From Bacteroidales bacterium (lineage in GTDB: Bacteria; Bacteroidota; Bacteroidia; Bacteroidales; UBA932): a stretch of 34,705 bases of DNA. Below, one piece after another: positions 1-34,705 of the stretch (position 1 is the stretch's first letter; every line of letters begins with the position of its first letter). The notes beneath the pieces are model-generated. The model made no database searches. It was not told where the DNA came from and worked only from the letters and a program-made list of their open reading frames with translations. Location of the stretch: the NCBI GenBank assembly GCA_017962025.1, contig JAGCWD010000062.1, forward strand, positions 1-34,705, given 5' to 3'. Both the position numbers and the translations under genes were made by a program.

Positions 1-1631
1 GCCCTGACATCGACAGGGATCCTGAGCCCGGACTCCAGAGGAACAATTCCCATGACTGGTGGCCGAAGATGGTAGCGCTGAAGATAATCAAGCAGTACTA
101 TATGGCCACCCGCGACCAAAGGGTCATCCCTTTCCTGGATAAATATTTCCGCTACCAGTTAAAGATGTTGCCGAAGTATCCGCTGGACAACTGGACTTTC
201 TGGGGAGCACAACGTGGCGGAGACAATCTGGAGGTGGTTCTATGGCTTTACAATCTGACTGGAGAGAAGTACCTACTCGAACTTGGCGAACTGATCCACA
301 GCCAGAGCACCAGGTGGAGTGAGTATTTCTTTGACGGAGAAATCCTCCGTACTCCGAACACCCTCCACTGTGTCAACCTGGGACAGGGATTCAAGGAACC
401 GGTAATATATTACCAGCAGAAAAAGGATCCCAAGCTGCTGGAGGCCATGAGCAGGGGAGAGAAGGTTATCCATGATTATCTTGGCCTGCCGACCGGGCTT
501 TGGGCAGGTGACGAGCTCATCAATTACGGTGATCCTTCCCGAGGCTCGGAGCTTTGCACGGCGGTTGAGATGATGTTCTCCCTTGAGGAGATGCTGAGGA
601 TTACAGGGGACACCCATTGGGCTGACTATCTGGAAAGGGTTGCGTTCAACGCACTCCCCACCCAGATAACCGATGACTACACAGCCCGCCAATACTTCCA
701 GCAGACCAACCAGGTCGAGTGTACACGTAACACCATGCGCAACTTCTCGACCCCTCATGATGACACCGACCAGGTGTTCGGAATCCTGAATGGTTATCCC
801 TGCTGTACTACTAACATGCACCAGGGCTGGCCAAAGTTTACCCAGAACCTTTGGTATGCGACAGATGACGGCGGTCTTGCCGCTTTGGTGTTCGCTCCTT
901 CTGCCGTTGAGGCTGTGGTTGCCGATGGAGTTAAGGTGAACATAAAAGAGGAAACCTTCTATCCTTTCGACGAGGAAGTCCGCCTCACGGTTTCCTTCCC
1001 TGACAAGAAGGTTAAGGGAGCGTTTTTCCCGGTCAAGTTCCGTATCCCGTCATGGTGCGATGAGCCAGTGGTAGAGGTCAACGGCGTTCCTGTTGACATT
1101 ACGATGACTTCCGGAGAAACAGTTTCCCTGAGGAGGAATTGGTCCAAGGGTGACGTGATTACCATCAATCTTCCAATGAGGATTTCATGTGGAGAGTGGT
1201 ACGACCGTGCCGCCGTAATTGAAAGGGGACCGCTCGTTTACGCTCTCAAGATGGAGGAAAACTGGACCCGCAAGGAATTCAAGCCGGAAGAAAGGATAAG
1301 ATACGGGGATTGGTACCTGGAAGTGACTTCTCCCTCTAAATGGAATTACTGTTTCTCCCGTCAGGATATTTCTGAAAAGAATCTTCCCGATAAGTTCAAA
1401 TTGATCCGTGTGGATGTTGACCGTAATCTCTATCCTTGGAATGTTGAGAACGCTCCGTTGGTAATTAAATGTACTGCACGCGAGATGCTGGATTGGGCTG
1501 TGTATCGTGGTTCCACGGGTCAGATTCCCTATTTTACCCAGCAAGGGAGTAATCTTGGCGAGGAAGAAACGATCGAGTTGATTCCTTACGGTTGTACTAC
1601 TCTGAGAGTGACGGAATTCCCTGTAAGATAA
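1..1631 (+). CDS. GH127-type beta-L-arabinofuranosidase (DUF1680), 5' end cut by the window
   Basis: The reading frame is open through the left edge; residues before the first internal ATG at 69 (such as NSHDWWPK) already look like the family, so the true start lies outside the window. GH127 enzymes release beta-L-arabinofuranose using a zinc-bound cysteine nucleophile. Counting from the ATG at 69, an E-x-C pair (E161, C163 in RGSELCTAVEMMFSLEE) and a CC pair (C245, C246 in GYPCCTTNMH) match the Glu/Cys and Cys-Cys zinc ligands described for HypBA1. E149 in AGDEL is a candidate acid/base. A beta-rich C-terminal region follows, as is usual. Position beside susC/susD and an apiosidase-like gene suggests an arabinose-containing plant glycan. 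Family assignment is strong; exact linkage specificity is inferred. Any signal peptide lies outside the window. Confidence 0.88.
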   Translation, partial: PDIDRDPEPGLQRNNSHDWWPKMVALKIIKQYYMATRDQRVIPFLDKYFRYQLKMLPKYPLDNWTFWGAQRGGDNLEVVLWLYNLTGEKYLLELGELIHSQSTRWSEYFFDGEILRTPNTLHCVNLGQGFKEPVIYYQQKKDPKLLEAMSRGEKVIHDYLGLPTGLWAGDELINYGDPSRGSELCTAVEMMFSLEEMLRITGDTHWADYLERVAFNALPTQITDDYTARQYFQQTNQVECTRNTMRNFSTPHDDTDQVFGILNGYPCCTTNMHQGWPKFTQNLWYATDDGGLAALVFAPSAVEAVVADGVKVNIKEETFYPFDEEVRLTVSFPDKKVKGAFFPVKFRIPSWCDEPVVEVNGVPVDITMTSGETVSLRRNWSKGDVITINLPMRISCGEWYDRAAVIERGPLVYALKMEENWTRKEFKPEERIRYGDWYLEVTSPSKWNYCFSRQDISEKNLPDKFKLIRVDVDRNLYPWNVENAPLVIKCTAREMLDWAVYRGSTGQIPYFTQQGSNLGEEETIELIPYGCTTLRVTEFPVR

Positions 1632-1653
1632 TATCTTTCCTATCGTTTTTCTT

Positions 1654-1686
1654 CGAGGCCGGTTCCCCATCCGGCCTCGCTTTTTT
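1654..1686 (+). terminator. Intrinsic terminator after the GH127 gene
   Basis: A perfect 9-bp stem (CGAGGCCGG / CCGGCCTCG) with an 8-nt loop is followed by C and six T residues. It lies 22 nt after the GH127 stop and before the susC leader, so susC is probably transcribed from its own promoter. Confidence 0.88.
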
Positions 1687-1747
1687 AATACTCCTGTTTC
1701 AAGATGGGACGGAAATGACATTTTTTGGTCAAATTATGGCAGCCTAT

Positions 1748-1770
1748 TTTAACGATTAAATCTAACTTTA
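1748..1770 (+). promoter_or_regulatory. Candidate operator and -7-like box upstream of susC
   Basis: TTTAACGATTAAA (1748-1760) is an odd-length palindrome with a CG near its centre, the general form bound by LacI-type repressors. TAACTTTA (1763-1770) directly after it matches seven of eight positions of the TAnnTTTG -7 consensus. No convincing -33 TTTG lies at the right distance, so the promoter call is weak. The LacI-type regulator at 8967 is a plausible partner, by inference only. Confidence 0.25.
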
Positions 1771-1837
1771 GACAACTTAAAAAAGATAATTCTATTATCC
1801 TCATTATCCACTTAACAAATCAAAAACAGTTTCAGTT

Positions 1838-4800
1838 ATGCACCACGTTTTCAAACATGCTCTATGTGTGTTGTTTGCCGGAATCGTCAGTGTTTCGATG
1901 ATGGCCCAGAACAGGCACACTGTGACAGGCGTCGTGACGGATGAGAATGCTAACCCGTTCCCCGGAGTCGCTGTAATGGTTGAAGGCACCACTGTTGGAA
2001 GCTTGACAGAGGCCAACGGTACCTACACTATTACAGCTGCTCCCCAGGAAACACTCGTGTTTACCTGCATCGGTTACAAGGATCAGCGCGTTCTTGTCGG
2101 TAATATGACGTCTTTGAACATTCAAATGGAGCCTGATGTCAACCTCCTTGATGAGACGGTCGTCATCGGTTACGGTGTCGCCCGTAAGAGGGATGTCACC
2201 GGTTCCATCGCTAACGTCAAAGGCGAGCAGATCGTAAAGGCGCAGAATTTCAGCGCCCTCGAAAGCCTTCGTGGTAAAGCCTCCGGTGTAACCGTCCTTA
2301 ACGATGCGACCCAGGGCTTCAACACGCCTCGCGTTATCATCCGCGGTACTGCCACCATCAACGCTTCCTCAGACCCTCTCTATGTGGTTGACGGAGTTGC
2401 GATGGAGAATTTCGGACTTGTCAACCCTAATGACATCGAGTCAATCGAGGTTCTTAAGGATGCTTCCGCAGCTGCTATCTACGGCGCCCGCGGTGCTAAC
2501 GGAGTTATCCTCGTTACCACCAAGAGAGGCGACGGCGGACAGGACGGCGGACGGATCAGTTACCAGGGATCCGTATCCATCGGCCAGATGGCCCGTTACA
2601 TGGATGCCATGAACGCCCAGGAATGGTGCGATACATTCATGGCCGGTCTTGCCAACGAGAATAAGTGGAACGGTATGAACTGGTCGCTCAATCCTGCCGA
2701 CTGGTTTACCGACAGGACTTATTTCGACGCCTCCGGAAAGCCTCTCTATGACACCGACTGGCAGAAGGAGTCCACTCGTACTACAATCTCCCACAACCAT
2801 CAGATCAATGTCCAGCAGAAGGGCAAGAATTCTTCTACCGGAGCTTTCCTTAACTATACGGACAGGCAAGGTCTTCTGATCAATACTTATACAAAGCGTG
2901 CGAGCGGAAAGTTGACCTTTGATGCCAATCCCACGAAATGGTTGACTACCAACATCAACCTCATGGTTAACCACACCTACGGCCGCCACACTCCACAGGA
3001 AGCAGGTGGTCAGGAGGCTATCCGTACCATGATCGAGATGCTGCCCTGGCTCCCCGTTTATGAGCCCGGAACCAATAAATACACCACCAACGCTTCACCT
3101 GCGATGTCCTATGGATTCGAGGGTATGGCTAACCCGGTGATGATTCTCGATCTCCAGAAGAGAAGGAGGTCTGACACCCAGATCTTCGGAAATGCTGCAT
3201 TCACCTTCCACCTTCTCCCCGGCCTTGACCTCAAAACCCAGTTGGGAATCGATGCGCACACAATCCAGATCAGGTATTACTCTCCTACTAACCTTACCAA
3301 CCTCTCTGCACCGGACGGAAGGGCTGAATTCACCAGCACCAACACCTTCTACTGGCAGGAGGAAACCTACCTGACCTACAATAAGGTCTTCGATGATCAT
3401 CGTATCAACGCCATGGCCGGTCTCTCATGGCAGGAGCGTACCTACATGTACAACTATGCCAGGACCAGAGGTTTTACTACTGATTTCTTCGAGGATTATA
3501 ACATGGGTGTGGGTACCGACCACAGGAAGCCGGCTTCAGAGCACCAGCGTTGGGCCATGAACTCCTACTTCCTCCGTCTTGCCTATACATTCAAGGACCG
3601 CTATTCAATCACCGCTACCGGCCGTTATGACGGATCCTCCAAGTTCGGAGAGAATCACAAGTACGGTTTCTTCCCTTCAGCCGGTTTCGCTTGGATGGTC
3701 TCTCAGGAAGATTTCATGAAGAATGCCAAGTCAATCAGCCACCTCAAGCTCCACACGAGTTACGGACTTACCGGTAACTCCGAGATCGGTGTGTACAGAT
3801 CCCTGTCAAGTGTTGAATCGAGCACCACGCTCATCAATAATGTCAGCGCTCCTTATTCCCGTATCAGTTCTATGGCCAACTCAGACCTCAGGTGGGAGAA
3901 GACCGCTCAGTTTGACGTAGGTTTCGACGTTGGCTTCTTCAAGGACCGCGTCAACCTGGATGTTTCTTATTACCATAAGTTCACTTCCGACCTCCTTCTC
4001 AACTGCCCTGTTGTCCATTCCACTGGTTTCTCCTCTGTCATGAAGAACATCGGTTCGGTCAAGAATGATGGTTTAGACTTCATGCTCAACGCCTATCCTA
4101 TCGACAACAAGACCTTTACCTGGAACACCACCCTCAATCTCAACTACAACAAGAACGTGATCGTCCATCTTGGAGAGACCGACGCTGATATCGAGGAGAA
4201 CTCCTGGGTGTCAGGTGCCAACACCGTCCTTCGCGTAGGAGAGCCTATCTCAGCATTCTACGGTTACGAGCGCTATGGCGTCTGGACCGTTGAAGATGCA
4301 CAGGCCGGAAAATGCTCTCAGGCACAGATCGGTCGTCCTCATCGTTCGGAAGGTAAGATAGTGACCGGTAAGGGTGTTCCTGATTGGAACGGAAGCTGGA
4401 TCAACACCTTCAACTACAAGGGCTTCGACCTTACCGCTGATCTCCAGTTCGTTTATGGTGTAGAAGTCCAGCAGCGTTACTTCCACCCTCTGTACGACCG
4501 TTTCGGTATTACCAACGGACTCACCGCCATCTACAAGGATGCATATGACGGAACCAATCCCAACACCATGCAGCAGGCCATCCGTCTGTGTAACTCCGGA
4601 CATGCCGGACAGGACACCAAGGGTGACACTGCCTGGGTCTGCGACGGTTCCTATCTCCGTCTCAACATGATGCAGCTCGGCTACACTTTCGGCAAGGCTG
4701 TCACCAGCAGGCTCGGAATCAATGCTCTCCGTACCTACATAAGCGGCAGCAATCTCTTCCTGCTCTGCTCCAAGGACTATCTTGGATATGATCCTGAAGC

Positions 4801-4912
4801 CGGCTCAGGTGGAGGCAACTTCGAGTCCGTCAATTCCCGCGGACAGAACACTCCGTTCTACTCCTATCCTCGCGCGAGAACTTTTACCTTCGGTGTAAAC
4901 GTGACTTTCTAA
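1838..4912 (+). CDS. susC: SusC/RagA-family TonB-dependent outer-membrane receptor
   Basis: A 1024-residue SusC-like importer that would carry oligosaccharides across the outer membrane with its SusD lid. A signal peptide ends near MMAQ (about residue 23). A carboxypeptidase-regulatory-like beta-sandwich follows (about 27-105, VTGVVTDENANPFPGVAV), then the SusC signature around VIGYGVARKRDVTGSI and a plug domain ending near GARGANGVILVTTKRG (about 215-230). The rest is a beta-barrel that ends in an aromatic residue (NVTF). Length is typical. The start is placed at the ATG giving a normal signal peptide, 150 nt after the upstream terminator. susD follows after 41 nt, so the two are co-transcribed. 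The glycan is not visible from the sequence; the neighbouring GH127 and apiosidase-like genes point to an arabinose-rich or pectic substrate. Confidence 0.95.
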   Translation: MHHVFKHALCVLFAGIVSVSMMAQNRHTVTGVVTDENANPFPGVAVMVEGTTVGSLTEANGTYTITAAPQETLVFTCIGYKDQRVLVGNMTSLNIQMEPDVNLLDETVVIGYGVARKRDVTGSIANVKGEQIVKAQNFSALESLRGKASGVTVLNDATQGFNTPRVIIRGTATINASSDPLYVVDGVAMENFGLVNPNDIESIEVLKDASAAAIYGARGANGVILVTTKRGDGGQDGGRISYQGSVSIGQMARYMDAMNAQEWCDTFMAGLANENKWNGMNWSLNPADWFTDRTYFDASGKPLYDTDWQKESTRTTISHNHQINVQQKGKNSSTGAFLNYTDRQGLLINTYTKRASGKLTFDANPTKWLTTNINLMVNHTYGRHTPQEAGGQEAIRTMIEMLPWLPVYEPGTNKYTTNASPAMSYGFEGMANPVMILDLQKRRRSDTQIFGNAAFTFHLLPGLDLKTQLGIDAHTIQIRYYSPTNLTNLSAPDGRAEFTSTNTFYWQEETYLTYNKVFDDHRINAMAGLSWQERTYMYNYARTRGFTTDFFEDYNMGVGTDHRKPASEHQRWAMNSYFLRLAYTFKDRYSITATGRYDGSSKFGENHKYGFFPSAGFAWMVSQEDFMKNAKSISHLKLHTSYGLTGNSEIGVYRSLSSVESSTTLINNVSAPYSRISSMANSDLRWEKTAQFDVGFDVGFFKDRVNLDVSYYHKFTSDLLLNCPVVHSTGFSSVMKNIGSVKNDGLDFMLNAYPIDNKTFTWNTTLNLNYNKNVIVHLGETDADIEENSWVSGANTVLRVGEPISAFYGYERYGVWTVEDAQAGKCSQAQIGRPHRSEGKIVTGKGVPDWNGSWINTFNYKGFDLTADLQFVYGVEVQQRYFHPLYDRFGITNGLTAIYKDAYDGTNPNTMQQAIRLCNSGHAGQDTKGDTAWVCDGSYLRLNMMQLGYTFGKAVTSRLGINALRTYISGSNLFLLCSKDYLGYDPEAGSGGGNFESVNSRGQNTPFYSYPRARTFTFGVNVTF

Positions 4913-4953
4913 TTTATGACGAAGTTGATAACATCTAACACAGAAGATATATT

Positions 4954-6603
4954 ATGAAAAAGATATTTTTATCAATAGCGACACTCGTTTGTGGTCTCTT
5001 CCTCATTTCCTCCTGCTCGGAGTTCCTTGCGGAGAGCCCGAAGAGTAACCTTACCTTTAAGGACTTCTTCAAGACCAAGGCGGACATTGAAGGTAATGTC
5101 AACTATCTTTACAGAGTTGGCGCACCTACTCAGTTCGCTTCTACCGGTGCCTACGACTGCTCGCTGATCGCATACACCAGCCTGCTTACAGGTTACTTCG
5201 TCAATGTGTATGAAGGACAGGAGCTTCAGTGCAACTATTCACGCCTCCTTACCCGTCAGGATAATACCCAGAGTATTTCCGAAGATATGGACGGCCTCTG
5301 GGACGGATGCTACAGAGTCATCAACAATGCCAACGGTATCATCAAGGCGATTCCCGATGTGGTGAGCTCGGGCAACATGTCTTCCGCTGACGGAGCAAGG
5401 TTAGATGGTGAGGCTCGTTTCTTCAGGGCATTCAACTACATGATGCTGGTGAAGTTCTTCGGAGATGTTCCCAAGAGCGAGGAGTTCCTGTATGACCTTT
5501 CATTCGATACCGAACTTCCACGTTCACCCAAGGCTGAGGTAATCGCCCTTATCGAGAGTGACCTCAAGACTGCTTCAACCAATCTTCCCGACGCCAAATT
5601 CGCGGCAAACGGCCACAGGATCACCAGGTGGATTGCCGAGATGGCCCTCACCGACCTGTATTTCTGGCAGGGAAAGTACGCTGAAGCTGCTACCGAGGCC
5701 AGGAAGATCATCGGATCCGGCAAGGTTGCACTTGCACAGAACAAAGACACTGGTTTGAACAGTGCTTACAACCAGCTCCGCGACATAGATGATCTTGATG
5801 AGGTTATCTATGCCTATGAGTTCGAGGCTTCCCTTGGAAATAACTCTTATACTCCCACCCATGCTTTTGACGGATCGGCAACCAGCCTTTCCAACAAGTA
5901 TGCTATCTATGAACGTTGCTTCGGACCCATCAACCGTTACCTGAACGTTTACGAGCCTGATGACCTTCGCATCCAACCCAACCAGTTCTTCCACTGGGAT
6001 TACACAAGGCCTGATGACGGGCGCAAGTGGAATCCTCCGGCATTTACGACTGGCTGGATGCCCGGCTTCACCAACATTAATTTTGCGAATATGGGTTATC
6101 AGTTCCCTGGCAACTGGTATTATTATGATGAGCAAGCAATTCTCAGCACTGGAAAGGGTATCAAGGACTGGAATATCTACCGTTACGCCGAGACCCTTCT
6201 CGATGCTGCAGAGGCTATCGCCCAAAGCAGCGGTGTGAATGCTGAAGCCGCCGGCTACCTGGCCCAGGTTCAGTCACGCGCCCTTGGCAAGACCGTTGCA
6301 GAACTCACGACTGCCAATCAGGCCCTTTCGAAGGATGATTTCATCAAAGCCTGCTGGCTGGAGCGTCTCCGCGAGTTCCCGTTTGAGTCAAAGATCTGGG
6401 ATGACTGCGTCCGTACGGGCAAGTTCCCCAACATCTCCGAGACTACTCGTGGAAAGGTTGATTTCGTCAATCTCATCGGCGCCGTCAACGGCTCTGGCGG
6501 AACTTTCAAGGAAAGCGATCTTCTCTGGCCTATCTCCCTCAACGAGATGCAGCGCAATCCTAACCTGAGGCCTCAGAACCCCGGGTACCAGGAGGCCAAG
6601 TGA
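4954..6603 (+). CDS. susD: SusD/RagB-family glycan-binding lipoprotein
   Basis: A 549-residue surface lipoprotein that caps the SusC barrel and binds the glycan. The N-terminus is a lipoprotein signal (FLISSC, lipidated C21). The SusD pattern is clear: an N-terminal region with DGLWDGCYRVINNANGIIKA, TPR-type helices including GEARFFRAFNYMMLVKFFGDVP and ALTDLYFWQGKYAEAATEARKI, and a C-terminal segment with LRELPFE-like LREFPFESKIWDD and LWPISLNEMQRNPNLRPQNPGY, the usual ending of the family. It is downstream of susC and shares its transcript, and is followed by a GC-rich hairpin. Family certain; ligand unknown. Confidence 0.95.
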   Translation: MKKIFLSIATLVCGLFLISSCSEFLAESPKSNLTFKDFFKTKADIEGNVNYLYRVGAPTQFASTGAYDCSLIAYTSLLTGYFVNVYEGQELQCNYSRLLTRQDNTQSISEDMDGLWDGCYRVINNANGIIKAIPDVVSSGNMSSADGARLDGEARFFRAFNYMMLVKFFGDVPKSEEFLYDLSFDTELPRSPKAEVIALIESDLKTASTNLPDAKFAANGHRITRWIAEMALTDLYFWQGKYAEAATEARKIIGSGKVALAQNKDTGLNSAYNQLRDIDDLDEVIYAYEFEASLGNNSYTPTHAFDGSATSLSNKYAIYERCFGPINRYLNVYEPDDLRIQPNQFFHWDYTRPDDGRKWNPPAFTTGWMPGFTNINFANMGYQFPGNWYYYDEQAILSTGKGIKDWNIYRYAETLLDAAEAIAQSSGVNAEAAGYLAQVQSRALGKTVAELTTANQALSKDDFIKACWLERLREFPFESKIWDDCVRTGKFPNISETTRGKVDFVNLIGAVNGSGGTFKESDLLWPISLNEMQRNPNLRPQNPGYQEAK

Positions 6604-6623
6604 GAATAATGATTAATCAAATC

Positions 6624-6654
6624 TGCCGTCCGGTGCCAACGCCGCCGGACGGCA
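6624..6654 (+). terminator. Hairpin terminator after susD
   Basis: A perfect stem (GCCGTCCGG / CCGGACGGC, plus a closing T-A pair) with an 11-nt loop starts about 20 nt after the susD stop. The downstream tract is only moderately T-rich (TTGGTTTATCGTTTTA), so termination may be less efficient than at 1654. Confidence 0.7.
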
Positions 6655-6666
6655 TTGGTTTATCGT

Positions 6667-6698
6667 TTTAACTATTTGACAAAAAAAGATTATATTTG
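6667..6698 (+). promoter_or_regulatory. Bacteroidetes-type promoter for hppA
   Basis: TATATTTG at 6691-6698 fits the -7 consensus TAnnTTTG exactly. TTTA at 6667-6670 sits 20 bp upstream where the -33 TTTG is expected (three of four). Predicted initiation near 6705 gives a leader of about 30 nt before the hppA ATG. Confidence 0.6.
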
Positions 6699-6736
6699 TT
6701 AATCATATTTGTTAAATATCAAATATACTTCTAGTA

Positions 6737-8929
6737 ATGGATAATCTTTTCTATTTGGTTCCAGCAGCGTCTGTCCTGGCTCTCTTCTTTGCCTGGTTCT
6801 TCTACCATCAGATGAAGAAAGAGAGCGAAGGGACCCCAACGATGAAAGAAATAGCCCAGTATGTCCGTGAGGGCGCCATGGCTTACCTGAAACAGCAGTA
6901 CAAGGTGGTCGCCATAGTGTTTGTGGTCCTTGCCCTTCTGTTCGCATTCATGGCATACGTGCTCCACGTGCAGAACGGGTGGGTTCCATTTGCATTCCTG
7001 ACAGGCGGTTTTTTCTCTGCACTTGCCGGTTTCATAGGGATGAGGACTGCCACCTATGCTTCCGCAAGGACTGCGAATGCAGTAAGCAGGACGCTTAATT
7101 CCGGCCTCAAGCTGGCTTTCCGTTCAGGAGCGGTTATGGGCCTGACCGTGGTTGGACTTGGCCTGTTGGACATTTCGATATGGTGGGTTATCCTCAACGC
7201 ATGTATTGATAATCCTGACGTCTCACAGAAGCTCGTGGTTATCACCACGACCATGCTTACTTTCGGTATGGGTGCATCCACCCAGGCCTTGTTTGCAAGG
7301 GTTGGAGGTGGAATCTACACCAAAGCTGCTGACGTGGGAGCCGACATAGTAGGAAAGGTTGAACAGGACATCCCGGAAGATGATCCCCGTAATCCTGCTA
7401 CAATCGCTGACAATGTTGGCGACAACGTGGGTGACGTGGCAGGAATGGGAGCAGACCTTTACGAGTCTTATTGCGGTTCCATCCTGGCGACCATGGCGCT
7501 TGGAGCCTCAGCTTTCTTCAGTGCCGGAGTAGAAAGCCAGATGAAGGCCATACTCGCCCCGATGATGATTGCCGCCATAGGTGTTGTGCTTTCCATCCTT
7601 GGAATATATGCTGTACGTACAAAGGAAGGAGCCGGGCTTCAGCAACTCCTGAAGTCCCTCAGCGTGGGGACCAACCTCTCTGCTGCCCTTATAGCTGTTG
7701 TGACCTTTGTCGTATTCTATGTGCTTGGTTTCCCCAACTGGTGGCAGATGAGCCTTTCCGTAATCTCCGGACTTCTGGCTGGAGTTATCATAGGCAAAGC
7801 CACGGAGTATTACACCTCACATTCATATACACCTACCCAGAAACTGGCGGAAAGTTCCCAGACGGGTCCCGCCACTGTGATTATCCAGGGAATCGGTCTC
7901 GGAATGATCTCTACCTGCATCCCTGTAGTGACTATAGTGGTTGCCATCCTTCTGTCCTACCTCTTCGCTACCGGTTTCTCCTTCGATCCTTCCCTGATCA
8001 GCTTCGGACTCTATGGGATCAGTATAGCTGCGGTCGGAATGCTTTCCACTCTTGGAATTACCTTGGCGACCGATGCATATGGCCCTATAGCTGACAATGC
8101 AGGTGGCAATGCCCAGATGAGCGAACTTGACCCCGAAGTCCGCCACAGGACAGACACCCTGGACGCCCTTGGCAACACCACTGCCGCTACCGGAAAGGGC
8201 TTTGCTATCGGTTCTGCTGCCCTTACCGCACTTGCCCTGCTCGCTTCCTACATAGAAGAGATCAAGATCGGTTTGCAGCATGTCGGAACCACAGCCTTGA
8301 ACATCGGTGACAGGGTTGTGGGTGTCGCCCAGGCCACTATTCCCGACCTTGTCCAGTACTACCAGGTCAACCTTATGAATCCCCGCGTGTTGACAGGAGT
8401 ATTCCTCGGTGCCATGATGGCCTTCCTTTTCTGTGGAATGACCATGAATGCAGTTGGACGTGCAGCCGAGAAGATGGTCGTGGAAGTTCGCCGTCAGTTC
8501 CGGGAGATTGCCGGAATCCTCGAAGGCAAGAAACGCCCGGATTACAAACGTTGTGTGGAAATCTCCACCAAAGCAGCCCAGCATGAAATGATTACCCCCG
8601 CCCTCACTGCCATCATAGTCCCCATAGTTGTTGGAGTGGTCCTCGGCGAGGCAGGCGTAATGGGTCTTCTCATCGGAGGTCTTGGAGCCGGTTTCATCCT
8701 GGCAATATTCCTTGCAAATTCAGGCGGAGCCTGGGATAATGCAAAGAAATATGTCGAGGATGGCCATTTCGGCGGCAAGAATTCAGTCAACCACCATGCG
8801 ACTGTGGTGGGAGACACTGTCGGTGATCCTTTCAAGGACACCTCCGGACCTTCATTGAATATATTGATTAAACTGATGAGTATGGTTTCCATCGTCATGG
8901 CCGGTCTCATCGTCATGTTACATGGATAA
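6737..8929 (+). CDS. hppA: Membrane-bound K+-dependent pyrophosphatase (ion pump)
   Basis: A 730-residue polytopic membrane enzyme that couples hydrolysis of cytoplasmic pyrophosphate to export of H+ or Na+. The pyrophosphate-binding signatures are intact: [20 protein letters not shown] followed by [19 protein letters not shown] (about 195-235), and near the C-terminus [14 protein letters not shown] and [20 protein letters not shown]. The [10 protein letters not shown] segment (from G479) has Ala at 483 and Gly at 486, the residues of K+-dependent enzymes; K+-independent ones carry Lys and Thr there. Sixteen or so membrane segments are expected and hydrophobic stretches are abundant. Whether it pumps Na+, H+ or both cannot be read by eye; some Bacteroides enzymes pump both. 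It has its own promoter and sits between two parts of a glycan-use locus. Confidence 0.96.
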
Positions 8930-8966
8930 GATCACTTACAACGAACTAACAAATCCCCAGTCAACA

Positions 8967-10019
8967 ATGAAAAAAGTCACAATAAGGGACGTCGCCCGGG
9001 AAGCCGGTGTGTCTGTCACCTTGGTCTCATTCGTAATGAATGCCAAGATGGGAAAAGACGGCCGCCTGGATTGTCCTGTCAACCCAAATACAGCCGCAAG
9101 GGTTCTGGATGTAGCCAAAAGACTTGGTTACAGGAGAAACAATGCGGCGGCTTCTCTTAGGAGCGGTAAATCGCACTCCATTGCTGTCATCGTGTCCGAT
9201 ATTGCCAATCCTTTCTTTGCCGAAATCTGCAGGAACCTGGAAAACATAGCTTACGAAGCTGGTTACACAGCCATTTTCGCTTCTTCAGAGGAGAGCCCCA
9301 GAAAACTGGAACATCTGGTCGAAACAATGGTAGGCTTTAACGTTGAAGGCCTGATCGTTGCCCCTTGCCTTGGCTCCGAGAACGCTCTTTCCAGGGTGCT
9401 GAATGTCGGGATTCCCACCGTCCTTATAGACAGGGATGTCCCCGGTCATGAATTCGGAAGGGTTCTGGTGGACAATGTTGATGCCGGAACGATGGCTACA
9501 AAATACCTCGTCCATCAAGGATTCGGAAAGATTGAAATGATTTCCTACAAACTTGGAGTCACCAGTCTCACTGATAGGGAGTATGGTTACTCGAAGTCGA
9601 TGGAAGAGGCAGGGCTAAAGGATGACATAAGGATCCACAGGATAGATTATGAAACCGAGGCAGCCCGCAAAGATACGATAGAGATTTTCCGTGATGCCCT
9701 AAAGCGTGGTACCGAAGCTTTCGTCCTTCCTACCAAGAAGCTTGCGATGTACGGTTTCAATGCTCTTAATGTCCTTGGTCTGAATCTTCCTAAAGATTTT
9801 TCCTTTGTCTGTTTCGATGAGAGTGACATCTATGATCTCAAGAAACCGGTTATCCCTCATGTCGTGCAGCCTCTTGCTGAAATTGGTACCAAATCGTTTA
9901 CCCTTCTTCAGCAGATGATTGAGGAAAAGGTTTCTGAAGACGAGATGAATATTTCCCTCAAGTCAAAACTGGTCCTAGGAGGACATTTCGGAGGGGATCC
10001 GATCGAGGCGAGTTTCTGA
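8967..10019 (+). CDS. LacI-family transcriptional regulator
   Basis: A 350-residue sugar-responsive DNA-binding protein. The N-terminal helix-turn-helix reads KKVTIRDVAREAGVSVTLVS, followed by the hinge region (RVLDVAKRLGYRRNNAAASLRSGKS) and a periplasmic-binding-protein-like effector domain from about residue 60 (IAVIVSDIANPFFAEICRNLE). I use the ATG at 8967, because the family begins a few residues before the HTH; an in-frame ATG at 8922 would add 15 unmatched residues and overlap hppA. The segment between recognition helix and hinge (NAKMGKDGRLDCPVNPNTAA) is longer than in E. coli LacI, as often in Bacteroidetes. The next gene starts 2 nt after its stop, so regulator and glycosidase are co-transcribed. 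Control of the susC/susD locus is inferred from position. Confidence 0.93.
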   Translation: MKKVTIRDVAREAGVSVTLVSFVMNAKMGKDGRLDCPVNPNTAARVLDVAKRLGYRRNNAAASLRSGKSHSIAVIVSDIANPFFAEICRNLENIAYEAGYTAIFASSEESPRKLEHLVETMVGFNVEGLIVAPCLGSENALSRVLNVGIPTVLIDRDVPGHEFGRVLVDNVDAGTMATKYLVHQGFGKIEMISYKLGVTSLTDREYGYSKSMEEAGLKDDIRIHRIDYETEAARKDTIEIFRDALKRGTEAFVLPTKKLAMYGFNALNVLGLNLPKDFSFVCFDESDIYDLKKPVIPHVVQPLAEIGTKSFTLLQQMIEEKVSEDEMNISLKSKLVLGGHFGGDPIEASF

Positions 10020-10021
10020 TA

Positions 10022-11737
10022 ATGCCGTTTGCAAGAAGATTCATCCACTCATTGGCCATCCTTTCATTGCTGGCCGCCTGTACACCTGATTATTCTTTCA
10101 ATCAAGGAGGAATCTATACTTGGATGATGGCCGAACATGGGTTCGAGTCGTCAAATGATTATTCATCAGGAGGGTCGGACTCCGTGATGATGGACGTTGC
10201 TTTTACTCATAAGCGTAGCGGAGAGACCCTGATTCGTCCGGCTTTCTGGGATGGCGGGAGCCTGTTCCTGGTCCGGTTCGCACCGACTCGTCCTGGAAAA
10301 TGGGAATGGAAGTCTTCCTGTCCGCAGGACGTGTCGCTTGACGGCCTTGAAGGGACTTTCCGCTGCAAGAAGTATGAAGGGGATCTCCAGATCTACCGGC
10401 ACGGTTTCCTGAGGGTCGAACCAGGAAAGAAATACTTGACCTACGCAGACGGCACCCCGTTTTTCTATCTTGGTGACACGCATTGGGGGATGTACACTGA
10501 AGAATTCGATTCTCCCGGTCCCAATGCGGGCGACACCGGAGCCGGATCCCATTTCAAATACATTGTCGACAGGCGTGTCGGACAGGGTTTTACAGTATAT
10601 CAGAGTGAGCCTATCGGGGCCGAATTCAATCTGACGGACGGTAAGGTTGACTCTGAGGATATTCCCGGATTCCGTGCTGCTGACGAGTATTACAAGTACA
10701 TAGCAGGAGCAGGGTTGGTCCACGCCAACTCGGAGTTTTTCTTCGCTGGTTCGATGCGTTCCGACGCAGGTTCTGATGAAGCGGCCTTGAAGGCCCTGTC
10801 CCGCTACTGGGTGGCCCGTTTCGGCGCTTTCCCTGTGATGTGGACCCTTGCCCAGGAAATCGACAACAGTTTCTATGGCGTATTCGATTTCTCGGATAAT
10901 CCCTGGGTCAAGGTCGCCGAGTATATCCATGGATATGATGCTTATGGTCATCCGTTGTCCGGACATCAGGAGAATTCATGGCATACATCGGTGACTGGTC
11001 GTGGCACCGGAGATGAAAAGCGGGATGCCGGTGGGATGTCGGTATTCGCATCAAAGGAAACAGCTGCAATGACCGGCCACAACTGGTGGGCCGTACAATG
11101 GAGCCCTTCGCTTACAGGTCCGGTTGACCCTGGACTCGTAAGGGACTATTGGGAAGATCCGCGTCCTGCTGTCAATTATGAGGGACGTTATTGCGGCCTA
11201 TGGACAAAGGATTTCGGATCGAGGGCCCAGGGTTGGATATCCTTCCTTTCAGGATTCTTCGGCTATGGCTATGGGGCGATAGATATCTGGCTTTACAAGA
11301 GCAATTATGATGTGAATACCGTGACTTTCGATGGCGTCGAATATATAACACCTGAAGATAAAAACAAACCCTGGTCGGAATCCATCGAGTATCCAAGTGC
11401 TGTCCAGATGGGGTATCTGCGATCCTTCATGGAGTCCTTCGACTGGTGGAACCTGAAGCCGGTCCTGTCAGACGACAGGGCTTTTAAGGCTGCCTCTTCC
11501 GCATACGTTTATGCCAGGACCGATAATGTCCACGTACTGTATTTCTTTTCCAAGGACAAGTCAACCGGGGTAATCACTGACATTCCTGCGGACAAGGCTG
11601 TTGATGCCTGTTGGTTCAACCCCCGGAGCGGGGAGTGGACCGAGGTGGCCGGATTGTCCTCAGGTCAGGGCGGAGAGCTGGTCCTGCCCGAGAAACCTGA
11701 CGACGGGGACTGGGTGCTGATGGTTTCTCACACTTAG
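10022..11737 (+). CDS. DUF5060/DUF4038 apiosidase-like glycosidase lipoprotein (GH140-like)
   Basis: A 571-residue exported lipoprotein (lipobox SLLAAC). Three regions are visible. An N-terminal DUF5060 beta-sandwich (about 25-115) contains RPAFWDGGSLFLVRFAPTRP. A DUF4038 TIM-barrel (about 128-460) starts at YLTYADGTPFFYLGDTHWG and contains WTLAQEIDNSF, whose E279 is a candidate catalytic glutamate. The C-terminal segment (about 500-571, ACWFNPRSGEWTEV ... DDGDWVLMV) matches the collagen-binding-like domain that normally ends this family. The founding GH140 member is an apiosidase acting on rhamnogalacturonan II side chains; other DUF4038 proteins have different specificities, so apiose is a hypothesis. 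It follows the LacI-type gene by 2 nt and converges with the next gene, overlapping its stop by 4 nt. Confidence 0.82.
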   Translation: MPFARRFIHSLAILSLLAACTPDYSFNQGGIYTWMMAEHGFESSNDYSSGGSDSVMMDVAFTHKRSGETLIRPAFWDGGSLFLVRFAPTRPGKWEWKSSCPQDVSLDGLEGTFRCKKYEGDLQIYRHGFLRVEPGKKYLTYADGTPFFYLGDTHWGMYTEEFDSPGPNAGDTGAGSHFKYIVDRRVGQGFTVYQSEPIGAEFNLTDGKVDSEDIPGFRAADEYYKYIAGAGLVHANSEFFFAGSMRSDAGSDEAALKALSRYWVARFGAFPVMWTLAQEIDNSFYGVFDFSDNPWVKVAEYIHGYDAYGHPLSGHQENSWHTSVTGRGTGDEKRDAGGMSVFASKETAAMTGHNWWAVQWSPSLTGPVDPGLVRDYWEDPRPAVNYEGRYCGLWTKDFGSRAQGWISFLSGFFGYGYGAIDIWLYKSNYDVNTVTFDGVEYITPEDKNKPWSESIEYPSAVQMGYLRSFMESFDWWNLKPVLSDDRAFKAASSAYVYARTDNVHVLYFFSKDKSTGVITDIPADKAVDACWFNPRSGEWTEVAGLSSGQGGELVLPEKPDDGDWVLMVSHT

Positions 11738-12636
11738 ACGTCCACTCCGGCGGTTTTTGCCGGTTCCATGTGCAGCGTGACTATTGTCTGGCTGCCGAAT
11801 CTTTCTTTCAGCCGACTTTCGATCGCCGAAGTCAGTTCATGTGCCTGAAGGAGGGTCAGGTTCCCGTCCATCCGGATATGAGCTTCTATTGCTATACGGT
11901 TTCCGATCCTTCTTGTCCTTAGGTTGTGTGGTTCGGTTATCTCGGTGAAAGAGTTGATGATCTCAAGGATTTCCTCCTCGGTCCTATCCGGGAGAGATTC
12001 GTCTGTAAGTTCTCCCAAGCTTGGTTTAATGATTTCCCATGCGACTTTGAGTAACATCGCTCCTACAACTATTGAGGCCAGGGGATCCAGTACGGTCCAT
12101 CTGCCTCCAAGAAGAAGTGATCCTCCGATACCAACTGCTGCAGCTATTGATGAAAGGGCGTCGCTCCTATGATGCCAGGCGTTGGCCGAAAGGGCAGGGG
12201 AGGACAGTTCGCTTCCTTTCTTATCCGTGTAACGGAACATCAGTTCCTTTATTAATATAGACAGAAGTGCTACCCAGAGAGCGAGAGAGCGTGGAGCAAC
12301 GAGATCTGTGCCCTGAAGCCAGGATGCGAGTTTCAATGCTCCTGACACTATGATGCCGATGGCTGCGCCGACCAGTGCAAGACCGATAAACATGGTGGCC
12401 AGAGTTTCGAATTTGCCATGTCCATAGTCATGTGAACTGTCCTGGGGCCTGGCGCTGATACCCACGAAGACCAGTACTATTATGTCCGTCAGGAAATCCG
12501 ACAGGGAATGCACGGCATCGGCAACCATCGCGGAGCTCCTACCCAGGATTCCGGCAATGAATTTGACAATGACCAGGATAACGTTACCGACGCTTCCGAT
12601 CAAGGTTACCTTATAGATTTGTTTCTCCCTTTCCAT
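11734..12636 (-). CDS. Cation diffusion facilitator (FieF/CzcD-type metal exporter)
   Basis: A 300-residue inner-membrane antiporter that exports divalent metals such as Zn2+, Fe2+ or Mn2+ in exchange for protons. I use the ATG at 12636 (MEREKQIYKV); an upstream in-frame TTG at 12660 adds eight residues without family support. Six membrane segments are followed by a cytoplasmic ferredoxin-like domain from about residue 210 (EEEILEIINSFTEITEPHNLRTRRIG). Metal-site residues are H43-x3-D47 (AVHSLSD) in helix 2 and H155-x3-D159 (AWHHRSD) in helix 5. FieF has D45/D49 in the first motif, so this HxxxD plus HxxxD pair could shift metal preference. No metal-responsive regulator is adjacent. Confidence 0.92.
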   Translation of the reverse strand: MEREKQIYKVTLIGSVGNVILVIVKFIAGILGRSSAMVADAVHSLSDFLTDIIVLVFVGISARPQDSSHDYGHGKFETLATMFIGLALVGAAIGIIVSGALKLASWLQGTDLVAPRSLALWVALLSILIKELMFRYTDKKGSELSSPALSANAWHHRSDALSSIAAAVGIGGSLLLGGRWTVLDPLASIVVGAMLLKVAWEIIKPSLGELTDESLPDRTEEEILEIINSFTEITEPHNLRTRRIGNRIAIEAHIRMDGNLTLLQAHELTSAIESRLKERFGSQTIVTLHMEPAKTAGVDV

Positions 12637-12683
12637 AGTTTCTGGCTTATTCCAAAACAAAGTTAAAAAATATTACGGAAAAA

Positions 12684-12715
12684 TTTGGTTTATAAAATAA
12701 ACTTGTTTATATTTG
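12684..12715 (+). promoter_or_regulatory. Consensus Bacteroidetes promoter for the membrane protein/HTH pair
   Basis: TTTG at 12684-12687 and TATATTTG at 12708-12715 are separated by 20 bp, an exact match to both boxes and to spacing. Initiation near 12722 leaves a leader of about 58 nt before the ATG at 12781. This is the best promoter match in the window. Confidence 0.8.
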
Positions 12716-12780
12716 CAATGGAGTTAAGGTGGTATGCGCAGCCTCGCTTGGCTCCAGGAACAATGTAAATAATTGATATC

Positions 12781-13398
12781 ATGGAACAAAACAAAGAAAT
12801 GACGGCAAATGAGAGCTTGGCCCTCATTACCGAAACGTTGAATAATAATCGCAAGGAAATCACCCGCAGGGGAGGGAAATTCTTTATCCTTTGGGGAATC
12901 CTTCTGGCTTTTTTCTCATTGCTGGTCTATGCCCTTTGGAAATCGACCGGACATGCTTACTGGAATAACCTTTGGTTCGCCTTGCCGCTTGTGGGCTATC
13001 CTTTGGCCAGGATGATCCGCTCCAAAGAGGGACCGGCGGTGGCAACCAATGTCGTCAGCAGGATCGTTTCCGGAATATGGACTTCTTTCGGAGTATTCGC
13101 CTGCTCCGTCGCCGCTTTTACTGTGCTTCTCACCACTGTGGGTGACCACCCTCTTGTTTCCATAGTTGTGGGTGCCGGTCTTACGGTGAACATAGTGCTT
13201 CTTTTTGGACTGGCCGAGACCATCAGCGGGGTGGCTTTGAAGAATTGGGCGATCAAGATCGCAGGCTTTGTCACCGGCATCGGGAGTGTGGTCATCTATT
13301 ACCTTACGGGAGCGACTAAGGAACAGATGTTCATTTTCACCCTTGCCGGACTCGTCCTGGTGGCCACGGGCCTCATTGTCAAACGCCAGAACCGCTAG
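12781..13398 (+). CDS. Multi-span membrane protein of unknown function
   Basis: A 205-residue protein that I cannot assign to a characterised family. A charged N-terminal stretch of about 30 residues (ESLALITETLNNNRKEITRRGG) precedes roughly six hydrophobic segments, for example about 33-53 (FFILWGILLAFFSLLVYALW), 92-118, 126-148, 158-177 and 183-200. The C-terminus is basic (KRQNR). A small winged-helix gene begins 2 nt after its stop, and a strong promoter precedes the pair. Such membrane-protein/HTH_34 pairs recur in Bacteroidetes; the regulator may control its own operon. A transport or sensing role is possible, but nothing in the sequence decides. Confidence 0.78.
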   Translation: MEQNKEMTANESLALITETLNNNRKEITRRGGKFFILWGILLAFFSLLVYALWKSTGHAYWNNLWFALPLVGYPLARMIRSKEGPAVATNVVSRIVSGIWTSFGVFACSVAAFTVLLTTVGDHPLVSIVVGAGLTVNIVLLFGLAETISGVALKNWAIKIAGFVTGIGSVVIYYLTGATKEQMFIFTLAGLVLVATGLIVKRQNR

Positions 13399-13400
13399 CC

Positions 13401-13682
13401 ATGTTCCCGAAACTTGACCCGGTACTTCATTCGGAACTGAGGCTTGCCGTCGTTTCCCTGCTTGCGGGAGTGGAGTCCGCCGACTTCAGCTACATCAAGA
13501 AACAGACAGGGGCAACTTCCGGCAACCTCAGCGTCCAGATCGACAAACTCTCGGCCGCCGGGTACATAACGGTCGAGAAAGGATTCAAGGGCAAGATGCC
13601 CTGTACTACCTGCCGCCTCACCGAAACCGGCCTCGAGGCCTTCCGGAACTATGTCACTGCCCTCAAGGAATATATTTCCTGA
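13401..13682 (+). CDS. Small winged-helix DNA-binding protein (HTH_34/MarR-like)
   Basis: A 93-residue stand-alone winged helix. LHSELRLAVVSLLAG is the first helix, FSYIKKQTGATSGNLSVQIDKLSAAGYI is the helix-turn-helix with recognition helix, and TVEKGFKGKMPCTTCRLTETGLEAFRNYV forms the wing and last helix. This is the compact PF13601-type fold seen in many Bacteroidetes and Archaea regulators. Two cysteines in PCTTC lie in the wing and could sense redox state or metal, which is speculation. It is translated from the same transcript as the upstream membrane protein, with a 2-nt gap. The target is unknown; autoregulation of the promoter at 12684 is the simplest idea. Confidence 0.87.
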   Translation: MFPKLDPVLHSELRLAVVSLLAGVESADFSYIKKQTGATSGNLSVQIDKLSAAGYITVEKGFKGKMPCTTCRLTETGLEAFRNYVTALKEYIS

Positions 13683-13699
13683 TCCTTACTACCGTCAGT

Positions 13700-14704
13700 C
13701 TAGTACTTAATCTTGTACTGGTTGCAGAAGTCTATGGCGGGCTGGTAGCCGCAGCGGGCGGCAAGGGAGCAGCGGGACTCTGTCTTCTGGACCTTGCCTT
13801 CAGCGGCGTACAACCTGCCTAGACGGTAGAGAGTGGCTCCCAGATTCTCGTCGTGAAAATTCCCGGCCTTGATCCCCTTTTCAGAAGTGTTGTAGAGCTG
13901 ATAATAGGTCAAGGCCGCTTTTTCATAGCTTTCAATCGCCTTTTCATTGTCCTTGAGGCGGGCGTAGGCTGATCCAAGTCCATTGTGGATCCAGTAATCC
14001 ATCGTTAGGGACTTGCCCCCATTGGATTCTAGCCATTCTTCCGAGACGGCTATGTTTTCCCTGTCACGTTCCAAAAGGTTCAGGACAACTGCGTATTGGT
14101 ACTGGGTAAGCATGTTTAGGGCACCCTTGTCCTGCAAGGCATGGAAACAGGACGCCGCTTCCTGATAATTCCCTTCATCCAGGAACGACTGTGCTGCCAA
14201 CCTCAGGCTGTCAACCGGGTCGACTACCTCTGCCAGTGACTCTACTGACTCTAGGTCTCCGATAATGATCCGGTTTCCTTCACGGGCTACGTCTCCCAAA
14301 CTTGAAAAAGTGGAACTCCCTATTACGAGAGGTACGGTTTGTTTCTTGATCACAAAGGCCGGGATATCGGTGATCATCACCTTGTCACCGACTTTCAGCT
14401 TCTTGATGACGAACGATGCGGCCTTGGTGCTGGAACCGTCAGGCATTTTCAATGTGGTCAGACCCTTGACGTCATTGTCCTTGATGTAACCGTTCTCATA
14501 GAGAAAGAGATAGGTAGTGGTGGACATGCTGACGAACCAGTTTTCCTCAGTGTAATAGGTGAGTACACCAACCCCGTTGACCGAGGTTTCGATGGTGTAG
14601 CGGCCATCTTCTCCGGAATCCTGGAGGGTAATCACGCTCTGGGCGTTGACGATGGATGCCGCAAGGAACAGGCTTCCGACAGCGGCCAGCAGACGGGTAT
14701 TCAT
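13700..14704 (-). CDS. Exported TPR protein with a retropepsin-like N-terminal domain that lacks the catalytic motif
   Basis: A 334-residue protein with a classical signal peptide (cleavage near SIVNAQS, about residue 21). Residues about 35-150 resemble the retropepsin-like clan AA fold: VNGVGVLTYYTEENWF where active enzymes have a D-T/S-G loop, then a beta-rich stretch, and PLVIGSSTFSSLGDVAREGN like the family's LLGMSFL-type ending. The catalytic Asp-Thr/Ser-Gly is absent (Y51-T52-E53 at that place). Residues about 165-320 form TPR-like helices, including NYQEAASCFHALQDKG and LGSAYARLKDNEKAIESYEKAA. It is the last gene of the smpB-miaA-purE operon and starts 2 nt after purE. A scaffolding or binding role in the periplasm is likely. 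The TPR call is firm; the dead-protease call is by eye. Confidence 0.7.
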   Translation of the reverse strand: MNTRLLAAVGSLFLAASIVNAQSVITLQDSGEDGRYTIETSVNGVGVLTYYTEENWFVSMSTTTYLFLYENGYIKDNDVKGLTTLKMPDGSSTKAASFVIKKLKVGDKVMITDIPAFVIKKQTVPLVIGSSTFSSLGDVAREGNRIIIGDLESVESLAEVVDPVDSLRLAAQSFLDEGNYQEAASCFHALQDKGALNMLTQYQYAVVLNLLERDRENIAVSEEWLESNGGKSLTMDYWIHNGLGSAYARLKDNEKAIESYEKAALTYYQLYNTSEKGIKAGNFHDENLGATLYRLGRLYAAEGKVQKTESRCSLAARCGYQPAIDFCNQYKIKY

Positions 14705-14706
14705 GA

Positions 14707-15174
14707 CTAGATAACGGTGTTACGGATTTTCTCTGCCTGGGCTTCCCTGTAGGCATCCAGCTTTTCGGAAACAGCCTTGTCTCCAAGTGCAAGAATCTCA
14801 GCTGCAAGGATGGCCGCATTCTTTGCCCCTCCGATCGCCACTGTCGCCACCGGGATTCCGGTAGGCATCTGTACCATTGAAAGAAGAGAATCCAGTCCAC
14901 CCAGATTCTTGGTTGCCATCGGAACGGCTATAACCGGCAGGGTGGTCAGGCCGGCGGCGACACCGGCCAGATGGGCGGCACCGCCTGCTCCGGCTATCAC
15001 CACTCCAAATCCCCTGTCCTTAAGTCCTTTGGTGTATTCGAACATGAGTTCGGGAGTCCTGTGGGCACTGATGACCCTTTTCTCGAATTCGATTCCGAAT
15101 CCCTCGAGGATACCGAAGGCGCCTGACATTACTTCCAGGTCGCTCGTCGATCCCATGATAATCGCGACTTTCAT
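14707..15174 (-). CDS. purE: N5-carboxyaminoimidazole ribonucleotide mutase
   Basis: A 155-residue class I PurE, which converts N5-CAIR to CAIR in de novo purine synthesis in the cytoplasm. The signature motifs are all present: IIMGSTSD at the N-terminus (GSxSD substrate loop), VISAHRTPE with the catalytic histidine, and IAGAGGAAHLAGVAAG (usual form AGGAAHLPG, here with Ala for Pro). Length is normal. It follows miaA by 13 nt and precedes the TPR gene by 2 nt on the same strand. purK is not next to it, although purL lies elsewhere in the window. Confidence 0.96.
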   Translation of the reverse strand: MKVAIIMGSTSDLEVMSGAFGILEGFGIEFEKRVISAHRTPELMFEYTKGLKDRGFGVVIAGAGGAAHLAGVAAGLTTLPVIAVPMATKNLGGLDSLLSMVQMPTGIPVATVAIGGAKNAAILAAEILALGDKAVSEKLDAYREAQAEKIRNTVI

Positions 15175-15187
15175 GATTTATGACTGT

Positions 15188-16303
15188 TTAAACGTTTGTC
15201 CAATGTATCCTTATTCCGTCTTTCTCCATGCCCCGGAACCAGGTCATCTGCCTTTTGGCGAACTGGTGGATTGCATTTCCAAGAAGGAGACGCATCTCTT
15301 CGTAGGACAGGATGCCCAGAACATGCTGGGTGACGAATTTGTACTCAAGTCCGTAGTACATCAGGTCCTCGGGCTTTATTCCACTCTTCAGCAAGTCCTT
15401 GACTTCTTCTATAAGTCCATTATGAAGCCTTGAGTCAAGCCTCGAGTCAATCCGCGCATTCCTCTCTTCCCGGTCCACCAGAGTGCCGATGAAATAGGGC
15501 TTTTTGGGAAGGAAAGATGTCTTTTGTACAGGGTGGTCTTTCTCGTATAGGGCGACTTCAAGAGCCCTGATCACGCGCCTTTTGCTCTGCATGACTCCTT
15601 CATCGGGGAGGGGCCCCAGTTCAGCGAGTTTTTCACGCAGATCTTCAATGTCGTACAACTCCAGTTCAGCACGGAGTTCCTCATTAGGAGGCACCTGGGG
15701 CAATGAATATCCGCTCGTGGCCGCCTGGATGTAGAGACCGGTGCCGCCACACAGGATGGGAATCCTTCCGCGTGAGCGGATGTCCTGGTAGGCTTCTTCG
15801 AAGGCCTGCTGCCACTGGTACAGGTCAAACCTCGTTCCAGCGGGTACTATGTCGATCAGGTGATATGGAACCCCTCCGTACTCCTCCAAATCCTTCCCCG
15901 TCCCTATGTCCATACCCCTGTAAACCTGTCTGCTGTCCGCTGACAGAATCTCTGCTACGGCTCCTGAGGGAGGTGTCCCCTCCGACAACGCCTCGCTTCG
16001 CTCGGCCCCACCGCTCGCTTCACTTCGTTCCGCTCCGGTCCCCCCTCTTACGTGGCCGAGGGTGGCCACGGTTGCTGAGGGGACACCTCCCTCAGGAGAC
16101 ATAGCAGAAAACTTTCGGGCCAGTTCGACGGCGTAGCGGGTTTTCCCGGAGGCGGTGGGCCCGAGGACGACTATAAGGTCGATGGAGCCGGAAACATATT
16201 CATTGAAGATGGACTGTACGTCGATTGTCTCCGGATCCGGCATGGGTGCCGGCGGAGGAATGGGGATAGCTTCCCGAAGTTTGTTCTGAGGCTTCCTGCC
16301 CAT
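15188..16303 (-). CDS. miaA: tRNA dimethylallyltransferase with a ~50-residue in-frame insertion
   Basis: MiaA adds a dimethylallyl group to A37 of tRNAs that read UNN codons. I use the ATG at 16303, one nucleotide beyond the smpB stop, giving 371 residues; the frame runs further upstream but only into smpB sequence. The P-loop GPTASGKT is at 48-55, EILSADSRQVYRGMDIGTGK at about 118-137, and the C-terminal region has GLEYKFVTQHVLG and AKRQMTWFRG, as in the family. Residues about 68-117 are an extra segment rich in Gly, Ser, Glu and Ala with two GAERSEA repeats, encoded by an inverted-repeat element (see 15951-16108). The normal protein would join KFSA directly to EILSADSR. A proline-rich N-terminal extension of about 40 residues is also unusual; M21 could be an alternative start. 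Confidence 0.92.
   Translation of the reverse strand: MGRKPQNKLREAIPIPPPAPMPDPETIDVQSIFNEYVSGSIDLIVVLGPTASGKTRYAVELARKFSAMSPEGGVPSATVATLGHVRGGTGAERSEASGGAERSEALSEGTPPSGAVAEILSADSRQVYRGMDIGTGKDLEEYGGVPYHLIDIVPAGTRFDLYQWQQAFEEAYQDIRSRGRIPILCGGTGLYIQAATSGYSLPQVPPNEELRAELELYDIEDLREKLAELGPLPDEGVMQSKRRVIRALEVALYEKDHPVQKTSFLPKKPYFIGTLVDREERNARIDSRLDSRLHNGLIEEVKDLLKSGIKPEDLMYYGLEYKFVTQHVLGILSYEEMRLLLGNAIHQFAKRQMTWFRGMEKDGIRIHWTNV
15951..16108. repeat. Palindromic element inserted in frame within miaA
   Basis: The ends form a 32-bp inverted repeat, 15951-15982 against 16077-16108, with 30 of 32 positions matching and the inner 22 bp perfect (15961-15982 and 16077-16098; core GGGAGGTGTCCCC). The interior contains a 7-bp hairpin (CGTGGCC / GGCCACG, 16051-16070) and repeats of CGCTTCG-like sequence. 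On the miaA strand it is open and contributes about 50 codons (150 bp) without disturbing the frame. The unit is MITE-like in form and recalls the coding palindromic elements of Rickettsia. No second copy is present in this window. Confidence 0.85.
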
Positions 16304-16304
16304 A

Positions 16305-16760
16305 TTATTCTCCGCGCTCCATCTCGCGGCGGATATCCTTTTCCTTGATCGTAGCCCGCTTGTCGAAGACCTTCTTTCCCTTGGCCAGGGCAATGACCAG
16401 TTTGGCGTAGCCCTCGTCGTTTATGAATAATTTGACTGACACTATGGTGAGTCCCTTTTCCTTGACGGCCTGGTGGAGATGCCTTAGCTCCCTCTTTGTC
16501 AGAAGCAGCTTCCGGTCCCTCAGGGGTTCATGCTGACCCCAGGATCCCCAGAAGTATTTGGCTACGTTCATGCCCCTGACAAACAGTTCGTTACCAACGA
16601 AATAGCAATAAGAATCCACAAGGGAGACCTTTCCCATCCGGATGGATTTGATCTCCGTTCCAACAAGCACGATTCCGGCTTCGAAGGTCTCGAGAAACTC
16701 GTAGTCGAACGAAGCTTTCTTGTTGCGGATCTCCACCTTATGTGCTTTCTGCTTGGCCAT
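16305..16760 (-). CDS. smpB: SsrA-binding protein SmpB
   Basis: A 151-residue partner of tmRNA in trans-translation, which rescues stalled ribosomes. Family motifs are complete: [41 protein letters not shown], the KLLLTKREL segment, and a basic C-terminal tail with [23 protein letters not shown] that enters the decoding site. Length is normal. It is the first gene of the minus-strand operon smpB-miaA-purE-TPR, and its stop lies one nucleotide before the miaA ATG. A promoter is visible at 16782-16813. The tmRNA gene itself is not in the window. Confidence 0.97.
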
Positions 16761-16781
16761 ATTCAGTTGAACCGTAGATTA

Positions 16782-16813
16782 CAAATATACCACTTTTTTG
16801 TGTTGCAGTGAAA
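16782..16813 (-). promoter_or_regulatory. Promoter of the smpB operon
   Basis: On the minus strand TATATTTG (16789-16782) is an exact -7 box. TTTC (16813-16810) lies 20 bp upstream at the -33 position with three of four matches. Initiation near 16775 gives a leader of about 15 nt. Confidence 0.6.
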
Positions 16814-16827
16814 AATGATTAAGTTTG
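16797..16827 (+). promoter_or_regulatory. Promoter of the M16 peptidase gene
   Basis: TTTG at 16797-16800 and TAAGTTTG at 16820-16827 match the -33 and -7 consensus with 19 bp between. Its -33 box falls inside the spacer of the divergent smpB promoter, so the two polymerase sites overlap. The leader would be about 15 nt. Confidence 0.65.
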
Positions 16828-16849
16828 TGCCGCTTTCAAATTATTCAAT

Positions 16850-19759
16850 ATGAAAAAGATTATGATGGCGGTCTTTGCCGCCGCAGCACTGCTCTTATTG
16901 GCAGGCTCCTGTTCCAAGTACAAATATGAGACTGTCAAGGGGGACCCTCTCAAGACAAAGATATACACCCTTGACAATGGGTTGAAGATCTATATGTCCG
17001 TCAACAAGGAGACACCCCGCCTCCAGACCTATATAGCAGTCAGGGCTGGAAGCAAGGATGACCCGCATGAGACGACTGGTCTTTCCCACTACCTGGAGCA
17101 CTTGATGTTCAAAGGTACCGAGAGCTTCGGAACCTCCGACTATGAGGCGGAGAAACCGCTTCTGGATGAGATCCGCAATCTCTTTGAAGTCTATAGGACC
17201 AAGACGGATCCTGAAGAAAGGGTGGCAATCTATCACCAGATAGATTCCATCAGCTATGAGGCATCCAAGATTGCCATACCCAATGAATATGACAAATTGA
17301 TGTCCATAATCGGCGCTTCCGGATCCAATGCATTCACGTCCAGCGACATGACTGTCTATCAAGAGGACATACCCTCCAACCAGATCGAGAACTGGGCAAA
17401 GATACAGGCCGACAGGTTCATCCATCCTGTGATCCGCGGGTTCCACACTGAACTTGAGACGGTCTATGAGGAGAAGAACATGAGCCTTACCGAGGATGAT
17501 TCCAAGGCTATGGAGGCCATTGACTCCGTTCTCTTCGCCCATCATCCTTACGGACTCCAGACCACACTGGGTACCCAGGACCATCTCAAGAATCCTTCCA
17601 TCATAAACATCGAAAACCACCGTGGTAATTTCTATGTTCCCAACAACGTGGCAATCTGTGTTTCCGGAGATTTCGATCCTGATTCTTTCGTGGAGACAGT
17701 GGAGAGGTATTTTGGAGATTGGGAACCAAACCCCCAGATAAAGACCCTTCAGTACGAGCCTGAGCAGGCTATCACTTCCCCGGTTGAGAAAACTGTCTAT
17801 GGTCTTGATGCTGAATTTGTCATGCTTGGCTGGAGGACTCCCGGAGACAAGGATTTCCTGAGGAGCGAAGTCGGTGGAATCGTCAGCTCTATTCTCTACA
17901 ATGGAAAGGCCGGACTAGTCGACCTCGACCTTATCCAGGCCCAGAAAGTCGGTGGATTCTATCTGATGAACTACAACCGTCCGGATTATGGCGAGTTCCT
18001 CATGGTTGGTTATCCCCGCGAAGGCCAGTCTCTCGAAGATGTTCGTGACCTGATGCTGGAGCAGGTTGGAAGGGTCCGTACCGGAGACTTCGACGAAGAA
18101 CTCATCCAGTCCACTATCAACAATATCAAGCTTACCCGGATGTCCCAGTTGGAAAGCAATGGCAGGAGAGCTATGTCTTATGTCAATTCCTTCATCAACG
18201 GACACGCCTGGAAGGATGATGCGCTTCAACTAAAGCGCCTTGAAAAGATAACCAAGCATCAGATTACAGACTGGGCTAATGAATATCTTGGAGCAAACAG
18301 TTATGTCGTTGCCTACAAGAAGATCGGCGAAGACAAGAGCATCGACAAGATAGCCGCCCCTGCAATCACTCCGATAGAGACCAACCGTCATCTCCAGAGT
18401 GACTTCCTTACTGCTGTCCAGGCTACTGAGGTAGCTCCTATCGAACCCGTGTTCCCTGACTTTTCCAAGGATATGTCAAAGAGCACGTTGGCTCCTGGAG
18501 TCGAGCTGCTATACAAGCAGAATGAGATCAACGACATCTCCAATGTCATCATCCGTTTTGACAAGGGAGTCCGTAGCGATCCCCGCCTCGACCTGGCCTT
18601 CCGTTACCTTGGCTATCTGGGCACTCCTGAAAGAAGTGCCGCCCAACTCAACAAAGACTTGTATTCACTGGCTTGCACCCAGAGGTTTTCTTCTGGACAG
18701 GCCCAGTCTACCATCAGCATCCGTGGCTTGGACGAGAATCTTGGAAAGGCTCTGGACATGGTTGAGGACCTCATCTTCAATTCCGTTCCAGATACTACCA
18801 TCCTCTCAAGCCTTAAGGCTGATGTCTTCAAGGACCGTGCAGACGAAAAACTGAGCCAGGGTGCCTGCTTCTCGGCCCTTCAGAACTACATTTATTTTGG
18901 CCCTGACTATATTTCCCGAACGACTCTTTCCAACGAGCAGATCCTCGGTCTCACTTCTGAGGAGCTTCTCCAGGCGGTTCGCGACCTCTTCACAAAGCAG
19001 CACGAGATCCTTTACTACGGTCCTTCCGACGAAGCTTCTGCAAAGGCTGTCCTGACCGGACATCATAAGATTGCCGACAATCTCCAGCCCTTGGTAAAGG
19101 AATATCCCGCCAGCAGGCAGGTGGCATCCAACGAGGTCTTTATCGCTCCGTACGATGCCAATCAGTTCTATTACATCCAGTATTCCGACAGGGGAGAGAA
19201 GTTCAATGTGGCCAACGACCCTTCGGTCTCCATGTACAACAACTACTTCGGTAGCGGAATGAATGCCATAGTGTTCCAGGAGATGCGTGAAGCCCGTGGC
19301 CTGGCTTATTCAGCATCGGCTTCCCTGAGTTCTCCTACCTATAAGGATGATGACTACATCTTCCATGCTTTCATCGCTTCCCAGAACGACAAGCTTAAGG
19401 ATGCCGTGGATGCTTTCGACCAGATCATCAACGACATGCCTGAATCCGACAAGGCTTTCCAGATAGCAAAGACTTCCATCCTTTCCAGGCTCCGTACCAG
19501 CCGTACGACCGGAATCGGTGTCTTGAACAAGTATTTGGCCCTTAAGGAACTTGGCCTTTCTGAAGACCGTGACAAGGCTACCTTCGAGAAGATACAGAAC
19601 ATGACACTGGATGATGTCAAGGTGTTCCAGGAGAAGTGGATCAAGGGTCGCAGCTACGCTTACGGCCTCCTCGGACGCGAGTCCGACTTCGACATGGACT
19701 TCGTCCGTTCCCTCGGTCCTGTGACCAACCTCACCCTGGAGGAGATCTTCGGGTACTAG
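16850..19759 (+). CDS. M16-family zinc metallopeptidase lipoprotein (two-domain)
   Basis: A 969-residue pitrilysin/insulinase-type peptidase that degrades peptides in the cell envelope. The N-terminus is a lipoprotein signal (LLLLAGSC, lipidated C21). The inverted zinc motif HxxEH is intact at H80-Y-L-E83-H84, and E208 in VYEEKNMS is the likely third zinc ligand. The spacing of about 124 residues is longer than the usual 75 or so; the extra sequence is the helical EVYRTKTDPEERVAIYHQID region. The second half (from about 540, LAPGVELLYKQNEINDISNV) is a second M16 repeat without the zinc motif and contains EMREARGLAYSASA, a normal feature of the C-terminal domain. It has its own promoter and no operon partner. 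Family is certain; substrate unknown. Confidence 0.95.
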   Translation: MKKIMMAVFAAAALLLLAGSCSKYKYETVKGDPLKTKIYTLDNGLKIYMSVNKETPRLQTYIAVRAGSKDDPHETTGLSHYLEHLMFKGTESFGTSDYEAEKPLLDEIRNLFEVYRTKTDPEERVAIYHQIDSISYEASKIAIPNEYDKLMSIIGASGSNAFTSSDMTVYQEDIPSNQIENWAKIQADRFIHPVIRGFHTELETVYEEKNMSLTEDDSKAMEAIDSVLFAHHPYGLQTTLGTQDHLKNPSIINIENHRGNFYVPNNVAICVSGDFDPDSFVETVERYFGDWEPNPQIKTLQYEPEQAITSPVEKTVYGLDAEFVMLGWRTPGDKDFLRSEVGGIVSSILYNGKAGLVDLDLIQAQKVGGFYLMNYNRPDYGEFLMVGYPREGQSLEDVRDLMLEQVGRVRTGDFDEELIQSTINNIKLTRMSQLESNGRRAMSYVNSFINGHAWKDDALQLKRLEKITKHQITDWANEYLGANSYVVAYKKIGEDKSIDKIAAPAITPIETNRHLQSDFLTAVQATEVAPIEPVFPDFSKDMSKSTLAPGVELLYKQNEINDISNVIIRFDKGVRSDPRLDLAFRYLGYLGTPERSAAQLNKDLYSLACTQRFSSGQAQSTISIRGLDENLGKALDMVEDLIFNSVPDTTILSSLKADVFKDRADEKLSQGACFSALQNYIYFGPDYISRTTLSNEQILGLTSEELLQAVRDLFTKQHEILYYGPSDEASAKAVLTGHHKIADNLQPLVKEYPASRQVASNEVFIAPYDANQFYYIQYSDRGEKFNVANDPSVSMYNNYFGSGMNAIVFQEMREARGLAYSASASLSSPTYKDDDYIFHAFIASQNDKLKDAVDAFDQIINDMPESDKAFQIAKTSILSRLRTSRTTGIGVLNKYLALKELGLSEDRDKATFEKIQNMTLDDVKVFQEKWIKGRSYAYGLLGRESDFDMDFVRSLGPVTNLTLEEIFGY

Positions 19760-19790
19760 ATGGTACGTACTCAGTGCAAGTTCTGGTTGC

Positions 19791-19896
19791 CTGTTATGTA
19801 AGTATCTTATCTCTAGAAAGTTAAATAATCAGACGGTCTCGATTTCGGGACCGTCTGATTATGTAATTAACTGGTAATATGTTACTTACATAACAG
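19791..19896. repeat. 106-bp palindromic element, copy 1
   Basis: The element has 13-bp inverted ends (CTGTTATGTAAGT at 19791-19803 and ACTTACATAACAG at 19884-19896), a 26-nt arm on each side and a 28-nt core hairpin at 19830-19857 (CAGACGGTC ... GACCGTCTG). The arms are partly complementary (17 of 26), so the whole unit can fold as one long hairpin. It lies 31 nt after the M16 stop and 30 nt before the RAYT stop, where it could also end transcription from both sides. Confidence 0.85.
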
Positions 19897-19926
19897 CATT
19901 ATTGTCTCCACATGATAGCTTATTAA

Positions 19927-20808
19927 TTATCCTCTATGTAGAAACTTGTTTATACACGAGGATTTAGCATGAGTCTGGTTCTTAAGTGTCCAGAAGAGTC
20001 TATCCTTTGATTCTTCTGACAGTTTCTCGAAATTGAGGCTTGATCCTTTATAGCCGAAAGATTTTACAATTGAAAGCATTTCAAGGTAGCATGAGTGATC
20101 ACCGTATTCATCTTCGAGATCGAATTCCGATCCAGCATTCGATTCAACAGCTGTGATCATTTTCCCGAAACCGTCGTACAATTCTTCCAGATCCTTGAAT
20201 GCAAGGAAGTTGTACTTGAAGATAATGTAGTCGATAAGTTGATTGCTCTCATCTTTGTCAAGGCCATTGAACAGGTTCTTTAATACATTATATGATAAGT
20301 GTTTCCCTTCGTTGTAGAAATAATCGACTTTTCTTAAAGCGACTCTCATCACATTCCTGCAGTGTTCTTTCCTGAGTTTTTTTGAAAATGGGTGGGGATT
20401 GTCATGATATGCCAGGAGATTCCATCTGTATTCCATAGCGGTTCTGACCATCTTGCCGGCTACTGCATTGTTGAACACATAAGCCACGCAGCCCATGATG
20501 ATCTTTACCCCTTTCTTCAATGAATACCCGAAAGGGCTTTGGAATAATGACCCTTTCCTTTCATATCGAGTATTATATTCCCTTACGAAAGCAGTGGTTA
20601 TCCGATGTATAAAAGAACGTAATTCACTTAAAGAAATCTCCTTGAATAGAAAATGAATATGGTTGAACATCGGGCAGAATGCCAGGACGGTCAATTCCAT
20701 TCTACGTACGATAACGCTTACGAGAGTGAAGAAAACAAGCAGATCTTCCAGCCTGTAAAAAATACCGAAGCCATTGATCCCTTTGATGAATGCATGCCTT
20801 GCTTCCAT
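19927..20808 (-). CDS. REP-associated tyrosine transposase (RAYT, Y1/IS200-like)
   Basis: A 293-residue Y1 transposase. Family landmarks are RHAFIKGINGFGIFYRLEDLLVF at the N-terminus, the HUH motif H50-I-H52 in FCPMFNHIHFLF, the RKGSLFQSPFGYS segment, and Y110 in CVAYVFNNAVAGKM, the counterpart of the YIHxNPV tyrosine that cleaves DNA. All catalytic parts look intact, so the enzyme may be active. A C-terminal extension of about 150 residues follows, ending in a helix-rich stretch that may be a degenerate DNA-binding domain. RAYTs process short palindromes; here two 106-bp palindromic elements flank the gene. No convincing -7 box was found upstream. Confidence 0.9.
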   Translation of the reverse strand: MEARHAFIKGINGFGIFYRLEDLLVFFTLVSVIVRRMELTVLAFCPMFNHIHFLFKEISLSELRSFIHRITTAFVREYNTRYERKGSLFQSPFGYSLKKGVKIIMGCVAYVFNNAVAGKMVRTAMEYRWNLLAYHDNPHPFSKKLRKEHCRNVMRVALRKVDYFYNEGKHLSYNVLKNLFNGLDKDESNQLIDYIIFKYNFLAFKDLEELYDGFGKMITAVESNAGSEFDLEDEYGDHSCYLEMLSIVKSFGYKGSSLNFEKLSEESKDRLFWTLKNQTHAKSSCINKFLHRG

Positions 20809-20910
20809 GTTTGAAGTTTTATATAGTATAAGTTACCGGCATACCGGTTAGTCAGTGCTAAAATACTAATTAAATCCCAACCTAACAAGCTTGGCAATGT
20901 TGGTGTGGCG

Positions 20911-21016
20911 CTGTTATATAAGTGCCTTATTATTAGCAAATTAAATGATCAGACGGTCTCGATTTCGGGACCGTCTGATGGCTTAATATTCAGATTATAA
21001 GAGTATTCCGTAACAG
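20911..21016. repeat. 106-bp palindromic element, copy 2
   Basis: Same layout as copy 1: left end CTGTTATATAAGT (20911-20923), core hairpin 20950-20977 identical to copy 1 over all 28 nt, and right end at 21004-21016 (TATTCCGTAACAG, 9 of 13 matches to the copy 1 end). It lies between the start of the RAYT and the 3' end of metK. The left half and core are conserved and the right arm has decayed. Confidence 0.8.
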
Positions 21017-21044
21017 CTCAGCGCTGGCGGGTTCAAGAGGACTG

Positions 21045-22292
21045 CTATATCCCGAACTCGTGCTTGATGAGGTCAACCGAGTCCAGTTTTTCCCAGCCGA
21101 AGAACTGGACTTCTTTTTCGGCGGGCTGGCCGTTCTGGAAGACGGAGACCTTCTTGACATAAGGGTCGCGGCCGAAATGGCCATAGGTGGCGGTAGGGGA
21201 GTAGATGGGGTTTTTGAGACCGAATCTCCGGATTATCATCGCCGGACGGAGGTCGAACATTTTCCCGATCCTGAAGGCGATTTCGGCATCGGGGATGATT
21301 CCCGTTCCCCAGGTGTTTACGAATATGCTAACGGGCTTTGCTACGCCGATGGCATACGCAAGCTGGACCATCATCTTGCCGGCTACGCCTGCGGCCACCA
21401 TATTCTTGGCGATGTATCTTGCGGCATAGGCTGCACTGCGGTCCACCTTGGAAGGATCCTTTCCGGAGAAAGCTCCGCCGCCATGGGCTGAGTGTCCACC
21501 GTAGGTGTCCACTATTATCTTCCTGCCGGTGAGGCCGGTGTCTCCTGCAGGGCCGCCGATAACGAACTTGCCCGTAGGATTGACGTGAAGGATGAAGTCA
21601 CCCTTGAATAGGGAAGCAGTCGCCGGGTCAAGCTGTGCTGTAACCTTGGGCAACAGGATATTCCTGACATCGCTTTCAATTCTTGAGTGCATAACTTCGT
21701 CAGTGTCGAACTCGTCATGCTGGGTAGAGAGAACGATCGTGTGGATCCTCAGTGGCTTCCCGTCTTCTGAATATTCAATAGTGTACTGGGACTTAGAATC
21801 CGGCCTGAGGTATGGCATCAGTTCCGGTTCCTTGTGGCGGATCTGGGCAAGGGTCCAAAGCGTGAGGTGAGAGAGATAGAGCGCAAGTGGCATGTAGCTC
21901 TCGGTGTCCTTGCAGGCGAAACCGAACATCATACCCTGGTCACCGGCTCCCTGGTCGTCTGGATTTTCCCGGGACACTCCGCGGTTGATGTCCTGGCTCT
22001 GTTCGTGGATTTCTGACAGTACTCCGCAGGAGTTGGCGTCGAACATGTATTCGGCCTTGTTGTAACCGATGCGGCTGATTACATCGCGGACGGTGCCTTG
22101 GATGTCAACATAGGCATCGGAAAGGACCTCTCCGCCGACAATTACAAGTCCGGTCGAGCAAAAAGTCTCACATGCGACCTTTGATTCGGGGTCGCGACGG
22201 AGGAATTCGTCGAGGATTGCATCTGAAATCTGGTCGGCCACCTTGTCAGGATGGCCCTCGGAGACAGACTCCGAAGTAAATAGATAATTCAT
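21045..22292 (-). CDS. metK: S-adenosylmethionine synthetase
   Basis: A 415-residue cytoplasmic enzyme making S-adenosylmethionine from methionine and ATP. The signatures are intact: [19 protein letters not shown] at the N-terminus (ATP/Mg site), [12 protein letters not shown], and [23 protein letters not shown]. The C-terminal part (TYGHFGRD) is typical of the family. Length is slightly above the E. coli enzyme, as in other Bacteroidetes. The ATG at 22292 fits the family start. The leader holds a probable SAM-II riboswitch immediately before the ATG, giving feedback from the product. No co-directional gene follows within 28 nt; a 106-bp palindromic element lies downstream. Confidence 0.97.
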
Positions 22293-22346
22293 GTCTTTAG
22301 CATTTTTTTGACCGGGGTTGCAAGCGGTGCAAATCCTTCCCCGGAA
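22293..22346 (-). promoter_or_regulatory. SAM-II-type riboswitch in the metK leader
   Basis: Read 5'->3' on the minus strand, the leader has a perfect P1 stem (CCGGGG at 22344-22339 and CCCCGG at 22317-22312). The loop carries GGATTTG, ACCG and CTTGCAA in the order of the SAM-II consensus, followed by an A-rich joiner and ATGCTAAAGAC, matching the conserved GCUAAA of the pseudoknot. The metK ATG follows six nucleotides after GCTAAA, so ligand binding would bury the start region. SAM-II is best known from alphaproteobacteria, upstream of methionine and SAM genes. The match was made by eye; a covariance search against Rfam SAM-II would settle it. Confidence 0.82.
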
Positions 22347-22357
22347 GTTTGGCGTGG

Positions 22358-22365
22358 CAAAGGTA
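22358..22365 (-). promoter_or_regulatory. -7 box of the metK promoter
   Basis: TACCTTTG on the minus strand (22365-22358) fits TAnnTTTG exactly. Initiation about seven bases downstream would start the RNA just before the riboswitch stem at 22344. A clear -33 TTTG is not seen at 20 bp (a TTTC lies slightly farther), so confidence is moderate. Confidence 0.5.
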
Positions 22366-22485
22366 AGAACAAAAATCCGATTATGGTGAAATAAATTTTA
22401 GCAACCCGATTATTTGTATTATTTTCGTGGGTTCAAAATGAGCAAGAAGTTTAATTATTAATACCTTAATACTTAAATTCAATCT

Positions 22486-25400
22486 ATGTTTCAATCATTT
22501 AAAAGAGGATTAGCCGTTCTTCTGGCTGCCTTTGTCGGAGTCGCCGCCTTCGCTCAGGTCACGACTTCAAGCCTCGCCGGAAACATCAAGGATGACTCCG
22601 GCGAACCTTTGACCGGTGCAGCAGTAGTCGCCGTTCACACTCCCTCCGGCACCCAGTATGCCGCCGTGGCGAACATGGACGGAAACTACATGATCAACGG
22701 TATGCGTGTTGGTGGTCCCTACAGGGTGACCATTACCTTCCTGGGCTACCAGACCATCGAGTACACCGATGTGACCCTGCAGCTTGCGGAGACCTTCAAC
22801 CTGAATGCTCAGCTCAAGCCTGACAATGAGACTCTTGAGTCCTCAGTGGTGATTGCCGCTCCGACATCGAAGTTTGCTTCTGCTGTGAAGACAGGTGCTT
22901 CCACCAACATCTCAACATCTCAGATTACCGAGATGCCTACCGTCAGCAGGAGCCTGACCGATGTCACCAAGCTCTCTCCTTACGGAGGTAACGGAATGAA
23001 CTTCTCCGGAAGTTCAGGCCGAAGCACCAATTTCACTGTGGACGGTGCGAATGTAAACAATAACTTCGGTCTTACCACTTCTCTTCCTGGAGGTGGCAAT
23101 CCTATATCTCTTGATGCTATCGAGGAAATCCAGGTTGTGGTTTCTCCTTTTGATGTCCGTCAGTCAAACTTCATCGGTGGTGGTATCAATGCTATTACCA
23201 AGTCAGGAACCAACACCGTCAAGGGGACTGCATATGTATATCACCAGAATGAGAATATGCATGGAAGCCGTATCGATGGTGTGGATCTTGAAAGGGAGAA
23301 GGAACGCACCACCACATATGGTTTCACGCTTGGTGGTCCTATCATCAAGAACAAGCTATTCTTCTTCGTCAATGCCGAGCAGATCAGCAGGCCTACCAGC
23401 GTAATCAAGTGGAGGGTCTCTGAAGACGGAGTAGCAAATGAAGACCGTATGATTACCCGTGTCAGCAGGTCCGAAGCACTCGCCGTTTCTAATTTCCTCA
23501 AGCAGGAATACGGCTATGATCCCGGATCTTTCGACGACTACGGAAAGGACAATTCCACCACGAAACTCCTGGCACGTCTGGACTGGAACATCAACCGTGC
23601 GAATCATTTTGCCCTTAGGTATAATTATACTACCAGCAACACTTGGAAGTATCCTTCAACATCAAGGGATGTTTCAGGAATGTCGTTCGATATGCTTTCA
23701 AAGTATGGTCTGATCTTCTCGAACACTCTGTACAATCAGATGAACGACCTCTACACAATCTCGGCCGACCTTAACAGCCGTATCTCCGATAACGTTTCTA
23801 ACCAGTTGCTCGTAACCTATTCCAATATTGTTGACGAGCGTGGTAATGACGGAGGTTTCTTCCCGTTCGTGGAGATTCTTGCCGGAGATCTCGGTGAAGG
23901 GCACGAGAAAGAGCCTTACATGGACTTTGGAACGGAACTCTTTACATATCGTAACAAGGTAGTGAACACTATTCTTAACATCAAGGATGATGTCACTTGG
24001 TATAAGGGAGCCCATAAGATCACTGCCGGAGCAAGTTTCGAGGCGCAGATGGCTCTGAATACCTATATGCGTAATGGTACCGGAACTTATCGTTTCAAAA
24101 GCTTGAGTGACTTCCTTGGCAAGCAGAAGCCTATAGAGTTTGCTTTTGACTGGGGATATGACGGAGACGAGTATCCTTCAGCAAAGGTACGTTTCAATCA
24201 GATTGGTGCCTATGCCCAGGATGAGTGGAATGTAAACGACAAACTTAAGTTGACTGCCGGAATCCGCTTTGACACTATCATGTTCAATGAGGATGATGTG
24301 ATGACGAACAATGCTATCAAGGCTTTGGACTACAATGGTCTTCATGTTGACACTGGCCTTTGGCCCACTACCAACGTCCAGATCAGCCCCAGGTTAGGTT
24401 TCTCCTATGATGTCTTTGGTGACAGGAGGCTCAAGATCCGTGGAGGTACCGGTCTGTTTGCCGGACGTCTTCCCCTTGTGTTCTTCACCAACATGCCTAC
24501 TAACGCCGGCTTTGTCAAAGGCCGTGTCAAGAGTGTCACTAATAATGCTATCTTGAACCAGCTTGTTGATAATTCCGGAAAGGTCCTTACTGACCGCTGG
24601 GATATCCTTGCAGCATTGAACAAGTACGATCCCAAGACATTTGCTACGACGAGGCCTACACCAGAGACGGCTGTTATCAACCCTATCATCACGAGTGAGG
24701 CTGCAGCAGTTGACCGTAAGTTCAAGATGCCGCAGGTCTGGAAGTCTTCTATCGCAGTTGATTACACCCTGCCTATCGCATTCCCGTTCACTGTAACTGC
24801 TGAGTACATATTCAACAAGACTCTCAATGGCGTAATGCTTCAGAACTGGAACATTCCTACTGACAACGCCGGTTGGACTACTTTCAATGGAGCTGACAAC
24901 CGTCACATGTATCCTTCAGGCTACAGCTATAACAGCCTCGATGCCTTTGTACTTTCCAATACGAATAAGGGTTATGGCTCTGTCGCTTCGGTTGCCATCA
25001 ATGCCGAGCCTGTCAAGGGTCTCTTCTTTACAGCAGCCTACACCCACACTGTCAGTAAGGAAATCACAGGTATGCCTGGTTCTAACGCTGCTGCAGCATG
25101 GAAGTATATTCCTTCTGTGGATGGTCCGAACTTCAACATACTCCACAACTCTTCCTACAATCTGCCTGACCGTCTGATGGCTTCTGTTTCCTACACAGAC
25201 AAGGCACGCAACCATTGGAGCCTCTTCTACGAGGGACTGAGATATGCCGGTAACAGCTACATCTATTCCAATGACATGAATGGTGACGGCAATGCATATG
25301 ACCTTATCTACATCCCTTCAGACAAGAATGAGATCCGTTTCATTGACTCTGACAGCGAGACTCGTTTCTGGGAGTTTGTAGATCAGGACAAGTATCTGAC

Positions 25401-25770
25401 TGCCAACAAGGGTAAGTATGCCGAGGCTTATGCTGTGACCCAGCCGATGAGGCATATCTTTGATTTCCGTTACGCCCACGACTTTGTCGTGAAGGCAGGT
25501 AATACCAGGAACACCCTTCAGCTCAGCCTTGATGTCCAGAATGTGGGCAATCTCTTCAATTCCCGTTGGGGTGTCTCCAAGACATGGAATACTGATGTTC
25601 CTCACGACACCAATGGCAATGCCAAGATCATCAAGTATGAATATACTGATGTTGACGGCGTTCCCGTTTACTCCACCATGGTTGGTTCTGGTGTAAAGAC
25701 CTGGGACTTCACCCATACGCTTGCCAATTGCTGGTACATGCAGATCGGTATCAAATACATGTTCAACTAA
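22486..25770 (+). CDS. Oar-like TonB-dependent outer-membrane receptor
   Basis: A 1094-residue outer-membrane protein. A signal peptide ends near AAFAQ (residue 24). A carboxypeptidase-regulatory-like domain follows (about 28-112, LAGNIKDDSGEPLTGAAVVAV), then a plug (about 125-240) with SGRSTNFTVDGANVNNNFGL and IGGGINAITKSGTNTVKG, and a barrel beginning near TYGFTLGGPIIKNKLFFFVNAEQ, the hallmark of the Oar/OmpA-like receptor branch rather than of SusC. It ends in an aromatic residue (KYMFN). No susD partner follows; instead a BACON/OB-fold lipoprotein begins 15 nt downstream, so the two form an operon. Cargo is unknown; related receptors have been linked to peptide or protein uptake and to export of surface proteins, which is only suggestive here. 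Confidence 0.9.
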   Translation: MFQSFKRGLAVLLAAFVGVAAFAQVTTSSLAGNIKDDSGEPLTGAAVVAVHTPSGTQYAAVANMDGNYMINGMRVGGPYRVTITFLGYQTIEYTDVTLQLAETFNLNAQLKPDNETLESSVVIAAPTSKFASAVKTGASTNISTSQITEMPTVSRSLTDVTKLSPYGGNGMNFSGSSGRSTNFTVDGANVNNNFGLTTSLPGGGNPISLDAIEEIQVVVSPFDVRQSNFIGGGINAITKSGTNTVKGTAYVYHQNENMHGSRIDGVDLEREKERTTTYGFTLGGPIIKNKLFFFVNAEQISRPTSVIKWRVSEDGVANEDRMITRVSRSEALAVSNFLKQEYGYDPGSFDDYGKDNSTTKLLARLDWNINRANHFALRYNYTTSNTWKYPSTSRDVSGMSFDMLSKYGLIFSNTLYNQMNDLYTISADLNSRISDNVSNQLLVTYSNIVDERGNDGGFFPFVEILAGDLGEGHEKEPYMDFGTELFTYRNKVVNTILNIKDDVTWYKGAHKITAGASFEAQMALNTYMRNGTGTYRFKSLSDFLGKQKPIEFAFDWGYDGDEYPSAKVRFNQIGAYAQDEWNVNDKLKLTAGIRFDTIMFNEDDVMTNNAIKALDYNGLHVDTGLWPTTNVQISPRLGFSYDVFGDRRLKIRGGTGLFAGRLPLVFFTNMPTNAGFVKGRVKSVTNNAILNQLVDNSGKVLTDRWDILAALNKYDPKTFATTRPTPETAVINPIITSEAAAVDRKFKMPQVWKSSIAVDYTLPIAFPFTVTAEYIFNKTLNGVMLQNWNIPTDNAGWTTFNGADNRHMYPSGYSYNSLDAFVLSNTNKGYGSVASVAINAEPVKGLFFTAAYTHTVSKEITGMPGSNAAAAWKYIPSVDGPNFNILHNSSYNLPDRLMASVSYTDKARNHWSLFYEGLRYAGNSYIYSNDMNGDGNAYDLIYIPSDKNEIRFIDSDSETRFWEFVDQDKYLTANKGKYAEAYAVTQPMRHIFDFRYAHDFVVKAGNTRNTLQLSLDVQNVGNLFNSRWGVSKTWNTDVPHDTNGNAKIIKYEYTDVDGVPVYSTMVGSGVKTWDFTHTLANCWYMQIGIKYMFN

Positions 25771-25785
25771 TAATACAGACGCGAC

Positions 25786-28077
25786 ATGAAACTCAAATAT
25801 ATTCTTGCTTCATTCGTAGCGGCCGCCGCCCTGCTGGTTGGTTGTACTGTCGAAGAGCCTGTGTCCAAGCTCGTAGGCCTCGAAGTCTCTGAAGACTATG
25901 TCTCGGTAGCAGCCGAGTCCCAGACCAGTGCTACTATTACAGTTACGGCTGATGGATCTTGGACAGCTTCCGTCAAAGATGGTGATTGGCTGTCAATCAG
26001 TCCTGCTAATGGATCTGCCGGTCAGACCACAATGACAATCTCTGCCAGGGATGCAAGTGCTGCCCGTAAGGCTGCAGTTTACATTGTAATGGGAGACAAG
26101 ACAAAGATTGTCACCGTTAGCCAACTGGCTCCTCAAGGCGTTGATGTTGAACCTTCGACTTGTGCAGAGGTGTATGCAGGTGAGAACATTACTTATCGGG
26201 TTACCGGTACAGTAACGACAATTGCTAACACAAGTTATGGTAACTGGTATCTTAATGACGGTACTGTCGAGGGTGATGGTTTGTACATCTACGGAACCTT
26301 CAATAGTAAGGGCCAGTATCCGAAGGATGCCGACGGTGGATGGGCAAGCTTCGGAATCGAAGTCGGAGACAAGGTGACTGTCGAAGGACCGAAGAGTGTC
26401 TATCAGGGAACCGTCGAGCTTGTGGATGCCAGCATCATCAAGATTGAGAAGTCTCTTATCGATGCCAATCTGACAACAGCTACTGTTGCTCCAGGGGCTG
26501 GAACTGATACTCTTGTAGTTTCTTCCAAGGTCCAGCCTGTCCTCGTGTCTGTTGATGCTGACTGGATCAAGGTTTCAGACCTTACTTCCGATGGCAACTT
26601 TCTTCTCGAGTATGAAGAGAACGTCCGTACCGCTGACCGTACTGCAACTATCACCATCAAAGCTCCCGGTGCAGTTAAGGCTGTTACAATCAAACAGGAA
26701 GGAGTTCCTGCTACCGGTATGACTGTAACAGAGATCATAGCTGCAGCAGATGACGACATGGTTCAGACCCTGCCTTCTACTGTAGTAGTGGCTCTTACTA
26801 CCAGAGGAGCAGTCGTTTCCGATGGACAGAATGCCCTCTATGCCTATGGCAACAGCGCAGCCGCCCTCAAGCTTGGCGACGGAGTCAGGATCGCAGGAAG
26901 AAAGACCACCTACAACGGTGTCCCTGAGATTACCGACATCTCCGATGTATTTGTTGACAGCGAAGGCAATGCAGTAGAATATCCAACGGCTACTGACATC
27001 ACCGCCAATGCTGCTGACTACACTGCATCCGAGGCAGAGTACATCAAGCTCTCCGGAACCCTCGCCGTTTCCGGCAATTATTATAACATGACCCTCGACG
27101 GACTCGATCCCGAGACCAAGATGGGAAGCATAGTCTATCCTGTGGATGCCCTGAATGCCAAGAGCTTTGACGGTAAGAAGATAACCGTGACCGGTTATTT
27201 CAACGGCCTCTCCAGCAAGGGCAGGTACATCAACATCATCGCCACCAAGATCGATGAATATGTTGACAATCCTAAGGGCACTGCAACCAATCCTTATACT
27301 GCTTCCGAGGCTGCTGCCCTTCTTACGGGAGGGACTACCTTCGATGAGGACATTTACATAAAGGGTAAGGTTTCCGCTATCCTCTACACCTTCAGTGCTA
27401 ACTATGGTACCGGTACGTTCTGGCTTTCCGACGACGGTGAATTCAACGGCAATGAGGACAAGAAGGGTACAACTGATTTCACCCATGATTTCGAGTGCTA
27501 CAGCGTTTACTGGTTCAATAACACACCTTGGGCTGAGGGTAATGCTCAGATCCAGGTTGGTGACGAAGTTGTCGTCTGTGGCAAGACCACCCTTTACAAC
27601 GGAGTCGCTGAGACCTCCAGCAAGAAGGCTTGGGTTTACAGCGTGAACGGTGCTACCTCTGATGCCAACGGAATAGGCAACGAGGGAGCTCCTTTCAACG
27701 TGGCTGGCGCCATCGCTTTCATTGATGCATGCACCGCTGCTAAAGAGGCTGCCAAAGCTGCCGATCAGCCCGTCCCTGTATTCCCCGATGTCTGTGTGAA
27801 GGGCAAGATCTCCAAGGTTGTTTACACCTTCAGCTCCAACTACGGAACGGCTACTTTCTGGATCTCAGATGACGGAGTTTTCAATGATGATCCTGCAAAG
27901 GATTTCGAAGCTTACAGTGTCTATTATTTCGGCAATAAGGCTTGGGAAGAGGGCAACACCCAGATCGCTGAAGGCGATGAGGTTATACTCAAGGGTCAGT
28001 TGACCAAGTACAATACTACTTACGAGACCTCTTCGAAGAAGGCTTGGGTTGCTTCCATCAACGGCAAGACCGAGTAA
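25786..28077 (+). CDS. Surface lipoprotein with BACON and repeated OB-fold-like domains
   Basis: A 763-residue lipoprotein (ALLVGC, lipidated C20). By eye the domains are BACON 1 (about 33-115, WTASVKDGDWLSISPANGSAGQ), an OB-like unit (about 126-222, YRVTGTVTTIANTSYGNWYL), BACON 2 (about 228-306, VSVDADWIKVS), a longer OB-like region resembling DUF5689 (about 330-490), and two closely related C-terminal OB units (about 502-622 and 637-763). The last two share IYIKGKVSAILYTFSANYGTG-like openings and YETSSKKAWV-like endings. BACON domains are thought to bind mucin or carbohydrate; these OB units are common in Bacteroidetes surface proteins. Context as partner of the Oar-like receptor suggests a surface-exposed substrate-binding subunit. 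No catalytic motif is visible. Confidence 0.82.
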   Translation: MKLKYILASFVAAAALLVGCTVEEPVSKLVGLEVSEDYVSVAAESQTSATITVTADGSWTASVKDGDWLSISPANGSAGQTTMTISARDASAARKAAVYIVMGDKTKIVTVSQLAPQGVDVEPSTCAEVYAGENITYRVTGTVTTIANTSYGNWYLNDGTVEGDGLYIYGTFNSKGQYPKDADGGWASFGIEVGDKVTVEGPKSVYQGTVELVDASIIKIEKSLIDANLTTATVAPGAGTDTLVVSSKVQPVLVSVDADWIKVSDLTSDGNFLLEYEENVRTADRTATITIKAPGAVKAVTIKQEGVPATGMTVTEIIAAADDDMVQTLPSTVVVALTTRGAVVSDGQNALYAYGNSAAALKLGDGVRIAGRKTTYNGVPEITDISDVFVDSEGNAVEYPTATDITANAADYTASEAEYIKLSGTLAVSGNYYNMTLDGLDPETKMGSIVYPVDALNAKSFDGKKITVTGYFNGLSSKGRYINIIATKIDEYVDNPKGTATNPYTASEAAALLTGGTTFDEDIYIKGKVSAILYTFSANYGTGTFWLSDDGEFNGNEDKKGTTDFTHDFECYSVYWFNNTPWAEGNAQIQVGDEVVVCGKTTLYNGVAETSSKKAWVYSVNGATSDANGIGNEGAPFNVAGAIAFIDACTAAKEAAKAADQPVPVFPDVCVKGKISKVVYTFSSNYGTATFWISDDGVFNDDPAKDFEAYSVYYFGNKAWEEGNTQIAEGDEVILKGQLTKYNTTYETSSKKAWVASINGKTE

Positions 28078-28082
28078 TATGG

Positions 28083-28188
28083 GTGGTATGTAAGTTTCAC
28101 ACTTACAATACTTTAGTAAAACAGATGGTTCCGTTTTAGGGACCATCTGTTTTATTAATATGCTGTCATTCAATTAGTAACATATCAC
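28083..28188. repeat. 106-bp palindromic element, copy 3 (without a transposase)
   Basis: Left end GTGGTATGTAAGT (28083-28095, 11 of 13 to copy 1), a 26-nt arm, a core hairpin at 28122-28149 (CAGATGGTT ... GGACCATCTG), a 26-nt arm and right end AGTAACATATCAC (28176-28188, 9 of 13). The core differs from copy 1 at 6 of 28 positions, including a paired C-G to T-A change that keeps the stem. The perfect stem extends to 13 bp (28117-28129 with 28142-28154). It separates the lipoprotein gene from GH92, ends in TTTTATT, and could serve as terminator. Confidence 0.78.
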
Positions 28189-28205
28189 AAAAAATACTAT
28201 ATTTA
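28174..28205 (+). promoter_or_regulatory. Promoter of the GH92 gene
   Basis: TATATTTA at 28198-28205 matches seven of eight positions of the -7 box; TTAG at 28174-28177 is a weak -33 at 20 bp. The -33 region lies within the right end of the 106-bp element. The leader would be about 17 nt. Confidence 0.4.
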
Positions 28206-28228
28206 CCGAAGAGTCATCCAGATTTATC

Positions 28229-31192
28229 ATGAAACACTATTATCTCATAGCAGCGGCATTGGTTATGTCGCTAATGACCATCGGTTGCAGCAAGGATTTG
28301 GAGCCGGTCGATTATGTCAACCCCTATGCCGGGAACATCAGCCATCTGCTGGTGCCTACCTTTCCTACGGTCCAGTTGCCGAATTCCATGCTGAGGGTTT
28401 ACCCGGAGCGGTCTGACTACACATCCGAGTACTTGAACGGTCTTCCTGTGATCGTTACGAACCATAGGGAGCGCTCGGCATTCAAGCTCTCGGTGGTTCG
28501 ACAGTCTGGCCAACCGGACCCTGAGCAAGTCTTAGGGCCTGTCATTCCAACGTCTTACGACAATGAGCACCTGACTCCGTATTCATTCGATGTTACACTT
28601 GCCGATGGGACTATCAAAGCGAAGTATGCCTTGTCTCATCAGAGTGCAATATATTCATTGGAAAGTGATTCTCCTCTCAAGGTGCTCCTTTCCAGCAGGA
28701 TGGGTGAAATCTCCTGGAATGGGGAGGCACTGGAGGGGTGGCAGCCGGTGGCTGGTGAGACAAAGGTATATGTGTTCATGGAGCCCGAGACCAAGCCGGT
28801 GGCTGTAGACACTGCAAACAATGCGAGGAACAGCTGGTTGACTTTAAGCTTCGACGTTCCTTCGGTCAGACTTCGCTACGGTGTTTCCTTTATCGATGTC
28901 GCTCAAGCGAAGGCCAACCTGCGTCGTGAGATAAACGGCTTCGATGTCGATGCCCTTGCTGCAGAGGGCCGGAAGATTTGGAACGAAACCCTTGGAAGGA
29001 TCCAGGTGAAGGGTGACGAGAAACGCAAGAAGGTCTTTTACACATCCTATTACAGGACTTTCGAGAGACCGGTATGCCTGAGCGAGGATGGACGCTATTG
29101 GAGTGCGTACGACAATGCTGTCCACAATGATGAGGGTACTCCTTTCTACACAGACGACTGGATCTGGGATACCTACAGGGCGGCCCATCCGCTACGAACT
29201 ATCATGAATCAGACTGTAGAGGAGAATATCCTTGCTTCTTTCCTTAGGATGGCCGAGCAGATGGGCACTGGTTGGATGCCGACCTTCCCTGAGATTACCG
29301 GAGATTCCCGGAGGATGAACAGTAACCATGCCATCCCTTCTTTTGCCGATGCAATCGCAAAGGGACTTAAGGTAGATAACCAGGCCGCCTATGAGGCAGG
29401 GCGCAAAGCGTTGACAGAGAAGACTCTGGCTCCATGGTGCGGAAATCCGGCAGGATGGCTTGATGAGTTCTATTGGGAGAACGGTTTTGTGCCGGCACTT
29501 CGTGAAGGTGAGGAAGAAACGGATCCCAATGTTCATCGTTTCGAAAAACGCCAGCCTGTGGCTGTAAGCCTCGGGACAGCATACGACAGTTGGGCACTAT
29601 CTAAAATTGCAGAAGCTGCCGGTAAGAAAGAGGATGCGGATTATTACCGGAACTGGTCGTCCAACTACAAAAAGATATTCAATCCGGAGACCCTGTTCTT
29701 CCATCCCCGGGACAAGGAGGGGAACTTTATTCCGGACCTCGACTACAATTTCCCGGGAGGGATGGGAGCCCGCGAGTACTATGACGAGAACAATGCCTGG
29801 GTGTACCGCTGGGATGTCCAGCATGATATTCCTGGATTGGTCAACCTGATGGGTGGACCGGAGCGATTCTGCATGGAACTCGACAGGATGTTTGCCACGC
29901 CTCTCGGAAGGAGCAAGTATGCATTCTTCGCCAAGCTGCCTGACCATACCGGCAACGTGGGCCAGTTCTCGATGGCTAACGAGCCTTCGCTTCATGTACC
30001 ATATCTTTATAACTACGCCGGGGCTCCATGGAAAACCCAGAAGAGGGTACGCCAGATGCTGGATACCTGGTTCAGGGATGACCTGATGGGCGTTCCGGGT
30101 GATGAAGACGGTGGAGGAATGACATCATTCGTTGTCTTCTCATCTCTTGGCCTTTATCCGGTGACTCCGGGAGAACCGATGTACACCATAGGAAGCCCTG
30201 TGTTCTCCGAAGCCAGTATGAAGCTTTCTAACGGGAATATATTCAAGATTGTCGCAAAGAACGTTTCCGACGACAATAAGTATATCCAGAGCGCCACATT
30301 GAACGGGAAGCTACTGAATGGACCGTGGATTAGCCATGATGACGTTATGGCTGGTGGAAACCTGGTGTTGGAGATGGGACCGGTTCCGAACAAGGAGTGG
30401 GGAGCAGTTGCACCTCAGGATTCGAAGGAATGGAATGCTGCCGGTTGGGAATGGAAGGATGCTGGTGACGGTGCTGAATGGACTTATGCTCAATTTCCGT
30501 TCAGAGGCAGCACTCAGAGCATCAGCATGGTGAGGTATCCTTCTTCCAAACGGGAGACTTCGCTTGTCCATGCCCCGGGTGAACTTGCCGGCACCACCGA
30601 TACCCTGGCAATGCGGGAGAATGCACGTATAGCATTGAACGGCAGCTATTTCAACATGAGGAGACTAATTCCACACACCTTCTTCTCAATTGGCGGCGAG
30701 GTACTTGGGCAAACTCCTGCCACAGGTGAAGGGCGTTCCAACGGTGTCCTTGCAATCAAGGACCAGAAAGGACATCAATTGGAAATCCTTCAATATGACA
30801 GTACGAAAGTCGAGACTTACAGGACTGGTTATTATTCAGCCCTTGCTTCCGGCCCTATCCTGAGGCTTGACGGCAAGGTCCCGGACATCGACCTTCAATC
30901 TTCTTTCAATTACATGAGGCATCCCAGGACCGTTATCGGCTGGGATGATAACGGGGAAGTGTACATGATTGTCGTGGACGGCAGATTCCCCGGGCAGGCT
31001 GACGGGATGAGCATCCCGGAACTTACGGCAGTAACCAGGCTTTTGGGCCTTAAGGATGCCATAAACCTGGATGGTGGTGGCTCATCGACTCTCTGGACCG
31101 ATGCCACAGGAATAATAAACTATCCCTATGACAACCGCCAGTTCGACCACGAGGGAGCCCGTAAGGTCCCTAATATCGTAATAGTCAAATAA
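28229..31192 (+). CDS. GH92 alpha-mannosidase fused to a NAGPA-type phosphodiester glycosidase domain
   Basis: A 987-residue lipoprotein (LMTIGC, C20). Residues about 22-745 are a GH92 exo-alpha-mannosidase, a calcium-dependent inverting family. DDWIWDTYRAAHPL, YDENNAWVYRWDVQHD with E520 as the likely acid, and PGDEDGGGMTSFVVFSSLGLYPVTPG with D625 and D627 as base/metal residues follow the family pattern. Residues about 750-987 form a second domain of the NAGPA family (PF09992): RIALNGSYFNM, GRSNGVLAIKD, HPRTVIGWDDNGEVYMIVVDG and INLDGGGSSTLW. NAGPA removes GlcNAc from GlcNAc-1-phospho-6-mannose, so the fusion may trim phosphodiester-capped mannosides. GH92 alone is usually about 750 residues. 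Its stop abuts the convergent cysS stop with no gap. Confidence 0.9.
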   Translation: MKHYYLIAAALVMSLMTIGCSKDLEPVDYVNPYAGNISHLLVPTFPTVQLPNSMLRVYPERSDYTSEYLNGLPVIVTNHRERSAFKLSVVRQSGQPDPEQVLGPVIPTSYDNEHLTPYSFDVTLADGTIKAKYALSHQSAIYSLESDSPLKVLLSSRMGEISWNGEALEGWQPVAGETKVYVFMEPETKPVAVDTANNARNSWLTLSFDVPSVRLRYGVSFIDVAQAKANLRREINGFDVDALAAEGRKIWNETLGRIQVKGDEKRKKVFYTSYYRTFERPVCLSEDGRYWSAYDNAVHNDEGTPFYTDDWIWDTYRAAHPLRTIMNQTVEENILASFLRMAEQMGTGWMPTFPEITGDSRRMNSNHAIPSFADAIAKGLKVDNQAAYEAGRKALTEKTLAPWCGNPAGWLDEFYWENGFVPALREGEEETDPNVHRFEKRQPVAVSLGTAYDSWALSKIAEAAGKKEDADYYRNWSSNYKKIFNPETLFFHPRDKEGNFIPDLDYNFPGGMGAREYYDENNAWVYRWDVQHDIPGLVNLMGGPERFCMELDRMFATPLGRSKYAFFAKLPDHTGNVGQFSMANEPSLHVPYLYNYAGAPWKTQKRVRQMLDTWFRDDLMGVPGDEDGGGMTSFVVFSSLGLYPVTPGEPMYTIGSPVFSEASMKLSNGNIFKIVAKNVSDDNKYIQSATLNGKLLNGPWISHDDVMAGGNLVLEMGPVPNKEWGAVAPQDSKEWNAAGWEWKDAGDGAEWTYAQFPFRGSTQSISMVRYPSSKRETSLVHAPGELAGTTDTLAMRENARIALNGSYFNMRRLIPHTFFSIGGEVLGQTPATGEGRSNGVLAIKDQKGHQLEILQYDSTKVETYRTGYYSALASGPILRLDGKVPDIDLQSSFNYMRHPRTVIGWDDNGEVYMIVVDGRFPGQADGMSIPELTAVTRLLGLKDAINLDGGGSSTLWTDATGIINYPYDNRQFDHEGARKVPNIVIVK

Positions 31193-32737
31193 CTATTCGA
31201 GCGTCCACTCGGCGCCGTCCTTGGTGTCCTTCACTGTGATGCCGAGGGCTTTGAGATGGTCTCGGATTGCGTCGCTCAGGGCCCAGTCCTTTGCAGCCTT
31301 TGCCTTTGAACGCTCTTCAAGTACCATGTCCATAAGGCCGGAGATTACTTCCTGGCCTTTTCCTGACTCTCCTGCAGCCTCATCCCTGAGTCCCAGTACT
31401 CCGAAGACGATATCATCAAATATCTGTGTCAAGGCTTTCTGGTCATTCTCCGTGAGTTTGACCGAACCTGCTTTGGCAGAATTGATAATCCTTACGGCCT
31501 CGAAGATGTGTGACAGGGCGACCGGAGTGTTGAGGTCATCACAGAGGGCGTCGTAGACTCCTTCGAAGATAGCCTTGATTTCGGCAGAATCAGCCTGGCA
31601 GCTATCCGGTGCTATTGCAGAGGACAGTTCGCCGTACGGTAGAGGTTCGGCAGGTTCACCAACCGGTCCAGCCTGTCGAAGGGCCGTAAGGTCCTTATAG
31701 GCCTGAATCACCCTCTTCAGAGCCTTCTCGGAGGCCTGGAGAGCCTCATTGCTGAAGTCCAAAGTACCACGGTAATGGGCCTGCAGGATGAAGAAGCGGA
31801 CTGTCATCGGGGAATAGGCCTGCTCGAGTTTCGGATGGTTTCCGGAGAACAGTTCGGGGAGCGTGATGAAATTTCCGAGGGATTTCCCCATCTTCTGGCC
31901 GTTGATGGTGATCATGTTGTTGTGTACCCAGTAGCGGACTCCACGGGTTCCCCTCCATGCCACGTTCTGCGCAATCTCGCATTCATGGTGAGGGAACATC
32001 AGATCCATTCCACCACCGTGGATGTCGAATTCCTCTCCAAGGTATTTCTCTCCCATGACTGAACACTCCAGATGCCAGCCCGGGAAGCCCTCGCTCCATG
32101 GACTCGGCCAGTGCATTATGTGCTCAGGCTCGGCCTTTTTCCAGAGGGCAAAGTCGTAAGGGGCCTTCTTGTCACTCTGGCCATCCAACGAACGGGTTCC
32201 TTCCAGGGTGTCATCCAGATTGCGGCCTGAAAGGACTCCGTAGTTATGCTTCTCATTGTATTTCTGTACGTCGAAATACACCGATCCGTTGGAGATGTAG
32301 GCATAACCTGCATCGAGAATCTTCTTGATGGTCTCTATCTGCTCGATGATATGTCCTGACGCCCTAGGCTCAATGGAAGGAGGAGCGACGTTCAGCAGCC
32401 TCATGGCTTCATGATAGCGGAATGTGTAGCTCTGGACAACCTCCATGGGCTCCAGCTGTTCCAGCCTTGCTTTCTTGCTGATCTTATCCTCTCCTTCATC
32501 GGCATCGTGCTCAAGATGGCCCACGTCAGTAATGTTGCGGACATAACGAACCTTGTAACCCAGATGCCTCAGGAGCTTGAACAGTACATCGTAAGTTACT
32601 CCCGGCCTGGCATGGCCCAGATGGGCATCGCCGTACACTGTCGGGCCGCAGACATACATGCCCACATGTCCTTCGTTAACCGGCTTGAACAGTTCCTTGT
32701 TCTTGGTCAGGGTATTCGTCAGATATAGATTCCTCAT
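31193..32737 (-). CDS. cysS: Cysteinyl-tRNA synthetase
   Basis: A 514-residue class I synthetase charging tRNA-Cys. The HIGH-type motif reads HLGHA in [21 protein letters not shown], and the KMSKS-type motif reads KMGKS in [13 protein letters not shown]. Zinc ligands typical of the family are visible as the Cys in MYVCGPT, the Cys in [10 protein letters not shown] and the HHECE segment. The C-terminal DALR-like helical region ends with [21 protein letters not shown], as expected. A longer linker (about residues 350-370, [17 protein letters not shown]) is less conserved. It is the last gene of purL-rubredoxin-cysS, 27 nt after the rubredoxin gene, and converges directly with the GH92 gene. Confidence 0.97.
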
Positions 32738-32764
32738 CTTAAATGATTCTGATTTACAAAACTC

Positions 32765-32926
32765 TTATTCCGCAGGGGAGAAGTCTTCTTTTCCTACTCC
32801 ACAAAGAGGGCAGACCCAATCCTCGGGAAGGTCTTCAAAGGCAGTTCCGGGAGCGATTCCGTTGTCCGGATCGCCTACCGCAGGGTCATATTCGTACCCG
32901 CAGACATCGCATGTGTACTTTTTCAT
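32765..32926 (-). CDS. Rubredoxin
   Basis: A 53-residue iron-sulfur electron carrier: [19 protein letters not shown] at the start and [17 protein letters not shown] near the end. Four cysteines in two CxxC pairs (C6, C9, C39, C42) bind one iron, and the Y/W aromatic core is intact. The length is exactly that of a canonical rubredoxin. It starts 6 nt after the purL stop on the same strand and is followed by cysS 27 nt later. In anaerobes it usually feeds oxygen- or peroxide-reducing enzymes such as rubrerythrin; no partner is in the window. Confidence 0.96.
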
Positions 32927-32932
32927 CGATTC

Positions 32933-34705
32933 TTATTGTTTAAAGTATTTGACTGCATTCTCAAACAGCGGTTGCTCAAGGTCGGCCTCGATGTTCCTGA
33001 ACAGGCCCTGTTCGTAGCGCTCGCTGTGGCCCATCTTTCCAAGGATCTGACCGTTACGGCTGATGATACCTTCGATGGCATAGCTTGAACCGTTGGGATT
33101 GTAGGGCGACTCCATAGTGGGCTCATCCGAGATCGGATCCACGTACTGGAATGCCACCTGGCCATTTGAGAAGAGTTCCCTGGCCAACTCTTCGCTGACT
33201 ACGAACTTTCCTTCACCATGGCTTACAGGGATTGTGTACTCATCTCCAATCGACATCCCGCGCAACCAGGGCGAGTTGGTAGTTGAGACCCTGGTTGTGA
33301 CCATCTGGGATATGTGCCTGTTGATGTCGTTTCGGAACAAGGTGGGGGAGTCCTTTGTGACTTTGCCCAGTTCTCCATAAGGCAGGAGGCCAGACTTGAC
33401 CAGGGCCTGGAAACCGTTGCAGATTCCAAGGATCAGTCCGCCACGGGCGATAAGGCCTTCAATCGAGGAGGCTATCTTTGCGTTGTTAAGCACATTGGCT
33501 ATGAACTTGCCGCTTCCGTCAGGCTCGTCTCCGGCAGAGAAGCCTCCGGCAAGCATGAGTATCTGGCACTCATCGATATTCCCGGCCATCTCATCGATTG
33601 ATTCGAAGACATCCCTGTCGGTCAGGTTGCGGAACACACTGGTGCGTACCTCCGCTCCTGCTTTTCGGAATGCCTTGGCAGAATCATAGTCACAGTTGGT
33701 TCCGGGGAACACGGGAATATATGCAATGACCTTGTCAACTGCAGGTCCCTTGTACTCAAGGTCCGCTTTCCTTGCCTTGTAAGGCTTGACCCCATCCATT
33801 CCGCGGGGCAGGAGCCTTTTGGAAGAAGGCTCGCTGACGGCAGGATAGACCTTTTCGAAGAGGGAACCATTGAAGTCCATGAGTTCGAATATGGAAATGG
33901 AAGTGCCGTTGACCCTTACATTCCCATCCTCACCAGAAGTCACGTCTCCAAGGAGTATTGCATTGTCGAGGCTGACTTCTCCATCGGTCTCGATAACGAT
34001 CGATCCATATGACAGGTTGAAGAGTTCCTCTTCGTCCAGCTTTACATCGAACCCGAATGCGTTGCCGAAACTCATCTTGCAAAGGGCTTCTGCCACACCG
34101 CCGAATCCAACTGCCCAGGCAGCCACTATCGTCCCGTCTTCAATCTTTTTCCGAATATTGTCCCAGTTTTTCTTGAGCTGTTCCACATTCGGCATCCTGT
34201 TCTCGAGGGGAGTGTGCCTGACAAGGTACAGCCGGTCGCCTTCCCATTTGAATTCAGGGGATATCACCTTGTCTGCCTTGACAGGGGTGATGCCGAAGGC
34301 TATCAGGGTTGGTGGAACATGGATAGGACCATGTTCCGTTTCGAACGATCCGCTCATGGAATCCTTACCGCCGATGGAAGGAAGACCGAAAGCTTCCTGC
34401 ATCTTCAGAGCTCCGAGGAGAGCAGCGGCTGGCTTGCCCCAGGTGTGATGGTCGGAAGTCATCCTTTCAAAATATTCCTGGCAGGAGAATCTCATGGTCC
34501 GCCAGTTTCCGCCGGCCGCGACAACTTTGCTACAAGCCTCGATGAATGAATATGCTGCACCGTGGTAGGGGCTCCATTCGCAGAGGTCGGGATTGAAGCC
34601 GAAAGCCATCATGCTGGCGGTGTTTGTGAAACTATCGACAGGCAGCTTCTGGACAGAGACCTGTGTCTCGGTGGTCTGGAGTTCGCCTCCGAAGGGCATG
34701 AGCAC
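32933..34705 (-). CDS. purL: Phosphoribosylformylglycinamidine synthase, C-terminal part (cut by right edge)
   Basis: The 3' 590 codons of the large single-chain PurL, which makes FGAM from FGAR, ATP and glutamine in purine synthesis. The frame continues past the right edge, so the N-terminal half is missing from view. Visible are the second AIRS-like half (CEWSPYHGAAYSFIEACSKVVAAGG, LPSIGGKDSMSGSF) and the class I glutaminase domain (VFPGTNCDYDSAKAF, LAGGFSAGDEPDGSGK, LILGICNGFQAL). The glutaminase cysteine is encoded at 33419-33421, and the histidine/glutamate end region contains VSHGEGKFV and NPNGSSYAIEGI. It heads the purL-rubredoxin-cysS string. Confidence 0.96.
   Translation of the reverse strand: MLMPFGGELQTTETQVSVQKLPVDSFTNTASMMAFGFNPDLCEWSPYHGAAYSFIEACSKVVAAGGNWRTMRFSCQEYFERMTSDHHTWGKPAAALLGALKMQEAFGLPSIGGKDSMSGSFETEHGPIHVPPTLIAFGITPVKADKVISPEFKWEGDRLYLVRHTPLENRMPNVEQLKKNWDNIRKKIEDGTIVAAWAVGFGGVAEALCKMSFGNAFGFDVKLDEEELFNLSYGSIVIETDGEVSLDNAILLGDVTSGEDGNVRVNGTSISIFELMDFNGSLFEKVYPAVSEPSSKRLLPRGMDGVKPYKARKADLEYKGPAVDKVIAYIPVFPGTNCDYDSAKAFRKAGAEVRTSVFRNLTDRDVFESIDEMAGNIDECQILMLAGGFSAGDEPDGSGKFIANVLNNAKIASSIEGLIARGGLILGICNGFQALVKSGLLPYGELGKVTKDSPTLFRNDINRHISQMVTTRVSTTNSPWLRGMSIGDEYTIPVSHGEGKFVVSEELARELFSNGQVAFQYVDPISDEPTMESPYNPNGSSYAIEGIISRNGQILGKMGHSERYEQGLFRNIEADLEQPLFENAVKYFKQ

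What the first reader, a model, noticed from the sequence alone, without database searches (positions are those of the whole stretch)
15951..16108. Palindromic element exapted into the miaA coding sequence
A ~158-bp unit with 32-bp inverted ends (30/32 matching, inner 22 perfect) lies inside miaA between the P-loop helix and SADSRQVY. On the coding strand it is open and adds about 50 residues with GAERSEA repeats, while both flanking motifs of the enzyme stay in frame. This resembles the Rickettsia palindromic elements that insert in genes without killing them, but in a Bacteroidales essential-type tRNA modification gene. The element may be a MITE family that has an open frame by selection, or the mRNA hairpin may affect miaA and purE expression.
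Basis: partly seen in the sequence, partly recalled or inferred. Interest (0 to 1): 0.78.

Follow-up and report, generated by a model that had tools for sequence, protein, structure and literature searches.

The report
In-frame palindromic mobile element family
A short DNA hairpin element has spread through a group of gut Bacteroidales, often in frame inside conserved genes such as miaA, and its folded centre can lie in either orientation at the same place in sister species.

Summary
Confirmed and extended. The 158-bp inverted-repeat unit in miaA is one copy of a dispersed family: 16 distinct copies in this genome by BLAST, 28 places by covariance model. The core pattern occurs in 33 of 121 genomes of the genus and, of 295 sampled across the order, only in the window's own.

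Anatomy: a conserved core (pseudoknot plus two hairpins) is closed by ~26-bp arms that mostly differ between loci but pair by compensatory change (95.4% of cells paired, 0 of 500 shuffles).

57 of 78 copies flanked by long ORFs are in frame and open. 28 of 30 ORFs read through an element hit Pfam families, among them PolA, FtsK, IspH, E2 and PurD. In MiaA the insert lies in the turn after the P-loop helix.

New: among ortholog pairs the core has opposite orientation as often as the same (34 against 35) while arms stay paired. Empty sites at four loci lack both arms, so arms arrive with the element.

It works like Rickettsia palindromic elements. Inferred: template switching between arms keeps them paired and inverts the core. 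The mobilising enzyme is unknown; no structure prediction completed.

The parts
15188..16303 (-). miaA (tRNA dimethylallyltransferase), 371 codons, host gene of the element
15951..16108 (-). the palindromic element, in frame; core strand = miaA coding strand
16077..16108 (-). 5' arm (core sense)
15951..15982 (-). 3' arm (core sense), 30/32 complementary to the 5' arm
16052..16069 (-). core hairpin P2 (GTGGCC-ACCCTC-GGCCAC)
16043..16047 (-). GAGGG, proposed pseudoknot partner of the P2 loop
   Evidence: pairs 33-37 with 54-58
16010..16039 (-). core hairpin P3 (variable between copies)
15990..16006 (-). core hairpin P4, long form seen in 56 of 57 in-frame copies

Best explanation
A non-autonomous, mobile-type palindromic element of one Bacteroidales genus. 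SHOWN: a dispersed family; a conserved folded core inside long self-complementary arms; presence, arms included, at sites that relatives have empty; in-frame open copies in many conserved genes including miaA; orthologous copies in either orientation; arms that differ between loci and sister species yet stay paired. INFERRED: (1) an unknown enzyme recognises the folded strand and inserts copies; (2) selection removes insertions that break genes and leaves those in tolerant turns and linkers and in certain reading frames; (3) after insertion, replication template switching between the arms makes them copy each other and inverts the core, and exchange with other copies swaps core hairpins. In MiaA the ~51 extra residues are probably a tolerated, mostly neutral loop.
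For: Dispersed copies. Structure: 754 cells changed on both sides against 225 in shuffles; sliding partners drops pairing from 95.4% to 33-51%. Polarity: one extra base on the right arm 18-20 nt from the core in 53 of 145 copies, on the left in 0. In frame: 57 of 78; Pfam hits for 28 of 30 ORFs, at least 16 of them with listed matches on both sides of the insert or spanning it. The favoured forward frame is open in 37 of 38 forward genic, 18 of 19 reverse genic and 24 of 42 intergenic copies. Empty sites without either arm at four loci. Orientation 35 same, 34 opposite, including a flip with an identical core (L087/L089). Template switching is published to homogenise repeat arms and invert the spacer in yeast genes (PMC8604942, abstract).
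Against: No transposition was observed, no mobilising enzyme was found, and the only target-duplication candidate is one CTAG (L221 against L185). The extra base always stays on the right arm, so switching at random points of the arms is not enough. At 85% flank identity or more, flipped pairs have less similar cores than unflipped ones (0.81 against 0.93, p 0.0016), which fits replacement as well as inversion; below 85% there is no difference (0.85 against 0.83). 21 of the 78 gene-flanked copies were out of frame or had a stop, some of them perhaps chance ORFs. Element-bearing genomes have Y1 transposase matches in 28 of 33 against 61 of 88 others, p 0.11.
Confidence: 0.75

Rival explanations
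1. A programmed intragenic inverton: a dedicated recombinase flips the core between the arms to give two protein versions.
For: Orientation differs between orthologs in about half of the pairs; genic copies are open in the favoured frames of both strands in most cases (35 of 38 forward copies also open in the reverse frame, 18 of 19 reverse copies in the forward frame). The asymmetric mark moves with the core in the E2 gene.
Against: The repeats differ from locus to locus, whereas invertases bind motifs within the repeats (PMC11892184, passage). The core itself often changes with the flip. Copies also lie between genes. No recombinase link was tested.
Confidence: 0.12
2. A structured RNA or cis-regulatory element under selection at RNA level, with the coding insertions incidental.
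For: Strong covariation and pseudoknot; hairpins fold well.
Against: No Rfam family above its gathering score in 261 bases around the element (best chance hit mir-942 at 22 bits against 100). Arms show few wobbles and no clear G-T over A-C bias (43 against 32 of 1994 pairs, p 0.25). Most gene-flanked copies are in frame, and both orientations occur at the same site.
Confidence: 0.1
3. An ancient MiaA domain.
For: L020 (partly), L087, L089 and L142 keep element sequence at the same miaA site.
Against: 15 of 17 genus members read lack it and the same core lies in unrelated genes.
Confidence: 0.01

Closest known systems
Rickettsia palindromic elements (RPE)
   Same: Palindromic, 105-146 bp in the review seen, dispersed between and within genes, in-frame fusions in conserved genes (passages of PMC2229807 and PMC10969869)
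   Different: Different lineage; here the arms are locus-specific and co-vary, the core has a pseudoknot, and orthologs occur in both orientations; sequences were not compared with RPE
[quoted passage not shown]
   Same: Small, non-coding for a transposase, inverted-repeat ends
   Different: No shared terminal repeat sequence, GC-rich, target duplication and related transposase not shown
REP elements with RAYT / Y1 transposases
   Same: Imperfect hairpin with strand polarity; Y1 genes are common in the genus (89 of 121)
   Different: Larger, arms not conserved in sequence; association with Y1 not significant
Invertons, including intragenic ones
   Same: Short inverted repeats flank a segment found in both orientations, in genes too
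   Different: Here the segment is conserved and the repeats vary; no invertase known. Intragenic inversions (Nature 2024) were seen only as a reference in PMC11892184
Integron attC sites (recalled)
   Same: Variable arm sequence, conserved folded strand with an extrahelical base giving polarity
   Different: Different order of parts as recalled; no integrase link tested

Membership tests
Rickettsia palindromic elements | Dispersed ~100-150 bp palindrome in intergenic and coding places | tested here: met
Rickettsia palindromic elements | In-frame insertion in unrelated conserved genes | tested here: met
   57 of 78
Rickettsia palindromic elements | Sequence homology to an RPE family | not tested
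   no RPE sequence was fetched
MITE | Terminal inverted repeats shared between copies | tested here: not met
   arms differ between most loci; exception: 13 G016 copies with similar arms
MITE | Target site duplication | tested here: inconclusive
   one CTAG candidate among 28 comparisons
MITE | Related autonomous transposon | tested here: inconclusive
   no core enclosing a gene in the loci scanned; whole genomes not scanned for it
REP/RAYT | Mobilised by a Y1 transposase | tested here: inconclusive
   28 of 33 against 61 of 88, p 0.11
Inverton | Segment found in both orientations | tested here: met
   between species only: 35 same, 34 opposite
Inverton | Conserved recombinase motif in the repeats | tested here: not met
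   arm sequences are locus-specific; structure rather than sequence is shared
Inverton | Switching within a population | not testable with these tools
   one assembly per species
Rfam RNA families | Match above gathering score | tested here: not met

The most novel reading that the evidence does not exclude
A mobile element recognised as a folded single strand rather than by sequence: its pseudoknotted core and an extrahelical base on one arm are kept while arm sequence is free to change, so it can enter conserved genes, encode a soluble linker on both strands, and flip in place without breaking them.
Probability: 0.35. Interest if true: 0.87.

Novelty: new variant of a known kind. Interest (0 to 1): 0.72.

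Why it matters
In-frame palindromes in housekeeping genes are best known from Rickettsia; four searches of the held open-access library listed no such description for Bacteroidales, which does not exclude one elsewhere. Here many sister species give filled, empty, inverted and decayed copies of the same insertions. That makes three open questions testable: how such elements move, how their arms stay complementary, and how conserved proteins accept ~40-50 foreign residues, in two versions.

Tried and rejected
Inverted duplication of target sequence as the source of the arms: suggested by sites in relatives that keep only right-arm sequence (L150/L191 against L172, L106 against L177, L163 against L117). 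Rejected because four sites are clean of both arms (L234 and L132 against L169; L227 against L248 and L249; L205 against L252 and L262; L228 against L255), and several partial sites (L241/L256, L218/L260, L106/L177) include bits of the core, so they look like deletion scars. Some of the 28 comparisons were ambiguous or poorly aligned (for example L225, L106 against L176, L084, L068) and I draw nothing from them.

RNA-level selection from wobble excess: not supported. Larger copies enclosing a gene: six cores lacked the right-hand core motif nearby; they looked like point variants or truncated copies. Phage, plasmid and viral carriers: no match. Y1 transposase link: not significant. The open-frame table numbers frames differently from its phase table; one search compares the frames genes use. 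An early note of mine names purH for L006; its scanned ORF had no Pfam hit, so I do not use it. Structure of MiaA with the insert: not obtained.

Full report
OBSERVATION. Read on the miaA coding strand the unit folds far better than its shuffles (z -8.3). MiaA still passes its family cut-offs, though the matched stretches start after the insert. Against solved MiaA the extra ~51 residues fall between the end of the P-loop helix region and the next conserved strand, where the solved chain has residues 32 and 34.

A DISPERSED FAMILY. BLAST of the unit gave 18 places in this genome, two of them the arms matching each other, so 16 distinct copies. A covariance model built from these 16 found 28 places here, 34 in G017, 30 in G016, 2 in G111 and none in G013 and G095. 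With up to 3 mismatches six genomes had 18, 17, 24, 29, 24 and 16 matches; the reversed-pattern control had 0. With up to 2 mismatches 33 of 121 genomes sampled from the genus were positive and 1 of 295 sampled from the order, the window's own. The pattern undercounts: G016 is negative by pattern and positive by model. G036 and G017 show identical match coordinates, as do G032 and G070, so I take each pair as one genome.

ANATOMY. On 108 aligned copies, orthologs included, the structure I name has 95.4% of cells paired and 754 cells changed on both sides (shuffles 225, 0 of 500 as high); sliding the partners by one to three columns drops pairing to 33-51%. The alignment was fitted to a related model, which leans towards the structure. 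All ten outer arm pairs tested have changes on both sides. The P2 loop CCCTC pairs with a later GAGGG (pseudoknot), with both sides changed in 6 cells, among them three with G-C for U-A. P3 and P4 often end in a C-GNA-G triloop: 78 of 142 and 100 of 145 folded hairpins, of 147 copies. d(GCGAAGC) is known as an unusually stable DNA hairpin (recalled, no call). Arms share a profile: a short inner stem, an internal loop 8-10 nt from the core, and one extra base on the right arm at 18-20 nt in 53 of 145 copies, never on the left. Arms of different loci are otherwise mostly unlike, except for shared inner parts in some subfamilies and 13 G016 copies with similar arms.

IN GENES. Of 120 distinct copies with context, 78 have at least 60 open codons on both sides; 57 are same-frame and open, 7 same-frame with a stop, 14 out of frame; 42 are intergenic or unclear. 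Orthologs are included, so these are not independent. I scanned 30 of the 35 ORFs that one search found open through an element: 28 hit Pfam, including DNA polymerase I, FtsK, LytB/IspH, ribosomal RNA adenine dimethylase, TrmO, QueH, PurD, E2 acyltransferase, GH3 and TldD; L004 and L006 had no hit. In at least 16 of the 28 the listed matches lie on both sides of the insert or span it. Forward copies use one frame in 35 of 38 cases and reverse copies one in 14 of 19. That forward frame is open in 37 of 38 forward genic, 18 of 19 reverse genic and 24 of 42 intergenic copies (first against last p 1.3e-5). The short P4 form occurs in 1 of 57 genic and 22 of 42 intergenic copies (p 1.6e-9).

MIAA IN RELATIVES. 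In 17 of the 19 genus members searched (G016 and G005 were not read) the linker could be read: G000 has the full element, G017 keeps its right half next to other sequence, G006 has a different insert of about 45 residues, and the rest have linkers without the core. Named relatives L087 and L142 carry it in the same orientation as here and L089 in the opposite one.

EMPTY SITES, DECAY AND ORIENTATION. Joined-flank searches and one-gap alignment (28 comparisons) gave empty sites lacking both arms at four loci, and partial sites that look like deletion remnants. Among 158 copies, 69 ortholog pairs with both flanks matched split 35 same to 34 opposite orientation; at 93% flank identity or more, 4 to 6. 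Pairs overlap in members. At 85% identity or more, flipped pairs have less similar cores (0.81 against 0.93, 16 pairs each, p 0.0016); below that, 0.85 against 0.83. L087/L089 is a flip with an identical core. In the E2 gene the flip keeps the outer arm ends and moves the asymmetric mark with the core.

MECHANISM. Arrival as a unit and filtering for tolerable frames follow from these data. Template switching between arms would explain homogenised arms plus inversion, as reported for yeast genes (PMC8604942, abstract). Core replacement and the one-sided extra base need more: exchange with other copies, or a structure-specific enzyme that keeps polarity. No enzyme was identified; a Y1 transposase match lies in the window, but the genus-wide association is not significant.

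COMPARISON. It behaves like Rickettsia palindromic elements (passages of PMC2229807 and PMC10969869). I do not file it as one, because sequence homology was not tested. It fails the shared-terminal-repeat criterion of MITEs and the conserved-motif criterion of invertons. Coding palindromes of another kind, not dispersed elements as far as the abstract tells, are known in Nematomorpha mitochondria (PMC6649704, abstract).

Noticed in passing
window 19927-20808 (-): A 293-aa ORF beside metK matches the Y1 transposase family over its cut-off (25.7 against 23 bits); Y1 matches occur in 89 of 121 genus members.
   Followed up: partly
L020, L142 and L034 miaA: The same MiaA turn carries other inserted sequence: a ~120-bp stretch is shared by L142 and L020 in opposite orientation, and L034 (G006) has a different insert rich in hairpins. 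The turn looks like an insertion hot spot.
   Followed up: no
A3 rows L034, L036-L040, L043-L047: Eleven MiaA sequences from the genus lack about 40-60 residues in the middle of the protein (columns ~239-300) that the window protein has.
   Followed up: no
L290, L293, L302, L303, L306-L310, L312-L315 (G016): Thirteen copies share arms and parts of their flanks, a younger-looking expansion in a nearly complete genome (8 contigs).
   Followed up: partly
L221 against L185: Possible 4-bp target duplication CTAG at an insertion; palindromic, so ambiguous.
   Followed up: no
L231 and L194 (E2 gene): The element is open and in frame in both orientations in the E2 acyltransferase linker of sister species (frame of the flipped copy read by eye).
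   Followed up: partly
window 19791-19896: A separate 52-nt, 81% complementary inverted repeat with a 2-nt loop downstream of the 969-aa ORF.
   Followed up: no
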